A stretch of DNA of 54,685 bases, from positions 1-54,685 of the forward strand of contig NZ_JAAKEC010000021.1 of NCBI RefSeq assembly GCF_011038975.1, written 5' to 3'. Positions 1 to 54,685 of this stretch are shown piece after piece (positions within the stretch are counted from its first letter, which is position 1; every line of letters begins with the position of its first letter). The notes under the pieces were generated by a model. It was not told where the DNA came from, did no database searches, and saw only the letters and a program-made list of their open reading frames with translations. Both the position numbers and the translations under genes were made by a program. This DNA comes from Adlercreutzia sp. ZJ176. GTDB taxonomy: Bacteria > Actinomycetota > Coriobacteriia > Coriobacteriales > Eggerthellaceae.

Positions 1-90
<90 letters not shown>

Positions 91-94
91 GAGG

Positions 95-115
95 CGGGGC
101 GCGTCGAGCGCCCCG
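95..115 (-). other. rRNA leader hairpin just upstream of 16S
   Basis: Bases 95-102 (CGGGGCGC) pair perfectly with 108-115 (GCGCCCCG) around a five-base loop, a few bases before the mature 16S 5' end. A stem here is expected for the pre-rRNA leader or processing region. It has no T-run in the direction of rRNA transcription, so it should not terminate. Confidence 0.5.
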
Positions 116-299
116 CGTTTGATCGCTAAAAGCATTTGCTCTTTGCCAATCACGAGGATTGACGAGGTATGAGAATGTCCGTCTGACATATCACACTCTG
201 ATTCGAGTTCCATGTCCTCAGTATCCGGTTCTCAAGGTCCCGCGGCAGGCCGCCCCGCGGCCTCCCCGCCCGCGCCTCTCGCGAGACGCGCAAGGAGAT

Positions 300-328
300 A
301 CTTTACTCTGGTTTCTTCGGACTGTCAA
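300..328 (-). promoter_or_regulatory. rRNA operon promoter (-35 TTGACA, 17 bp, -10 TAAAGT)
   Basis: Read on the minus strand, a perfect -35 TTGACA (323-328) is followed by exactly 17 bases and then TAAAGT (300-305), about 210 bases upstream of mature 16S. AT-rich sequence just upstream (about 329-365, with A- and T-tracts) could act as an UP element. A second, weaker candidate lies farther upstream, with minus-strand -10 TATTAT near 430. Bases 91-550 otherwise hold only the rRNA leader, these promoters and the tyrS terminator. Confidence 0.85.
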
Positions 329-485
329 CAACTTTTTTTCGATTTCGAAAAGTTTTTCTTTCGCAATCTCAGGAAGCTGTCTTGTGCCCTCTGAAAACAA
401 TCGCGCCCTCCTCAAGCGCGGGTTTGTATAATATCGCTCAACGTACGGTAACGCAAGTGTAAAGTTATTCATACAGATTTCCTTC

Positions 486-523
486 ACAAAAGAAGGCGGC
501 GGCGCCCGGAGGAGCGCCGCCTT
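486..523 (-). terminator. Rho-independent terminator after tyrS
   Basis: On the minus strand a GC-rich stem (AAGGCGGCGC ... GCGCCGCC) is followed by a T-rich tract, 28 bases after the tyrS stop. It separates tyrS from the rRNA promoters downstream. Confidence 0.7.
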
Positions 524-550
524 ATGCGTCGTAATATGAAGAGTTCGGCC

Positions 551-1762
551 TTACACCAGCTTGACGAACTTGCGCTTCCCCACCTGGATGACGGCGCCTG
601 CGAGCAGCGACGGCTCGACGTTGTACGCTTTCGCCGCCAGCGCCTCCCCGTTCACCTTGACGCCTCCGCCGTCGATCAGGCGGCGCGCCTCGCCCGTGCT
701 CTGCGCGAGGCCGGCGTCGTTGAGGAGCTTGGCCAGATACACGAGCCCCTCGGCGTTCGGCGTGAGGTCGGCCGCGTACTCGGGAACGTCGTCGGGAATG
801 TCGTGCTTCTTGAACACCAGGTCGAACTGCTCCTCAGCCGCAACGGCCGCCTCCTCGTCGTGGTACGCCGCCACGATGTTGCGCGCGAGCGCGCGCTTCA
901 CCTTGTTCGGGTGCAGCTCGTCGGCCGCGAGGCCCGCCTCGATGGCGTCGATCTCCTCGACGGGGGCGGTTGACGCCAGACGATAGTACTTCACCATGAG
1001 CTCGTCGGGGATGGACATGACCTTGCCGAACATGTCGGACGGCTCGTCGGTGAGCCCGACGTAGTTGCCGTAGCTCTTCGACATCTTCTTCACGCCGTCA
1101 GTGCCCTCGAGCAGGGGCAGCGTCAGGCACACCTGCGGCTCGAGGCCCATCTTCTCCATGAGCTCGCGCCCGGCGAGCAGGTTGAACAGCTGGTCGGTGC
1201 CGCCGAGCTCGACGTCGGCCTTGATGACCACCGAGTCGTACGCCTGCATCACGGGGTAGAGGAACTCGTGCAGGCTGATGGGCTGGCTCGAGGTGTAGCG
1301 GTTGTGGAAGTCGTCGCGCTCGAGGATGCGCGCCACGGTGAAGTGCGCCGTGAGCTTGAGCAGGCCCTCCATGTCAAGCGAGAGGATCCACTCGGAGTTG
1401 TAGCGCAGCGTGGTCTTCTCGGGGTCGAGCACCTTGAACGCCTGGTCGACGTAGGTCTGCGCGTTGGCCTCGATCTGCTCGCGTGTGAGCTGGGGGCGCG
1501 TCGAGTTGCGGCCCGAGGGGTCGCCGATGAGCGCCGTGCCGTCGCCGATGATGAGCGTGACGTGATGCCCCAGGTCCTGGAACTGGCGCAGCTTGCGCAG
1601 CGGCACCGCATGGCCGAGGTGGATGTCGGGGGCGGTGGGGTCGACGCCGAGCTTGATGTTCAGCGGGCGTCCGCGCTTGAGCTTCTCGAGCAGGGCCGCC
1701 TCGGGGACGATCTGCGCCGCGCCCGACTTTATGATGTGAAGTTGTTCTTCTGGTGAGAGCAT
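551..1762 (-). CDS. tyrS: Tyrosyl-tRNA synthetase
   Basis: It charges tRNA-Tyr with tyrosine in the cytoplasm. The 403-residue product has the class I HIGH-type motif in DIHLGHAVPL, the KMSKS loop (KKMSKSYGN) and a C-terminal S4-like RNA-binding region (EARRLIDGGGVKVNGE). The longer ORF could begin at 1798, but the ATG at 1762 is preceded by GAAGGAAG at good spacing and gives the expected N-terminus (MLSPEEQ), so that start was chosen. The DPTAPDIHLGH wording is typical of the second bacterial TyrRS subfamily (TyrZ-like); this is from memory of the family. It lies 57 bases downstream of the U32 gene and may be its last operon partner; a terminator follows. Confidence 0.95.
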   Translation of the reverse strand: MLSPEEQLHIIKSGAAQIVPEAALLEKLKRGRPLNIKLGVDPTAPDIHLGHAVPLRKLRQFQDLGHHVTLIIGDGTALIGDPSGRNSTRPQLTREQIEANAQTYVDQAFKVLDPEKTTLRYNSEWILSLDMEGLLKLTAHFTVARILERDDFHNRYTSSQPISLHEFLYPVMQAYDSVVIKADVELGGTDQLFNLLAGRELMEKMGLEPQVCLTLPLLEGTDGVKKMSKSYGNYVGLTDEPSDMFGKVMSIPDELMVKYYRLASTAPVEEIDAIEAGLAADELHPNKVKRALARNIVAAYHDEEAAVAAEEQFDLVFKKHDIPDDVPEYAADLTPNAEGLVYLAKLLNDAGLAQSTGEARRLIDGGGVKVNGEALAAKAYNVEPSLLAGAVIQVGKRKFVKLV

Positions 1763-1819
1763 GGTTGTTCTTCCTTCTTCGCGATGATGCGGCAACATGA
1801 TACCGCAAAAGCCGGGAGG

Positions 1820-4333
1820 CTAGCTCACCCCTCGGTACAAGTGCCCGCTCGTGGTGTCGGGGAGCTTGGCCAGGGTGTTGCCATCAGCCTGCGCCACCTT
1901 GAGCGCACGGACCGCGCGGCCGACTGCCTGGGCCGCCTGCTCGCCGTTCATGAGCGTGGTGTCGACCAGAAACGCCGAGACGCCGGCCGCCAGAAGGTCG
2001 GGGATGGCGGGCACCACGTCGAGCGCCACGCTGTTGTACAGGTGGCTGCGCCCGAGGGCGTCGGTGACCACGGGAAACTCGAAGCCCTTGCGATCCTTCA
2101 GGAAATGCGGGCTTCGGCGCCGCGGGCACGCGTCGCACTGCTGGTCGCAGGGGCCCTGGCTCATGAGCAGGCAGTGCTCGGTGACCATGAGCTCCTGGGA
2201 GCCCGACACGGTGACGCCGAGCTCGATGGGCGAGCCTGCCGCCAGGTCCTCGATCTGGCGCAGCGTGAGCTCGGGCGACAGCCACGCGCGGCGTGCGCCG
2301 AAGTCGTGCAGCACGTGAAGCGCCAGCTCGTTCGCGGCGGGAAGGTGCGGGCCCGCCTCGGCGAGCGCGCCTGTCTCGTCGGCGCGCTGGAGGGCGCCGA
2401 GGCTCTCGACGAGCGCCGGCTTGCCCGGCTTGACGTAGCGCCAGGGATCGAAGTCGACCTGGGCCTCGCGAGCGTCGCCGCACGGGTCGTGGTCGACCAC
2501 GGGCAGGGCGATCACGCACTGCTTGGGGTACCCCGCCTGCTCGGCCGTGCCCGTGAGCTGGCCCGCTATGACGGCCTCACCGCGGCGGTAGTTGAGCGCC
2601 GGGACGTAGACGACGTCGGCGCCGGCGCGCTTCGCCGCCCGCGCGCACACCGGGTTGGTGGCCCACGCCGCGATGAGGCACGCCTTGACGGGATCGACGC
2701 GCGCGACGTCGCGGTCCTTCACACGCGGAAGGCTGCGGCGACGGCGGCCCTCGAGCAGCGCGTCCTGCAGGCTCTCGAGCGCGGCGGCGCGGCAGTGGTG
2801 GATGGCGGAGAAGCCGATGCCCACCCCCTCGTCAAGCTCGACGGAGAGGTCCTCGAGCACGAAGGGCGTCGACCCGAGGCGGTCGACGTGCGCGCGTACG
2901 TCCTGGGCAGTCACGGCCTTGGTGCGCGCGGCCTCCACGAGGGGCCCCTCGGCGTAGCCGGAAGGGGGCGCGGCGGAGAAGCGCGCGCCGAGGCGGGCGG
3001 ACACGGTGCGCGCGAGCTCTCCCTCGCCCGACGCGAGCGTGAACTCCATGGAGAGCGGCGCGCCCCGGCGCAGCGTCACGCGCCCGCTGACGGGAACGCG
3101 CGGCTCGAGCGCGTCGTCGGCGAAGGCCGCTTCGGCGCTGCGCACGCGAAACGCGCGGTCGCTCGAGCGCACCGAGCGCGTCTTGCCGTCAAGCGCGAGC
3201 GACACGAGGCCGTCCTTGACGGGCGGGGTGTCGGCGAGCGTCAGCGCGACGTGGCCCTTCTTCGTCCAGAACTCGATGACGTCGCCGGCGACGAGCCGAC
3301 AGCTCGAGGCGACGCGCGCGCACCCGCCCTTCACCTCGCTCACGCGCCCGATGAACTGGCCGCGGTTGTTGGGGCGCTGGTAGCTCATGATGTCGTTGCC
3401 GCGCTCGCCCTCGAGGTACGCCGTCGTGAAGCCGCGCGAGAACGAGGCCGCGAGCTCGTCACGCTCGCCCTTCGTGGCGGCGACGCGGGCTGCGGCGCCC
3501 TCCCCCGCCGCCTCGGCGGCGAGGACGCGGTCGAGCACGCCGCGGTAGACCGCCGTCACGGACGCCACGTACTCCGGCGACTTCATGCGCCCCTCGATCT
3601 TGAGCGAGGACACGCTCGCGCGCACGAGGTCGGGCAGAAGGTCGACGGTGCAGAGATCCTGCGGCGAGAGCAGGTGCTCGCCTGGCGACGGGAGATCTTT
3701 GCGGAGCGCCACGTTCTTGAGCTCGTAGGGCAGGCGGCACGCCTGCGCGCACATGCCGCGGTTCGCGGAGCGCCCGCCGATCATGGACGACATGAAGCAC
3801 TGGCCCGAGTAGCACACGCACAGCGCGCCGTGCGCGAACGTCTCGACCTCCATGTCGTAGGCGGCGGCGCAGGCGGCGAGCTCCTCCACCTCCCCGAGCG
3901 AGAGCTCGCGGGCCAGCGTGACGCGCGCGGCGCCCAGGCGCGCCGCGGCCCTGATGCCCGCGGCGCTGTGCGTGTTCATCTGGGTTGACACGTGCAGGCG
4001 CGCCTCGGGCAGCGTGCGCGTGAGCTCGGCGGCCAACCCGATGTCCTGCACGATGAAGGCGTCGGCCCCGACGCGGTACGCCTGGCGCGCGCATTCGAGG
4101 GCTTCGGGCATCTCCTGCGGGAGCACCACGGTGTTCATGGCCACATACACGTTGACGCCCCGCAGATGCGCGTACGCGCACGCCTGCTCGAGCGTCTCGA
4201 TGGTGAAGTTGTCGGCCCCGCGGCGCGCGTTGAACGCCTCGAGGCCGAGGTACACGGCGTCTGCCCCTGCGCTCACCGCCGCGTGGAGCGCGGTGACGTT
4301 GCCGGCGGGGGCCAAAAGCTCAACGTTGTTCAT
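1820..4333 (-). CDS. U32 family protein, RlhA-like (rRNA C-hydroxylation)
   Basis: An 837-residue protein with the N-terminal U32 TIM-barrel signature (ELLAPAGN at residue 5, STQMNTHS, then ETFAHGALCVCYSGQCFMSS) and the cysteine cluster NRGMCAQACRLPY. The long C-terminal part (about 400 to 837) fits the DUF3656-type extension of E. coli RlhA, which makes 5-hydroxycytidine at 23S rRNA C2501 with prephenate-derived chemistry and an Fe-S cluster. The old label peptidase is probably misleading. The ATG follows directly on the stop codon of the upstream lipoprotein gene (TAA-ATG), so the two are likely coupled. A second, shorter U32 paralogue sits at 49350-50729. The RlhA assignment rests on length and architecture. 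Confidence 0.8.
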   Translation of the reverse strand: MNNVELLAPAGNVTALHAAVSAGADAVYLGLEAFNARRGADNFTIETLEQACAYAHLRGVNVYVAMNTVVLPQEMPEALECARQAYRVGADAFIVQDIGLAAELTRTLPEARLHVSTQMNTHSAAGIRAAARLGAARVTLARELSLGEVEELAACAAAYDMEVETFAHGALCVCYSGQCFMSSMIGGRSANRGMCAQACRLPYELKNVALRKDLPSPGEHLLSPQDLCTVDLLPDLVRASVSSLKIEGRMKSPEYVASVTAVYRGVLDRVLAAEAAGEGAAARVAATKGERDELAASFSRGFTTAYLEGERGNDIMSYQRPNNRGQFIGRVSEVKGGCARVASSCRLVAGDVIEFWTKKGHVALTLADTPPVKDGLVSLALDGKTRSVRSSDRAFRVRSAEAAFADDALEPRVPVSGRVTLRRGAPLSMEFTLASGEGELARTVSARLGARFSAAPPSGYAEGPLVEAARTKAVTAQDVRAHVDRLGSTPFVLEDLSVELDEGVGIGFSAIHHCRAAALESLQDALLEGRRRRSLPRVKDRDVARVDPVKACLIAAWATNPVCARAAKRAGADVVYVPALNYRRGEAVIAGQLTGTAEQAGYPKQCVIALPVVDHDPCGDAREAQVDFDPWRYVKPGKPALVESLGALQRADETGALAEAGPHLPAANELALHVLHDFGARRAWLSPELTLRQIEDLAAGSPIELGVTVSGSQELMVTEHCLLMSQGPCDQQCDACPRRRSPHFLKDRKGFEFPVVTDALGRSHLYNSVALDVVPAIPDLLAAGVSAFLVDTTLMNGEQAAQAVGRAVRALKVAQADGNTLAKLPDTTSGHLYRGVS

Positions 4334-4834
4334 TTACAGCTCAGTAGCCTTCTTGTCGGTTTCCTCAAGCAGGGACACGCCTTCGTCATAGAGCTCCTGG
4401 ATGGACTTGATGCGGTCATCGTAGGTGGCGTAGTCGAAGGGATGTTCCTCGGTTGCGCTGTCGATCTCGGTGTAGAGCTCGATGTAGGCGTTGAGCGCCT
4501 CCTTGAGCTTGTTGCACCCGTCGACGTAGCCCGTCTGCACGTCGCCGAGCCCCTCGGGGACCTCGATGGCGGCCAGTGCGTCGAGCGCCTTGAAGGCGTT
4601 GTCGGCCTGGGTGCGCATGGTGACGGCATCACCGCGCGAGACCGCGTCCTCGAAGCTCTCCAACCTGCTCGAGAGGTCCTCCATGGTCTGGTTCACCGAG
4701 GACATGTACTGGCGGCTCTTCGTCTGCTGCTCGTTGGCCGCGTTGTTCTGCTGCGCGCAGCCCGCGAGCGCCGCCGCCACGAGGATGCCGACGCAGGTGA
4801 GCGCCAAAAGGCGCGCTATCTTGCTGTGCTTCAT
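4334..4834 (-). CDS. Small lipoprotein of unknown function
   Basis: The 166-residue product starts with a basic n-region and hydrophobic segment ending in the lipobox LAGC, so Cys26 should be lipidated and the protein anchored outside the cell membrane. The mature part is rich in Gln, Asn, Glu and Asp and predicted mostly helical (repeated leucine-spaced stretches such as MEDLSSRLESFEDAV), with no enzyme motif seen. The ATG at 4834 follows AGGAG; a longer ORF from 4879 would bury the signal peptide. It sits between the penicillin-binding protein and the U32 gene on the same strand. A cell-envelope role is a guess from context. Confidence 0.75.
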   Translation of the reverse strand: MKHSKIARLLALTCVGILVAAALAGCAQQNNAANEQQTKSRQYMSSVNQTMEDLSSRLESFEDAVSRGDAVTMRTQADNAFKALDALAAIEVPEGLGDVQTGYVDGCNKLKEALNAYIELYTEIDSATEEHPFDYATYDDRIKSIQELYDEGVSLLEETDKKATEL

Positions 4835-4912
4835 GGTTCTCCTATCGGTTTGCCGCAGCATGCGGGCTGCATTGCTCATGTTTGCTTATTGCGCGAGCTC
4901 AGCGCGGTGGGG

Positions 4913-7150
4913 CTAGCTGCTTGGATCCGGACTCGGCTCGGCTGATCTTCCCTGGTCCGAGGCGGGTGCAGGAGCAGGATCGGGGGCGGGAGCGCCACCG
5001 CCTCCAGCTCCGCCGCCGGCATCGCCGCCACCCGCGGCGCCTCCCGTGCCGCCGCCCTCAGCTCCGCCTGCATCACCGCTTGCGGGAGGCGTGGCGTCAT
5101 CTGACGAGCTTGCCGAGCTTGAGGCGCTCGAGTCCGCGGAGCTCGCGGCGCTCGAGCTCGAGCTTGAGATAGTCCCTGTTTCGTTCGAATAGCTGCCGCC
5201 GATGTGGTTCTTCTCATCGACGAAGTTCTTCTTGTAGGGCGGGTCAGCCGCCTTGGGGAACTTCTCGAGCGGCTCGCCCTTCAGCACCTGGTTCAAGAAG
5301 TCGGAGAACACGCTCGCGACCGGATTGTAGACGGGGCTCGCGTCCTCGTACCGCTCGGCGCGCTCGCCGAGCCAGAGGGCCACTGAGTACTGGGGCGTGA
5401 TGCCGCAGAAGTAGCTGTCCTTCTCCTCGTCGGTGGTGCCCGTCTTGCCGGCAGCCTCCTGCCCGTTCGCCAGGCGCGCAGCCGTGCCCGTGCCGCTCGT
5501 GACGACGCCCTTCATGACCTCGACGGCTGCATGGGAGACCTCGGGAGAGAGGACGCGCTCGCCTGAGGGGTTGGAGTTGTCAACGATTATGTTGCCGCTC
5601 GCATCCTCGATGCGCTCGATGCACTCGGCCTTGTAGAGCGTGCCGCCGTTGGCGACCACCGCGTACGCCTGCGCCATCTCGAGCGGCGTCACCGACGCGA
5701 TGCCGAGCGTGAGGCCCGCCACCTCAGGGAGGTCGGCGGTCATGCCGAGCTTCTCCGCCACGTCGATCACCTCGTCGACGCCCACCGACATGATGAGGCG
5801 GATGAACGCGGTGTTCGAGGACACGGCGAACGCCTTGGAGATGGGGATCGTGCCCCAGTTCGTAAAGCTATCATTGGCCACGCGCTCAGATCCTGGCACG
5901 TCAACCCACGTGCTCGCATCGATCATGGTCTTCGGGTCGATGCCCGCCTCGAGCGCGGCGACGAGCGTGAAGAATTTGAACGACGAGCCGCACTGGCGCC
6001 CGTTGGTGCCGTCGCCCGTCGCCATGTTCACCTGCGTCGCGTTGTAGTCCTTGCCGCCGATCATGGCCTTGATGTGCCCGTTGTCAGGGTCGAGAGCCAC
6101 GAGCGACACCTCGAACTTGTGCCCCACCGCGTCGAGCTTGCGCTCCGCGGCGGCCTCGGCAGCCTCCTGCGCGTGGAGGTCGAGCGTGGTGTACACGGAG
6201 AGCCCGCCCTTGAACACCTCGTCAACTGAGAACTTGTAGCGCCCGTCAGGGTCGAGCAGCTGCTCGCGCACGTAGGAGGTGAAGTATGGCTGCGCGTAGA
6301 TGCCCGTCTCGGAAGGCTCCTTCTCGTTGAGCATGATGGGCTCGGCCTTGACCGCGTCAGCCTCCTCCTGGGTGACCACGCCGTTCGACACCATGCGGTC
6401 GAGCACCACGTTGCGGCGCTTCGTGCTCTGGTCCTCGTTGAGGCGCGGGTCGTTGTAGGTGGGCGACTGCGGGATGCCGATGAGCGTGGCGGCCTCGTTG
6501 AGCGTGAGGTCGGTGGCGTGCTTGGAGAAGTAGCGCTCGGACGCCGCCTCGATACCGTAGGCGCCGGCGCCGTAGTTGATAGTGTTCAAGTACATGAGGA
6601 GGATCTCGTCTTTGGTGTAGATCTCCTCGAGCTTGTAGGCGAGGTACATCTCGCGGATCTTGCGCTTGAACGAGATGTCGGTCATCTCGTCGGAGAGGAT
6701 GGTGTTGCGCACGAACTGCTGCGTGATGGTGGACGCGCCTTCGAGATCGCCACCCATGAAGTTGTTCAGCAGCGCGCGACCGACGCCGACGATGTCCACG
6801 CCGTTGTGCGCGTAGAAGCGCTCGTCCTCGGTGGCGACCGTGCCCTTGGTCACGAGCTCGCTGATCTGGCTGAGCTCGACCGGCTCGCGGTTCACCGCCT
6901 GGAACTCGGCGAGCAGGACCTGCTCGCCCGTCTCGGAGTTCGTCGCGTAGACGCGCGAGGGCTCGGCGGTGTTGAGCGCCTCGACGTTGGTGTAGTCGGG
7001 AAGGTCCTGCAGCCACGTCTGGCACAGCGCGGCGACGCCGACGACGCCTGCGATGATGGCCGCAGCAATCACCGACACGACGGCGAGCAGGATGGTCTTC
7101 CCGTTTCTCTTCTTGATGCCATAGCGGCGTTTGATCGCGCGTGAGCCCAC
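4913..7150 (-). CDS. Class A penicillin-binding protein (glycosyltransferase/transpeptidase)
   Basis: A bifunctional peptidoglycan synthase of 745 residues. After a basic cytoplasmic N-terminus and one membrane segment (about 19-43) comes a GT51 domain with EDERFYAHNGVD (catalytic Glu108) and GASTITQQFVRN. The transpeptidase domain has the SSFK box (Ser389), SSNTAF (SxN motif) and KTGTT. The final 110 residues are a low-complexity tail rich in Ser, Gly, Ala, Pro and Asp, with no motif seen. It fits the PBP1a/PonA group. A weak promoter-like sequence lies upstream (minus-strand TACAAT near 7170, no convincing -35). The lipoprotein, U32 and tyrS genes follow on the same strand. Confidence 0.95.
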   Translation of the reverse strand: MGSRAIKRRYGIKKRNGKTILLAVVSVIAAAIIAGVVGVAALCQTWLQDLPDYTNVEALNTAEPSRVYATNSETGEQVLLAEFQAVNREPVELSQISELVTKGTVATEDERFYAHNGVDIVGVGRALLNNFMGGDLEGASTITQQFVRNTILSDEMTDISFKRKIREMYLAYKLEEIYTKDEILLMYLNTINYGAGAYGIEAASERYFSKHATDLTLNEAATLIGIPQSPTYNDPRLNEDQSTKRRNVVLDRMVSNGVVTQEEADAVKAEPIMLNEKEPSETGIYAQPYFTSYVREQLLDPDGRYKFSVDEVFKGGLSVYTTLDLHAQEAAEAAAERKLDAVGHKFEVSLVALDPDNGHIKAMIGGKDYNATQVNMATGDGTNGRQCGSSFKFFTLVAALEAGIDPKTMIDASTWVDVPGSERVANDSFTNWGTIPISKAFAVSSNTAFIRLIMSVGVDEVIDVAEKLGMTADLPEVAGLTLGIASVTPLEMAQAYAVVANGGTLYKAECIERIEDASGNIIVDNSNPSGERVLSPEVSHAAVEVMKGVVTSGTGTAARLANGQEAAGKTGTTDEEKDSYFCGITPQYSVALWLGERAERYEDASPVYNPVASVFSDFLNQVLKGEPLEKFPKAADPPYKKNFVDEKNHIGGSYSNETGTISSSSSSAASSADSSASSSASSSDDATPPASGDAGGAEGGGTGGAAGGGDAGGGAGGGGAPAPDPAPAPASDQGRSAEPSPDPSS

Positions 7151-7265
7151 TGAAACCTCCGTTCAAACTCGCCTCATTGTATCATCGAGCGCATATGCCA
7201 CGCTCAAGAGTCAACTTTGAAAACAAAAGGTCACATCAAAAGGCAGAATTCTTCACGAAGTGGAC

Positions 7266-7299
7266 GCAGCCCCCCGATCCGCGCGGATCGGGGGGCTGC
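7266..7299 (-). terminator. Perfect 34-bp palindrome after argH (possible terminator)
   Basis: Bases 7266-7282 are the exact reverse complement of 7283-7299 (GCAGCCCCCCGATCCGC and its complement) with no loop bases spared. It lies 125 bases beyond the argH stop and 115 bases before the PBP start. No T-run follows directly; the nearest is CCTTTTG about 25 bases on. It is either the argHG terminator working with help, or a protein-binding palindrome. Confidence 0.45.
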
Positions 7300-7423
7300 C
7301 GCCCTGGACCCGCCGCGCGCCTTGGGGCTGCTGCGCATCAGGGCCACCTGGGGCTGCCGCCATGCGCCCCGGGCACGCCGCCGCGCGCCTTCGCCGCACA
7401 CCGCAAGCCCGGCGCGCACTTCG

Positions 7424-8821
7424 CTACGGCCGCGGGATGCGGCCCTCGTCTTGGCCGAGCTTGTCTACGGCCTCCTGCATCTGCTGCCTCACGGCCTCAT
7501 GCCCGGTGCCGCCGTAGGTGGTCCGCGCCGCCACGATGGCCTCGAGGTTGAGGGCGCTCGTGATGTCAGCTTCGAACAGGTCGCTCTCCGCCTTGAAGTC
7601 CTCGAGCGCGAGGTCCTCCAGGTCGCACCCGCGCTTCTCGCACAAAAGTACCAGATGTCCCACCACCTCGTGCGCCTGGCGGAACGGCATGCCGCGCTTG
7701 GCGAGGTAGTCGGCCACGTCCGTCGCCGCAAGGTAGCCGCGGCGCGCCTGCGCCATCATGGCGTCGGGGTGAACGGTCATGGTCGAGATCATGCCGGCCG
7801 CGCACACATAGCAGTCCTCGAGCGTCTGCGCTGCGTCGATGGCGCCCTCCTTGTCCTCCTGCAGGTCCTTGTTGTAGGCGAGCGGAAGCGACTTGCACGT
7901 GACGAGCAGCGCCACCAGATCCCCGATGACGCGGCCCGACTTGCCGCGGATGAGCTCGGCAAAGTCGGGGTTCTTCTTCTGCGGCATGATCGAGGAGCCC
8001 GTGGAGTAGGCGTCTGACAGCGTGACGAAGCCGAACTCGGCAGTGGACCACAGGATGATCTCCTCGCACAGGCGCGACAGGTGCATCGACGACACGCTGC
8101 AGGCGTAGATGAGGTCGAGCAAAAAGTCGCGGTCGGACACGGCGTCGAGCGAGTTGGGGATGGGGTGGTCGAACCCGAGCGCGCGCGTGGTCTGGAAGCG
8201 GTCGAGCGGGTAGGTGGTGCCCGCGAGCGCCGCCGAGCCGAGCGGGTTGGCGTCGGCCGCCGCGTACGCCGCCTGCAGGCGCTCGAAGTCGCGCGCGAGC
8301 ATCCACGTGTACGCGAGCAGGTGGTGGGGGAAGAGCACCGGCTGGGCGTGCTGCATGTGCGTGTAGCCGGGCAGGATCACGTCGAAGTGCTCCTGGGCCT
8401 GCTTGATGAGCGCGTGGCGCAACGTGGTGTTGGCCCGCATGAGGTCGCAGCAGCGCTTCTTCGCGAACAGGCGCGTGTCCGTGGCCACCTGGTCGTTGCG
8501 GCTGCGCCCCGTGTGCAGGCGCGCGCCCGCGTCACCGATGTTGGCGGTGAGCACGCCCTCGATGGCCATGTGGATGTCCTCGTCGTTCACGTCGAAGGTG
8601 AACTCGCCCTCCTCGATGGACCGCTCGATCTCGGTGAGGCCCGCCTCGATGTCCAGGGCGTCCTCGTGGCTGATGACGCCCTGGCGGGCCAACATGGCGG
8701 CGTGCGCCTTCGAGCCCGCGATGTCCTGCGCGTAGAGCTGCCGGTCAACCGGGAGCGACGCCCCGAAGCGCTGCGTGAACTCGCTCACGCCTTCCTCAAA
8801 CCGTCCTGACCACAGTGCCAT
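7424..8821 (-). CDS. argH: Argininosuccinate lyase
   Basis: Last step of arginine synthesis: it splits argininosuccinate into arginine and fumarate. The 465-residue protein carries the fumarase/aspartase superfamily signature GSSIMPQKKNPD (275-286), with the mobile-loop catalytic serine, plus HTGRSRNDQ (103-111) and the TH motif in PGYTHMQHAQ. Length is normal for the family. The ATG at 8821 has GAGGGAAG upstream. It lies 114 bases downstream of argG on the same strand, so argG-argH probably form one transcript. Confidence 0.97.
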   Translation of the reverse strand: MALWSGRFEEGVSEFTQRFGASLPVDRQLYAQDIAGSKAHAAMLARQGVISHEDALDIEAGLTEIERSIEEGEFTFDVNDEDIHMAIEGVLTANIGDAGARLHTGRSRNDQVATDTRLFAKKRCCDLMRANTTLRHALIKQAQEHFDVILPGYTHMQHAQPVLFPHHLLAYTWMLARDFERLQAAYAAADANPLGSAALAGTTYPLDRFQTTRALGFDHPIPNSLDAVSDRDFLLDLIYACSVSSMHLSRLCEEIILWSTAEFGFVTLSDAYSTGSSIMPQKKNPDFAELIRGKSGRVIGDLVALLVTCKSLPLAYNKDLQEDKEGAIDAAQTLEDCYVCAAGMISTMTVHPDAMMAQARRGYLAATDVADYLAKRGMPFRQAHEVVGHLVLLCEKRGCDLEDLALEDFKAESDLFEADITSALNLEAIVAARTTYGGTGHEAVRQQMQEAVDKLGQDEGRIPRP

Positions 8822-8935
8822 GATGCGTGTCTCTTCCCTCTCCTCGTGCTTGCTTATATATATGATGCCCGAGCGTGCGGCGCTCGGCAGATGCGCGGCA
8901 GACGAGCCACCGCACAGTGCGGCGCGGCGCGCGGC

Positions 8936-10288
8936 TTACGCCGTGACGTGCGCCCCCTTCATGTACGCCTCGGCCTGCTCCACCATCTGGGAGCCCGCGG
9001 CGGAGAACTCGTCGGCCGTGGAGGCCACCGGCGCGAACTGCTTGAGGGACGCGCCCATGGCGTGGCGGTTCTTCGCCCACACCTTGCAGGTGAGCGCGTG
9101 CAGGTCGATGAAGCCCTTGGCCGCGGCGTGGTCGAACTCGTCACCCGCGTCGTAGGTGGCCAGCTCGTAGGCGTAGAGCGAGTAGTCGCTCTTGCGCCCG
9201 ACCACCATGCAGCTGCCCTTGAAGAACTTCAGCTTGACGGTGCCGGTGACGCACTGCTGGGTGGTGGCGAGGAACGCGTCGAGGGCCTCCTTGAGGGGCG
9301 AGAACCACAGGCCGTTGTACACGCACTCGGCCCACGACTGCTCGATGCCGAGCTTGTAGTGCAGCACGCTGCGCTCGAGCACGAGGTCCTCGAGCGCCTT
9401 GTGCGCCTCGATGAGCGCCAGGGCGCCCGGCACCTCGTAGCACTCGCGGCTCTTCACGCCCACGAGCCGGTTCTCGATCATGTCGAGGCGGCCGAAGCCG
9501 TTCTCGCCGGCGATCTTGTTCATGGCGTAGATGATCTCGAGGTAGCTCATCTTCTTCCCGTCAAGCGCCACGGGCAGGCCGCCCTCGAAGGTGACGTCGA
9601 CGTAGGCGGGGACGTCAGGGGCGCAGGCAGGGTCGGTCGTCATGGTGTAGATGTCGGCCGGGGGCTCGCACCACGGGTCCTCGAGCACGCCGCACTCGAT
9701 GGCGCGCCCCCAGAGGTTGTCGTCGATGGAGTACGGCGAGGCCGTGGTGGTGGGGACGTCGATGCCGTGCGCGGCGGCCCAGGCCATCTCCTCGGGGCGG
9801 CTGCCCAGGTCCCACTCGCGCACCGGCGCGATGATCTCGAGCTCGGGGTCGAGCATCAGGATGGACGCCTCGAAGCGCACCTGGTCGTTGCCCTTGCCCG
9901 TGCAGCCGTGCGCGATGTACTTCGCGCCGAACATATGGGCCGCATCAACCAGATGCTTGGCGATGAGCGGCCGCGAGAGGGCGCTCACCAGGGGGTACTT
10001 GTTCTCGTACAGGGCGTTGGCGGCCATGGCGACGTTCAGGTACTCGTTGGCGAACGATTCGCGCATGTCGACCACGAGGCAGTCGAGGGCGCCGGTCTTG
10101 AGCGCCTTGGCCTTGACCTTCTCGAGGCCGTCGTGCTCCTGGCCCAAGTCGCCCACGAGGGCGATCACGTCGAGGTTGTACTTCTCCTGCAACCACTTGA
10201 TGCAGACCGACGTGTCGAGGCCGCCCGAGTACGCGAGGATGACCTTGTCCTTCGGGGTGGCGGTGGAAGTTGCGGTGCTTGTCGTCAT
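8936..10288 (-). CDS. argG: Argininosuccinate synthase
   Basis: It joins citrulline and aspartate using ATP. The 450-residue product has the N-type ATP-pyrophosphatase P-loop AYSGGLDTS (19-27) and family blocks such as HGCTGKGNDQVRFE. The ORF is open to 10474, but the ATG at 10288 is the sensible start: it has AAAGG upstream, and the residues before it look like translated leader. The first 14 residues (Thr/Ser/Ala-rich) are an extension over the usual N-terminus. About 450 bases of upstream transcript hold an Arg-rich leader ORF and hairpins, listed separately. Confidence 0.96.
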   Translation of the reverse strand: MTTSTATSTATPKDKVILAYSGGLDTSVCIKWLQEKYNLDVIALVGDLGQEHDGLEKVKAKALKTGALDCLVVDMRESFANEYLNVAMAANALYENKYPLVSALSRPLIAKHLVDAAHMFGAKYIAHGCTGKGNDQVRFEASILMLDPELEIIAPVREWDLGSRPEEMAWAAAHGIDVPTTTASPYSIDDNLWGRAIECGVLEDPWCEPPADIYTMTTDPACAPDVPAYVDVTFEGGLPVALDGKKMSYLEIIYAMNKIAGENGFGRLDMIENRLVGVKSRECYEVPGALALIEAHKALEDLVLERSVLHYKLGIEQSWAECVYNGLWFSPLKEALDAFLATTQQCVTGTVKLKFFKGSCMVVGRKSDYSLYAYELATYDAGDEFDHAAAKGFIDLHALTCKVWAKNRHAMGASLKQFAPVASTADEFSAAGSQMVEQAEAYMKGAHVTA

Positions 10289-10544
10289 GATGTGCGCCTT
10301 TCTTGCTATGCGAACGGTTTGCTGCCCTTTCGCGGCGAACATCAGGTTGTTTTCGATTCGCTGCCGCCGAACCCCCGCGACTGAGCGCGGCCGAGTTTGC
10401 GGGCTTGGGGACAACGATGTGCGAAGTGAGCTGCTGTGCACCACGGCTTTTCCTGAGATGCGGGCGCAGGGCATGCGCCAGCGGCCTGTCTGCTTGGGGC
10501 GAGACGAGGTGAGGGGAAAAGCACCCTCTCAGATGGACGTTCGT

Positions 10545-10670
10545 TTAACGTCGTCGCAGACGGCTGACGACGCGAACGTCGGCCGTGGTACGTCGCACGA
10601 GGAAGGCAGCGTCAGCCATGGCGCCGGTGAAGCCGGACGCGTGGGCGATATGCGTGACGCTCTGGTGCAT
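10545..10670 (-). CDS. Candidate Arg-rich leader peptide upstream of argG
   Basis: A 41-codon ORF with ATG at 10670 preceded by GAGAGGG at about 9 bases. Its last 16 codons include seven arginines and it ends SRLRRR followed by TAA. Two consecutive CGA codons, normally rare in such GC-rich genes, fall in that final block. It ends about 255 bases before argG. An Arg-rich peptide directly ahead of an arginine gene is the layout expected for ribosome-mediated attenuation. However, GC-rich noncoding DNA is often Arg-rich by chance and no clear terminator follows, so this is only a candidate. Confidence 0.35.
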   Translation of the reverse strand: MHQSVTHIAHASGFTGAMADAAFLVRRTTADVRVVSRLRRR

Positions 10671-10690
10671 GTGAAGCATTCCCTCTCGTA

Positions 10691-10716
10691 CAACCCGCGG
10701 GGTTGGGTACCCGCGA
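10691..10716 (-). other. Two mutually exclusive hairpins in the argG leader
   Basis: On the minus strand CGCGGG pairs with CCCGCG across TACCCAAC, while the overlapping CAACCC pairs with GGGTTG across CGC (10691-10705). Both cannot form together. This is a typical arrangement for a conformational switch just before the Arg-rich leader ORF. Confidence 0.35.
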
Positions 10717-10732
10717 TCAGCAAAATTGATCG
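10714..10732. promoter_or_regulatory. Inverted repeat CGATCA-N7-TGATCG by the argG promoter
   Basis: A 6-bp inverted repeat with a 7-base AT-rich centre lies just downstream of the candidate -10 for the argG transcript. Its position suits an operator. It does not match a classical E. coli ARG box closely, so binding by ArgR is unproven. Confidence 0.35.
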
Positions 10733-10738
10733 TTCGAT

Positions 10739-10766
10739 ATAGTAGCGCAAGAGCAGCGGAATGCAA
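10739..10766 (-). promoter_or_regulatory. Candidate promoter for the argGH leader
   Basis: Minus-strand -35 TTGCAT (10761-10766), 16-base spacer, -10 TACTAT (10739-10744). Each box is only a partial match (3/6 and 4/6), but it lies in the only AT-rich patch of the 646-base gap. It would start transcripts near 10732, just before the inverted repeat and leader ORF. Confidence 0.4.
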
Positions 10767-10934
10767 GAATTTTTTTGCGGAATTTCCCGGAAGCGGGCGA
10801 AGGCGCAGACGAGGGGAAGGCGCGCAGCGTGCGACGGGCGCGGGCGGGTGGGGTCGGCATGCGACGCGCGGCAGGTGCGCAGGCGGGCACGGGCACGGCC
10901 GGCGCGCAGCGTGCGCTGCGCGCCGAAGCTGGCG

Positions 10935-12170
10935 TTACAGCAGCTTTCCCAGGCGCTCGACGAGCGCGTCGACGTGGGCCTTCTCGCAGATGAGCGGCGG
11001 CAGGAAGCGCAGGGTGCGCGGGCCGGGGGCGTTCAGCACGAGGCCCGCCTTAAGGCCGGAGAGCATCACGTCGCCCGCGGAGGGACCGCCCTGTGCCAGG
11101 TCGGCGCCCACCATGAGACCGTCTCCGCGCACGTCTGTGACCTGCGGCAGAGCGGCGAGACGCTCGCGCAGGTAGGCGCCCACCTCGGCCACGTGCGCGC
11201 CGAAGCCCTCGCGGGAGAGCTCGGTGAGCGTGGCGTGGGCCGCCGCGATGGCGATGTTGCTGCCGCCGAAGGTGGAGCCGTGGTCGCCCGGGTCGAACGT
11301 GTCGGCCACGTCGCCGCGCGCCGCGCACGCGCCCATGGGGATGCCCGAGGCGATGCCCTTAGCCATGGTGACCACGTCGGGCGTGACGCCGAGGGTCTGG
11401 AACCCGTAGGGCTTGCCGGTGCGGTAGATGCCGCACTGCACCTCGTCGCAGATGAGCAGCGCGCCGCGCTCGGCGGTCAGGCGGCGGGCGGCGGCCATGA
11501 AGTCAGCGGTGCACGGGTGCACGCCCGACTCGCCCTGGATGCACTCGAGCATGACGGCGCAAATCTCATCCCCGCGCTCGGCGAACAGCTGCTCGAGCGC
11601 CGCCACGTCGTTGAGGGGCGTGGCGACGAACCCCTGCGGCAGCGGCTGGAACGCCTCCTGCTTGGCAGGCTGCGCCGTGGCGGCGAGCGTGGCGAGCGTG
11701 CGGCCGTGGAAGCTCCGCTCGATGGTCACGATGAGGCGGGGCGCGCCTTCGGCCTGCCTGCCCGCCGCGACGGCCCGCTTGCGCGCGTAGAGGCGCGCGA
11801 GTTTGATGGCGCACTCGTTGGCCTCGGCGCCCGAGTTCGCGAAGAACGTCTTCCACGCGCTGCGCTCGGCGGGCTCGACCTCTGCGTTCAGCAGGTCGGA
11901 GAGCAGGCGCGCCACCTCGCCGCGCTTCTCGATGTAGTAGTAGTTGCTCACGTGCATGAGCTTGGCCGCCTGCTCGCTCACGGCGGCGACGAGCGCGGGA
12001 TGGCAGTGCCCCAGGCTCACCACGCCGATGCCGGACAGAAAGTCGAGGTACTCCTTGCCCTCGCTGTCCACGAGCGTCATGCCCGAGCCCTCCACGAACT
12101 CGACCGGCTTGCGGCCGAACGTGGGCATCACGTAGCGGCTCTCAAGCTCGGCTTCTTGCTGGTAGGTCAT
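10935..12170 (-). CDS. argD: Acetylornithine aminotransferase
   Basis: A PLP-dependent class III aminotransferase (411 residues) that turns N-acetylglutamate semialdehyde into N-acetylornithine. It shows the family signature LLICDEVQCGIYRTG (PLP-binding Asp242), the Schiff-base lysine in MAKGIASG (Lys271) and the ANSGAEANE cofactor loop. The ATG at 12170 follows GGGAAGAG and was preferred over the upstream in-frame start at 12206. It is the last gene of the argCJBD cluster, 93 bases after argB. The related ornithine or succinylornithine aminotransferases cannot be excluded by sequence alone, but the operon settles the role. Confidence 0.95.
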   Translation of the reverse strand: MTYQQEAELESRYVMPTFGRKPVEFVEGSGMTLVDSEGKEYLDFLSGIGVVSLGHCHPALVAAVSEQAAKLMHVSNYYYIEKRGEVARLLSDLLNAEVEPAERSAWKTFFANSGAEANECAIKLARLYARKRAVAAGRQAEGAPRLIVTIERSFHGRTLATLAATAQPAKQEAFQPLPQGFVATPLNDVAALEQLFAERGDEICAVMLECIQGESGVHPCTADFMAAARRLTAERGALLICDEVQCGIYRTGKPYGFQTLGVTPDVVTMAKGIASGIPMGACAARGDVADTFDPGDHGSTFGGSNIAIAAAHATLTELSREGFGAHVAEVGAYLRERLAALPQVTDVRGDGLMVGADLAQGGPSAGDVMLSGLKAGLVLNAPGPRTLRFLPPLICEKAHVDALVERLGKLL

Positions 12171-12263
12171 TTCTCTTCCCTTCGAAAAGTAAAGCAGATA
12201 AAACAAGTATAGCCAGTCATATAGTCTATCAAGGCCGGTGAGGCTGCGCGGACGGGCGGAACG

Positions 12264-13217
12264 CTACAGCCCCCTGTTCTCGATCAGCTTCGCGGCGAAG
12301 TTGCCCACGGGTGACACCACCGACGCGTCGGGCACGCCGGGGCGCGCGATCATGGTGCCGATGCCCTTGTCGGTGAGCAGCTCGAGCAGGAGCGCATGCG
12401 GCGTGATGCCGTTGATGATGTGCGCGCGCATGACGCCTGCCGCAAGCGCCGTCACACAGGAGCGCAGCTTGGGAATCATGCCCGTGGAGAGCGTGCCCGA
12501 GGCGATCATGCTGCGCGCCTCGTCGAGCGTCATGTTCGAGATGAGCGTCTCGCGACGGGGGTAGTCCTCGTACAGGCCGTCCACGTCAGTGAGGAACACC
12601 ACCTTGTGCGCGCCGATGGCGGCGGCGATGTGCCCGGCCGCCACGTCGGCGTTGACGTTGTAGCAGCCCGAGTCCTCCCCGATGGCGACCGACGCGATCA
12701 CCGGGATGTAGTCGGCGGCCACCAGGTCCTCGATGAGCGCGCTGTTGATGCGCGTGATGCGGCCCACGCGGCCGAGGCGCGCGTCGGCCTGCTCAGCCAC
12801 GATGACGCCCGCGTCGGCGCCGCTGATGCCCACGGCCATGTTGCCGTGCTGGTTCATGGCCTCCACGAGCTCCTGGTTCACCTCGCCGGTGAGCACCATG
12901 CGCACGAGGCTCATGGCCTCCTCGGTCGTCACGCGCTGGCCGTCGACGAACTCCACGGGCAGGTCGAAGCGCTTCATGGCGCGTGTGATGGCCTTGCCGC
13001 CGCCGTGCACGATGACGGGGTTCACGCCGATGATCTTCAGCAGCACGATGTCGGCCATGACCTCGGCGCGCAGCTCCTCGTTCTCCATGGCCGACCCGCC
13101 GTACTTGATGACCACGGTCTTGCCCGTGACGTTCTTGATCCAAGGCATGGCCTCGGTGAGGACCTCGCCGGTTATGCTGGACACGCCGTGGGGGCGCGTC
13201 TGAGAGTCGTAGTTCAT
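12264..13217 (-). CDS. argB: N-acetylglutamate kinase
   Basis: It phosphorylates N-acetylglutamate and is normally the feedback-regulated step in organisms with the cyclic ArgJ route. The 317-residue amino-acid kinase has VIKYGGSAM near the N-terminus, VIVHGGGKAI, and the FLTDVDGLYED nucleotide-binding region. The N-terminal extension before the first strand (about 30 residues) resembles the mobile N-helix of arginine-sensitive hexameric enzymes, which would fit feedback inhibition; this is inference. Its ATG overlaps the argJ stop (ATGA), so translation is coupled. Confidence 0.96.
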   Translation of the reverse strand: MNYDSQTRPHGVSSITGEVLTEAMPWIKNVTGKTVVIKYGGSAMENEELRAEVMADIVLLKIIGVNPVIVHGGGKAITRAMKRFDLPVEFVDGQRVTTEEAMSLVRMVLTGEVNQELVEAMNQHGNMAVGISGADAGVIVAEQADARLGRVGRITRINSALIEDLVAADYIPVIASVAIGEDSGCYNVNADVAAGHIAAAIGAHKVVFLTDVDGLYEDYPRRETLISNMTLDEARSMIASGTLSTGMIPKLRSCVTALAAGVMRAHIINGITPHALLLELLTDKGIGTMIARPGVPDASVVSPVGNFAAKLIENRGL

Positions 13218-14506
13218 GAGCGGTAATCTCCGTTGATCGAAACGTATTCATAGCTGAAGTCGCAGGTCCACACCGTGGTCGCGCACGTGCCCTCCCCCAG
13301 GTCGGCATCGACGACGATCTCGGGCGCCTCGAAGCGCGCAAGCGCCTCGTCCTCGTCGAAGGCCACGGTCAGCCCGCCGCGGCACACCGGCATGCCCATG
13401 ATGTCGATGTCGACGTTCTCCTGGGAGAAGCGCGCGCCGCTGCGGCCGAGCGCGGCGGCGATGCGGCCCCAGTTGGCGTCATGCCCGTAGATGGCCGTCT
13501 TGGTGAGCGGCGAGTTCGCCACCGTGCGCGCCGCCGCGTCGGCGTCCTTTTCGCTCGCCGCGCCGCGCACGTTCACCGTGACCAGGCGCGTCGCGCCCTC
13601 GCCGTCGGTGGCCATGGCGCGGGCGAGCGTGACGCACACCTGCGCGAGCGCCTCCTCGAAGCGCGCGAAGGCGGCGCTGCCCGGCGCAAGCGGCGCTGCA
13701 GCGGGAGCGGCCGCGCCGCTTGCGAGGATGAAGCACGAGTCATTGGTGGACGTGTCGGAGTCCACCGTGATCTTGTTGAAGCTCGCGTTCACCGCGCGGC
13801 TCAGCGCCGCGTGCAGGTCAGGCGCCGCGACGGGCGCGTCGGTGGTGATGACGGCGATCATGGTGGCCATGTTCGGCATGATCATGCCCGAGCCCTTCGC
13901 CATGCCGCCCACCGTGAACGTGACGCCCTCGTAGCCGACGCCCGCGCCCGAGAAGGTGACGGCGCACTCCTTCGGGTGCGTGTCGGTGGTCATGATGGCC
14001 CGCGCCGCGCTGGCGCCGCCCGCGCGCGAGGCCTTCGCGAAGGCCGCCGGCACGCCCGCGGCGAACGGCTTGAGCGGCAGGTGCACGCCGATGACGCCCG
14101 TGGAGGCCACGAGCACCTCGTCTGCGGTGCAGCCCACGGCGTCGGCCGCGATGCGCGCCGCCTCGCGCGCCGCCTCGCGCCCGATCTCGCCCGTTGCCGC
14201 GTTCGCGCAGCCGGAGTTGATGACCACGGCGCGCGCGGTGCCGTAGGCGCCTGCCCCCGCGCCGCCCTCGGACAGGCGCTCCCGGCACACCTGCACGGGC
14301 GCTGCGCAGAACACGTTGGTGGTGAACACGCCCGCTGCGGCGCTCGGCTCGTCGGCTACCACGAGCGCGAGGTCGAGCCGGTCCGGGTCGGCGCGGAACC
14401 CCGCGTGGACGCCGGCGGCCGCGAACCCCCGTGCCGTGGCGACGCCGCCGTCCTCTACGTAGGCGCAGCCGAACCGCTGCGCATAAGCGTCGTTGGTGAT
14501 GCTCAT
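13214..14506 (-). CDS. argJ: Bifunctional glutamate N-acetyltransferase / ornithine acetyltransferase
   Basis: It recycles the acetyl group from acetylornithine to glutamate. The 430-residue precursor has the self-cleavage site in GMIMPNMATMIAV, where Thr215 becomes the N-terminal nucleophile of the beta chain. STGVIG and THPKECAV blocks are also present. The ATG at 14506 follows GGAGGTG. Presence of ArgJ implies the cyclic pathway; whether it is bifunctional or only the transacetylase cannot be read from sequence. It sits between argC (10-base gap) and argB (4-base overlap). Confidence 0.95.
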   Translation of the reverse strand: MSITNDAYAQRFGCAYVEDGGVATARGFAAAGVHAGFRADPDRLDLALVVADEPSAAAGVFTTNVFCAAPVQVCRERLSEGGAGAGAYGTARAVVINSGCANAATGEIGREAAREAARIAADAVGCTADEVLVASTGVIGVHLPLKPFAAGVPAAFAKASRAGGASAARAIMTTDTHPKECAVTFSGAGVGYEGVTFTVGGMAKGSGMIMPNMATMIAVITTDAPVAAPDLHAALSRAVNASFNKITVDSDTSTNDSCFILASGAAAPAAAPLAPGSAAFARFEEALAQVCVTLARAMATDGEGATRLVTVNVRGAASEKDADAAARTVANSPLTKTAIYGHDANWGRIAAALGRSGARFSQENVDIDIMGMPVCRGGLTVAFDEDEALARFEAPEIVVDADLGEGTCATTVWTCDFSYEYVSINGDYRS

Positions 14507-14516
14507 CTGACACCTC

Positions 14517-15587
14517 CTAAACGGGGACGGAGACGTAGTCGAGGCCCGTCGTCTCGGGCAAGCCGAAGACGATGTTCGCGCACTGCAGCGCCTGGCCCGC
14601 CGCGCCCTTGCCGATGTTGTCGATGGCGCCGATGCCCACGATCATGCGCGCCGCCTCGTGCACGGCCACGCCCACGTGCGCGCGGTTGGTCCCCGCCACC
14701 GACGCCGTCTTGGGCAGCTGCCCCTCCGGCATCACCGTGACGAGCGGGGATGACGCGTAGAAGTCCTGGTAGAGCTGCACGAGCTCGGACGTGCTCGGCA
14801 GCGGGGAGTCCGGCGCGAGCGGCATGGTCACCGTGGAGAGCAGCCCGCGGTTGAGCGGCGCGAGGTGCGGCGTGAACACCAGCCCACCTGCGCGCAGCCC
14901 GAGGATCTGCTCGATCTCGGGCGTGTGGCGGTGCGTCGCCACGCCGTACGCCTCGAGGTTCTCGTTGGCGAAGCAGAAGTGCGTGCGCTCGGTGGCCTTC
15001 TTGCCCGCGCCGGTCACGCCCGACACCGCGTCGACCACGACCACGCCCTGCGCGTCGACGAGCCCCGCGCGGATGGCGGGCGCCGCCGCGAGCGAGGTGG
15101 CCGTGGGATAGCAGCCCGCGCACCCCACGAGCGCCGCGCCGCCGCGCGCGCGCTCGGCCGCCGCATGCGCCAGCTCGTCGCCGGTGAGCTCGGGCAGGCC
15201 GAAGGCGGCCTTCTGCAAGAGGTCCACGGCCGTGTGCGGAGTCTTGTACCAGCGCTCGTAGGTCTGCGGGGCCTTCAGGCGGAAGTCAGCCGAGAGGTCG
15301 ACGACCGTCACGCCCTGCGCGATGAGCCCGGGCGCCATGCCGAGCGCCGCCGTGTGGGGCACGGCGAGGAAGACGACGTCGCATGCGCTGAGGCTCGCCT
15401 CCGCATGCGTGGAGAAGGCCAGGTCGGTCACGCCTGCGAAGGCGGGGTACGCCTTCGCGAGCGGGGTGCCCGCCAGCGCGTCGGACGTGGCGGCCACCAG
15501 CTCGAAGGAGGGGTGCGCGAGCACGAGGCGCGCGAGCTCGATGCCCGCGAAGCCCGCCGCGCCGACAATTCCTGCTTTATAGGTCAT
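14517..15587 (-). CDS. argC: N-acetyl-gamma-glutamyl-phosphate reductase
   Basis: It reduces acetylglutamyl phosphate with NADPH. The 356-residue protein begins with the dinucleotide-binding GIVGAAGFAG and has the catalytic Cys159 in the VGCAGCYPT block. Length is usual for the family. The ATG at 15587 follows GAGGA. First gene of argC-argJ-argB-argD on the minus strand. An Arg-rich ORF ends 15 bases before its start. Confidence 0.96.
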   Translation of the reverse strand: MTYKAGIVGAAGFAGIELARLVLAHPSFELVAATSDALAGTPLAKAYPAFAGVTDLAFSTHAEASLSACDVVFLAVPHTAALGMAPGLIAQGVTVVDLSADFRLKAPQTYERWYKTPHTAVDLLQKAAFGLPELTGDELAHAAAERARGGAALVGCAGCYPTATSLAAAPAIRAGLVDAQGVVVVDAVSGVTGAGKKATERTHFCFANENLEAYGVATHRHTPEIEQILGLRAGGLVFTPHLAPLNRGLLSTVTMPLAPDSPLPSTSELVQLYQDFYASSPLVTVMPEGQLPKTASVAGTNRAHVGVAVHEAARMIVGIGAIDNIGKGAAGQALQCANIVFGLPETTGLDYVSVPV

Positions 15588-15602
15588 AGGTGTGTCCTCG
15601 AT

Positions 15603-15857
15603 TCAGATGAAGATGAGGCGACCCCGCGCCGAGGCGGCGAAGCGTCGCGAAGATACGTGATGAAGGCGCGCAGTCAGCCAGATGAGAGCGCCCACTCTCG
15701 CGAGGCGCCGTTTGAAAGCCCCGTTTGGTGAGGGGTCAGGTGCGGCTGCTGCGCCACGGACGTCGTCGAGGAGCCAGCGCGCCTGCGCCGGCGAAGATCT
15801 GGGTTCTGCCGTCCAATTCCACGATCTGTCCTCGTTTTCGATGCCCTCTGCGCCCAC
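15603..15857 (-). CDS. Possible Arg-rich leader ORF ahead of argC
   Basis: An open frame of 84 codons (GTG at 15857, or a 30-codon version from GTG at 15695) that ends in TGA 15 bases before the argC ATG. Arginines are concentrated toward the end (SSRR, ARGR). No strong ribosome site is visible for either start. Its position parallels the Arg-rich ORF before argG. Chance ORFs with many Arg codons are common at this GC, so confidence is low. Confidence 0.2.
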   Translation of the reverse strand: MGAEGIENEDRSWNWTAEPRSSPAQARWLLDDVRGAAAAPDPSPNGAFKRRLARVGALIWLTARLHHVSSRRFAASARGRLIFI

Positions 15858-15924
15858 GACCGTCGGCCGTGCTAATATGAGCGCTTAACTTGAGGGTATT
15901 TTACACAAGTTCTGTTACATGGCG

Positions 15925-15936
15925 CTTAAATTTAAG
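15925..15936. promoter_or_regulatory. 12-bp palindrome CTTAAATTTAAG before the GCS2 gene
   Basis: A perfect palindrome in otherwise GC-rich DNA, 15 bases upstream of the ligase start and beside its ribosome site. It could be an operator for either divergent gene. No match to a known regulator was recognised. Confidence 0.35.
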
Positions 15937-15951
15937 TTCAGGAGTCGGATA

Positions 15952-17217
15952 ATGACCGAGATCGACCAGCCAGCGCGCACGGACAACATCAAAGCCATCG
16001 TTTCGTTCTTCGAAAGCGGCATCAAGGACCGCGCCGAGAAGCTCGGCATCGAGCTCGAGCACACGCTGCTGCACCGCGACGGACGCGCCGTGTCCTACAG
16101 CGAGGAGCACGGCACCGAATGGCTGCTCGAGCAGCTGAGCGCGCACTACACCGTCGAGACGCGCGATGCCGAGGGCGACCTTCTCGGCGTGGCGCGGGGG
16201 CCGCAGGCCGTGACCATCGAGCCGGCGGCGCAGGTCGAGCTCTCCGCCGGGCCCTTCGCGGACCTCGACGACGCCCGCGCGTGCTTCGAGGAGTTCGAGG
16301 AGCGCATGGCGCGCGCGCTTGCGCCGACCGACGTGCGCGTGCTCACGCTCGGCTACCACCCCACCGCCCGCGCCGCCTCGCTCGAGCTCATCCCGAAGCG
16401 CCGCTACGAGCTCATGAACCGCTATCTGGGCGCCATCTCGCCGTTCGGCGTGCGCATGATGCGCGGCAGCGCTTCGACGCAGGTGTCCCTCGACTATACC
16501 TCCGCGGAGGACTGCCTGCGCAAGCTGCGCCTGGCCTTCGCGCTCACGCCCGTGCTGTCGCTTCTGTGCGACAATTCGCCCGTGTTCGAGGGAGCGCCGC
16601 GCCCCCACGAGCTGATGCGCACCGAGATCTGGAAGTTCTGCGACCCCGACCGCTGCGGCGTGGTGCCGCGCGTGATGGAGGACGGATTTGCGCTCGAGGA
16701 CTACGCGGCCTACATCCTCGACGCGCCCGCCATCCTCTCCCCCGACGCCGACGAGCAGTGGCGCTTCGACGAGCGCACATTCGGGGAGATCTACGCCGAG
16801 GTCCCCATGCGGCAGGCCGACGTCGAGCACGCGCTGTCCATGTTCTTCACCGACGTGCGCCTCAAGACCTACATCGAGATCAGGCCGGCCGACGCCATGC
16901 CCGTCCCCTACGTGATCGCCTACGCGGCGCTCATCAAGGGGCTGTTCTACTCCGCGCGCAGCCTCGACGCGCTCGACGAGCTGTTCGCGCAGGTGAGCGC
17001 CACGGACATCGCGCGCGCGAAGGAGTCGCTGATGGAGGCGGGCTACGAGGGCGCGATCTACGGGCGCCCCGCGGGCGAGGTGGTCGACGACGTGGTGCGC
17101 ATCGCGCAGGCGGGGCTGGCCGAGAAGGACCGCGCACACCTGGAGCCGCTGGCGCAGCTCGCTGCCGAGCGCACGACGCTCGCGCGCCTCGCCTGTCGGG
17201 AAGATGTGCGCGCGTAG
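15952..17217 (+). CDS. Glutamate-cysteine ligase, GCS2 family
   Basis: A 421-residue protein with the GCS2 features: substrate/ATP-binding GIELEHTLLHRDG (32-44), AQVELSAGPF and LGYHPTARAASLELIPKRRYELM, ending with helices rich in Asp and Ala. The family makes gamma-glutamylcysteine from glutamate, cysteine and ATP. The EgtA branch feeds ergothioneine, others glutathione; no gshB or egt partner is in the window, so the end product is unknown. The start at 15952 follows AGGAG at 7 bases; an earlier in-frame ATG at 15919 lacks such a site. It is divergent from argC. Confidence 0.8.
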   Translation: MTEIDQPARTDNIKAIVSFFESGIKDRAEKLGIELEHTLLHRDGRAVSYSEEHGTEWLLEQLSAHYTVETRDAEGDLLGVARGPQAVTIEPAAQVELSAGPFADLDDARACFEEFEERMARALAPTDVRVLTLGYHPTARAASLELIPKRRYELMNRYLGAISPFGVRMMRGSASTQVSLDYTSAEDCLRKLRLAFALTPVLSLLCDNSPVFEGAPRPHELMRTEIWKFCDPDRCGVVPRVMEDGFALEDYAAYILDAPAILSPDADEQWRFDERTFGEIYAEVPMRQADVEHALSMFFTDVRLKTYIEIRPADAMPVPYVIAYAALIKGLFYSARSLDALDELFAQVSATDIARAKESLMEAGYEGAIYGRPAGEVVDDVVRIAQAGLAEKDRAHLEPLAQLAAERTTLARLACREDVRA

Positions 17218-17249
17218 GCGGGGCGAGCGGACACGACCTGCGGGCGTGG

Positions 17250-17294
17250 TATAGTGCTCGCATCATGAGAGACAAGCGAAAGGACGCTTCATGA
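17250..17294 (+). promoter_or_regulatory. Promoter -10 and short, probably leaderless, ORF before the SlyD-like gene
   Basis: TATAGT (17250-17255) lies 9 bases before an ATG at 17265, so transcription should begin at or next to that ATG. The resulting ORF is nine residues, MRDKRKDAS, and its TGA (17292-17294) overlaps the PPIase ATG (17291) as ATGA. The AAAGGA within the mini-ORF is the ribosome site for the real gene. A coupling peptide is plausible; chance cannot be excluded. Confidence 0.45.
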
Positions 17295-17722
17295 GCAACG
17301 AGGGAAAGACCGTCAAGGCGCATTACCGGGGCACGCTTGACGACGGCGAGCAGTTCGACTCGTCCTACGACCGCGGCGAGCCCATCGAGTTCACCTGCAT
17401 GGCGGGCCAGATGATCCCCGGCTTCGACCAGGCCGTGGTTGACATGCAGGTGGGCGAGAAGAAGACCGTGCGCATCGAGCCCGAGGACGCCTACGGCGAG
17501 GTCCGCGCGGAGCTCATCCAGGAGGTGCCCATGGAGAACGTGTCCAACGCCGCCGAGCTGCCCGTGGGCCAGACCGTGTACATGCACGGCCCGAACGGCC
17601 AGCCCGTGCCGGTTCAGGTGGTGAAGATCGAGAACGGCATGGTGACGTTCGACATGAACCACCCCATGGCCGGCAAGGCCCTCAACTTCGAGATCGAGCT
17701 GGTCGAGGTCATAGGGGCGTAG
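17291..17722 (+). CDS. FKBP-type peptidyl-prolyl isomerase, SlyD-like
   Basis: A 143-residue FKBP with the bacterial SlyD plan: the FKBP half (YRGTLDDGEQFDSSYDRGEP, then MIPGFDQAV), an inserted flap after EPEDAYGEV for chaperone function, and return to the FKBP fold at the end (HPMAGKALNFEIELVEV). The His/Cys-rich metal tail of E. coli SlyD is absent, so nickel delivery is unlikely. It assists folding in the cytoplasm; no signal peptide is seen. The start at 17291 follows AAAGGA at 8 bases. Confidence 0.92.
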   Translation: MSNEGKTVKAHYRGTLDDGEQFDSSYDRGEPIEFTCMAGQMIPGFDQAVVDMQVGEKKTVRIEPEDAYGEVRAELIQEVPMENVSNAAELPVGQTVYMHGPNGQPVPVQVVKIENGMVTFDMNHPMAGKALNFEIELVEVIGA

Positions 17723-17821
17723 CGCGCCCGCACGCGGAAGGCACGTTCCCGCGGAAGGCGCGGCGCCGCAGGACGCGACGCGCCTGCGAGCGAAGCGGTG
17801 AGCGCATCGGAGCGGTTTGAG

Positions 17822-17851
17822 GAGACCCCGCATACTCAAGCATGCGGGGTC
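17822..17851. terminator. Bidirectional terminator between the PPIase and GltB-type genes
   Basis: Eleven-base perfect stem AGACCCCGCAT / ATGCGGGGTCT with an eight-base loop, between convergent genes, with TCTTCG after it on the plus strand. It likely ends both transcripts, though the T-runs are short. Confidence 0.7.
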
Positions 17852-17866
17852 TTCGTGCGCTCGCGG

Positions 17867-18607
17867 CTAGCTTGCGTACATGCTGGCGTAGGGGCGCGAC
17901 GAGGCGGGGCGCAGCCGCCAGAAACCCTCGCCGTCATCCGCCACAGGCGCGCCGAGCTCGTCGGCGAACGCGACGTTGTAGCGCCCGAGCAGATCGCGCA
18001 AAAGCTCCTTGTCCGCCTCGTCAACCTCTTCGAGCACCAGCCCCTGCGGCACGTCCTGCTCGTCCAGCCTGCTGCGCAGGTAGATCACGCCACCGTGCAT
18101 GCCCGTGGCCAGGTACTCGCCCGGCCTGCCCAGAAGCACGATGACGCCGCCCGCCATGTACTCGCCGAGAAAGCTCCCCGCGTCCCCGCCGATCACGATG
18201 GCGGGGCACTTCTGCTCGTACTGCTTCATGTGGATGCCCACGCGCCAGCCGCACCCGTCGCGCACGAAGATCTCGCCGCCGCGCATGGCGTAGCCCGCCG
18301 CGTCGCCGCAGCGCCCGTGGATGACGACGCTGCCCGCGTTCATGGTGTTGCCGATCTGGTCCTGGGCGTTGCCGAACACCTCGATGGCACCGCCGTCCAT
18401 ATAGCAGGCCATGTCGTTGCCGGGCGTTCCGTGGATCTCGAGGCGCTTGCCCGCGGGCATGGCGCAGCCGAGATAGCGCTGTGCGTACACGCAGTGCAGC
18501 TCCACCACGTCGGCGTGCTCGAGCGCCACGCGCACCTGCTCGTTGGCCTCCTTGAAGTGAGCTGTTCCCAGCTCGACTGATGCCCGCGTCGTCAGCTCCT
18601 GGGCCAT
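17867..18607 (-). CDS. Glutamate synthase GXGXG-domain subunit (third gene)
   Basis: A stand-alone version of the C-terminal beta-helix domain of the glutamate synthase large subunit, 246 residues. It shows the repeating glycine pattern (GTPGNDMACYMDGG, GNAQDQIGNTMNAG, GRCGDAAGYAMRGG, GGDAGSFLGEYMAGG). In the fused enzyme this domain supports the structure linking amidotransferase and FMN domains. Here it follows the FMN gene by 33 bases. Similar split genes occur in archaea and as GlxC-type proteins in proteobacteria. A formylmethanofuran dehydrogenase subunit C shares the fold, but the neighbours favour glutamate synthase. Confidence 0.85.
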   Translation of the reverse strand: MAQELTTRASVELGTAHFKEANEQVRVALEHADVVELHCVYAQRYLGCAMPAGKRLEIHGTPGNDMACYMDGGAIEVFGNAQDQIGNTMNAGSVVIHGRCGDAAGYAMRGGEIFVRDGCGWRVGIHMKQYEQKCPAIVIGGDAGSFLGEYMAGGVIVLLGRPGEYLATGMHGGVIYLRSRLDEQDVPQGLVLEEVDEADKELLRDLLGRYNVAFADELGAPVADDGEGFWRLRPASSRPYASMYAS

Positions 18608-18640
18608 GGCTACGCACGCTCCTTCGTTCGCTTCATGTCA

Positions 18641-20149
18641 TCACTCTCCCGCGTATTTCACGCCGAGGATCTCAAGCTCCTTCTCGTTGAGCCCCACGCC
18701 GCGCAGCATGAGGCGGTTGCCGCGCAGGCTGTCGATGGCGTTGATGCCCATGCCGCCCATCATCTCCTGGATCTCGTGGTTCCAGCCGCGGATCAGGTTG
18801 ACCACGCGCTCGGCCGCGACCTCAGGGTTGAGGCGGCGGGTGAGCTCGGGGCGCTGCGTCGCGATGCCCCAGTTGCACTTGCCGCTCGAGCAGTCGCCGC
18901 ACTGGTGGCACCCCAGCGCGATGAGTGCCGCCGAGGCGCAGTAGACCGCGTCGGCGCCGAGCGCGATGGCGCGCACCACGTCGGCCGAGTTGCGTAGGGA
19001 GCCCGCCGCCACCAGGCTCACCGTGGAGCGGATGCCCTCGTCGCGCAGGCGCTGGTCGACGGCGGCCAGCGCAAGCTCAATGGGGATGCCCACGTTGTCG
19101 CGGATGCGCTTGGGCGCGGCGCCGGTGCCGCCGCGGAAGCCGTCGACCACGATAATGTCAGCCCCTGCGCGCGCCATGCCCGACGCGATGGCGGCCGCGT
19201 TGTGCACGGCGGCGATCTTCACCAGGATGGGCTTGGCGTAGCGCGTGGCCTCCTTCAGCGAGAAGATGAGCTGGCGCAAGTCCTCGATCGAGTAGATGTC
19301 GTGGTGGGGCGCCGGCGAGATGGCGTCGGTGCCCTGGGGGATCATGCGCGTGCGCGACACCTCGGCGTTGATCTTCTCGCCGGGCAGGTGCCCGCCGATG
19401 CCGGGCTTGGCACCCTGGCCGATCTTGATCTCGATGGCAGCGCCCGCCTCGAGGTAATGGGGGTCGACGCCGAAGCGGCCCGAGGCCACCTGCACGATGG
19501 CGTTTGCCGCGTAGGGCTCGAGGTCGCGGTGCAGGCCGCCCTCGCCCGTGTTGAAGTACGTGCCCAGCTCGCGCGCCGCCATGGCGAGCGCCATCTGCGT
19601 GTTGAGCGAGACGGAGCCGAAGCTCATGGCCGAGAACATGAGGGGGACGTCGAGTTTGATCTGCGGCGGCATCGGGGAGACGAGCTTGTGCTCGCGCTCG
19701 TTGACCTTGAGCATGCCCGGGCGGCTGCCCAGAAGCACGCGAGTCTCCATGGGCTCGCGCAGAGGGTCGATGGAGGGGTTCGTGACCTGGCTCGCGTTCA
19801 GGAGCAGGTGGTCCCAGTAGATGGGGTACGGCTCGGGGTTTCCCATCGAGGACAGGAGCACCGCGCCGGTCTGCGCCTGCTTGGCGATGTCCTGCATGGA
19901 GCCGAGCGTCCAGTTCGCCGACCCGCTGTCAACTTGAGGCCATCGGGTGATGGCGATGGCCTTCGTGGGGCACATGACCACGCAGCGCTGGCAGTTCACG
20001 CACGCGGCATAGTCGGCCACCACCACGCGTCCGAGGTCATCGTCGACGCGGTGGACCTGGTTTGAGCACGAGCGCTCGCACACGCCGCACTGGACGCACA
20101 GGTCGCGGTCGCGCTCCACCTTGTAGCGGGGAAGCAGGTAGTCGAGCAT
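18641..20149 (-). CDS. Glutamate synthase FMN/Fe-S subunit with N-terminal ferredoxin domains
   Basis: A 502-residue protein. Residues about 15-65 carry two 4Fe-4S motifs (CVQCGVCERSC and CVNCQRCVVMC). The rest is the glutamate synthase FMN barrel, with the glycine-rich GEGGLHRDLEPY, IKIGQGAKPGIGGHLPG and VDGFRGGTGAAPKR segments and the Fe-S binding GCHQCGDCSSGKCNWG. It would use electrons from ferredoxin or another carrier through its own Fe-S domain to reduce 2-oxoglutarate plus ammonia to glutamate. No GltD-type NADPH subunit is next to it. The ATG follows GGAGG inside the preceding gene, 4 bases after its stop. Confidence 0.9.
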   Translation of the reverse strand: MLDYLLPRYKVERDRDLCVQCGVCERSCSNQVHRVDDDLGRVVVADYAACVNCQRCVVMCPTKAIAITRWPQVDSGSANWTLGSMQDIAKQAQTGAVLLSSMGNPEPYPIYWDHLLLNASQVTNPSIDPLREPMETRVLLGSRPGMLKVNEREHKLVSPMPPQIKLDVPLMFSAMSFGSVSLNTQMALAMAARELGTYFNTGEGGLHRDLEPYAANAIVQVASGRFGVDPHYLEAGAAIEIKIGQGAKPGIGGHLPGEKINAEVSRTRMIPQGTDAISPAPHHDIYSIEDLRQLIFSLKEATRYAKPILVKIAAVHNAAAIASGMARAGADIIVVDGFRGGTGAAPKRIRDNVGIPIELALAAVDQRLRDEGIRSTVSLVAAGSLRNSADVVRAIALGADAVYCASAALIALGCHQCGDCSSGKCNWGIATQRPELTRRLNPEVAAERVVNLIRGWNHEIQEMMGGMGINAIDSLRGNRLMLRGVGLNEKELEILGVKYAGE

Positions 20150-20153
20150 GCGC

Positions 20154-21350
20154 TTACGCCTCCTTCCTTCTCCGCGGCAGAACGCCCACCTCGTGCTTGA
20201 ACGGCTTGGCCGACGGCGTGTTCTCCGCCGACTCGCCGCGCTTGCGGCGGGCCACCTCGTCGAGCTGGACCACGAACGGCACGCCGCCGTCGATGGAGCG
20301 CACGTTCTCGGCGTCGGGGCACACGACCTCGATGGCCGCCTGCTCGCTGGCCAGGTACACCAGGGAGCCCTTCTCGGCCACCATGAGCGCGCGCAGCTTG
20401 AGGCGGTCGTTGAGGGCGAGCAGCCCCTCGTCGGAGCCGAGGATCACCGAGAACGGCCCGTTCACGAGGGCGCTCGAGTAGGTGGCGCGCAGCGCCGTCT
20501 CGAAGGCGGCGCGCTCGGGGCTCATGCGGTCGATGTCATCCCACGAGCTGGCCGTCATGATGTGCGCCGCCATCTCCTGCGAGAACCCGTGGCGGCGGGA
20601 CAAAAGGTCGAACAAATACGTGATGACCTCGGTGTCCGTCTGGAGCTCGCAGTCGTAGCCGAACTGCTCGACGTAGCGGCGGTTGGCGTCGTAGCTGGAG
20701 ATCTCGCCGTTGTGCACCACCGACCAGTTGAGCAGCGTGAAGGGGTGCGCGCCGCCCCACCAGCCGGGCGTGTTGGTGGGAAAGCGCCCGTGCGCCGTCC
20801 ATGCCCATGCCCGGTAGTCCTGGATGCGGTAGAACGCGCCGATGTCCTCCGGGTAGCCGACGCCCTTGAAGGCGCCCATGTTCTTGCCCGACGAGGCCAC
20901 GAAGGCGCCGTCGATCTGGCCGTTGATGTGAAACACGTGCTGCATGGTGTACTCGGACTCGTCCAAGCCGCTCATGTTGAGGCGCATGGGGTGCGGCGCC
21001 ACGAAGTAGCGCCATATGTCGGGCGGGTTCTTGATGGAGCCGACGCTCTCCGTGGGGATGCGCTCCTGCTTCTCGCTCATGAAGTGCTTGTCGAGGTAGG
21101 CTTCCGTCTCCGCGCGCGCGTCACGGCTCTCGTACATGATGTGGAACGCGTAGAGGTCCTGGTACTCAGGGTAGATGCCGTACGCCGCGAATCCGCCGCC
21201 GAGGCCGTTGCCGCGGTCATGCATGAGGGCGATCGACTTCAGGATGTCGCTTCCGTCGTGCCGCTCGCCGCTGCGGTCCATGATGCCCGCGATGGCGCAG
21301 CCCGAGGGTATCCTGACGCGCCCCTCCCTGAGGCTTTCCCTGTTCTGCAT
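20154..21350 (-). CDS. Glutamate synthase class II glutamine amidotransferase subunit (first gene)
   Basis: The 399-residue product is a class II (Ntn) glutaminase domain. The nucleophile is Cys18 in PSGCAIAGIMD, so a 17-residue propeptide must be removed. AHGRFPTNTPGWWGGAHPF, VVHNGEISSYDANRRY and DTEVITYLFDLL match the glutaminase domain. It should hydrolyse glutamine and pass ammonia to the FMN subunit. The ORF is open further upstream, but ATG 21350 has GAGGAG at about 8 bases, and the upstream part belongs to the attenuator-like leader. Confidence 0.9.
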   Translation of the reverse strand: MQNRESLREGRVRIPSGCAIAGIMDRSGERHDGSDILKSIALMHDRGNGLGGGFAAYGIYPEYQDLYAFHIMYESRDARAETEAYLDKHFMSEKQERIPTESVGSIKNPPDIWRYFVAPHPMRLNMSGLDESEYTMQHVFHINGQIDGAFVASSGKNMGAFKGVGYPEDIGAFYRIQDYRAWAWTAHGRFPTNTPGWWGGAHPFTLLNWSVVHNGEISSYDANRRYVEQFGYDCELQTDTEVITYLFDLLSRRHGFSQEMAAHIMTASSWDDIDRMSPERAAFETALRATYSSALVNGPFSVILGSDEGLLALNDRLKLRALMVAEKGSLVYLASEQAAIEVVCPDAENVRSIDGGVPFVVQLDEVARRKRGESAENTPSAKPFKHEVGVLPRRRKEA

Positions 21351-21352
21351 GG

Positions 21353-21365
21353 GTATGCTCCTCGT
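21353..21365 (-). repeat. 13-nt direct repeat, copy 2 (glutamate synthase ribosome site)
   Basis: The minus-strand string ACGAGGAGCATAC, containing the ribosome site of the amidotransferase gene, recurs exactly at 21576-21588, where it lies inside a nine-codon ORF. Duplication of a Shine-Dalgarno region within one leader is unusual. Confidence 0.7.
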
Positions 21366-21371
21366 CTCAAT

Positions 21372-21428
21372 AGGAAAAAACCCAGCCATGCAGGCGCCCT
21401 GCGCCCCCGCCGCCGCAGACCCCACGGC
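21372..21428 (-). terminator. Attenuator-like terminator in the glutamate synthase leader
   Basis: On the minus strand CAGCCGTG pairs with CATGGCTG (one G-U pair) around a GC-rich inner hairpin (GGCGC-AGG-GCGCC), and TTTTTT (21375-21380) follows immediately. The structure ends only 25 bases before the start codon and downstream of other leader elements, so it looks like an attenuator rather than the end of an upstream gene. Confidence 0.6.
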
Positions 21429-21534
21429 TGAGCACGAGGTCCGAGGTCATGCCCGCGCCTGAGGCCGCGACCGCCTCGCGCGTCGAAAGAACCCGCGTAG
21501 CGGGGCGGTTGACGGAGGCGCAGGGCGCCTGCAT
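21388..21534 (-). repeat. 18-nt perfect inverted repeat in the glutamate synthase leader
   Basis: GGCGCAGGGCGCCTGCAT at 21517-21534 is the exact complement of 21388-21405. The leader RNA therefore makes ATGCAGGCGCCCTGCGCC first, and later a full complement inside the terminator stem. Pairing the two would break the terminator. The upstream copy can also be held in its own stem: 21507-21513 pairs with 21541-21547 (GGTTGAC / GTCAACC). Confidence 0.7.
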
Positions 21535-21567
21535 CCTGTGGTCAACCCAGCATAGGCGGCTATTGTT

Positions 21568-21594
21568 TCAGGCGCGTATGCTCCTCGTTTCCAT
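21568..21594 (-). CDS. Nine-codon ORF in the glutamate synthase leader
   Basis: ATG at 21594 to TGA at 21568 encodes METRSIRA. Only AGG abuts the ATG, so initiation is doubtful. The same ETRSI codons recur just before the amidotransferase start because of the 13-nt repeat. It may be a remnant of a duplicated start region rather than a gene. Confidence 0.2.
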   Translation of the reverse strand: METRSIRA

Positions 21595-21602
21595 CCTGTT
21601 TC

Positions 21603-21639
21603 ACGTGCGGCCCCGCGCAGCTCGCGCGAGGCCGCACGC
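21603..21639 (-). terminator. Long GC-rich hairpin after the unknown gene
   Basis: GTGCGGCC-CGCGC pairs with GCGCG-GGCCGCAC around AGCT, just past the stop of the 21652-22521 gene. No T-run follows, so it is a probable but not certain terminator or transcript-end stabiliser. Confidence 0.45.
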
Positions 21640-21651
21640 GCTTAAGGAGGC

Positions 21652-22521
21652 TCAGGCCGCCGTCTTCAAGGCGTCAAGCTCAACCAGGGCCTGGAGCAGG
21701 TCGATCCAGCTGTTGTAGTTGAAGAGCTCGGCGATCCTCGTGAGCCGGAAGACGTAGTCCTCGTCAGAGGGAGACAGGCGTCCCACAGGTACCTCCGGTG
21801 CGAACAGGACCTCCCCCGAAAGGCCGTCCTGGCCGTCCAAGAAGCGCTCCTTGCGCCAGGCCGCCCCGCGAGGAGGCCGGCGCGCCCGCGCCGCGCCGAA
21901 CCCGAAGTACGTCATGGCCCAGAAGACGCTTCCCACCGCGAGGCAGCGCTCCTTGCCGCACAGCGACCGCGGAACCCACATGCGCCGGCCGAGCGTCTCA
22001 GACCACGGCTCGAAGGCGAGCGGGAGCACCGAGCGCTCAAGGCGCCTCCACGCCCACGGCCTGCCGGCGCACGCGCGCCCGACGCCGCCTTCCGCGTCTC
22101 GCAGCGCCGCGAGCCCCGCCACGCGGGATGCTCCCCCGTCAAGCAGCGCGGCCATCTCGGGCACGTCGGCGCCGTCGAGGACAGCCGCCCCCACGCGCCG
22201 CCGCAGCGTGCCCCGCGCGTCAACCACCTCGAGCCACTCCCAGGGAACGACGAGGCTCTCCGGATGCGCGTCCGCACGCGACGGCACGTTGAGCATGCAG
22301 CGCAGCGACGCCTCGATCTTGCGGACGAGCGCCTCCGCGCAGGCCCCGTCAAGCGCCTCAACCGAGACGTGCCACCCCGCCTCGGCGCCGAGGACGGCCT
22401 CGAGGAGATCGCGCGAGGCGCACGACGCCAGCGCCTCCCTCACCGTGATGACGTCATCTGCGTTGACCTCAAGCTCTCCGAAGCAGAACTGCCGATTGTT
22501 GTCACCTGACTGCGCTGACAT
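21652..22521 (-). CDS. Unknown protein under a LexA-like box
   Basis: A 289-residue soluble protein without signal or membrane segments and with no family recognised. It has a polar N-terminus (SGDNNRQFCFGELEV), several Trp-rich patches (WEWLEVVD, RPWAWRRLERS) and an acidic end (SPSDEDYVFRLTRIAELFNYNSWIDLLQALVELDAL). The ATG at 22521 follows AGAGGTG. The reading frame is open much further upstream (to 23760), but that part is the shadow of the permease gene. Its promoter has TATACT with a GAAC-N4-GTTC palindrome across the -35, which suggests DNA-damage control. Function unknown. Confidence 0.65.
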   Translation of the reverse strand: MSAQSGDNNRQFCFGELEVNADDVITVREALASCASRDLLEAVLGAEAGWHVSVEALDGACAEALVRKIEASLRCMLNVPSRADAHPESLVVPWEWLEVVDARGTLRRRVGAAVLDGADVPEMAALLDGGASRVAGLAALRDAEGGVGRACAGRPWAWRRLERSVLPLAFEPWSETLGRRMWVPRSLCGKERCLAVGSVFWAMTYFGFGAARARRPPRGAAWRKERFLDGQDGLSGEVLFAPEVPVGRLSPSDEDYVFRLTRIAELFNYNSWIDLLQALVELDALKTAA

Positions 22522-22568
22522 GCGGATCACCTCTTCGATTTTCGTACACCTGTTCTTTTTCGTAGACA

Positions 22569-22597
22569 GTATAGCACGAAGAGGGAACATTTGTTCA
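22569..22597 (-). promoter_or_regulatory. Promoter with LexA-like operator before the unknown gene
   Basis: Minus-strand -35 TGAACA (22592-22597), 17 bases, -10 TATACT (22569-22574). The palindrome GAACATTTGTTC (22585-22596) overlaps the -35. Its GAAC-N4-GTTC core is the consensus of Bacillus/actinobacterial LexA boxes (established knowledge). Overlap with the promoter is where a repressor site would be expected. Confidence 0.6.
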
Positions 22598-22649
22598 GAG
22601 AAATTTGCACTATTTTTCGAATTATGCGGCAGCGCGCGAGGACATCCGC

Positions 22650-23990
22650 CTAAACCTCGTCCTCCACCACGAGCGGACCCTCCACCTTGGCATCCTTCGG
22701 CAGCACGAGCGACAGCACGATGGCCACCACGAACACCACGGCCACGCAGTTGGTGGCGAACACGCTCTGCACGAGCGCGGGAAACGCCCCGAAGATGTCG
22801 CTCATCTGGGTGAACCCGATGCCCACCGCGAGCGAGAGCGCGGCGATGGTGATGTTGCGCTGCGTGAAGCCGGCGCTCGCGATCATCTGAAAGCCGCTCA
22901 AGATGATGTTGCCGAACATCATGATGGTGCACCCGCCGAGCACCGCCTCGGGCAGCGACGAGAACGCCAGGCTCACCACCGGCACGAACCCGGCGAGCAC
23001 GAGCACGAACGCGCCCGTGGCGATGGCGCGGCGGTTCACCACCTTCGTCATGGCGATCAGCCCCACGTTCTGCGAGAACGACGTCACCGGCGAGCAGCCG
23101 AAGCAGCCCGAGAACGTGCTCGTGAAGCCGTCGGCCACGATGGCGCCGGAAAGCTCCTTGTCGGACGGCGCGCGCTTGAACGCCACGGCCGTGAGCGCCG
23201 ACACGTCGCCGATGGTCTCGGTAGCCGACACCAGAAAGATCAGCGTGATGGAGATGATGGCGCCCAGGTCGAGCACGGGCGTCACCGGCATGAGCGTCGG
23301 CAGCGCGACGGGAGCGGCGCCCGCGAACACGCTGAAGTCCACCTTGCCGAGCGGGATGGCCACCACATAGCCCACGAGCAGGCCGAACAGCACGGCGAGC
23401 TGCTTGGTGGTGCCCTTCGCCAGCGCCTGGAACGCCAGGCACGCCACGAGCGACACCGTGCCGAGCGCCAGGTTCTCCCACGAGCCGAAGTCCTCGGCGC
23501 CCGAGCCGCCGCCGAACGACGCCGCGCCCACGCCCAGAAGCGAGAACCCGATGGCCGTCACCACCACCGCCGCCACGATGGGCGTGATGATGCGCCGCCA
23601 GTACTGCGCGAACAGGCCGAGCACGCCCTCGACGACGCCGCCCACGATGACGGCCCCGATGAGCGCGCCGTAGCCGGACGTCGCCGCGATGGTGCAGGCC
23701 ACCGACACGAACGTGAAGCTGATGCCCATGACGATGGGCAGGCCCGAGCCCGCGCGCCACACGGGGAACAGTTGGATGAACGTGCCGATGCCCGCGATAA
23801 GCATGGCGTTCTGGATGAGCAGCGCGCCCTGCTCGGAGGAGAGGCCCGCAGCCGCCGCGATGATGGCGATGGGCGCGAGGTTCGCCACGAACATGGCGAG
23901 CACGTGCTGGAGCCCGTACGGGAACGCCCGCGCCAAAGGGATCTTCGCGTCAAGCGACGAGAGCGCCGCGGCGTCTATCTTCCCGCTCAT
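22650..23990 (-). CDS. pbuX: Xanthine/uracil permease (NCS2 family), probably xanthine
   Basis: A 446-residue integral membrane transporter with about 14 hydrophobic segments, starting near [11 protein letters not shown] (a NCS2 hallmark), with [13 protein letters not shown] and [17 protein letters not shown] blocks. It should import xanthine (or another oxopurine) with a proton. The specificity call rests mainly on coupling to xpt: its start overlaps the xpt stop (ATGA at 23987-23990), as in xpt-pbuX operons of Firmicutes. Uracil or urate transport is the alternative. No purine riboswitch was found ahead of xpt. Confidence 0.88.
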
Positions 23991-24565
23991 GCGCGGAACA
24001 CGATCTCGCCCGTTCCAGCATCCATGGACTCGATGATGGCGAGGGACTGCAGGTCGTAGCCGCGCTCGCGCAGGCTGTCGCCGCCGCCCTGGAAGCCCTT
24101 CTCGATGGCGACGCCGATGCCCTCGACCACCGCGCCCGCGTTCTCGCAGATCTCGATGAGGCCGTTCAGGGCGCAGCCGTTCGCCAGGAAGTCGTCGATG
24201 ATGAGCACGTGGTCCCCAGGGCCGATACAGCGCGTGGACACGATGACGTCGAACATCTTACCGTGCGTGAACGACCTGATGCGCGTGGCGTACACGGTGC
24301 CGTCAAGGTTGATGCTCTGCGACTTCTTCGCGAACACCGCCGGCACGCCGAAGCACTGCGCCGTGATGACGGCGATGCCGATGCCCGACGCTTCGATGGT
24401 GAGGATCTTGTTGATCGGGCGGTCGGAGAACCGCCTCCACCACTCCCTCGCCATGGCGTCGAACAGAGCCACGTCCATCTCGTGGTTCAGAAACGAGTCG
24501 ACCTTCAGCACGTCGTTGTCCTTCACCACGCCGTCGCGCCTGATGCGCTCTTCAAGCAGTCGCAT
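23987..24565 (-). CDS. xpt: Xanthine phosphoribosyltransferase
   Basis: It converts xanthine and PRPP into XMP for guanine nucleotide synthesis. The 192-residue type I PRTase has the PRPP loop [14 protein letters not shown] and an N-terminus ([20 protein letters not shown]) very close to the Bacillus Xpt pattern. The first ATG at 24565 follows GGGAAAGG. The gene sits between queF, 153 bases upstream, and pbuX. Confidence 0.93.
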
Positions 24566-24718
24566 AGCCCATCCTTTCCCTGTCTCGCAAGAGAACCCGC
24601 GGGCAGGCCCCCTCCATCCTGTTCAGACAGTTTAGCGAAAACGAGCGCGCATGGGCAGGACACGCGCAAGGAAATGCACGTTCTTTGGCGAGCGCGCTTG
24701 GCGCGACGCGGTCGCGCC

Positions 24719-25201
24719 TCAGCGGTTGTCGACGCGCTCGGGGCTCAGGTCGTGGCCCGAGAGGCGCCGCCAGGCCACTTCCTCCCAGCGCGTGTTCGGG
24801 CGCCCGTAGTTGCAGTACGGGTCGATGGAGATGCCGCCCCGCGGCAGGAACTTGCCCCACACCTCGATGTACTTGGGGTCCATGAGCCGGATCAGGTCCT
24901 TCATGATCACGTTCACGCAGTCCTCGTGGAAGCCCCCGTGGTTGCGGAAGCTGAACAGGTACAGCTTCAGGCTCTTCGACTCCACCATGCGCACGTCGGG
25001 CACGTAGCTGATGTAGATGGTGGCGAAGTCGGGCTGGCCCGTGATGGGGCACAGGCTCGTGAACTCAGGGCAGTTGAACTTCACGAAGTAGTCGACGTCC
25101 TGGTGCTTGTTGACGAACGTCTCGAGCACGGAGGGGTCGTAGTCGTGCGGGTACGCCACGTGCTGGTTGCCCAGCAGCGTGAGGCTCTCAGCGTCGCTCA
25201 T
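24719..25201 (-). CDS. queF: NADPH-dependent preQ0 reductase (QueF, unimodular type)
   Basis: It reduces 7-cyano-7-deazaguanine (preQ0) to preQ1, the precursor of queuosine. The 160-residue protein carries the thioimide-forming Cys51 in [12 protein letters not shown] and the family motif ESKSLK (74-79) followed by YLFSFRNHG. Its size fits the short type. Two ATGs lie close together; 25201 has GGAG at the right distance, while 25207 is too near, so the shorter start is used. It follows queC at 25 bases. Confidence 0.95.
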
Positions 25202-25226
25202 GGTCATGCTCCTTCGGCGATCAGGC

Positions 25227-26039
25227 TCAGCGGCCGATCAGCGGGTCGGGGACGTTGTTGGCGGCGAAGGCGCGGGCGCGGTCGATGCAGGTGCCGCAGG
25301 TGCCGCAAGGGGTAACGCCGCCCTCGTAGCACGACCACGTGAGCTCGTACGGCACGCCGAGCGCGAGGCCCTCCCGCACGATGTCCGCCTTCGACCAGGC
25401 CACATACGGCGCCTCGAGCGTGAGCTCGCCGCCCGTGCCCTCCTCGACGGCCCGGCGCATGGCATCGACGAACGCCGGCGAGCAGTCGGGGTAGGCGTCG
25501 CCCGCCCAGTCATCGTGGTGGGCGCCGTAGAGCAGCACCGCGCACCCGAGCGAAAGCGCTATCGACGCAGCCGACGACAGGAACAGCCCGTTGCGGAAGG
25601 GCACGTACGTGCTCACGAGCGGGCCGTTCGCGCAGGCGAGCTGCTCGGCGTAGCTCGCCTGCGGGACGCCCTCGGTCGAGTGCGCCAGAAGCGAGCAGTT
25701 GCTGTCGGCGAAGATTGCCCCGAGGTCGAGCGTGCGCGCGTCGACGCCGTAGTGCCGCGCTACCGCGCGGGCCGAGTCCATCTCGCGCACGTGCCGCTGC
25801 CCGTACGTAATGCTCAGCGCGACCACGTTCCCGACTCCGAAGTCGCGCACCGCGCGGGCCAAAAGCGTGGTCGAGTCCACGCCGCCCGAGCACAGCACGA
25901 GCGCGCGCCGCGGGCGCGCCTCCGCGGGCGCCGCCGCACCCTCCCGCGCGCCGCCGGCCTGCGCCTCCGCGCCTTCCCGCACGTCGCCACCGGCCTGCGC
26001 GCCACTGCTAGCCGTCACGCCGCCTCGCTCCTCTTCCAT
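25227..26039 (-). CDS. queC: 7-cyano-7-deazaguanine synthase (QueC)
   Basis: It makes preQ0 from 7-carboxy-7-deazaguanine, ammonia and ATP. The P-loop is [10 protein letters not shown] (48-57) and the zinc site is the C-terminal [15 protein letters not shown]. The reading frame starts directly after the queE stop, which gives 270 residues with a 43-residue Ala/Gly/Glu-rich N-terminal tail unlike the family; a later start (for example at a GTG) is possible. Confidence 0.94.
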
Positions 26040-26732
26040 CTACACGCCCCTCTCGCACGCGGGCCAGATGATCTTGTGCAGCTGCAGCTGCACCGTCACG
26101 CCCGTCAGGCTGCGTTCCTTCACGAACTCGACGATGTCCGCCGGCTCCATCGCGCCGAACACCGGGCTTGCGTACACCGCGCAGCGCTCGCACAGCCCGA
26201 AGCGCTCGACAACCTGCTGCATCACGCGCAGGTCCTCCGCTGACCCCACGACGAACTTCACCACGTCGTCGCAGGTCAGATAAGCGAAGTTGCCGGTGAG
26301 CATCGAGGGCTCCTCGCCGCTCGAGGGCCCCTTGTAGTCCATGGTGAGCCCGAGCGCGCCCGCGCCGCGCAGCCCCAGCTCGTCGCGCAGCTGCGCGACC
26401 TCCCGCACGTCGACCGCGCCGTTCGTCTCGATCTCCACGAAGCGCGCCGGCGCCGCCGCGTCGCCCAGCAGGGCGCGCAGAAGCGGCAAAAGCAGCGGCT
26501 GCAGCAGGGGCTCGCCGCCCGTGAGCGTCACGCACGGCGTTTCAGCCTCGCGCGCGAAGGCCGCAAGCTCCTCCACGCTCAGCTGCTCCACGGGGCAGCC
26601 GGGCGCGTTCGCCCAGGCGGTGTCGCAGTACGAGCAGCTGAGGTTGCACCCCGCGAAGCGCAGGAACGTCGCCAGGCGGCCCGCGTGCGCGCCCTCGCCG
26701 TTGACGCTCACAAAGCGCTCGGCCACGGGCAT
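26040..26732 (-). CDS. queE: 7-carboxy-7-deazaguanine synthase (QueE), radical SAM
   Basis: It rearranges carboxy-tetrahydropterin into 7-carboxy-7-deazaguanine. The cluster motif CNLSCSYC (Cys29, 33, 36) is CX3CX2C, and the SAM-binding TGGEPLLQP is present. The chosen ATG at 26732 gives 230 residues starting PVAERFVSVNGEG, the usual beginning. Its ribosome site is weak, so a GTG near 26780 is an alternative. The ORF is open to 27008 but that overlaps queD. Confidence 0.92.
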   Translation of the reverse strand: MPVAERFVSVNGEGAHAGRLATFLRFAGCNLSCSYCDTAWANAPGCPVEQLSVEELAAFAREAETPCVTLTGGEPLLQPLLLPLLRALLGDAAAPARFVEIETNGAVDVREVAQLRDELGLRGAGALGLTMDYKGPSSGEEPSMLTGNFAYLTCDDVVKFVVGSAEDLRVMQQVVERFGLCERCAVYASPVFGAMEPADIVEFVKERSLTGVTVQLQLHKIIWPACERGV

Positions 26733-26823
26733 GGTCAGCGGATGCAGTCCACCGCCCTGCCCAAACGGCTCGCCGCCTGGCACACGGGACGCATCCGCGC
26801 CCTGCCCGCGGGCCGCCTCCGTG

Positions 26824-27249
26824 CTAGCGCCCACGGTAGATCGCGCAGTTGTTCGGCGTCTCGTACACGTCGACCTGGGACACCGGCAGGCCGCGCGCGT
26901 CCAGCTTGTCGAAGAAGTAGCGCGCCAGGTTCTCGGCCGTGGTGCGGAAGGGCACGATGGAGAGCACGAAGCCCTCCTTCTCCAGGCACGCCAGCGTCTC
27001 AGGCGCAAGCGAGCCCTCCTCCACCACGAACGAGTGGTCGAGCTCCTCGGTGAGCTCGCGCAGGGCGCTCTTGAACGCGCCGAAGTCGACGACCATGTCC
27101 TTGCAGGTCCCGGCCTTCTGCAGCTCGTCCTGCTCGAGGTAGGCCACCACGCGCCAGCGATGCCCGTGCAGGTTCTCGCACTTGCCGTGGTAGTCGGTGA
27201 GGAAGTGGGCAGCGTCGAAGCTGCTCTCAGTCTTGAGTCCGTACGTCAT
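26824..27249 (-). CDS. queD: 6-carboxy-tetrahydropterin synthase (QueD)
   Basis: First dedicated step: it converts dihydroneopterin triphosphate into 6-carboxy-5,6,7,8-tetrahydropterin. The 141-residue protein has the zinc ligands His15 (FDAAHFL), His28 and His30 (NLHGHRW), the catalytic Cys24, and the ELDHSFVV segment. Together with queE, queC and queF in order it covers GTP-derived pterin to preQ1. The tgt and queA genes are not in the window. Confidence 0.94.
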   Translation of the reverse strand: MTYGLKTESSFDAAHFLTDYHGKCENLHGHRWRVVAYLEQDELQKAGTCKDMVVDFGAFKSALRELTEELDHSFVVEEGSLAPETLACLEKEGFVLSIVPFRTTAENLARYFFDKLDARGLPVSQVDVYETPNNCAIYRGR

Positions 27250-27276
27250 AGGCTCCTCCGAAGCACCGCGTCCGCC

Positions 27277-27570
27277 CTAGCGGCCCAGCTTGGCGCGGAT
27301 CGCGCTGATCTCGTTGCTCGCCCGCGACCAGTCGCGTGCGCCGAAGCCCGCCACGCCGGCGAGCACGAGCACCATGAGGTAGAACAGCATGTTCGCCACC
27401 ATGTGGGAGGCAAGCTCGACGCCCTGCTGGATGAGCGCCTGCTTCACCGCCGTGACCACCACGAACACCACGATGGCCGCGAGCACGCGAATGAGGCCGC
27501 TGCGCTTCTTCAGCTCGAGCTCGTCGAGCTGCGCAACCATGCGCTGCTTCTTGTTCTTGCCATGCCCCAT
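27277..27570 (-). CDS. Small two-TM membrane protein, unknown
   Basis: A 97-residue protein. It starts with a short basic, Gly/Lys-rich stretch (MGHGKNKKQRM), then has two hydrophobic segments (about 29-45 and 59-76) and a short polar tail. The start at 27570 has GGACCAGGC before it; the longer ORF from 27690 crosses a terminator and was rejected. It lies 27 bases upstream of queD on the same strand, so it may lead that operon, but no link to queuosine is known to me. No family was recognised. Confidence 0.6.
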   Translation of the reverse strand: MGHGKNKKQRMVAQLDELELKKRSGLIRVLAAIVVFVVVTAVKQALIQQGVELASHMVANMLFYLMVLVLAGVAGFGARDWSRASNEISAIRAKLGR

Positions 27571-27652
27571 GCCTGGTCCTTTCGCTTGCCGCCTGCGCGC
27601 AGGCGCTCGTACTGCGTTATTGCGTATAAGTATAGTCGAGTTCGGGAAGAGA

Positions 27653-27684
27653 AAACCTCCCCGGGCGCAGGCCCGAGGAGGTTT
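27653..27684 (-). terminator. Terminator after the SpoVA-like gene
   Basis: AAACCTCC and GGAGGTTT close a stem continued by CGGGC/GCCCG around a short loop, 32 bases beyond the stop codon at 27716. A T-rich tail follows (TTTTCTCTTCCC). Confidence 0.8.
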
Positions 27685-27715
27685 CCACAAGGTTCAGCTG
27701 AGGAGGCGCGCGCCT

Positions 27716-28663
27716 TTAGGCGGTCGCGAGGTTCTCCGCCTCGACGGCGGCAGCCTTCTTCGCGGGCGCGGGGGCAGCGGCCTTGTCGGTGAGCGCGGCG
27801 TCGAAGCCGAGCTCCTCGAGGGAGTGCAGCGCCTTCTGCTTGTGCACCTCGCGCAGCGGCGTGCGGCCGTACTTCGCGTTGTAGATGAAGAACGTGAACA
27901 GCGCCGTGATGGCCAGGCCGCACACGGCCAGGGCGAACGAGCCCAGGTGCAGAAGCGCGCCGTCAACATGGCCCATGAACAGGTCGAGGCCCACGTTGTA
28001 CATGTTGTAGCCGCCCACGGTGATCATGACGCCGAAACCCTCGCCGGAGAAGTTCATCAGCGCCGTGGAGATGCCGCACGGGGCCAGGATGCAGCCCACC
28101 ATCCATGCCGTGATCAGGATGTGCAGGTGGTTGACCTTCGGCGTGATCTTCTGGACGATGATGTAGAGCAGCTGGAAGATGGCGGCCAGGATGCCGCCCA
28201 CCACGAAGGCCCAGAAGAACAGCATGCCGCCCGTGGTCTTCTCCACCACGATGACGGGGTTGTTCAGGCCGAGCATGCCGCAGAGGTAGCCGATGACGAT
28301 GCAGATGGCGGCGAACACCACGTTGAACCACACGACGAACCACACGCAGTTCCACACGCACTTGCCGAACTTCTCGTTGCTCTTGGTCCACGGGCCGACA
28401 GCCTTCATGCCCACGGCCATGGCGAAGCCGGAGAACGGGAGCAGCGCGCCGAAGTCGCCCCACTCCTCGACGTACTGGTAGACGGCGAAGCCGCCGAGCA
28501 CGCAGCCGATGACGCCCATCGAGATGAGCGTGGCGCCGCCCATGAAGAACTCCATGGGAGTGCCCGCCAGCGCGAACTGCCAGAACGACAGGATGGCCTG
28601 CGCGATGAGCGCGAACATGCCTCCGATGAAGAAGGCGTAGACGATTGACTTGTATGGCTTCAT
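27716..28663 (-). CDS. SpoVA/SpoVAEb-like membrane protein with C-terminal extension
   Basis: A 315-residue polytopic protein. Its N-terminal half reads like the SpoVAC/SpoVAE dipicolinate-channel family: MKPYKSIVYAFFIGGMFALIAQ, then a GGFAVYQYVEEWGDFGALLPFSGFA block resembling the conserved SpoVA region. The second half (about 115-262) adds further hydrophobic segments, followed by a 50-residue Ala/Lys/Glu-rich tail. The organism suggested here does not sporulate, so the role is probably in membrane transport or stress rather than spore germination. ATG 28663 has GGGGATGA upstream, and a TTGAGG-N18-TATAAG promoter lies 115 bases ahead. The family match is from memory and moderately sure. Confidence 0.5.
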   Translation of the reverse strand: MKPYKSIVYAFFIGGMFALIAQAILSFWQFALAGTPMEFFMGGATLISMGVIGCVLGGFAVYQYVEEWGDFGALLPFSGFAMAVGMKAVGPWTKSNEKFGKCVWNCVWFVVWFNVVFAAICIVIGYLCGMLGLNNPVIVVEKTTGGMLFFWAFVVGGILAAIFQLLYIIVQKITPKVNHLHILITAWMVGCILAPCGISTALMNFSGEGFGVMITVGGYNMYNVGLDLFMGHVDGALLHLGSFALAVCGLAITALFTFFIYNAKYGRTPLREVHKQKALHSLEELGFDAALTDKAAAPAPAKKAAAVEAENLATA

Positions 28664-28778
28664 TGATCATCCCCTAACCTTATGAGCCCAGACATGCAAA
28701 GGCCCGCGGCGCACAAGCGTCGTAGGCCCACGTGCGCGCGCTATCGTCTTCGCTCTCCGCGCGCATGCTGCGTGCAAG

Positions 28779-28808
28779 CTTATAGGAGATGAGCCTCTCC
28801 GACCTCAA
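28779..28808 (-). promoter_or_regulatory. Promoter of the SpoVA-like gene
   Basis: Minus-strand -35 TTGAGG (28803-28808), 18-base spacer, -10 TATAAG (28779-28784). It lies between the upstream terminator and the gene. Confidence 0.55.
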
Positions 28809-28852
28809 CCTCAGGGTTCGATTCAGGTGGTTGACGAGGTGGAAATAACGGT

Positions 28853-28886
28853 ACGAGGGCTGGAACTTGCCTGTTCCAGCCCTCGT
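28853..28886 (-). terminator. Terminator of the EF-G-like gene
   Basis: A perfect 14-bp stem ACGAGGGCTGGAAC / GTTCCAGCCCTCGT with a 6-base loop, about 100 bases beyond the stop codon. The following minus-strand tail is only moderately T-rich (CGTTATTTCC). Confidence 0.75.
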
Positions 28887-28984
28887 CAGTCACTTCTCTG
28901 CCAAATGGCGACGCCCGGCCGCGCGTGAGCGAGCGCCAAGCGCGGGCGGCCGCCCGCAGGCACGCTCGCTGCCACTCGTTGCCG

Positions 28985-31060
28985 CTAGTTGCCTGCCGCG
29001 CGCGCCGCCTCGTAGGCCTCGATGAGCTTCTTGGTCACGTCATGCGGCGCGTCCTCGTAGCCCTCGACGGAGATCACGTAGGAGCCCGAGCCGCGCGTGA
29101 GCGAGCGCAGCTCCTTGGTGTAGTTGATAACCTCGGCGTAGGGCACGCGGACCTTGATGACCGTCTCGCCCGCCTCGCCGGCGTCGGTGCCGATGATGCG
29201 GCCGCGGCGCGTGGAGATGTCGCCCATGATGGTGCCGGCGTACTCCTCGCCCACCGTGATGTCCATGGTGGCCATGGGCTCGAGGATCACGGGGCTGGCC
29301 TTCTCGCACGCAGCGCGGAAGCCGATGCGCGCGGCCGTCTTGAACGCCATCTCGTTGGAGTCGACGGAGTGGTACGAGCCGTCGAACACGACGCACTTGA
29401 GGTCGACCATGGGGTAGCCCGCCAAAAAGCCTTCCTTCATGGCGTCCTGCACGCCCTTGTCAACGGCCGGGATCAGGCCGTTGGGGATGGCGCCGCCCTT
29501 GATCTCGTCCACGAACTCGTAGCCCGCGCCCGGGTTGGGCTCGAGGCGCAGCCAGCAGTCGCCGAACTGGCCGGCGCCGCCCGTCTGCTTCTTGTGGCGG
29601 CCCTGGGCTTCGGCGGTCTTGCGGATCGTCTCGCGATAGGGCACGCGCACGGGGACGAGGCGCACCTCGACGCCGTTCTGGTCCTTCAGGCGCGCGAGCA
29701 GCATGTCGACCTGCGTGTCGCCCATGGCGGTGAGGACGGTCTGGTGCGTCTCCTCGTCGCGGCGCAGGCGGATGGTGGGGTCGGCCTCGGCGGCGCGGGC
29801 GAGGAAGGTGCCGAGCTTGTCCTCCTCCTTCTTGTTCACGGCCTCGATGGCGACCGGGTACTGCGGCGTGGGCAGGGCCAGAGGCTCGATGGCGATGTCG
29901 CCGGCGACCGACAGCGTGTCGCCCGAGCGCGTCTCGGTGAGCTTCGGCACCACGACGATGTCGCCGGCCTTGGCGCTCTTCACGTCCATGGGCTCCTTGC
30001 CCATCATGACCTGGATCTTGCCCAGGCGCTCCTTCTTGCCCGTGCGGGAGTTGATGAGCTCGACGCCCGGCTCCAGGTAGCCCGAGAGCACCTTCAGGAA
30101 GCTCAAGCGGCCCACGAACGGGTCGGAGATGGTCTTGAACACGAAGGCCGAGGGGCGCTTCGTCTCGTCGATGGGGATGGTGGCGCCGTCGGCCATCTGG
30201 CGGAAGCGGCCGTGGGAGCGCGGGTGCGGGAAGTACGTGCAGATGTCCTCCATGAGGCCCTGGACGCCCTGCATGATGATGGTGGAGCCCACGAACACGG
30301 GAACGATCAGGTCCTGCGCGATGGCCTTGTCGAGCAGCGACTCGAGCTCCTCCTGCGTGAGGCGCTCCTCGCCGTCGAGGTACTTCATCATGAGGTCGTC
30401 GTCGGCCTCGGCCACCAGATCGCACAGCTTCTCGCGCGCGGCCTGGGCGATCTCGGCGTACTCGGCGGGGATCTCGTCGACGCGCTCCTCGGTGCTCGAG
30501 GCATCATGGTAGCGGGCCTTCATGCGGATGACGTCGATCACGCCCTTGAAGTCCTTGTCAACGCCCATGGGGATGGTGACCGCGCCCAGGCGCGCGCCGA
30601 AACGCGCGTGCAGAAGCGCCATGGCGGAGTCGAAGTTGGCGTTCTCGCGGTCGATGTGGTTGATGTACACGGCGCGCGACAGGCGCATGTTCTCGGCTTC
30701 GCGCCACAGCTTGGTGGTCATGACCTGCGGGCCGGCAACGGCGTCGACCATGAACAGGGCCATCTCGGCTGCCTGCATGGTTGCCAGCGTGTCGCCGATG
30801 AAGTCGGGATGCCCTGAGGTGTCGAGCACGTTGATCTTGTAGTCCTTGTAGGGAACCGGGGCGATGGAGGTGGAGATGGTGAACTTGCGCTTGATCTCCT
30901 CAGGGTCGTAGTCGAGGTAGGACTTCCCGTCGTGCGTTGTCCCCATACGCGGGGTCTTGCCGGAGACGTAGAGCATGGCCTCGGCGAGCGAGGTCTTGCC
31001 TGCGCCGTCCTGGCCTACAAGCACAACGTTACGCACATGTTCGGTAGCAGGAGCTGCCAT
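28985..31060 (-). CDS. EF-G-like translational GTPase (FusA2-type paralogue)
   Basis: A 691-residue EF-G family protein. Its GTPase motifs deviate from canonical EF-G: G1 is GQDGAGKT where EF-G has AHVDHGKT, G3 is DTSGH and G4 is NHID. Domains II to V follow in order, with GRLSFLKVLSG in domain II and RRGRIIG in the fifth domain. This fits the EF-G2/FusA2 group of actinobacteria, whose role is poorly known and which may lack translocation activity. The ATG at 31060 is the sensible start; an upstream TTG at 31072 is possible. Candidate promoter at 31183-31211; terminator at 28853. Confidence 0.85.
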   Translation of the reverse strand: MAAPATEHVRNVVLVGQDGAGKTSLAEAMLYVSGKTPRMGTTHDGKSYLDYDPEEIKRKFTISTSIAPVPYKDYKINVLDTSGHPDFIGDTLATMQAAEMALFMVDAVAGPQVMTTKLWREAENMRLSRAVYINHIDRENANFDSAMALLHARFGARLGAVTIPMGVDKDFKGVIDVIRMKARYHDASSTEERVDEIPAEYAEIAQAAREKLCDLVAEADDDLMMKYLDGEERLTQEELESLLDKAIAQDLIVPVFVGSTIIMQGVQGLMEDICTYFPHPRSHGRFRQMADGATIPIDETKRPSAFVFKTISDPFVGRLSFLKVLSGYLEPGVELINSRTGKKERLGKIQVMMGKEPMDVKSAKAGDIVVVPKLTETRSGDTLSVAGDIAIEPLALPTPQYPVAIEAVNKKEEDKLGTFLARAAEADPTIRLRRDEETHQTVLTAMGDTQVDMLLARLKDQNGVEVRLVPVRVPYRETIRKTAEAQGRHKKQTGGAGQFGDCWLRLEPNPGAGYEFVDEIKGGAIPNGLIPAVDKGVQDAMKEGFLAGYPMVDLKCVVFDGSYHSVDSNEMAFKTAARIGFRAACEKASPVILEPMATMDITVGEEYAGTIMGDISTRRGRIIGTDAGEAGETVIKVRVPYAEVINYTKELRSLTRGSGSYVISVEGYEDAPHDVTKKLIEAYEAARAAGN

Positions 31061-31361
31061 GGTGACCACCAACTTTCGTGTTTTGCGGTTCGCGTTTCCC
31101 TACGTCAGGCGCGAGCCGCTCGAACCTTAACACAGACAAACTTGAGGCAGTGCGACGAATGGCCTGTGTGCGCCATCCGACGGCATTAAGTTTAGCGCAA
31201 CTTGCGGGCAATGGTGAGCAGGGAGCTGAGGTTGTTTGCCCTCGCGAGCAGCATGAACGCCCCGAGCAGCTCCCCTTGGCGGGAGGCGGCCCAAAATGCG
31301 GCGAGCGCGCTATAATGTAATGTTCCGCTTCGCTTTCGCCCGCGATGTCTGGAGGTCCGCC
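31061..31361. other. Divergent promoter region, EF-G-like / LuxR
   Basis: 301 bases. Minus-strand TTGCCC (31206-31211), 17 bases, TAATGC (31183-31188) would serve the EF-G-like gene with a 120-base leader. Plus-strand TATAAT at 31311-31316 serves the LuxR gene, though the expected -35 is weak. No other structure recognised. Confidence 0.5.
31311..31316 (+). promoter_or_regulatory. -10 box of the LuxR-type regulator gene
   Basis: A perfect TATAAT, in GC-rich DNA, 45 bases before the start codon. The -35 position (31288-31293, GGCCCA) is poor, so an activator may be needed. Confidence 0.5.
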
Positions 31362-32219
31362 ATGAGCATTCGCCTCGCCAGGCCGACCGAGCGCAGCCGT
31401 CTCGCCAGGCCTATCGAGCGCAGCCGCCTCGCCGCGCCGCCCGAGCGCAGCCGCCTCGCCGCGCCGCGCCTCTTCCTCGGCATGCTCGGCATCGCCTTCG
31501 CGGGCTTCGTCGCGGGCGCCTTCAGCAGCCAGCCGCCTCCCGCCTCCCCCGTCCCCGCCTTGCTCGACGCGCTCGCATTCGTAGGCGCGCTGAGCATGGC
31601 GACGACGATCGCCCTTCTGGTGGGGATGAGGCTCGCCCTGCGCCGCGCGGCGGCAGAAGAACGAGAAGAGGAAGACGAAGAGGGCGCCCGGGGGTCGGAC
31701 GCGGACGAGGCGCGTGCCTGGGAGGCGGATGCGGATGCGGCGCGCGACCCGAAGGCGCCCGCGGATGCAAGGCGCAGCTCGGAGCCGGCAGCGGAGCCAG
31801 CGGCTCCCACGGCCGCCGGCGATGCGGCGCCCGTCGCGTTCGACACGCGCCGCATCGCGCAGAGCGTCCGCCACCTGCTCGACCTCGAGCTCGGCCGCTA
31901 CGCGCTCACGCCCCAGGAGCTCGTCGTGGCCGAGCACATCCTGCGCGACGAGACGTACGCCGCCATCGGGCGGAGCCTGTACCTGACGGAGAGCACCGTG
32001 AAGTTCCACGCGCGCAACATCTTCGCCAAGGCGCACGTGAAGTCGAAGCGCGAGTTCATCGCGCTCATAGAGAACAACATGGCGGGGCTCCCCGGCTCGG
32101 AGAGCCCCGCCATGGGGAAGCGCGCCGATGCGGGCAGCCCCGTCGCGCGGCCGCCAGCGCCAGCCGCGCACCCGCAGCCGCCCGCCGCGCGGCGCAGCGA
32201 CGCTACAGCTCGGCGATGA
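31362..32219 (+). CDS. LuxR-family regulator with two N-terminal membrane segments
   Basis: A 285-residue protein. After a basic N-terminus with three imperfect repeats (RLARPTERS, RLARPIERS, RLAAPPERS) come two hydrophobic segments (about 37-54 and 68-88), a charged Ala/Glu/Asp linker, and a C-terminal GerE helix-turn-helix (YALTPQELVVAEHILRD ... LTESTVKFHARNIFAKAHV, about 191-247). It is probably a membrane-tethered transcription factor. Coriobacteria carry many LuxR proteins with 12-TM sensors; this one keeps only two. The start at 31362 follows GGAGG. Its 3' end overlaps the end of the convergent deaminase gene by 17 bases, and a long hairpin lies inside its coding end. Confidence 0.8.
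   Translation: MSIRLARPTERSRLARPIERSRLAAPPERSRLAAPRLFLGMLGIAFAGFVAGAFSSQPPPASPVPALLDALAFVGALSMATTIALLVGMRLALRRAAAEEREEEDEEGARGSDADEARAWEADADAARDPKAPADARRSSEPAAEPAAPTAAGDAAPVAFDTRRIAQSVRHLLDLELGRYALTPQELVVAEHILRDETYAAIGRSLYLTESTVKFHARNIFAKAHVKSKREFIALIENNMAGLPGSESPAMGKRADAGSPVARPPAPAAHPQPPAARRSDATARR
32079..32113 (-). terminator. Deaminase-gene terminator lying inside the LuxR coding end
   Basis: ATGGCGGGGCTC pairs perfectly with GAGCCCCGCCAT (12 bp) around an 11-base loop. On the minus strand it stands 90 bases past the deaminase stop and is followed by GTTGTTCTC. On the plus strand it is within luxR coding sequence. It is best read as the minus-strand terminator embedded in the convergent gene. 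Confidence 0.55.
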
Positions 32220-33498
32220 TGCGCTTCGCGCGCGCGGAGACCTCGGCCTTCGCCTTCTCCACGTCGATGGTCGCAAACGCGCCGTCGCGGTAGATCACCT
32301 CGCCGTCGCACATGGTGAGCACCACGTCGGAGCCCGAGCCCGCGAACACCACGTTGCAGAGCACGTCGGTCATGGGGCACCACTGCGGGCCCGTCACGTC
32401 GAGCACGCAGAGGTCGGCCTTGAAGCCCTCCTTGAGAAGCCCGCTGTCCTCGCGGCCCTGCGAGAGCATGCCCGCGCGCGTGGCGGCGGTGATGACCTGC
32501 TTGGGCGTGATGATGGCCGGGTCGAGCGCGTGGCCCTTGTAGATGAGGCCCATGAGATACATGTCGGCGAACATGTCGTGGTTGTTGTTCGAGGCCATGC
32601 CGTCGGTGCCGAGGCACACGTTCACGCCCGCGTCGAGCATCTGGGCCAGCGGCGCGTACCCGCTGCCGAGCTTCATGTTCGACGCCGGGTTGCTCACCGC
32701 CGACACGCCGCGCTTGACCATGATCTCGATGTCGGCGTCGTCGACCCACACGCAGTGCGCCGCGGTCACCGGCACGTCGAGCACGCCGATGGACTCGAAG
32801 TACGCAAGCGGGGTCATGCCGTCATGGCGCTGCTTGCACTCCTCGTGCTCGGACTTGGTCTCGGAGAGGTGCAAGTGGATGGGCAGCCCCTTCTCCTTCG
32901 CGATGGCCGCGATGTCGGCGCAGGTCTGCGGGTTGGAGGTGTACTCGGCGTGGATGTTGTAGTCCATGCGGATGCGCCCGTCGGCTGCGCCGTGGTAGCG
33001 CGCCACGAAGTCCTCCATCTTCGCGCAGATGGCGTACGCGGAGAACGGCTTGGGCTCGAAGAACAGCTCGCTCTCGCAGAGGTTCGCCTTCATGCCCGCC
33101 TCGGTGACGGCCTGGACGCGCTCGGGGGTGGCGTAGTACATGTCCGAGAAGCTCACCGTGCCGTAGCGCGCCATCTCGGCGCAGGACAGCACCGTGCCCC
33201 AGTACATGTCCTCGGGCGTCATCTTGCCCTCGAAGGGCCAGCACTTCTCGTTGAGCCAGCGCTGCAGCGGCAGGTTCTCGGCATAGCCGCGCAGAAGCGT
33301 CATGGGCGCGTGCGCGTGCGCGTTCGCGAGCGCTGGCATCATGAGCTTGCCCGCGCCGTCGTATGCCTCGCCGTACGCGTCGGCGTCGGCCGGTGCCGCG
33401 GCGCCGATGTACGCGATGCGGCCGTCCTTCACGCCGACCCACTGGCCGCTCTGGTAGTCGAGGTTCTCGTCGAGAATGCCGATGTTCTTGAAAAGCAT
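32203..33498 (-). CDS. mtaD: 5-methylthioadenosine / S-adenosylhomocysteine deaminase
   Basis: A 431-residue amidohydrolase of the cytosine-deaminase-like group. Metal ligands are in NAHAHAPM (HxH), in IHLHLSETKSEHEE, in HCVWVDD and in GTDGMASNN. The family deaminates MTA and SAH (and adenosine) to inosyl compounds, clearing products of methyl transfer; this suits the metF/metH genes on the right. Related enzymes such as guanine deaminase or TrzN-like hydrolases are possible. The ATG at 33498 follows AAGGGAGC. Confidence 0.85.
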   Translation of the reverse strand: MLFKNIGILDENLDYQSGQWVGVKDGRIAYIGAAAPADADAYGEAYDGAGKLMMPALANAHAHAPMTLLRGYAENLPLQRWLNEKCWPFEGKMTPEDMYWGTVLSCAEMARYGTVSFSDMYYATPERVQAVTEAGMKANLCESELFFEPKPFSAYAICAKMEDFVARYHGAADGRIRMDYNIHAEYTSNPQTCADIAAIAKEKGLPIHLHLSETKSEHEECKQRHDGMTPLAYFESIGVLDVPVTAAHCVWVDDADIEIMVKRGVSAVSNPASNMKLGSGYAPLAQMLDAGVNVCLGTDGMASNNNHDMFADMYLMGLIYKGHALDPAIITPKQVITAATRAGMLSQGREDSGLLKEGFKADLCVLDVTGPQWCPMTDVLCNVVFAGSGSDVVLTMCDGEVIYRDGAFATIDVEKAKAEVSARAKRIIAEL

Positions 33499-33629
33499 GC
33501 GCGCCGCTCCCTTCCTTTAAGCCGCCCCGAAGCCTCGTGGCACGACTCGCTATGGGATCAAATCTAATACTTGCTAAAGATGAATTGTAGCTGAACCAAG
33601 CAGAAAGGGAAGAGGGCGGTGCGAGAACT

Positions 33630-36600
33630 CTACACCCCCAAGCCGTTGAAGCGCTCAAAGAACGCCTTCAGTCGGTCAAGGACGCGCTGCTTTATCTCCG
33701 CATAGGCGTTCTGCGGCGCAAAGCGCGACGGCTTGCGCGTCAAGAGCGCCGAGACCTCGGTGCCAACCTCAGGGATGCCCCCTTCGGCAAAGGCCCGCGA
33801 AACCAGAGCGCGCGTCGCGTCGGCATCGAGGCTCTCCTCCTCGATGATGGAGGAAAGCTCGCGCTCCTCGGCCTCCGCCACGTAGCGCCTCCAGTCCTCA
33901 GTCACGTCGTTGCTCGCGTTCAGCGAGTCGACGAACGCGTGGATCAGATCGCGCTTGTTGCGCAGGTCGTACGTGGAGCCGATCGCGCGCTCGATGTCGG
34001 CGACGATCACCTTGTCCTGGCAATTCGTGTCGTGGTACTTCTGAACCAGCATCAGGATATAGTCGATGTTGACGTCCACGGTCTTGAGCAGCTCAATCTC
34101 GAACACCAAGTCGTCGTTGATGATCTTCGCGTCAACGTCCGGCTTGCGGTATTTGTCGAAGAGATCGGCATACACGCTGCGATAGTCCTGCTCGTCACGC
34201 GCGCTCATGGGGTCATCGCCGACGAACTCGTCAAAGCAGGCGAGGACGTTACGCAAGCGCAGGATCACGCCGAACAGGCGAATGAAGCTCTTCTCCGCCT
34301 CCTCCCCTGCGATGACGTCGCCCAGAGGAAAGCTTCCGTAAAGATCAGCCAGCCGATCCCGGTACTCGCCCAGGTACTCTGCGTAGGGCTTGAGCAGCAC
34401 CACACCGTGGGCGTCCTTGTCCCCGAACAAGCTGATGGCGCTATTGACCTCATCCTCCAAGTTGCGGAAGCAGACGACGTTGCCGAAGTCCTTCACCGAA
34501 TTCAAGATGCGGTTCGTGCGGCTGAACGCCTGGATGAGCCCGTGGGCGCGCAGGTCCTTGTCAACCCACAGCGTGTTGAGCGTGGTGGCGTCAAATCCCG
34601 TGAGGAACATGTTAACCACGATGACCAGGTCTATCTGACGGCGCTTCATCTTGTCAGAGAGGTCTTTGTAGTAGCCCTGAAAGCCCTCGGACGAAGTATC
34701 GAAGCTCGTGGAGTACAAGGCGTTGTAGTCGGCGATGGCCGCCTCCAGGAAATCGCGCGAGGATGCGTCGAGGCTGGCTACGTCAAAGGACTCATCAGGC
34801 AGACCGCATCCGTCATCAGCCTCGTTTGGCTGGAAGCTGAAGATGGTCGCCACCTTGAGCGGCGTGGCGGCTCGTTGCGCCTGGATGCGCCTGAACGCCG
34901 CATAGTACACCTTCGCCATGTCAACCGAAGCAACGCAGAACAGCGAGTTGAACCCCATGACACGCTGCCCCTTGAGCTTGTACGAGTACTGTCGCTTCGT
35001 CTTCTGCTCGTAGTGGTCGAGGATGTAGTTCACCACGAGGTCGACGCGATCCGCCGCCTCATAGGCCCCTTTGCGGTAGATGCTGTAGACCTTCTCGTCG
35101 GGGAAGTCGTCGCGCTCCCTGATGGTCTTGATGTAGTCGATGCGGAAGGGCAGCACGTTGCCGTCGCGAATGGCGTCCACTATGGTGTACGTGTGCAGCT
35201 TCTCGCCGAAGGCCTGCTCAGTCGTGCGAAGGTGCACGTTCTTGCCCGACCCGGCGTTCTCGGCAAAGATGGGCGTACCTGTGAACCCGAACAGGTGGTA
35301 CTTCCTGAAGTGTTTCGTGATGGCTTGGTGCATCTCACCGAACTGGCTGCGATGGCACTCGTCGAAGACGATCACCACGTGCTTGTCATACACCTCGTGC
35401 TTGGGGTTCTTCTTAATGAAGCACGCGAGCTTCTGGATGGTGGTCACCAAGATGCGGTTCTCGGGGTCGGCCAGCTGCCGCGCCAGCACCGCCGTCGACT
35501 CGCTGCCGTCGACGGCGCCCTTTTCAAAGCGGTCGTACTCGCGCATGGTCTGGTAGTCGAGGTCCTTGCGGTCGACCACGAACAGAACCTTGTCGACGCC
35601 CTCCATGGCGCTCGCCAGCTGCGCCGTCTTGAAGCTCGTGAGCGTCTTGCCTGAGCCCGTGGTGTGCCACACATAGCCGCCCGCCGCGGCCGTCCCCAGC
35701 ATCTTCTTGTTGCTTTCCGCAACGAGGACGCGGTTCAGGATGCGCTCCGTCGCCACGATCTGGTAGGGGCGCATAACAAGGAGCAAACCCTCTTCCGTGA
35801 GCACGCAGTACCTCGTCAGGATGTTCAAGAGCGTATGCTTCGCGAAGAAGGTCAAGGTGAACGGCACCAGATCGCAGATGGGCATGTTGTCGGCCGCCGC
35901 CCACCAGCTGGTGAACTCGAAGCTGTGGCTCGTCTTCTTCCTGGCGCCCTTCGAGCTTGAGCGCGTCTCTTCGATATGCCCCATGCGCGTCGTGTTGGAG
36001 TAGTACTTGGTGTGCGTGCCGTTCGATACGACGAAGACCTGCACGTACTCGAACAGGCCGCAGCCGCTCCAGAAGCTGTCGCGCTGGTAGCGCTCTATCT
36101 GGTTGAACGCTTCCTTGATGGCCACGCCGCGGCGCTTGAGCTCCACGTGCACCATCGGCAGGCCGTTGACGAGGATGGTCACGTCATAGCGGTTCTCGTA
36201 CGAGCCTTCCTGCGTGTACTGGTTCATCACCTGAAGACGGTTGTTGTGGATGTTGGCCTTGTCGATGAGCTTGATGTTCTTGCTCGTACCGTCGTCGCGC
36301 ACCAGCACTTGGACATGGTCTTTCTGGATGCGGTTCGTCTTCTCGACGATGCCTTCGTTATCGGCCGCGATGCTGCTTTGGAAGAACCGCTTCCACTCGC
36401 CGTCGGTAAACGCGATGCCGTTGAGCGATTCAAGCTGGCGGCGAAGGTTGCCGACGAGCTCCCCTTCGCTGCCAACCTCGATGTACTCATACGCCTGGCG
36501 CTGCAGCTGCTTGATGAAGGCCGCTTCAAGCTGGGCTTCGGACTGATACGCCGTCGAGCGGCTGCCTTCCTGGGGAGAGACCGCGCACACCGTGGATCGG

Positions 36601-36731
36601 CCTCCAAAGGCCATGATGTCGAAGACGACGTTGCCGGGAAGGTCGTCAGATGCATACGAGGCGCCGCTGCCGAGGCCGGTGAGCTCGTATTCGTAGCGCT
36701 TTTTCTCCCCTGCGCTTTCCTGGTTGAGCAC
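33630..36731 (-). CDS. hsdR: Type I restriction enzyme, R (HsdR) subunit
   Basis: The ATP-dependent translocase/nuclease subunit, about 1033 residues. The PD-(D/E)xK nuclease is near the N-terminus: RYDVTILVNG (Asp183) then VHVELKRRG (Glu197, Lys199). Superfamily 2 motor motifs follow: Walker A HTTGSGKT, and motif II FDECHRS (DECH at about 458). The C-terminal part carries VNMFLTGFDATTLNTLWVDKD and SRTNR (motif VI). A GTG start at 36731 follows AGGGGAGG, and an ATG at 36755 is also possible; the former fits the ribosome site. No truncation is seen, so it should be active. Confidence 0.95.
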   Translation of the reverse strand: MLNQESAGEKKRYEYELTGLGSGASYASDDLPGNVVFDIMAFGGRSTVCAVSPQEGSRSTAYQSEAQLEAAFIKQLQRQAYEYIEVGSEGELVGNLRRQLESLNGIAFTDGEWKRFFQSSIAADNEGIVEKTNRIQKDHVQVLVRDDGTSKNIKLIDKANIHNNRLQVMNQYTQEGSYENRYDVTILVNGLPMVHVELKRRGVAIKEAFNQIERYQRDSFWSGCGLFEYVQVFVVSNGTHTKYYSNTTRMGHIEETRSSSKGARKKTSHSFEFTSWWAAADNMPICDLVPFTLTFFAKHTLLNILTRYCVLTEEGLLLVMRPYQIVATERILNRVLVAESNKKMLGTAAAGGYVWHTTGSGKTLTSFKTAQLASAMEGVDKVLFVVDRKDLDYQTMREYDRFEKGAVDGSESTAVLARQLADPENRILVTTIQKLACFIKKNPKHEVYDKHVVIVFDECHRSQFGEMHQAITKHFRKYHLFGFTGTPIFAENAGSGKNVHLRTTEQAFGEKLHTYTIVDAIRDGNVLPFRIDYIKTIRERDDFPDEKVYSIYRKGAYEAADRVDLVVNYILDHYEQKTKRQYSYKLKGQRVMGFNSLFCVASVDMAKVYYAAFRRIQAQRAATPLKVATIFSFQPNEADDGCGLPDESFDVASLDASSRDFLEAAIADYNALYSTSFDTSSEGFQGYYKDLSDKMKRRQIDLVIVVNMFLTGFDATTLNTLWVDKDLRAHGLIQAFSRTNRILNSVKDFGNVVCFRNLEDEVNSAISLFGDKDAHGVVLLKPYAEYLGEYRDRLADLYGSFPLGDVIAGEEAEKSFIRLFGVILRLRNVLACFDEFVGDDPMSARDEQDYRSVYADLFDKYRKPDVDAKIINDDLVFEIELLKTVDVNIDYILMLVQKYHDTNCQDKVIVADIERAIGSTYDLRNKRDLIHAFVDSLNASNDVTEDWRRYVAEAEERELSSIIEEESLDADATRALVSRAFAEGGIPEVGTEVSALLTRKPSRFAPQNAYAEIKQRVLDRLKAFFERFNGLGV

Positions 36732-36741
36732 GCGTCCTCCC

Positions 36742-36882
36742 CTATCGTTCGTCATCCGCGTCCGCCTGCAAGTCCCTCACCTTGCATACGGCGTAACCCT
36801 CGCAATGGTAGCTTGCGTCGATGCCCTTCATGCGCGCGAACTCCACCTGGTCGGTAATGCCCAACTTGTTCTCAAGCGTCAT
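36742..36882 (-). pseudogene. 46-codon ORF with a Fic-like N-terminus, probable remnant
   Basis: An ORF with a good ribosome site (AAGGAG) whose first 17 residues (MTLENKLGITDQVEFAR) resemble the N-terminus of Fic-family proteins often found in type I restriction loci. The rest (KGIDASYHCEGYAVCKVRDLQADADDER) does not continue that match. No FIC motif is present, so an internal deletion is the likely origin. It ends 11 bases before the hsdR GTG, so translation may still be coupled. Fic similarity is from memory. Confidence 0.35.
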
Positions 36883-36904
36883 CCCGGCTCCTTGCCTCTC
36901 CGTT

Positions 36905-36963
36905 GCCCCTACGCGACCTTCTCCTTGAAGGATAGCAGCTTGTCGCAATAATAGGCATACTGC
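36905..36963 (-). repeat. 59-bp direct repeat copy 2: hsdS 3'-end remnant
   Basis: This segment is identical to 38877-38935 at 58 of 59 bases (difference at 36947 / 38919). It encodes QYAYYCDKLLSFKEKVA and stop, the tail of hsdS (Arg replaced by Cys). Upstream of it (36964 onward) no further hsdS homology is visible. It marks a breakpoint of a past recombination. Confidence 0.9.
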
Positions 36964-37097
36964 AAATGACAACCTTCCGCAGCGTCGCCAATCAGCGGCT
37001 GCTTTTCCTTGGCCAGCCGATGTCGTCAAACTGAGCCAATCGGCGAGAAACGTAGCCAGCACACGATTAATCTCCACATTTCTTTGGTAGAATTCTC

Positions 37098-37117
37098 TCG
37101 CGCGGACAACCGCGCGA
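37098..37117 (-). terminator. Hairpin after the SIR2 gene
   Basis: TCGCGCGG pairs with CCGCGCGA around a four-base loop, starting 19 bases past the SIR2 gene stop. No long T-run follows (GAATTCTACC), so termination strength is unclear. Confidence 0.5.
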
Positions 37118-37135
37118 AACTTGGGAGTATGCCCC

Positions 37136-38776
37136 TCAGCTGGAGCTAGGTTCGGATGCCGTCATCCGGACTATTGGTAAAGGCTGGGGGACTTCCTGTC
37201 TTCCGTAGCGTAAATAGTCATAGATACGAATGCACTTGCGGAAATTCGAATTCTTGAGCAGCGCCTTCTTCTTGCCTTGATCGGATTCAACATCCACCAA
37301 CGCCTGCTTCAACAACCTCTCCAAATCGTCCACATCGATCTCGCGTTCTTCGAGGCAGGGAATGAATGCGAATGGGCTGCTCGGTGCACATGCCTCCTCA
37401 AGACCCTTGATGCTGAGAAGTCCTTCGAATCGCCGGCGCGTAGAGGACATCGACTTCCGAATCGTTTTACTTCGATAGCTATCGACAGACGCGAGAGTTG
37501 GCAGGTAAGCCGCTATGTCCTTGCCAACCTCCCCGTCAAGCCCACGCGTATACTTGAAGACAGGCATGCTGTTGGGCCGCTGTCGCACGTACATATTCAG
37601 ATAGTTCTCGACGACAAACTTCGGGTCATAGTGTAGGTTGTCAAGCACGACATCTTCGAAGATGTCCTCCGGCGAAATTGGCCGCCCTATGTTGGCGGGC
37701 GAAACCGAAAGACCTATCACGATTTTCTGATCAGGGCTCAAGTCGTTCAGCACATTGTCGATGCCGGAAACCACAACGTCCGAAGTTGGGTCGATGCGCT
37801 CTGCAAGCCTAAATACACTGCCTCGAAGTTCGCGGATGAATCGCGTGCTGTACATTTTCCTCGAACAGCGCATCGCCTCGTAAATTGATTCAAAATCATC
37901 AGTGGCAATCTTGGTCATCGAAAGCGTTCTGCCACCGAAGCTCATGGCAAGCTCGCCAACAGCGGTCTCCTTCGCATGCTGAACGAAGATCAGCCGCTTG
38001 CTCAGCCGCTCAAGCTTTTCGTCAGGCAAGCACTCACATATATCACCCAATATCGACTTAATGTTTTCATCCTGAATGGAGTACCCAAGGAATACCACTG
38101 GGTATTCAACGAAGAGAGTTAGGAGTTTCGCCGATAGATATTTTCTCTTCTGAGCAAACTGAGCGTAATCGGCGCTTGTCAGCACAATGCTGTCCGCTCT
38201 TGAGACAGAACCATGGATCTTGTAAATCTCCTGCGAAAACGCTTGGTCGGAGAAAAGAAGGTCACTCTCGCCAACGTAAGTCGTAAATTCAGGAAAGAGC
38301 ACTTCGCACATGCAGTCGTAATTCGTCGTGATGATACCGGCAACCTTTTCTTTTCCCGCTCGGGCAAGCTTCTCCGTTTCGGAACTATCGGCCACAGTGA
38401 AGCTGGCTATCTTGTCAGCCACGTAGATCTTCATCGGGGAGGCATCTCCGGTTAGCTCACGAGCATGACGCTCGCGAAAGCCGCCAAACTTGCCAGCCGA
38501 GAAGAGAGCGCGATTCACCTCACCCTCCATCAGAGTAGCGACCAATGGTAACTCCGAGTCGGATTCAGCGTTCCGAACAGCGATCCTCGCCTGGCTCTTG
38601 AAGCGCGCATAGGCGTAGGGATCATCCAACACCTCCGCGCAAACTTCTGACAGCAAGCCTTCCCAGCCTGGGGTACCGCAATAGCGACGAGAAAGACCAG
38701 AGCCTATGAAGAGGAACGGATAGCGCCCAGCATCATCGACAGCCTGGTGAATTACATCTTTGATCCTCTCGTCCAT
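37136..38776 (-). CDS. SIR2-domain protein, probable anti-phage NADase
   Basis: A 546-residue protein in a restriction locus. The N-terminal half is a SIR2_2-type fold: FLFIGSGLSRRY (22-32, NAD-binding glycine loop), ITTNYD (149-154) and the catalytic-type His188 in YKIHGS. The second half (about 290-546) is unlike anything recognised and probably acts as sensor or effector control. Related bacterial SIR2 proteins (DSR, Thoeris ThsA, pAgo-associated) deplete NAD when phages infect. Base composition is visibly lower in GC than the neighbours, which suggests transfer. The ATG follows GAAAGGG. It is bracketed by the hsdS-end repeats. Confidence 0.8.
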   Translation of the reverse strand: MDERIKDVIHQAVDDAGRYPFLFIGSGLSRRYCGTPGWEGLLSEVCAEVLDDPYAYARFKSQARIAVRNAESDSELPLVATLMEGEVNRALFSAGKFGGFRERHARELTGDASPMKIYVADKIASFTVADSSETEKLARAGKEKVAGIITTNYDCMCEVLFPEFTTYVGESDLLFSDQAFSQEIYKIHGSVSRADSIVLTSADYAQFAQKRKYLSAKLLTLFVEYPVVFLGYSIQDENIKSILGDICECLPDEKLERLSKRLIFVQHAKETAVGELAMSFGGRTLSMTKIATDDFESIYEAMRCSRKMYSTRFIRELRGSVFRLAERIDPTSDVVVSGIDNVLNDLSPDQKIVIGLSVSPANIGRPISPEDIFEDVVLDNLHYDPKFVVENYLNMYVRQRPNSMPVFKYTRGLDGEVGKDIAAYLPTLASVDSYRSKTIRKSMSSTRRRFEGLLSIKGLEEACAPSSPFAFIPCLEEREIDVDDLERLLKQALVDVESDQGKKKALLKNSNFRKCIRIYDYLRYGRQEVPQPLPIVRMTASEPSSS

Positions 38777-38876
38777 ACGCCTGCCCTTTCGCTACCTGGC
38801 AATGCATCACCGCACCCACATTGCCATCACCTAACAATGGCCCGCAAACTCATGCCAAGCGGTACGCCAGATCTTC

Positions 38877-38935
38877 GCCCCTACGCGACCTTCTCCTTGA
38901 AGGATAGCAGCTTGTCGCGATAATAGGCATACTGC
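38877..38935 (-). repeat. 59-bp direct repeat copy 1: true hsdS 3' end
   Basis: The last 18 codons of hsdS with its stop codon and 4 flanking bases. It recurs at 36905-36963, 1972 bases away and in the same direction. Homologous recombination between the copies would delete the SIR2 gene exactly and leave hsdS intact. Confidence 0.9.
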
Positions 38936-40140
38936 TTGCGCCGCGCCTTGATCTCGGCCGGAAGTCCCTCTGAGATGTCGTTCACCAGGGTGTCGAACTT
39001 GTCAAGAATGGCCACGATGCGAGCTTGCTCTTCGAGGGAAGGGACGGGAATGCTAATAGAGGCGAGTCTTTTCCCAGATATTCGCGACACTTTTGTTCCC
39101 GAAATCAGAGGGATCTTCTGTGCAGCAAATTTGCTTGTCCTCACAGCATGAGCGATATACCTTGGATTTTGCTCATGATGAAGCGCGTAGCTATCATCAT
39201 GGTAAGCAACTGGATCCTCGCCAAGCCACACAACAGCCTTGCACAGATCGTCAATATTCTCACCTGTGCAGGCAAAAATCAGATCCCCTGGCTCAGCAAA
39301 TCTCAAAAAGCCCTTCAACGACTCGTCTACATAAGAAACGGTCTCATGGGCCGACAAACCATAATCTGTGTAGATTTGCCCATAGTGAATACAAGGGATT
39401 CCGTCCACAACATAGTCCGCAGCGGTGAATCTCTTCCCTCGCGTCAGGACGCCGATCTCACCTAGCGTCAAGAGAGGTACCCCCCCCCGTTCGCTAAAAT
39501 CAAGGAGTTTGTCACGGTAGTAGGCATATTGGCGCCTCCGCGCCTCAAGCTCAGCCTCAAGCTCAGCCTCAAGCTCAGCCTCAAGCTCAGCGAAGGAGTC
39601 TAACACCCGAACGATCTCTTCCTGCACTTCCATAGGGGGAACAGGAATGAGAAACGAAGACATTATCCTTGAATTTAGATTATTTATTGTCGTGCTGGTT
39701 AATCTAAGCTCAAGATGTTCCTTGAATGATCGACCGGTAAGCAGATGAAACACGAACCGAGGATCTATCTTCTTGGAATCAGACCTGATGACAGCCATAA
39801 ACCCACCGAAAGTGTATCTTGCATCCTCTTCTATAAATGCGACTTTTCCAATATGCTCCCTACTCCCGCTGCCAGCGCAAATCAAAATGTCACCCGCTCG
39901 GAGTATTTGATCATCCCTCACGCGAACACTCTTTGAGATTCGTTTGATCTCATTAAGATTCAGGGTGTTTGACTCAAGCGTAATGTTGTTCGCACGCAAA
40001 ACAATCCATGAATCACGACCACTCGTCTCCTGCTCTTTTCGATAAGTTACACCTCTTGTATAAGAGCAACATTCCTCAAATTGAATATACTTCACTCCGT
40101 TGGGGCATAAGCGCCCTATCAACTCTTCAATCCTGCCCAT
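38881..40140 (-). CDS. hsdS: Type I restriction enzyme, specificity (HsdS) subunit
   Basis: A 419-residue protein with two target-recognition domains (about 15-170 and 220-370), each followed by a conserved helical spacer ending RRRQYAYYRDKLL or RRKQYAYYRDKLL. The central spacer helix contains four AELE units (184-199), encoded by four perfect 12-bp repeats. The ATG at 40140 lies 3 bases after the preceding gene. Sequence in the domains is lower in GC than in hsdM and hsdR, as usual for exchanged recognition domains. It forms the M2S methylase with HsdM and the R2M2S restriction complex. Confidence 0.94.
   Translation of the reverse strand: MGRIEELIGRLCPNGVKYIQFEECCSYTRGVTYRKEQETSGRDSWIVLRANNITLESNTLNLNEIKRISKSVRVRDDQILRAGDILICAGSGSREHIGKVAFIEEDARYTFGGFMAVIRSDSKKIDPRFVFHLLTGRSFKEHLELRLTSTTINNLNSRIMSSFLIPVPPMEVQEEIVRVLDSFAELEAELEAELEAELEARRRQYAYYRDKLLDFSERGGVPLLTLGEIGVLTRGKRFTAADYVVDGIPCIHYGQIYTDYGLSAHETVSYVDESLKGFLRFAEPGDLIFACTGENIDDLCKAVVWLGEDPVAYHDDSYALHHEQNPRYIAHAVRTSKFAAQKIPLISGTKVSRISGKRLASISIPVPSLEEQARIVAILDKFDTLVNDISEGLPAEIKARRKQYAYYRDKLLSFKEKVA
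39543..39590 (-). repeat. Four perfect 12-bp tandem repeats in hsdS
   Basis: CCTCAAGCTCAG on the given strand, four exact copies, coding for AELE in the spacer between the two recognition domains. The EcoR124I/EcoDXXI enzymes have TAEL repeats at the same place, and repeat number sets the spacing of the recognised bipartite site (established). Slippage here could change specificity. Confidence 0.95.
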
Positions 40141-40143
40141 GAG

Positions 40144-40992
40144 CTAATCCTTTAGCACCAAGTTGGTGTAAATATCGAACATCGCCAAAAGGAAAAGATC
40201 CTCCATGGTGGAGATCTTTTCATCATCATACCCCCCAGGACTACCGTAGCTCGCATCATTCTTCTCGATGACAGCGTAAATTGCCGAGTATCTAGCAATA
40301 GTGGTTACAAGTTGACACGCTTCTATTTCAGGACATATTTCGAAGCCGTATTCAACTTTCAGATCAGCTAAAGGCGTAGCTGTGGTGTCTGCAAATCTGA
40401 AGGCACTAGCTAAGATATCCGTTAAGTGATTGTCGTATTCGAATTCGGTGTAAGGCATGGCTTCAGAGCCATAGATCCTTAGACTTCTGAAGAGATATTT
40501 CCCGTTTTCGTAGAGCAAATCATCATCGTTTGGAAAACGCTCTTTCAAGGCACTCTCGATTGCCTCGAGACATTCATGGTAGAAATCCTCGCGCAGAGAA
40601 ATCCTTAGATCGAGCTCGCAATACTCCAAAATACGATTTTGGACCTCTTCCGTACAGCAGCAAAACTCTCTATACATCTCACGAGTGTAGTAGAAAAGGC
40701 TATCGTACATAGCCGCAATAGCGCAGAGAGGAATCAGACCTCGATCACTGTAGTACTTCGATACAAATGAAATGGCTTGGGCCTTGACTTCAGCAGCATG
40801 TCTCTGCTCATCGCGCTCATCCTGCCTTCGTTCGAATCTACCCATCTTTACATTCTGCCAAACCTGAAGAACGCCTATAACGACCGCAACAACCAGAGAG
40901 GTAACCGCGCAGAAAACTTGGATCGCCTCTGAAGTAATCGAACTGAGTCCCAAGCTGTTCACAAATGCACTAATCTCATCCAATTTCCCCAC
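40144..40992 (-). CDS. Unknown protein with N-terminal membrane segment, between hsdM and hsdS
   Basis: A 282-residue product. One hydrophobic segment (about 24-46, FCAVTSLVVAVVIGVLQVW) is followed by a charged stretch (RFERRQDERDEQRH) and a soluble, helix-rich domain of about 210 residues with several acidic patches. No family was recognised. It is placed tightly before hsdS (3 bases). Composition is clearly lower in GC than in hsdM, as in the SIR2 gene. The start is taken as GTG 40992, though its ribosome site is not ideal. Its location suggests a defence-related cargo gene, but this is only inference. Confidence 0.7.
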   Translation of the reverse strand: MGKLDEISAFVNSLGLSSITSEAIQVFCAVTSLVVAVVIGVLQVWQNVKMGRFERRQDERDEQRHAAEVKAQAISFVSKYYSDRGLIPLCAIAAMYDSLFYYTREMYREFCCCTEEVQNRILEYCELDLRISLREDFYHECLEAIESALKERFPNDDDLLYENGKYLFRSLRIYGSEAMPYTEFEYDNHLTDILASAFRFADTTATPLADLKVEYGFEICPEIEACQLVTTIARYSAIYAVIEKNDASYGSPGGYDDEKISTMEDLFLLAMFDIYTNLVLKD

Positions 40993-41129
40993 CCTCTGCC
41001 ACTTCGTTGAGCGCTCGGTATTCTGAGGTTGCCTCTTTTGCCATCTCCTCTTTGCTTGATTTCACCCTTTGCCAAAGGATTCTCAACGGAAGAACGTGCT
41101 GCATCGACTTTCCTGCTTTTTTGGCTCAT
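40959..41129 (-). CDS. Possible small basic ORF, low support
   Basis: A 56-codon ORF (MSQKSRKVDAARSSVEN...), rich in Lys, Arg, Gly and Ser, with AGGGG upstream of the ATG at 41129. It overlaps the start of the following gene by 34 bases. In another frame of the same DNA a 22-codon ORF (MAKEATSEYRAL...) also has GAGGAG before it. One of these may be real; I cannot tell which. Confidence 0.2.
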   Translation of the reverse strand: MSQKSRKVDAARSSVENPLAKGEIKQRGDGKRGNLRIPSAQRSGRGWGNWMRLVHL

Positions 41130-41349
41130 CTCCGCCCCTTTTCGCACATCTGAACTATCCAGATTCTATAAGCAGCTGTCGCATTGCTCAAATGTCAAAG
41201 CCCCATGGCAACACCCTCAGCACGACAAGCTCCTCCAAAGTGCAATCCAAAGTGCAAAATTTGCACTTTGGGCGATTTTGTTTGCACTTTGGGCAGACTT
41301 ACCCTTCTGAACACACCCTCCAGCTCGAAGGCCCAGGGCTTCTTCTCAC
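40993..41349. other. 357-bp gap between hsdM and the unknown membrane gene
   Basis: It contains the four-copy CCAAAGTGCAAA motif cluster (41235-41292) and the doubtful small ORF above. Elsewhere (41130-41230) no feature was recognised. It is AT-richer than the window average. Confidence 0.6.
41235..41292. repeat. Four-copy CCAAAGTGCAAA / TTTGCACTTTGG cluster
   Basis: Two forward copies at 41235-41246 (last base differs) and 41247-41258, then two inverted copies at 41260-41271 and 41281-41292. Copies 2 and 3 make a perfect 12+12 palindrome around one base. It may be a multi-site operator for a dimeric regulator, or a terminator-like structure after hsdM. Confidence 0.85.
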
Positions 41350-42924
41350 TCATGACGCCTCACCTTCCAAGTCGGCCACGATGGCGTCTATGCGCTCGCG
41401 CAGCTCTTGCTCGCGCGCCACGATGCGGGCTATCTCGGCGTTGAGCGCCTTTATGTCCACTTCCTCGCGCGTATCCTCCTTCTCAACGTAAGACGAAACC
41501 GACAGGTTGGCGTCGTTGGCGATCACGTCGTCGTTGGGAACGCGCTTGCTGAAGTAATCCTCCTCGGATCGCTGCTCGATCACGTCCATGATGCGCTGGA
41601 TGTTGTCGGGCATCAGCTTGTTCTTGGAATCCCGGCGCTCGAACTCGGCGCTCGCGTCTACGAACAGAACGTCGCTTGCGCCCTTCGATTTTTTCAACAC
41701 GATAATGCACGTGGCGATGGTGGTGCCGAAGAACAGGTCGGGCGGAAGCTGGATGACCGCGTCGACAAAGTTGTTCTGCACGAGGTACTTGCGAATCTTC
41801 GCCTCGGCGCCGCCGCGGTACAGCACGCCGGGGAACTCGACGATGGCCGCCGTGCCGTCAGTGCTCAGCCAGCTGAGCATGTGCATGGTAAAGGCGAGAT
41901 CGGCCTTGCTGTCAGGCGCAAGCACGCCCGCCGGGCTGAAGCGCGGGTCGTTGATGTTGAGCGGGTTCTTCTTCCCCTCCCATTTGATGGAGTAGGGCGG
42001 GTTCGAGACGATGCAGTCGAACGGCTCGTCATCCCAATGCCGCGGGTCCTTCAACGTGTCGCCGAGCGCGATGTCGAACTTGTCGAAGTTGATGTCGTGC
42101 AGGAACATGTTGATACGCGCAAGGTTGTAGGTGGTCAGGTTGATCTCCTGGCCGAAGAAGCCCTTGCGTACCTTGTCCGCCCCGAGGATCTTCGCGAACC
42201 TCAGCAGCAGCGAGCCCGAGCCGCAGCACGGATCGTACACCTTGCCAACCTCCGTGCGCCCGACGAGCGTGATGCGCGCCAGAAGCTCGCTGACCTCCTG
42301 TGGCGTGAAGAACTCGCCGCCCGACTTGCCGGCGTTGGACGCGTACATGGTCATGAGGTACTCGTACGCGTCGCCAAACGCATCGATGCGATTCTCCTTG
42401 AAGTCGCTGCCGAAGTCGAGCGACCCGATCTTCTCGAGCAGCGTCGTCAGCTTCTTGTTGCGCTCGGCCACCGTGTTGCCCAGCTTCGCGCTGTTCACGT
42501 CCATGTCATCGAAGAGACCCTTGAGGTCGCCCTCGGACTCCGAGCCCACTGCCGAACCCTCGATGTTCTTGAACACGCGCTCAAGCGTCTCGTTGAGGTT
42601 CTCGTCATGCCGCGCGAAGACACGCACGTTCTGAAACAGCTCGGAGGGGAGAATGTAGAAGCCCCGCTCCTTGACCGTCTCATCGCGCCCGTATTCGGCC
42701 TCTTCATCGGAAAGACTTGCGTAGTCGAACCCGACGTTGCCCGATTTCGCCTCTTCGCTTGCCAGGTAGTCGCATAGGTTCTCGGAGATGAAGCGGTAGA
42801 ACAACATGCCCAGAACGTACTGCTTGAAGTCCCAGCCATCCACGCTGCCACGCAGATCGTCGGCTATGGACCAGATAGTTTTGTGCAGCTCTGCACGCTG
42901 CTGCTCTTTTGTGGGCTCTGCCAT
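41350..42924 (-). CDS. hsdM: Type I restriction enzyme, DNA methyltransferase (HsdM) subunit
   Basis: The N6-adenine methylase of the system, 524 residues. Motif I is in DPCCGSGSLLLRF (231-243) and the catalytic motif IV is NPPYS (308-312). The HsdM N-terminal helical domain (about 10-150) and the FFTPQEVSELL segment are present. The ATG at 42924 follows AAAGGAG. It is the first gene of the locus, 61 bases downstream of the tRNA-Ala terminator. Confidence 0.96.
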   Translation of the reverse strand: MAEPTKEQQRAELHKTIWSIADDLRGSVDGWDFKQYVLGMLFYRFISENLCDYLASEEAKSGNVGFDYASLSDEEAEYGRDETVKERGFYILPSELFQNVRVFARHDENLNETLERVFKNIEGSAVGSESEGDLKGLFDDMDVNSAKLGNTVAERNKKLTTLLEKIGSLDFGSDFKENRIDAFGDAYEYLMTMYASNAGKSGGEFFTPQEVSELLARITLVGRTEVGKVYDPCCGSGSLLLRFAKILGADKVRKGFFGQEINLTTYNLARINMFLHDINFDKFDIALGDTLKDPRHWDDEPFDCIVSNPPYSIKWEGKKNPLNINDPRFSPAGVLAPDSKADLAFTMHMLSWLSTDGTAAIVEFPGVLYRGGAEAKIRKYLVQNNFVDAVIQLPPDLFFGTTIATCIIVLKKSKGASDVLFVDASAEFERRDSKNKLMPDNIQRIMDVIEQRSEEDYFSKRVPNDDVIANDANLSVSSYVEKEDTREEVDIKALNAEIARIVAREQELRERIDAIVADLEGEAS

Positions 42925-42973
42925 GGGGCGATGCTCCTTTGCGTGGGTTCTCCCTCAAGGGCATCTTACTCGC

Positions 42974-43013
42974 ACAAAAAGAAAAAGGTGCGAACCCTTT
43001 CGAGTTCGCACCT
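42974..43013 (-). terminator. Rho-independent terminator after tRNA-Ala
   Basis: AGGTGCGAAC pairs with GTTCGCACCT around 8 bases, followed on the minus strand by TTTTTCTTTTTG, 8 bases past the tRNA 3' end. Confidence 0.93.
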
Positions 43014-43020
43014 GAGAAAT

Positions 43021-43096
43021 TGGTGGAGCATAGGGGGATCGAACCCCTGACCTCATGGCTGCCAGCCATGCGCTCTCCCAGCTGAGCTAATGCCCC
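43021..43096 (-). tRNA. tRNA-Ala (anticodon GGC)
   Basis: A complete 76-base cloverleaf read on the minus strand with 3' ACCA encoded. The acceptor stem GGGGCAT / ATGCTCC contains the G3-U70 pair that marks alanine tRNA. The anticodon loop CTGGCAG gives GGC, reading GCC and GCU. The TTCGATC loop is normal. It borders the restriction island, but no att-type duplication of its end was found elsewhere in the window. Confidence 0.98.
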
Positions 43097-43217
43097 GAAA
43101 AGTGCGAGAAATATATTAGCACAACCTTGCGCGGCGTCAAAGAAAAACTTTGAGAATTTTTCTCCGCGCCGATGCGCCCTTCCTCGCCGGCCCTCGCTAC
43201 AAGCCCGCACCAGCCAG

Positions 43218-43271
43218 CCGCTTGGCACAGCCGACCGTCTGACGCAGCTGGCCGCTTGGCGCAGCCGACCT
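43218..43271. repeat. Imperfect direct repeat between tRNA-Ala and the Mrp gene
   Basis: GCCGCTTGGC(A/G)CAGCCGACC occurs twice about 34 bases apart with one difference. It lies in the 213-base gap between the tRNA and the Mrp stop; no gene is seen there. Confidence 0.6.
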
Positions 43272-43309
43272 CCTGGCCGCCGCGCCGCCTGGAGCGGTCG
43301 CCGCGGTTG

Positions 43310-44170
43310 CTACTTGGCATCCCTCTCGGCTGCGGCCTTCGCAATCTGCTCGATGATGGCGTCAAGCGCGCCTTCGACCGCGCACTCCTCGACCTTGCCC
43401 TCGTCGACCATGTGCGAGATGCCCGGATCCATCGGCAGCGTGGCCACCGCGGGAATCTCGTACTTCTCAGCCACGGTCGCGCCCTGGGGCTCGCCGAAGA
43501 TGTAGTGCTTCTTGCCGCACTCGTCGCACTTGAAGTACGCCATGTTCTCCACCAGGCCGAGGACCGGCACCTCGAGGGAGCGCGCCAGGTTCACGGCCTT
43601 GCCCACGATCATGGCCACGAGCTCCTGCGGCGCCGACACCGTGACGATGCCGTCAACCGGCAGCGTCTGGAACACGGTGAGAAACACGTCGGAGGTTCCC
43701 GGAGGCATGTCGATGAGCATGTAGTCGACGTCGCCCCAGTTCGTCTCGGACCAGAACTGGCGCAGCACACCGGTGACCACCGGACCGCGCCATGCGACCG
43801 GCAGGTCGTCCTGGGGAAGCATGAGGTTCACCGACATGACCGGGATGCCGCTGGCGGACACCGCGGGGTTGATGCCGTCGGCGTCGGCCGTGAGGTGGTC
43901 CTTGATGCCGAAGGACTTCGGGATGGACGGGCCGGTGACGTCGGCGTCGAGGATGGCGACCTTCTTGCCGCGCTTGTTGAGCTCGCTCGCCAGAAGGCAG
44001 GTCACGAGCGACTTGCCCACGCCACCCTTGCCGGACACCACGCCGATGACGTGCTTGATGGTCGAGCGCTTGTTCGTCTCCAGGGTGCTCGGGCCTGCGT
44101 CAGCCGTGCGGTCGCCGCAGCCTGCGACGCCGCAGCTTGAGCACTCGTGCGTGCACTCTTCTTCTGCCAT
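43310..44170 (-). CDS. Mrp/NBP35-type P-loop ATPase (Fe-S cluster carrier)
   Basis: A 286-residue ATPase. The N-terminal cysteine cluster (Cys6, 10, 13, 18) precedes the deviant Walker A GKGGVGKS (47-54), and DMPPGTSDVFLT is the family block. CDEC (CxxC) near residue 200 binds the bridging Fe-S cluster. The family carries and delivers 4Fe-4S clusters, useful for the many Fe-S enzymes here. The ATG at 44170 follows GAGGGAAAA; the ORF could extend to 44272 but the extension has no such site. Confidence 0.9.
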   Translation of the reverse strand: MAEEECTHECSSCGVAGCGDRTADAGPSTLETNKRSTIKHVIGVVSGKGGVGKSLVTCLLASELNKRGKKVAILDADVTGPSIPKSFGIKDHLTADADGINPAVSASGIPVMSVNLMLPQDDLPVAWRGPVVTGVLRQFWSETNWGDVDYMLIDMPPGTSDVFLTVFQTLPVDGIVTVSAPQELVAMIVGKAVNLARSLEVPVLGLVENMAYFKCDECGKKHYIFGEPQGATVAEKYEIPAVATLPMDPGISHMVDEGKVEECAVEGALDAIIEQIAKAAAERDAK

Positions 44171-44256
44171 GGTTTTCCCTCTCTCGGGTTGCGGCCGCAC
44201 CTGCGCTTCCACGAGCGGCCTCTCGTCTTTTACAACCCGGATGATAGCACAACGAA

Positions 44257-44282
44257 GCGGGGCGGCCTGCAAGCCGCCCCGC
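44257..44282 (-). terminator. Terminator-like hairpin after the small unknown gene
   Basis: GCGGGGCGGC / GCCGCCCCGC, 10-bp perfect stem with a 6-base loop, 28 bases past the stop of the small gene. The following tail (TTCGTTGTG) is moderately T-rich. Confidence 0.7.
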
Positions 44283-44309
44283 CGTGCGTATTCTTTTGTT
44301 GTCCTCGTG

Positions 44310-44609
44310 CTACTCGGGCTTGACCGAGGCGTAGAAGGTGGCCTTGTCGAACAGGTCCTTGATGGACTGGCCGTCTGCGAACGGAAGCTCGAGGAACTCG
44401 GAGATGGTGGGCACCAGCTCGCTACAGTCCATGTAATGGCCCTTCTCGTTGAGCTGCGTGGTGTCTTGGACGCGCCAATAGCGATCGTTCACGTCCGTCA
44501 GATAGTAGGTGGCTCCGTCGACTTCCATGTACACCGCATGGTTGGCATGGAGGTAGACCTGCAAGTCATCGTAGGATACTTCGAGCACCTCTGCTGCTTT
44601 CACTCCCAT
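44310..44609 (-). CDS. Small conserved-looking protein of unknown function
   Basis: A 99-residue soluble protein beginning MGVKAAEVLEVSYDDLQVYL. It has a mixed alpha/beta pattern with several Tyr and Asp (VYMEVDGATYYLTDVNDRYWRVQD). The ATG at 44609 follows AAAGGGG; a longer ORF from 44663 was rejected. No domain recognised. It has its own terminator and likely its own promoter. Confidence 0.65.
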   Translation of the reverse strand: MGVKAAEVLEVSYDDLQVYLHANHAVYMEVDGATYYLTDVNDRYWRVQDTTQLNEKGHYMDCSELVPTISEFLELPFADGQSIKDLFDKATFYASVKPE

Positions 44610-44800
44610 AACGACCCCTTTCCTTCCGAGGATTACGTTGTCTCTATGATACCAAAACCGCATGAGGGGCCGCGGTGAAGTTTGACAAAGTTGGCGACGC
44701 GCGCGCTGCGGGGGCGCGAGGGGCGGAAACGGGCAGCCCGCCTGCAGCGCGGGTCGCAGTGGGAGCCGCGCTGCGGGCTATGGAGAGAGCTGCGGTACGG

Positions 44801-44880
44801 GCCGCGGCGGGAGCTGCGAACCGGGCCGCGGCGGGAGCTGCGAACCGGGCCGCGGCGGGAGCTGCGAACCGGGCCGCGGC
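44801..44880. repeat. 24-bp tandem repeat (about 3.3 copies) after metH
   Basis: GCCGCGGCGGGAGCTGCGAACCGG starts at 44801, 44825 and 44849, with a partial fourth copy at 44873-44880 and a decayed copy ahead of 44801. It lies just downstream of the metH stop. The period is a multiple of three. Confidence 0.95.
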
Positions 44881-44905
44881 GCAGGCGCGCGAGCCGCAAG
44901 GCGGG

Positions 44906-47524
44906 CTACGCGCGGGCGGCGAAGTACCGCGTGGCGATCCGGGCTGACTCGGCGGCGTCCTTGGCGTAGAAGTCGGCCTTGATCTGGTCGGCGTAGTCCT
45001 GCGTGAGGACGGCACCGCCCACCATGACGGCGACGTCGGGAAGCTCGGCGTGCAGAAGCTCGATGGTGCGCTCCATGGCGCGCACCGTGGTGGTCATGAG
45101 CGCCGAGAGTCCCACGAGGCGCGCGCCGCTTTCGCGGGCGGCGGCCAGGACGCGCTCGGGCGGCACGTCGCGCCCCAGGTCGATGACAGGAAACCCGTAG
45201 TTCTCGAGCAGCATCTTGACGATGTTCTTGCCGATGTCGTGGATGTCGCCCTCGACGGTGGCCACGATGATCGCGCACTCGGACGCCGGCTCGGAGGCGC
45301 CCAAGGCGCCTTCTGTGCCTGGGGCGCCTCCCGGCCCCGACCCCGCGGGCGACCTCGCGCCCTGCACGCGGTCGCGCACCACGTCGAAGCCCGCCTTCAC
45401 GGCCTCGGCGGCAGCCATGAGCTGCGGAAGGAAGAACGCGCCCGCGTCGTAGCGCTCCCCCACCACGTCGAGCACGGGCACGAACACGTCGTTGATGACG
45501 TCGAGCGGCTCGTGCGTCTCGAGCAGGTCGCGCGTGGCCTGCGCCATGGGCTGGGAGCGGCCCGCGAGCACGAGCTGCGCGATGTGCGCCACCTGGTCGG
45601 CCGCGTCGGCGAACGCCGGCGTGACCGCGATGGGGCAGGCGTCCGCGCCGGCTGCGCACCCGGGGCCGCCCGCGCCGGCCGCAGCCGTCGCGCCCGCGAC
45701 GCCGCCTGCCGTGCCCCCGGGGCCGGCCGCACCTGCCGAAGGTCCGCCGCCCGCGTAGGGGTCCGCTGCCTGGGCGTAGTCCCCCACGAAGCGCGCCGCG
45801 CCCGCGTCCTGGCCGTTGAGCACGCGAAACGCCGCCACCGTGTCGCGGTAGCGCGCCGAGAGCGGGTTCATGATGGGCATGTCGAGCCCCGCGCCGAACG
45901 CCGCCGCCAGAAACGTGGCGTTCAGCAGGTTGCGCTGGGGCATCCCGAAGCTCACGTTCGACACGCCGAGCACCGTGCGCACGCCGAGGCGCTCCTTCAC
46001 AAGCGTCACCGCGCGCAGCACCTGCGCGATCTCGGCCTGGTTGGTGGCCGCCGCCATGACCAGGCAGTCGATGGCGATGTCGCAGCGCGGGATGCCCGCC
46101 GCCTCGGCCGCGCGCACGATGCGCTCGGCCACGCGCAGGCGCTCCTCGGCCGTGGGCGGGATGCCCTCGTCGTCGAGCGTGAGCCCCACGAGCGCGCACC
46201 CGTAGCGCTTGGCGACGGGCAGCACCGCCTCGAGGCTCGCGCGCTTGCCGTTGACGGAGTTGATGAGCGGCTTGCCCGCGTACCCGCGCACCGCCGCCTC
46301 CACCGCAACCGGGTCGGACGAGTCGATCTGCAGAGGCGTGGTGACAGTAGCCTGCAGCGTCTCCGTGACCGCGCGCAGGACCGCAGGCTCGTCGATGTCG
46401 GGCAGGCCCGCGTTCACGTCGAGAATGTCCGCGCCCGCATGCTGCTGGGAGACCGCCTCGCCCACCACGTAGTCGTAGTCGCCCGCGCGCAGGGCCTCCT
46501 TGAGCTTCTTCTTGCCCGTGGGGTTGATGCGCTCGCCGATGACGGCCACCCGCGGCACGCCCGCGGGGAGAACCACCGCCTCCTGGGCGCTCGTGACCAC
46601 GAGCGCCTCCTCGGCGCGGCGCGGCGCGGGATCACGGCCCGCCACCAGCTTCGCCAGCTCGGCGATGAACGCCGGCGAGGTGCCGCAGCAGCCGCCCACG
46701 ATGGAGGCGCCCGCCTCGACGAGCGGCTCCATGGCGCGCGCGAAGTCGGCGGGGTCCACGTCGTAGACCGTCTCGCCGTCGATCAGGTGGGGCAGGCCCG
46801 CGTTGGGCTTGGCGATCACCGGGCAGCGGGCGAACCGCGCGATCTCGCGCACCGCACCGGCGAGCTCGGCGGGGCCCAGCGAGCAGTTCACGCCCATGGC
46901 CGCCACGCCGAGCGAGGTGAGCGTCGCCGCCGCGACCGCCGGCGTGGTCCCGAGGAACGTACGCCCGTCCTCGCCGAAGGTCATGGTGACGAGCACGGGC
47001 AGGTCGCAACCTTCCGTCGCCGCGAGCACCGCCGCCTTCGCCTCGCGCAGGTCGGTCATCGTCTCGATCACGATGAGGTCGCAGCCCGCCGCGTCCGCCG
47101 CACGCACCTGCTCGGCGAACAGATCGTACGCCGCGTCGAACGACAGCGTGCCGAGCGGCTCTAAGAGTGCGCCCGAAGGCCCGATGTCGCCCGCCACGTA
47201 GCGCGCGCCGGCTGCCCGCGCGTTTTCGGCCGCGGCGGCGAACACCTCGGCCACCGTGGCGCGGCCCTCGAGCTTGAGCGCGTTGGCGCCGAACGTGTTG
47301 GTGGTGACGAGCTCAGCGCCCGCCTCCACGTAGGCGCGCTGGATGCCCGTGATGGCGTCGGCGTGCGTGATATTGAGCAGGTCGGGAAGCTCGCCCGAGT
47401 CGGTGAGGCGCGCGGCCTGCAGCATGGTGCCCATGGCGCCGTCCTCCACGAGGAAGGCGCGGCCCTCGAGCACCGCCCTGAGGTGGGCGTCCTTGATGCG
47501 AAGCTGGTTGAGGTCAGCGGCCAT
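44906..47524 (-). CDS. metH: Cobalamin-dependent methionine synthase, short form without reactivation domain
   Basis: It moves the methyl group of methyltetrahydrofolate to homocysteine. The 872-residue protein has the homocysteine domain (VEDGAMGTMLQ; zinc GGCCGTSP near 290), the pterin domain (INPTGKKKLKEALRAGDYD ...), a cap segment, and the B12 domain with VEGDIHDIGKNIV. It stops after that domain. The SAM-binding reactivation domain is encoded separately by the gene just upstream. An Ala/Gly-rich insert (about 40 residues) separates pterin and cap domains. The ATG at 47524 follows AAGGAAGGA and overlaps the preceding stop. Confidence 0.93.
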   Translation of the reverse strand: MAADLNQLRIKDAHLRAVLEGRAFLVEDGAMGTMLQAARLTDSGELPDLLNITHADAITGIQRAYVEAGAELVTTNTFGANALKLEGRATVAEVFAAAAENARAAGARYVAGDIGPSGALLEPLGTLSFDAAYDLFAEQVRAADAAGCDLIVIETMTDLREAKAAVLAATEGCDLPVLVTMTFGEDGRTFLGTTPAVAAATLTSLGVAAMGVNCSLGPAELAGAVREIARFARCPVIAKPNAGLPHLIDGETVYDVDPADFARAMEPLVEAGASIVGGCCGTSPAFIAELAKLVAGRDPAPRRAEEALVVTSAQEAVVLPAGVPRVAVIGERINPTGKKKLKEALRAGDYDYVVGEAVSQQHAGADILDVNAGLPDIDEPAVLRAVTETLQATVTTPLQIDSSDPVAVEAAVRGYAGKPLINSVNGKRASLEAVLPVAKRYGCALVGLTLDDEGIPPTAEERLRVAERIVRAAEAAGIPRCDIAIDCLVMAAATNQAEIAQVLRAVTLVKERLGVRTVLGVSNVSFGMPQRNLLNATFLAAAFGAGLDMPIMNPLSARYRDTVAAFRVLNGQDAGAARFVGDYAQAADPYAGGGPSAGAAGPGGTAGGVAGATAAAGAGGPGCAAGADACPIAVTPAFADAADQVAHIAQLVLAGRSQPMAQATRDLLETHEPLDVINDVFVPVLDVVGERYDAGAFFLPQLMAAAEAVKAGFDVVRDRVQGARSPAGSGPGGAPGTEGALGASEPASECAIIVATVEGDIHDIGKNIVKMLLENYGFPVIDLGRDVPPERVLAAARESGARLVGLSALMTTTVRAMERTIELLHAELPDVAVMVGGAVLTQDYADQIKADFYAKDAAESARIATRYFAARA

Positions 47525-48377
47525 GGCAGGTCCTTCCTTGGGCGTGGAGCGTGCAGACGGGCGCGAGGCGGCAGGTCGCGCAGCTGCGCGCCGAGGGAGC
47601 GGGGACGGCGGGCCCGCCCTCAGGAGACACGGGGACGCGAGGGGCGGCGGGCCCGCCCTCAGGAGGCACATCGGCGAGCGAAGTGGCAGAAGCGGCGCGA
47701 CCAGCGTTCTCCGCGGACGCGGCGGGGACGTGCGGAGCGCCTTCGGCACGCAGCCCGCGCGCCGCGTCAACGTGGTAGAGCCCCGCCACCGCCGTGATGC
47801 TCTTCGCGGGCACGAGCAGATCCCCGCGCGTCACGGAGATGCCGAGCGCGCGCCCCGCGCCGAGCGCGTCGAGGAAAGCGCGCTGGATGCCGAGCGGCAG
47901 GTCCCCGTAGCCGGGGCTGAAGCGCGCGCCGGCGCGCAGCCCCCGTGCGCGGGCACGCTCCTCCACCAGGCGCGAGAGCTCGTTGGCCGCGTCCTCCACA
48001 AGCGCCGAGGCGCAGGCGTCAACCAGAAGCCCGTCCGTGGGATTGAGCGCGGCCTCGCGGCGCAGGATCGACTCGCTGCCCAAGCCGAGCGTCACCGCCA
48101 TGAGCACCACCTCGCACGCGCCCGCCAGATGCCGCGCCACGTCGTAGCCCGCGAGCTCGAGTGCGCAGCCGCGCAGGCGCACGCCGCAAGGCACGCCCCG
48201 TTCGTCACATTCAAACGACTCCAAGGGGAAGGCGCGCGCCATGCCCGAAGGCGCCATGCCCGCGCACAGCGCCGCCGCGCGCTCAAGGCGCGCCGCAAGC
48301 TCAGGCCCGAGGTCCTGGCCCGCATGCCCCAGGTAGCTCAGCGCCTCCGCCACGTCGACGCGGGCCTCAAGGCGCAT
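47514..48377 (-). CDS. MetH reactivation-domain protein (separate gene)
   Basis: A 287-residue protein resembling the C-terminal activation domain of MetH, with ARFSPGYGDLPLGIQ matching the conserved SAM-binding RxSPGYG region. It would re-methylate oxidised cob(II)alamin on MetH using SAM. Its last 80 residues are Ala/Pro/Gly-rich and end in a cysteine group (CATCRLAPVC). Stand-alone forms of this domain exist in bacteria such as Thermotoga, from memory. It is placed between metF (2-base gap) and metH (overlap), which supports the call. Confidence 0.85.
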   Translation of the reverse strand: MRLEARVDVAEALSYLGHAGQDLGPELAARLERAAALCAGMAPSGMARAFPLESFECDERGVPCGVRLRGCALELAGYDVARHLAGACEVVLMAVTLGLGSESILRREAALNPTDGLLVDACASALVEDAANELSRLVEERARARGLRAGARFSPGYGDLPLGIQRAFLDALGAGRALGISVTRGDLLVPAKSITAVAGLYHVDAARGLRAEGAPHVPAASAENAGRAASATSLADVPPEGGPAAPRVPVSPEGGPAVPAPSARSCATCRLAPVCTLHAQGRTCHGR

Positions 48378-48379
48378 GC

Positions 48380-49249
48380 TCACGCCCCGCAGAAGCCCGC
48401 TTGGCGCAGCGCCTGCGCCGTCGACTCCGCGATGTCGGGATGGTTCATCGAGTACACGTGCACGCCCGCCACGCCGTGCGCCGCCAAGTCGACGAGCTGA
48501 GCGCACGCGTACTCCACGCCCGCCCGGCGCAGCGCCGCGGGGTCGTCCTCGTGCTTCGCCAGAAGCTTGATGACCGACGAGGGGAGCGACGCGCCGCACA
48601 GAAACACCATGCGCGAGATCTGCGACTTGCTCATGAAGGGCATGATGCCGCAGGTGATCGGCGCCGTGACGCCCGCTGCGTCCGCCGCGTCGAGGAAGCG
48701 GTAGATGCACTCGTTGTCGAACGCGAGCTGCGTGACGAAGAAGTCGGCGCCCGCGTCCTGCTTCGCCTTCAGATGCTCGATGTTGAGCGCGGCGTCCTCG
48801 CAGGTGATGTGCCCCTCGGGGTAGGCCGCGGCGCCCACGCAGAAGCCTGCGTCCTTGAGCAGCGGGATGAGGTCGGCCGCGTAGCGGAAGCGCGAGGGCT
48901 CCTGCCCCTCCACCAGATCACCGCGCAGGGCGAGCACCGTGGTGACGCCGCGGGCGCGCATGTCGGCGACGGCCGCCTCAAGCGACGCGTCGGTGGCGCT
49001 CACGCAGGTGAGGTGCGCGACGCTCGGGATGCCGAGCTCGTCTTGGATCATGGCCGCGATGGCCGTGGTGGCCTGGCCGTTGCCGCTGCCGCCCGCCGAG
49101 TACGTCACCGAGATGAAGTCGGGGGCGACGCGCGCGATGCCGCCCGCCACCTCGCGCGCAGCCTCGAGCGTGAGCTCCCCCTTCGGCGGAAAGATCTCAA
49201 ACGACACGGGGCAGGCGCGGCTTTGGAATATGTCCTTTACGTTTTTCAT
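48380..49249 (-). CDS. metF: 5,10-methylenetetrahydrofolate reductase
   Basis: A FAD-dependent reductase supplying methyltetrahydrofolate to MetH, 289 residues. It has SFEIFPPKG (catalytic Glu) near the start, SVTYSAGGSGN, LRGD and the QLAFDNE block. The start at 49249 lies just 7 bases past a perfect TATAAT, so the mRNA is probably leaderless; an ATG three codons earlier overlaps the -10 and would lie upstream of the transcript. First gene of metF-metH. Confidence 0.94.
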   Translation of the reverse strand: MKNVKDIFQSRACPVSFEIFPPKGELTLEAAREVAGGIARVAPDFISVTYSAGGSGNGQATTAIAAMIQDELGIPSVAHLTCVSATDASLEAAVADMRARGVTTVLALRGDLVEGQEPSRFRYAADLIPLLKDAGFCVGAAAYPEGHITCEDAALNIEHLKAKQDAGADFFVTQLAFDNECIYRFLDAADAAGVTAPITCGIMPFMSKSQISRMVFLCGASLPSSVIKLLAKHEDDPAALRRAGVEYACAQLVDLAAHGVAGVHVYSMNHPDIAESTAQALRQAGFCGA

Positions 49250-49256
49250 GCGGGAC

Positions 49257-49262
49257 ATTATA
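49257..49262 (-). promoter_or_regulatory. metF promoter -10 (TATAAT), leaderless start
   Basis: Minus-strand TATAAT, then GTCCCGC, then ATG. The expected -35 (about 49280-49285) is weak. The distance places transcription start at the A of the ATG. Confidence 0.6.
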
Positions 49263-49349
49263 CGGTGACTGCGCGCGAACGCAGCCCGTCGCATCGCATT
49301 GCGGATGCTTCGAATTTGCGAAAGCGCGTGTTCTGTTTCACCGATGGCC

Positions 49350-50729
49350 TCACGCGCGCTCAGGCTGCCCGTGGCGCGCCGAGCGGCGAAAGGCGCGCAC
49401 GCGCAGGAAGCTGCCCGGCGGCACAGGCGCTTCAAGCCCCTCCGCCTCGAAGCGGTAGGCGTTGCACGAGCGGTTGGCCACCGGCACGGGGACGGGCGCG
49501 GGGGCCGGGTCGTCCTCGGTCGGGTCGGGCAGCCACGTGAGGCTGCGCACGCGCACGGCGCGGACGGGCGCATGCGGGCTCAGCACCTCGAGCTCATCGC
49601 CCTCCGCGAAGCGGTTGCGACAGCGCGCGAGCAGGCGGAAGGGGGCTGCCGCGCCCTCGCGCGCGGGCGAGCCCGCGGAATCGCAATCGCCCGCGAAAGT
49701 CGTCCCGCACGCGGCGGATGACCCGCGCGCGGCAGCCACTCCGCCCGCAGCAGCCGCCCCACGCGCGTCCTCGCAGCCCGTCACGTCGGCCACGTGCATC
49801 GCCTCCTGCTCATAGCCGTCGTAGGCGCACGCCTGCTCAGCTTCGCCGAAGTAGAACCCCGTGCCGTACGGGCGGTGCGACACCGCGTAGAGCTCGGGCA
49901 CCACCTCGCAAGCGGGTGCGCCGTCGAGCGCGCGGCGGTAGGCCCCGACCACAGTGGCCACGTAGAACGCCTTCTTGTTGCGCCCCTCGATCTTGATCGA
50001 GTCCACGCCCACGCGCGCAAGCGCGTCGAGGTGCTCGATCATGTTGAGGTCCTTCGCGTTCATGATGAACGTGCCGCGGCCGTCCTCCTCGATGGGGAAG
50101 TGCTCACCCGGGCGCTTCTCTTCCTCGAGCGTGTAGCTCCAGCGGCACGGCTGCGTGCAGTGGCCCCGGTTGCCGCTGCGCCCCGTGAGATAGCTGCTGA
50201 TGAGGCAGCGCCCCGAGACCGCCATGCACATGGCGCCGTGCGCGAACGCCTCGATCTCCAGGTCGGGCGGCGCGTCTTGGCGCAGGCGCGCGATGTCGTC
50301 GAGGCTCATCTCGCGGGCGCACACCACGCGCTTCGCGCCGAGGGAGTGCCACACGGTCGCCGCGGCGGCATTGGCCACCGATGCCTGCGTGCTCACGTGC
50401 AGGTCCACGTGAGGCGCATGCTCGCGCGCGAGCGCGAACGCGCCCAGGTCGCCGATGATGAGCGCGTCGACGCCCGCCGCGTCGAGCGCGCGCAGGTAGG
50501 CTGGCAGCGCGTCGATGTCGTCCGGACCCATGAGCACGTTGCAGGTGACGTGCACCTTGCACCCCGCCGCGTGCGCGAACGCCACCGCCTCGGGGATGTC
50601 GGCCAGCGCGAAGTTGGCCGCGCGGGCGCGCATGCCGAAGCGGTCGGCCGCCAGGTACACCGCGTCGGCCCCGAAGCGCACCGCGGCTCGCAGCTGCTCC
50701 ATGCCGCCCGCCGGCGCCAGAAGCTCCAT
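49350..50729 (-). CDS. U32 family protein, TrhP/YegQ-like (tRNA hydroxylation)
   Basis: A 459-residue second U32 protein. MELLAPAGGMEQL opens the barrel; EIEAFAHGAMCMAVSGRCLISSYLTGRSGNRGHCTQPCR holds the cysteine cluster. The C-terminal part is a small beta domain (LEVLSPHAPVRAVRVRSL) with an Ala/Gly-rich insert (about 360-405). E. coli TrhP (YegQ) adds the 5-hydroxyl on wobble uridines using prephenate; this shorter U32 fits better than RlhA. The ATG at 50729 follows GAGGAGGAA; the ORF runs to 50969 through repeat DNA. Confidence 0.82.
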   Translation of the reverse strand: MELLAPAGGMEQLRAAVRFGADAVYLAADRFGMRARAANFALADIPEAVAFAHAAGCKVHVTCNVLMGPDDIDALPAYLRALDAAGVDALIIGDLGAFALAREHAPHVDLHVSTQASVANAAAATVWHSLGAKRVVCAREMSLDDIARLRQDAPPDLEIEAFAHGAMCMAVSGRCLISSYLTGRSGNRGHCTQPCRWSYTLEEEKRPGEHFPIEEDGRGTFIMNAKDLNMIEHLDALARVGVDSIKIEGRNKKAFYVATVVGAYRRALDGAPACEVVPELYAVSHRPYGTGFYFGEAEQACAYDGYEQEAMHVADVTGCEDARGAAAAGGVAAARGSSAACGTTFAGDCDSAGSPAREGAAAPFRLLARCRNRFAEGDELEVLSPHAPVRAVRVRSLTWLPDPTEDDPAPAPVPVPVANRSCNAYRFEAEGLEAPVPPGSFLRVRAFRRSARHGQPERA

Positions 50730-50784
50730 GTTCCTCCTCGCATCCATAGTGCGCCTATGATAGCAGCTTTTCCGCAGCCGGCCC

Positions 50785-50846
50785 CTCAGGCACGGCGAGC
50801 CCCTCGGCCGCGGCAAGTCCCTCAGGCACGGCGAGCCCCTCGGCCG
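50785..50846. repeat. Direct repeat of 26 bp, period 36 bp
   Basis: CTCAGGCACGGCGAGCCCCT plus CGGCCG (26 bases) at 50785-50810 recurs exactly at 50821-50846. It lies upstream of the U32 gene. Further degenerate fragments follow to about 50955. Confidence 0.9.
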
Positions 50847-51016
50847 AGACAAGCCCTCGGCCGCGGCCAGCGGCCGACGACCTGGCACCGCAGGCGCCGC
50901 AGCCAGGGGCAACGGCCGCGGCAAGCCCCTCGGCTGCGACGCAGCCGACCCCCAAACGCGACGCAGCAAAGCGTCCTGCCCCCTTCCGCAATCGAGTCAA
51001 CACGCTACCATGGGTA

Positions 51017-51185
51017 AAGTGGCGAGAAACACGCGATCTGATACCAGGCGAGGCCCTGAATCAGCTTAAATGTTATCCAGGGCAAACAATGACCAGGGGT
51101 TTTCGGCAGCGGATCGGCCATCAGAAGCGCTAGCGACGCGAGTGATCTCCCAAAGCGGTATCAAATCGCGCGTTTCTCGCCACTT
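51017..51185. repeat. 169-bp element bounded by 29-bp inverted repeats
   Basis: Bases 51017-51045 and the complement of 51157-51185 agree at 27 of 29 positions (arms start AAGTGGCGAGAAAC). The 111-base centre has no coding capacity and is less GC-rich. No flanking duplication was seen. It could be a MITE-like element, a TetR-type operator pair, or an RNA hairpin. Confidence 0.85.
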
Positions 51186-51214
51186 CGCAAGCAAAAACGT
51201 GCAGAGAGGGGCCC

Positions 51215-52024
51215 ATGACCAAGCACGGCAACATCGACGCGCTGCCCGAGGCGCAGCGCGAGGCCATCGTCGCCGCGGGCGTGGAGGCGTTTGGCCGCTT
51301 CAGCTACAAGGACGCCCGCACCGAGGACATCGCGCGACGCGCGGGCATCTCGAAGGGGCTGCTGTTCTTCTACTTCCGCAACAAGCGCGAGCTGTACCTG
51401 TACCTCATGGACTACCTGATGGAGAAGGCGACCGAGATCGTGGTGGACGAGCGCTTCTGGGAGATCGACGACTTCTTCGAGCTTCTGCGCTACACCGTCA
51501 GCCAGAAGGGCGACGCGATCAAGCGGTTCCCCTACATGATGGAGTTCTCCCTCCGCGCGTTCTACCCCAGCCACCGCGACATCCGCGACGTGATGAACCG
51601 CTGGAACTGGGAGCAGGTCGACGTGCTGACCGACCGCTACTTCGCCCACGTGCGCCGCGACAAGTTCCGCGCCGGCATCACGCCGAACCGCGTCATGCGC
51701 ATGCTCATCTGGATGGGCGACGGATACCTGCACGAGAAGCGCGCCCTGCGCCAGCCCATCGACGTCGACGACCTGATATGCGAGTTCAACGTATGGCTCG
51801 ACATGACGCAGCTGTGGGCCTACCGGCCGGAGTTCGCCGAACGCCTGGGCGACGGCCTGGGCGGGGGCGGAAGCGGCAGCCCCGCCGACGGCCCAAACGA
51901 CGGCTTGAGCGGAGTCTCGAACGCTGATCCGAGCGGCGCTCCGCACGACAGCCCCGCTGACAGCCTGGGCGGAACCTCGGACGACGGCCCGGATGGCGAC
52001 CCCGCCGACGGCCCGGGCGCCTGA
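51215..52024 (+). CDS. TetR/AcrR-family transcriptional regulator
   Basis: A 269-residue regulator. The N-terminal helix-turn-helix is AIVAAGVEAFGRF ... TEDIARRAGISKGLLFFYFRNKRELY (about 17-62). The middle is a ligand domain with many aromatic residues. The last 60 residues form a Gly/Ser/Asp/Pro tail, unusual for TetR and probably disordered. The start follows GAGGGG at 6 bases. It converges with the ABC exporter genes (13-base gap), so it may control them, though such genes are more often divergent. Confidence 0.92.
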   Translation: MTKHGNIDALPEAQREAIVAAGVEAFGRFSYKDARTEDIARRAGISKGLLFFYFRNKRELYLYLMDYLMEKATEIVVDERFWEIDDFFELLRYTVSQKGDAIKRFPYMMEFSLRAFYPSHRDIRDVMNRWNWEQVDVLTDRYFAHVRRDKFRAGITPNRVMRMLIWMGDGYLHEKRALRQPIDVDDLICEFNVWLDMTQLWAYRPEFAERLGDGLGGGGSGSPADGPNDGLSGVSNADPSGAPHDSPADSLGGTSDDGPDGDPADGPGA

Positions 52025-52037
52025 CCTCGGCGCCGAG

Positions 52038-52835
52038 TCACACGCTGAGGTCGCGCCGCGCGAAGGCGGCGACGCCCGCCGCGAAGAGCGCCGCGCCCGC
52101 CGCCGCGAGAGCGAGCGCGCCCACCACGGCAGCCGCCTCCCCCGCCACCAGCCCGTACGCGTCGTAGAGCGCGAACGGCGTGAGGTCGCCGAGAAGCGCG
52201 AGGCCCTCACCCACGCCCGCGGCCATCTGCATGAGGTAGAACGCCAAGCATGCCCCGCCGCCCACGCCAAGCGCCGCGCCCGAAGGCGCGAACGCGCACG
52301 CCGAGGCGAACACCGCGCCCGCCATGAAGAGCCACAGCCCGAAGAGGCCCGCGTTGGCGCGCACGAGGCCCGCGACGTCGAGCTCCCCGGGGAACAGCGC
52401 CTCCGAGCACGCCACCTCCGTGACGGTGGTGAGCACGAGCAGCGCTGCGAGCAGCAGCACGATCGCCGCCGCAAAGCTCACCGCAAGCCGCACGCGGCTC
52501 GTCGGCAGCGCGAGCAGGCCCGCCATAGAGCCGCGCTCGGCGGGCCGCACCACCGTCACGCTCACCATCATGATGATGAGCACGAGCGGAAGCAGCGTGA
52601 GTATGAGCCCCTGCAGGTAGTTCAGCAAAAAGTCCGTGAGCGTGGTGGCCGCCGTGGCCATGCCGAAGGCGGCGAAGAGCTCGGGCATGGCGGCCATCAT
52701 GGCGTCGAGGCTCTCGGCGAGCGACGGGTCAAACAGGTAGGCCACCATGACCGCGTAGAAGGCGATCACGACGAAGAACGCGCCGGTGGCAGGCGCGTTG
52801 GCGCGCAAAAGGCGCCCTATCAGCGTTGCGCTCAC
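52038..52835 (-). CDS. ABC-2 type transporter permease
   Basis: A 265-residue membrane protein with about six hydrophobic segments and the overall plan of ABC-2 exporter permeases (substrate-free ATP-driven efflux). The start overlaps the ATPase stop by 4 bases (ATGA at 52832-52835). Substrate not predictable; such pairs with TetR regulators often export drugs or antimicrobial peptides. Confidence 0.85.
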   Translation of the reverse strand: MSATLIGRLLRANAPATGAFFVVIAFYAVMVAYLFDPSLAESLDAMMAAMPELFAAFGMATAATTLTDFLLNYLQGLILTLLPLVLIIMMVSVTVVRPAERGSMAGLLALPTSRVRLAVSFAAAIVLLLAALLVLTTVTEVACSEALFPGELDVAGLVRANAGLFGLWLFMAGAVFASACAFAPSGAALGVGGGACLAFYLMQMAAGVGEGLALLGDLTPFALYDAYGLVAGEAAAVVGALALAAAGAALFAAGVAAFARRDLSV

Positions 52836-53722
52836 GAGGCCCTCCCTTCCCCAGACGTGCGGACGTCGCCGGGCGCGTCAAACGTATCGGACGCGGAGGC
52901 AGAGGCGCGCCTGGAAGCGCAGGCGGCGCCGGGCGCGTCGGGTGCGTCGGGCGCCGGGGCGGAGGCGTCCCCGGAAGCGCAGGCGGCACCGGGCGCGTCC
53001 CATGAGCGCCCCACGTTGCCCGCGCCGTAGAGGTGCGCGAGCGTCTCCTCGAGCGTGAGGCTCGCGGCAGGCTCCTCGGACACGAGGCGGCCGCCGCGCA
53101 CGAACAGCGCCCGGTCGCAGGTGCGCTCCACCTCGCCGAGCAGGTGCGACGAGAGCAGGATGGTGGCGCCGCGGCGCTTCTCGGCGCGCACGAGCTCGAC
53201 GAAGCGCTGCTGCATGAGCAGGTCGAGGCCGCTCGTGGGCTCATCGAGCAGCAGCACACGCGGCGCGTGCGCGAAGGCAGCCACGATGCCCACCTTCTGC
53301 TTGGTCCCCTTCGACATGCGCCCGATGCGCGTGCGCACGTCGAGCTCGAAGAAGTCGGCGAGCGCGCGCATGCGGCGCAGTTGCGCCTCATCGGCGCCGC
53401 GCATCCGCGCCACGAACGCGAGGTAGCGCTTCGCCGTCATGTCCTCGGGAAGCGCCAGCTCACCGGGAAGGTAGCCGAGCGTCTCCTGAATGCGCGCCCG
53501 GTCGGCGAAGCAGCGCCGCCCCTCGATGCTCACGCTGCCGGCGCCGGGACGTATGAATCCCATGAGAGCGCGCATGGTCACCGTCTTGCCCGCGCCGTTC
53601 GCGCCGAGGAACCCCACCGCCTCGCCGCGCGCGACTGCGAACGTCACGTCGAACACGCCGCGGCCCCGCCCGTAGTCCTTGGTCAGGCCGCGCGCCTCTA
53701 TCACCGCAGGTAGTGCGCTCAT
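52832..53722 (-). CDS. ABC transporter ATP-binding protein
   Basis: A 296-residue ATPase. Walker A is GANGAGKT (41-48), signature MSKGTKQKVG in place of LSGGQ, Walker B VLLLDEPTSGLD, and switch His in SSHLL. The last 60 residues are an Ala/Ser/Asp/Pro-rich tail containing a repeated PGAACAS segment, as in other proteins of this region. It pairs with the permease at 52038. Confidence 0.93.
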   Translation of the reverse strand: MSALPAVIEARGLTKDYGRGRGVFDVTFAVARGEAVGFLGANGAGKTVTMRALMGFIRPGAGSVSIEGRRCFADRARIQETLGYLPGELALPEDMTAKRYLAFVARMRGADEAQLRRMRALADFFELDVRTRIGRMSKGTKQKVGIVAAFAHAPRVLLLDEPTSGLDLLMQQRFVELVRAEKRRGATILLSSHLLGEVERTCDRALFVRGGRLVSEEPAASLTLEETLAHLYGAGNVGRSWDAPGAACASGDASAPAPDAPDAPGAACASRRASASASDTFDAPGDVRTSGEGRAS

Positions 53723-54027
53723 GGCACCCTCCCCTCCCCCGCCTTCGGGAACGTCTCTCCAAGCCTCAGCTTACGCCGTTGACCCGTTTGGGGAAGACCC
53801 TTCTGCGAAAAAAGGGCGGGCGACCCTGTGGCCGCCCGCCCGAAGGAGAAAAGCGCGCTCGCAAGGAGCGCTTTCGCAGGCGCGCGTGAGCTTACGCGCC
53901 GGCGCTCGAGCCCGCAGGCATCGCGTCGCGCGCTCGCGGTCGAGCGCCACCTAACGTGCGGCAGCGTCGCGCGTTCGCGCTCCAGCGCGCCTAGCGCGCG
54001 GCACATCACATTCGCGCTCCGGCGCGC
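53723..54027. other. 305-bp gap with a terminator and degenerate repeats
   Basis: Contains the terminator for the gene at 54028 and three decayed copies of a GC-rich segment of about 37-39 bp ending near the gene's own 3' end. No gene seen. Confidence 0.6.
53808..53841 (-). terminator. Rho-independent terminator downstream of the TspO-like gene
   Basis: GGGCGGGCG pairs with CGCCCGCCC around 10 bases, followed on the minus strand by TTTTTT. It lies about 190 bases past the gene. Confidence 0.85.
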
Positions 54028-54039
54028 CTAGCGCGCGGC
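53974..54039. repeat. 29-bp direct repeat duplicating the 3' end of the TspO-like gene
   Basis: Bases 53974-54002 and 54011-54039 agree at 28 of 29 positions. The second copy contains the last codons and stop codon of the gene; the first is a decayed duplicate. A third, weaker copy lies near 53937-53962. Confidence 0.85.
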
Positions 54040-54685
54040 GACCTGCGCCCTCAGGGCGCGCAGGGCGCCGGCTGGCACATACGTCACCACGGCGGCGAAC
54101 ACGGCCAGCGCGAACAGCATGACCGCCACGAGCGGCGACGCGTCGAGCACGTGCACGCCCACACCCACGATTGCCCACAAAAACACCGCCTGCATCACGC
54201 CGTCAGCGTAGCGCGTGCGCATGAAGTAGCCCAGAAGCAGCACGCCCGCCGCCAGAACGAGCGTGGAGAGCTCGCCGACCAGCGGCACGCCCCCGCCCGC
54301 CAGGCGCGTGGCGACGTGCGACGCGTTGGCGATGACCGCCACGGTGGTCCATGCCGCGTAGAGGGAGATCGGCGCCCAGCCGAGCGCCGCCATCGCGCGC
54401 TCGCGCAGGCCCGCACCCGCAGGCGCGCCCGCGCGCCCCGCCGCGCCGTCGCGGCGCACCACGGCGTAGAGCGCCGCCAGGTCAGCCCACAGCGCCACGA
54501 TGACGACAAGGGCGATCGCCGTCTGCCCGAAGTGGAAGAGCGCGAGCCACGCCACGTTGAGCGCGCAGCTGGCCACGAACAGGGCGGTTGCGCTGCGGCC
54601 GCCCGGGACTCCCCGCGCGCCGGCCGCCCCGTCCCGGCCCGCACGCCCGGCGCGTCCGACGCGCCCGCCGCGGCTCGCGCGGCCC
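54028..54685 (-). CDS. TspO/MBR-like membrane protein, 5' end beyond the window
   Basis: The frame is open to the right edge, so the start is missing. The visible 218 residues contain at least four hydrophobic segments. LNVAWLALFHFGQTAIALVV and GWAPISLYAAWTTVAVIANASH resemble the tryptophan-rich sensory protein group, where bacterial members bind porphyrins or similar ligands. A charged, Gly/Arg-rich piece precedes the first visible segment. The gene ends in AQVAAR. Family match is from memory. Confidence 0.6.
   Translation of the reverse strand, partial: GRASRGGRVGRAGRAGRDGAAGARGVPGGRSATALFVASCALNVAWLALFHFGQTAIALVVIVALWADLAALYAVVRRDGAAGRAGAPAGAGLRERAMAALGWAPISLYAAWTTVAVIANASHVATRLAGGGVPLVGELSTLVLAAGVLLLGYFMRTRYADGVMQAVFLWAIVGVGVHVLDASPLVAVMLFALAVFAAVVTYVPAGALRALRAQVAAR

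Follow-up and report, generated by a model that had tools for sequence, protein, structure and literature searches.

Evidence for a structured leader with a covarying 5' hairpin behind a GlnR-type promoter at the split glutamate synthase genes of Adlercreutzia and related Eggerthellaceae

Results

The gltB locus

The stretch of DNA analysed here, referred to as the window, comprises 54,685 nucleotides (positions 1 to 54,685 of contig NZ_JAAKEC010000021.1) from Adlercreutzia sp. ZJ176, whose nearest named relative by GltB is Adlercreutzia sp. ZJ473 (97% identical). An earlier note on this DNA, made from the sequence alone, had described the operon of a split glutamate synthase, and Pfam recovered each of its glutaminase, FMN and GXGXG parts:

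17867-18607, minus strand: GXGXG-domain subunit of the split glutamate synthase (PF01493, 1.1e-30)
18641-20149, minus strand: glutamate synthase FMN-domain protein (PF01645, 2.9e-139; several Fer4 models)
20154-21350, minus strand: gltB, the glutaminase (class II amidotransferase) part of the split glutamate synthase (PF00310, 1.9e-11; PF13522, 3.3e-9)
21350, minus strand: ATG start codon of gltB, read from the sequence
21358-21366, minus strand: Shine-Dalgarno region GACGAGGAG of gltB, read from the sequence

Downstream of gltB, likewise on the minus strand, come the FMN-domain gene, the GXGXG-domain gene, an unassigned open reading frame (ORF), argC, argJ and argB. The FMN-domain protein (18641-20149, minus strand) carries a 4Fe-4S ferredoxin region at its N-terminus.

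A GlnR-type promoter ahead of gltB

Upstream of gltB lies an array of regularly spaced sites followed by a -10 hexamer, from which a transcription start can be predicted:

21549-21602, minus strand: GlnR-type box and promoter, GAAAC-n6-GAAAC-n6-CATAC-n6-GAAAC (21602-21565), then 10 nt and the -10 hexamer TATGCT (21554-21549)
21540-21544, minus strand: predicted transcription start, about 7 nt past the -10 hexamer (~21542), from promoter geometry

For the comparison with relatives, 85 leader records were reduced to 61 distinct leaders by their last 140 nt, with near-copies counted separately. After exclusion of six leaders whose genomes are more distant (L016-L021), 55 remained, and the removal of L116 and L128, wrongly anchored duplicates of L039 and L048, left 53. 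Two truncated homologues, in G108 and G031, were kept out of the leader set, and the promoter counts leave out L069-L098, three of which are outgroup proteins in the GltB tree described below. The pattern G[A/T]AAC-N10-TANNNT precedes gltB in 46 of the 53 distinct leaders, while shuffled sequences are expected to yield 0.34 of 55. Among the seven leaders lacking the pattern, L045, L046 and L055 contain a near match with GAATC, as judged by eye, and L147 and L148 are divergent homologues. The GAAAC at -22 is clear, whereas the other sites are looser: the upstream sites at 11-bp steps represent a consensus and are absent from some leaders.

When the four-site box was searched without the -10 hexamer and with at most one mismatch, 13 matches were obtained in nine genomes; the box is present at gltB in all nine (eight exact, one with a mismatch), the four further matches lie elsewhere, and the reversed control gave no match in the same genomes. 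With the -10 hexamer included, gltB was matched in 10 of 12 genomes, one of which has an extra match elsewhere, and none was found in the remaining two, G067 and G068. In the genome of the window itself, the exact match at gltB is the only match to the promoter pattern at up to one mismatch.

In two papers on actinomycete GlnR, the arrangement of the box is given as gTnAc-n6-GaAAc-n6-GtnAC-n6-GAAAc (PMC10704036, PMC3087709). The GlnR box promoters of Streptomyces glnA, amtB and other nitrogen genes carry GTnAC- and GAAAC-like sites in an a-b-a-b order with an 11-bp period, and the gltB box is alike, except that its a-sites are GAAAC and CATAC and so deviate from the gTnAc given there. Two further differences are that the host here belongs to another class, the Coriobacteriia, and that a structured leader follows the promoter in a subset of genomes. 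Seven OmpR-type regulators are encoded in the genome of the window. One of these, chosen by eye for its atypical receiver, was compared with the PDB, and its best matches were 8hig (1.5e-34) and 8hih (5.9e-30), which we take to be GlnR structures. By this comparison, the genome encodes a predicted GlnR-like protein. Together with the box arrangement, the presence of such a protein suggests that the gltB promoter is likely controlled by GlnR.

The promoter bears on a further proposal of the earlier note, namely a duplicated ribosome site. A 13-nt direct repeat is indeed present (21353-21365 and 21576-21588), but its upstream copy covers the end of a GAAAC, the spacer GAGGAG and the CATAC site of the promoter box, and the predicted transcription start (~21542) lies downstream of this copy. 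The box and the start region share a stretch of at most 13 nt in the window, compared with 8 nt in L031 and 4-6 nt in the other ten leaders of the element group defined below, and also 4-6 nt in four further leaders compared. A second ribosome site was therefore rejected, as the upstream 13-mer lies within the GlnR-type box and is not conserved. The earlier reader had overlooked the promoter, and also that its box contains the second copy of the 13-mer.

Repeats and alternative folds in the leader of the window

The leader is dominated by an inverted repeat with arms at 21388-21409 and 21513-21534 (22 nt at 95%), whose exact core of 18 nt (21388-21405 and 21517-21534) is separated by 111 nt. 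Dinucleotide shuffling of the same 300 nt, repeated 1000 times, gave exact inverted repeats of 13 nt at most. The repeat arms form the closing stem of a long hairpin, P1, with which a local hairpin competes:

21517-21534, minus strand: 5' arm of P1, repeat copy 1 (22 nt at 95% from 21513; repeat search and covariation)
21388-21405, minus strand: 3' arm of P1, repeat copy 2 (to 21409 at 95%; repeat search and covariation)
21381-21432, minus strand: local terminator-like hairpin, competitor of P1, followed by T6 at 21375-21380 (folding)

The local hairpin abuts the T tract and has a predicted energy of -31.2 kcal/mol (z -2.6, equalled by 3 of 200 shuffles), and T6 ends 24 bases ahead of the gltB ATG. 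The first repeat copy can also be folded on its own (21508-21545, -15.3 kcal/mol, z -3.1, equalled by 1 of 200 shuffles). The structural observations of the earlier note hold in the window: the exact 18-nt complement some 110 bases on, the terminator-like hairpin, the six T's before gltB and the possible sequestration of the first copy in a stem of its own.

The whole minus-strand leader folds with -138 kcal/mol (z -4.9), and its minimum-energy fold includes P1 and excludes the local hairpin at 21381-21432. The plus strand of the region folds about equally well (z -4.8), as is the case for any inverted repeat, so that the assignment of the strand rests on the gene and the promoter. A scan for consensus terminators, restricted to loops of 3-8 nt, did not call the T6 site and called another small hairpin within the leader (21504-21492, minus strand, followed by TTCTTTC); with 3 sites in 3.7 kb, the count lies within the shuffled range (1.8, sd 1.6). 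This compact GC hairpin (21492-21504, minus strand) is located among the inner helices of the long hairpin, in a region where L031 differs.

The hairpin covaries among related leaders and has a scattered distribution

The P1-closed hairpin lies next to the predicted 5' end of the RNA, starting no more than about 10 nt from it. It was assigned to 12 leaders, namely those of the window, L031, L033, L036, L049, L050, L058, L062, L063, L149, L065 and L142, hereafter the element leaders. They were selected partly by the presence of CGGACC, and this 6-mer is all that L033 and L036 have of the loop motif; L034, which carries CGGACC outside the apical loop, was not counted. The element is thus found in only 12 of the 53 distinct leaders, and the remainder are short leaders or have other folds.

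Covariation among related gltB leaders, the check named in the earlier note, was found in P1. Over the 12 leaders, 18 of 26 pairs are changed on both sides, with pairing in 74.6% of cells. The covariation score of 0.378 compares with 0.226 (sd 0.022) for shuffled alignments and at most 0.191 for slid versions, over which P1 is favoured since its structure was drawn from the same sequences' own folds. RNAalifold, run on a sequence-only MAFFT alignment of the 12, returned part of P1, with 12 of 14 pairs changed on both sides. When the analysis was restricted to the five leaders that aligned best, two-sided changes were seen in 8 of 28 pairs, with a covariation score of 0.379 against 0.219 for shuffles; one of the five measures in this test, the number of further pair types, was not above the shuffles (15 versus 17.1). 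The fold z-scores of the element leaders range from -2.2 (L036) to -9.8 (L031), and the inner helices of the hairpin vary among species.

Several relatives lack the full element. L032, which comes from the genus of the window, carries the promoter, yet its fold is weak (z -1.8) and CGGACC is missing, and L066, L047 and L048 have a short 5' hairpin only, which lacks the loop motif. In L066 (~1936-2000), a close relative of L033, this is a 12-bp 5'-terminal hairpin, as though the interior of the element were deleted.

On a tree of 43 GltB proteins, without L142, the element requires five changes; the mean for shuffled assignments is 9.9, and 1 of 500 was as low. By this measure the element is clustered on the GltB tree without being confined to one clade. 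The leader of Gordonibacter pamelaeae (L063) is similar to the Enteroscipio leader (L062) but not to the Gordonibacter leaders L049 and L050, and the GltB tree groups them likewise.

Searches of genomes with model R1 recovered nothing beyond its training set, with matches in 11 of 138 genomes of the family and 8 of 396 of the class, all at gltB, together with opposite-strand echoes in two Gordonibacter genomes. The filters were strict, scoring was limited to 21 or 7 candidates in each genome, and known members went undetected (G113 in one run; at least G005 and G028 in the other), so that weak copies may exist elsewhere. Model R2, built from five long members, did not recover the seven held-out members: L033 gave an E-value of 0.93, L149 a partial match on the opposite strand (E 0.67) and the other five nothing at the element, and the best score was obtained for L032 (E 0.12; opposite strand 0.042). 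The grouping of short and long forms as one element is based on position, loop motif and shared hairpin, with no independent match by a model.

The earlier note had been unable to place the leader in a recognised class, and indeed no Rfam covariance model gave a gathering-level match in the leader or in 12 relative loci. The Rfam E-value search returned two miRNA families only, far under their cut-offs (26 of 80 bits and 17.4 of 90).

A shared motif in the apical loop

The apical part of the hairpin contains the most widely shared sequence of the leader:

21436-21445, minus strand: apical loop motif CUCGGACCUC, containing the shared 8-mer CGGACCUC (motif sharing)

Because the leaders had been grouped partly by CGGACC, the motif was also tested without grouping, in the 21 promoter-bearing leaders of at least 120 nt. 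CGGACCTC is present in 10 of these, compared with a mean of 0.13 and a maximum of 2 in 300 rounds of shuffling, and it is the 8-mer common to most independent groups of long leaders (six groups). The runner-up, ACCACAGA, lies near the 5' end and is common to five groups. CGGACC alone occurs in 13 of the 21, where 2.4 are expected. L049 and L058 share 22 identical nucleotides around the motif, with most of the other hairpin sequence divergent.

The motif reads CGGACCUCC in 8 of the 12 element leaders, a sequence like the anti-Shine-Dalgarno end of 16S rRNA. Its 10-nt complement, GAGGTCCGAG, occurs once in the genome of the window (G000), as the antisense of the element itself. Over G000, G002, G061, G112, G102 and G097 it occurs 24 times, six of which are the elements, and the five genomes other than G000 each contain 2-8 further sites; the reversed control occurs 63 times, a difference that may be explained by codon usage.

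Discussion

The promoter pattern, the hairpin with its covariation, the motif in the loop and the absence of a conserved T tract can all be read from the sequences compared here, and we consider it very probable that gltB of the window and its relatives is preceded by a real structured leader under a GlnR-type promoter. In the explanation that we favour as a whole, and to which we give a probability of about 0.5, the mRNA of the split gltB would be started by the GlnR-type promoter at ~21542 on the minus strand, with both the start site and the binding of GlnR predicted from the promoter. The long P1-closed hairpin, the apical part of which displays CGGACCUC, would start no more than about 10 nt from the 5' end of this RNA. 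The hairpin would act after initiation, most likely by shielding the 5' end or through processing of the mRNA, and the loop would most likely be read by a trans-acting factor, either a protein or an RNA, that tunes gltB output. In the lineage of the window, where T6 lies beside an overlapping hairpin, termination may have been added.

One might speculate further that the element represents an undescribed class of cis-acting leader in the Eggerthellaceae, in which a fast-evolving, covarying hairpin started by GlnR uses its CGGACCUC loop to dock a nitrogen-linked RNA-binding factor; we regard this more specific proposal as tentative. If true, docking at the CGGACCUC loop would constitute a post-transcriptional layer on top of GlnR control. 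The combination of a GlnR-type promoter and a structured leader on the split glutamate synthase would provide a sequence-based entry to nitrogen control in Gordonibacter, Adlercreutzia and related gut bacteria of the Eggerthellaceae, and the loop motif is a concrete handle for finding an RNA-binding regulator. In the open-access literature, to which our search was confined with subscription literature outside its scope, we found nothing on a gltB leader in Eggerthella or Gordonibacter or on GlnR in Coriobacteriia. The structured gltB leader is apparently new, whereas the nitrogen promoter that precedes it is of a known type.

The leader hairpins that are bound by ANTAR proteins or CsrA have conserved loop nucleotides and a GGA in the loop. 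The gltB loop is likewise conserved and contains GGA, whereas the proteins themselves are scarce: CsrA was found in none of nine genomes (3 of 14 control genomes were positive), and an ANTAR protein was found in one of the nine (G061), which is not the genome of the window, with 0 of 14 positive in a control that consequently says little. Both were rejected as partners of the loop, as they are absent or rare in the nine genomes.

The earlier note had proposed the logic of a riboswitch or a protein-controlled attenuator. The trp and T-box leaders exemplify attenuation by an intrinsic terminator, and competing stems with a T tract are likewise present in the window, where P1 would be the antiterminator and the hairpin at 21381-21432 with T6 the terminator, switched by a ligand or a protein. 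P1 and the local folds are both stable and mutually exclusive there, the local hairpin abuts T6, and a further terminator-like hairpin, compact and followed by TTCTTTC, is found inside the leader (21504-21492). Two Gordonibacter leaders, L049 and L050, also have six T in 8 nt where P1 ends, which brings the leaders with at least six T in 8 nt to 3 of 12; L062 has five. In the other 9 of 12 there are fewer than six, T6 itself is confined to the window, and the closest relative, L031 (97% GltB identity), has four T in 8 nt and at most three in a row. Unlike that of an intrinsic-terminator attenuator, the T tract is hence not conserved among relatives, and with its presence in 3 of 12 leaders and its loss in L031, termination is not the conserved function. 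The whole-leader fold, which contains P1 and not the local hairpin, and the terminator scan, which skipped the T6 site and called no more sites than some shuffles, also argue against a switch. What stands of the proposal is a real structured leader ahead of gltB, with covariation and no match to a described RNA family, and the possibility of exclusive folds in the window; a conserved terminator was not found, the riboswitch has little in its favour (see below), and attenuation as the function of the element is in our view unlikely.

A second alternative, which we judge improbable to a similar degree, is a hairpin without a regulator, serving just as a stable 5' end or as the processing site of a double-strand-specific RNase. 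The position of the long stem close to the predicted start in all 12 leaders and the short, motif-less hairpins of L066, L047 and L048 are in keeping with this. On the other hand, the loop motif is kept while the stems diverge, as in the 22 nucleotides shared by L049 and L058, and this speaks against a hairpin without a regulator.

Much less probable is that the loop pairs with another RNA, be it a trans target or the ribosome site of gltB, as a small-RNA or anti-Shine-Dalgarno element of the CCUCC type. The eight motifs reading CGGACCUCC might point in this direction, but pairing with the leaders' own start regions was not significantly above that of shuffled cores in any of the 12 (P 0.11-0.97), and masking of the start site by the loop was rejected on this ground. 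A perfect 10-nt complement of the loop as a target in trans was rejected as well, since the genome of the window has no second site beyond the antisense of the element.

We consider a metabolite riboswitch, sensing glutamine, ammonium or a similar compound, to be very unlikely, even though the element precedes a nitrogen gene and has a conserved motif. Only about eight nucleotides are strongly shared, they lie outside the junctions in the predicted folds, and the inner helices differ by species. The glnA and Downstream-peptide RNAs are riboswitch candidates that were later shown to bind glutamine. The position of the gltB element ahead of a glutamate synthase gene is one that it has in common with these RNAs, as glnA RNAs are, according to one report, leader RNAs also found ahead of glutamate synthase genes (PMC2864571). 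The gltB leader differs from them in being a long rod with a loop motif, and as it has no Rfam match, it does not belong to the known glutamine riboswitch classes.

Finally, a leader peptide encoded by the conserved core, whose frame in the window and L031 runs without a stop from an ATG at the 5' end until shortly upstream of the ribosome site of gltB, was rejected as hardly credible given the substitutions in four close pairs (synonymous/nonsynonymous 3/19, 5/16, 1/9 and 3/22, without third-position bias), gaps of 1 or 2 nt, and the lack of an in-frame ATG or GTG between the predicted start and the core in 5 of 12 leaders.

Other features of the window

The unassigned ORF between the GXGXG subunit and argC (15901-17139, minus strand, 412 amino acids) gave no match to Pfam and NCBIfam profiles, and its opposite strand is also open (15919-17217), so that the coding strand is uncertain. 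An ORF of 702 amino acids (21652-23760, minus strand), likewise without a match to Pfam and NCBIfam profiles, lies directly upstream of the gltB promoter, and a strong inverted repeat lacking a T tract (21604-21638) sits between this ORF and the promoter box. At the edge of the window, positions 1-90 on the minus strand correspond to the 5' end of a 16S rRNA gene.
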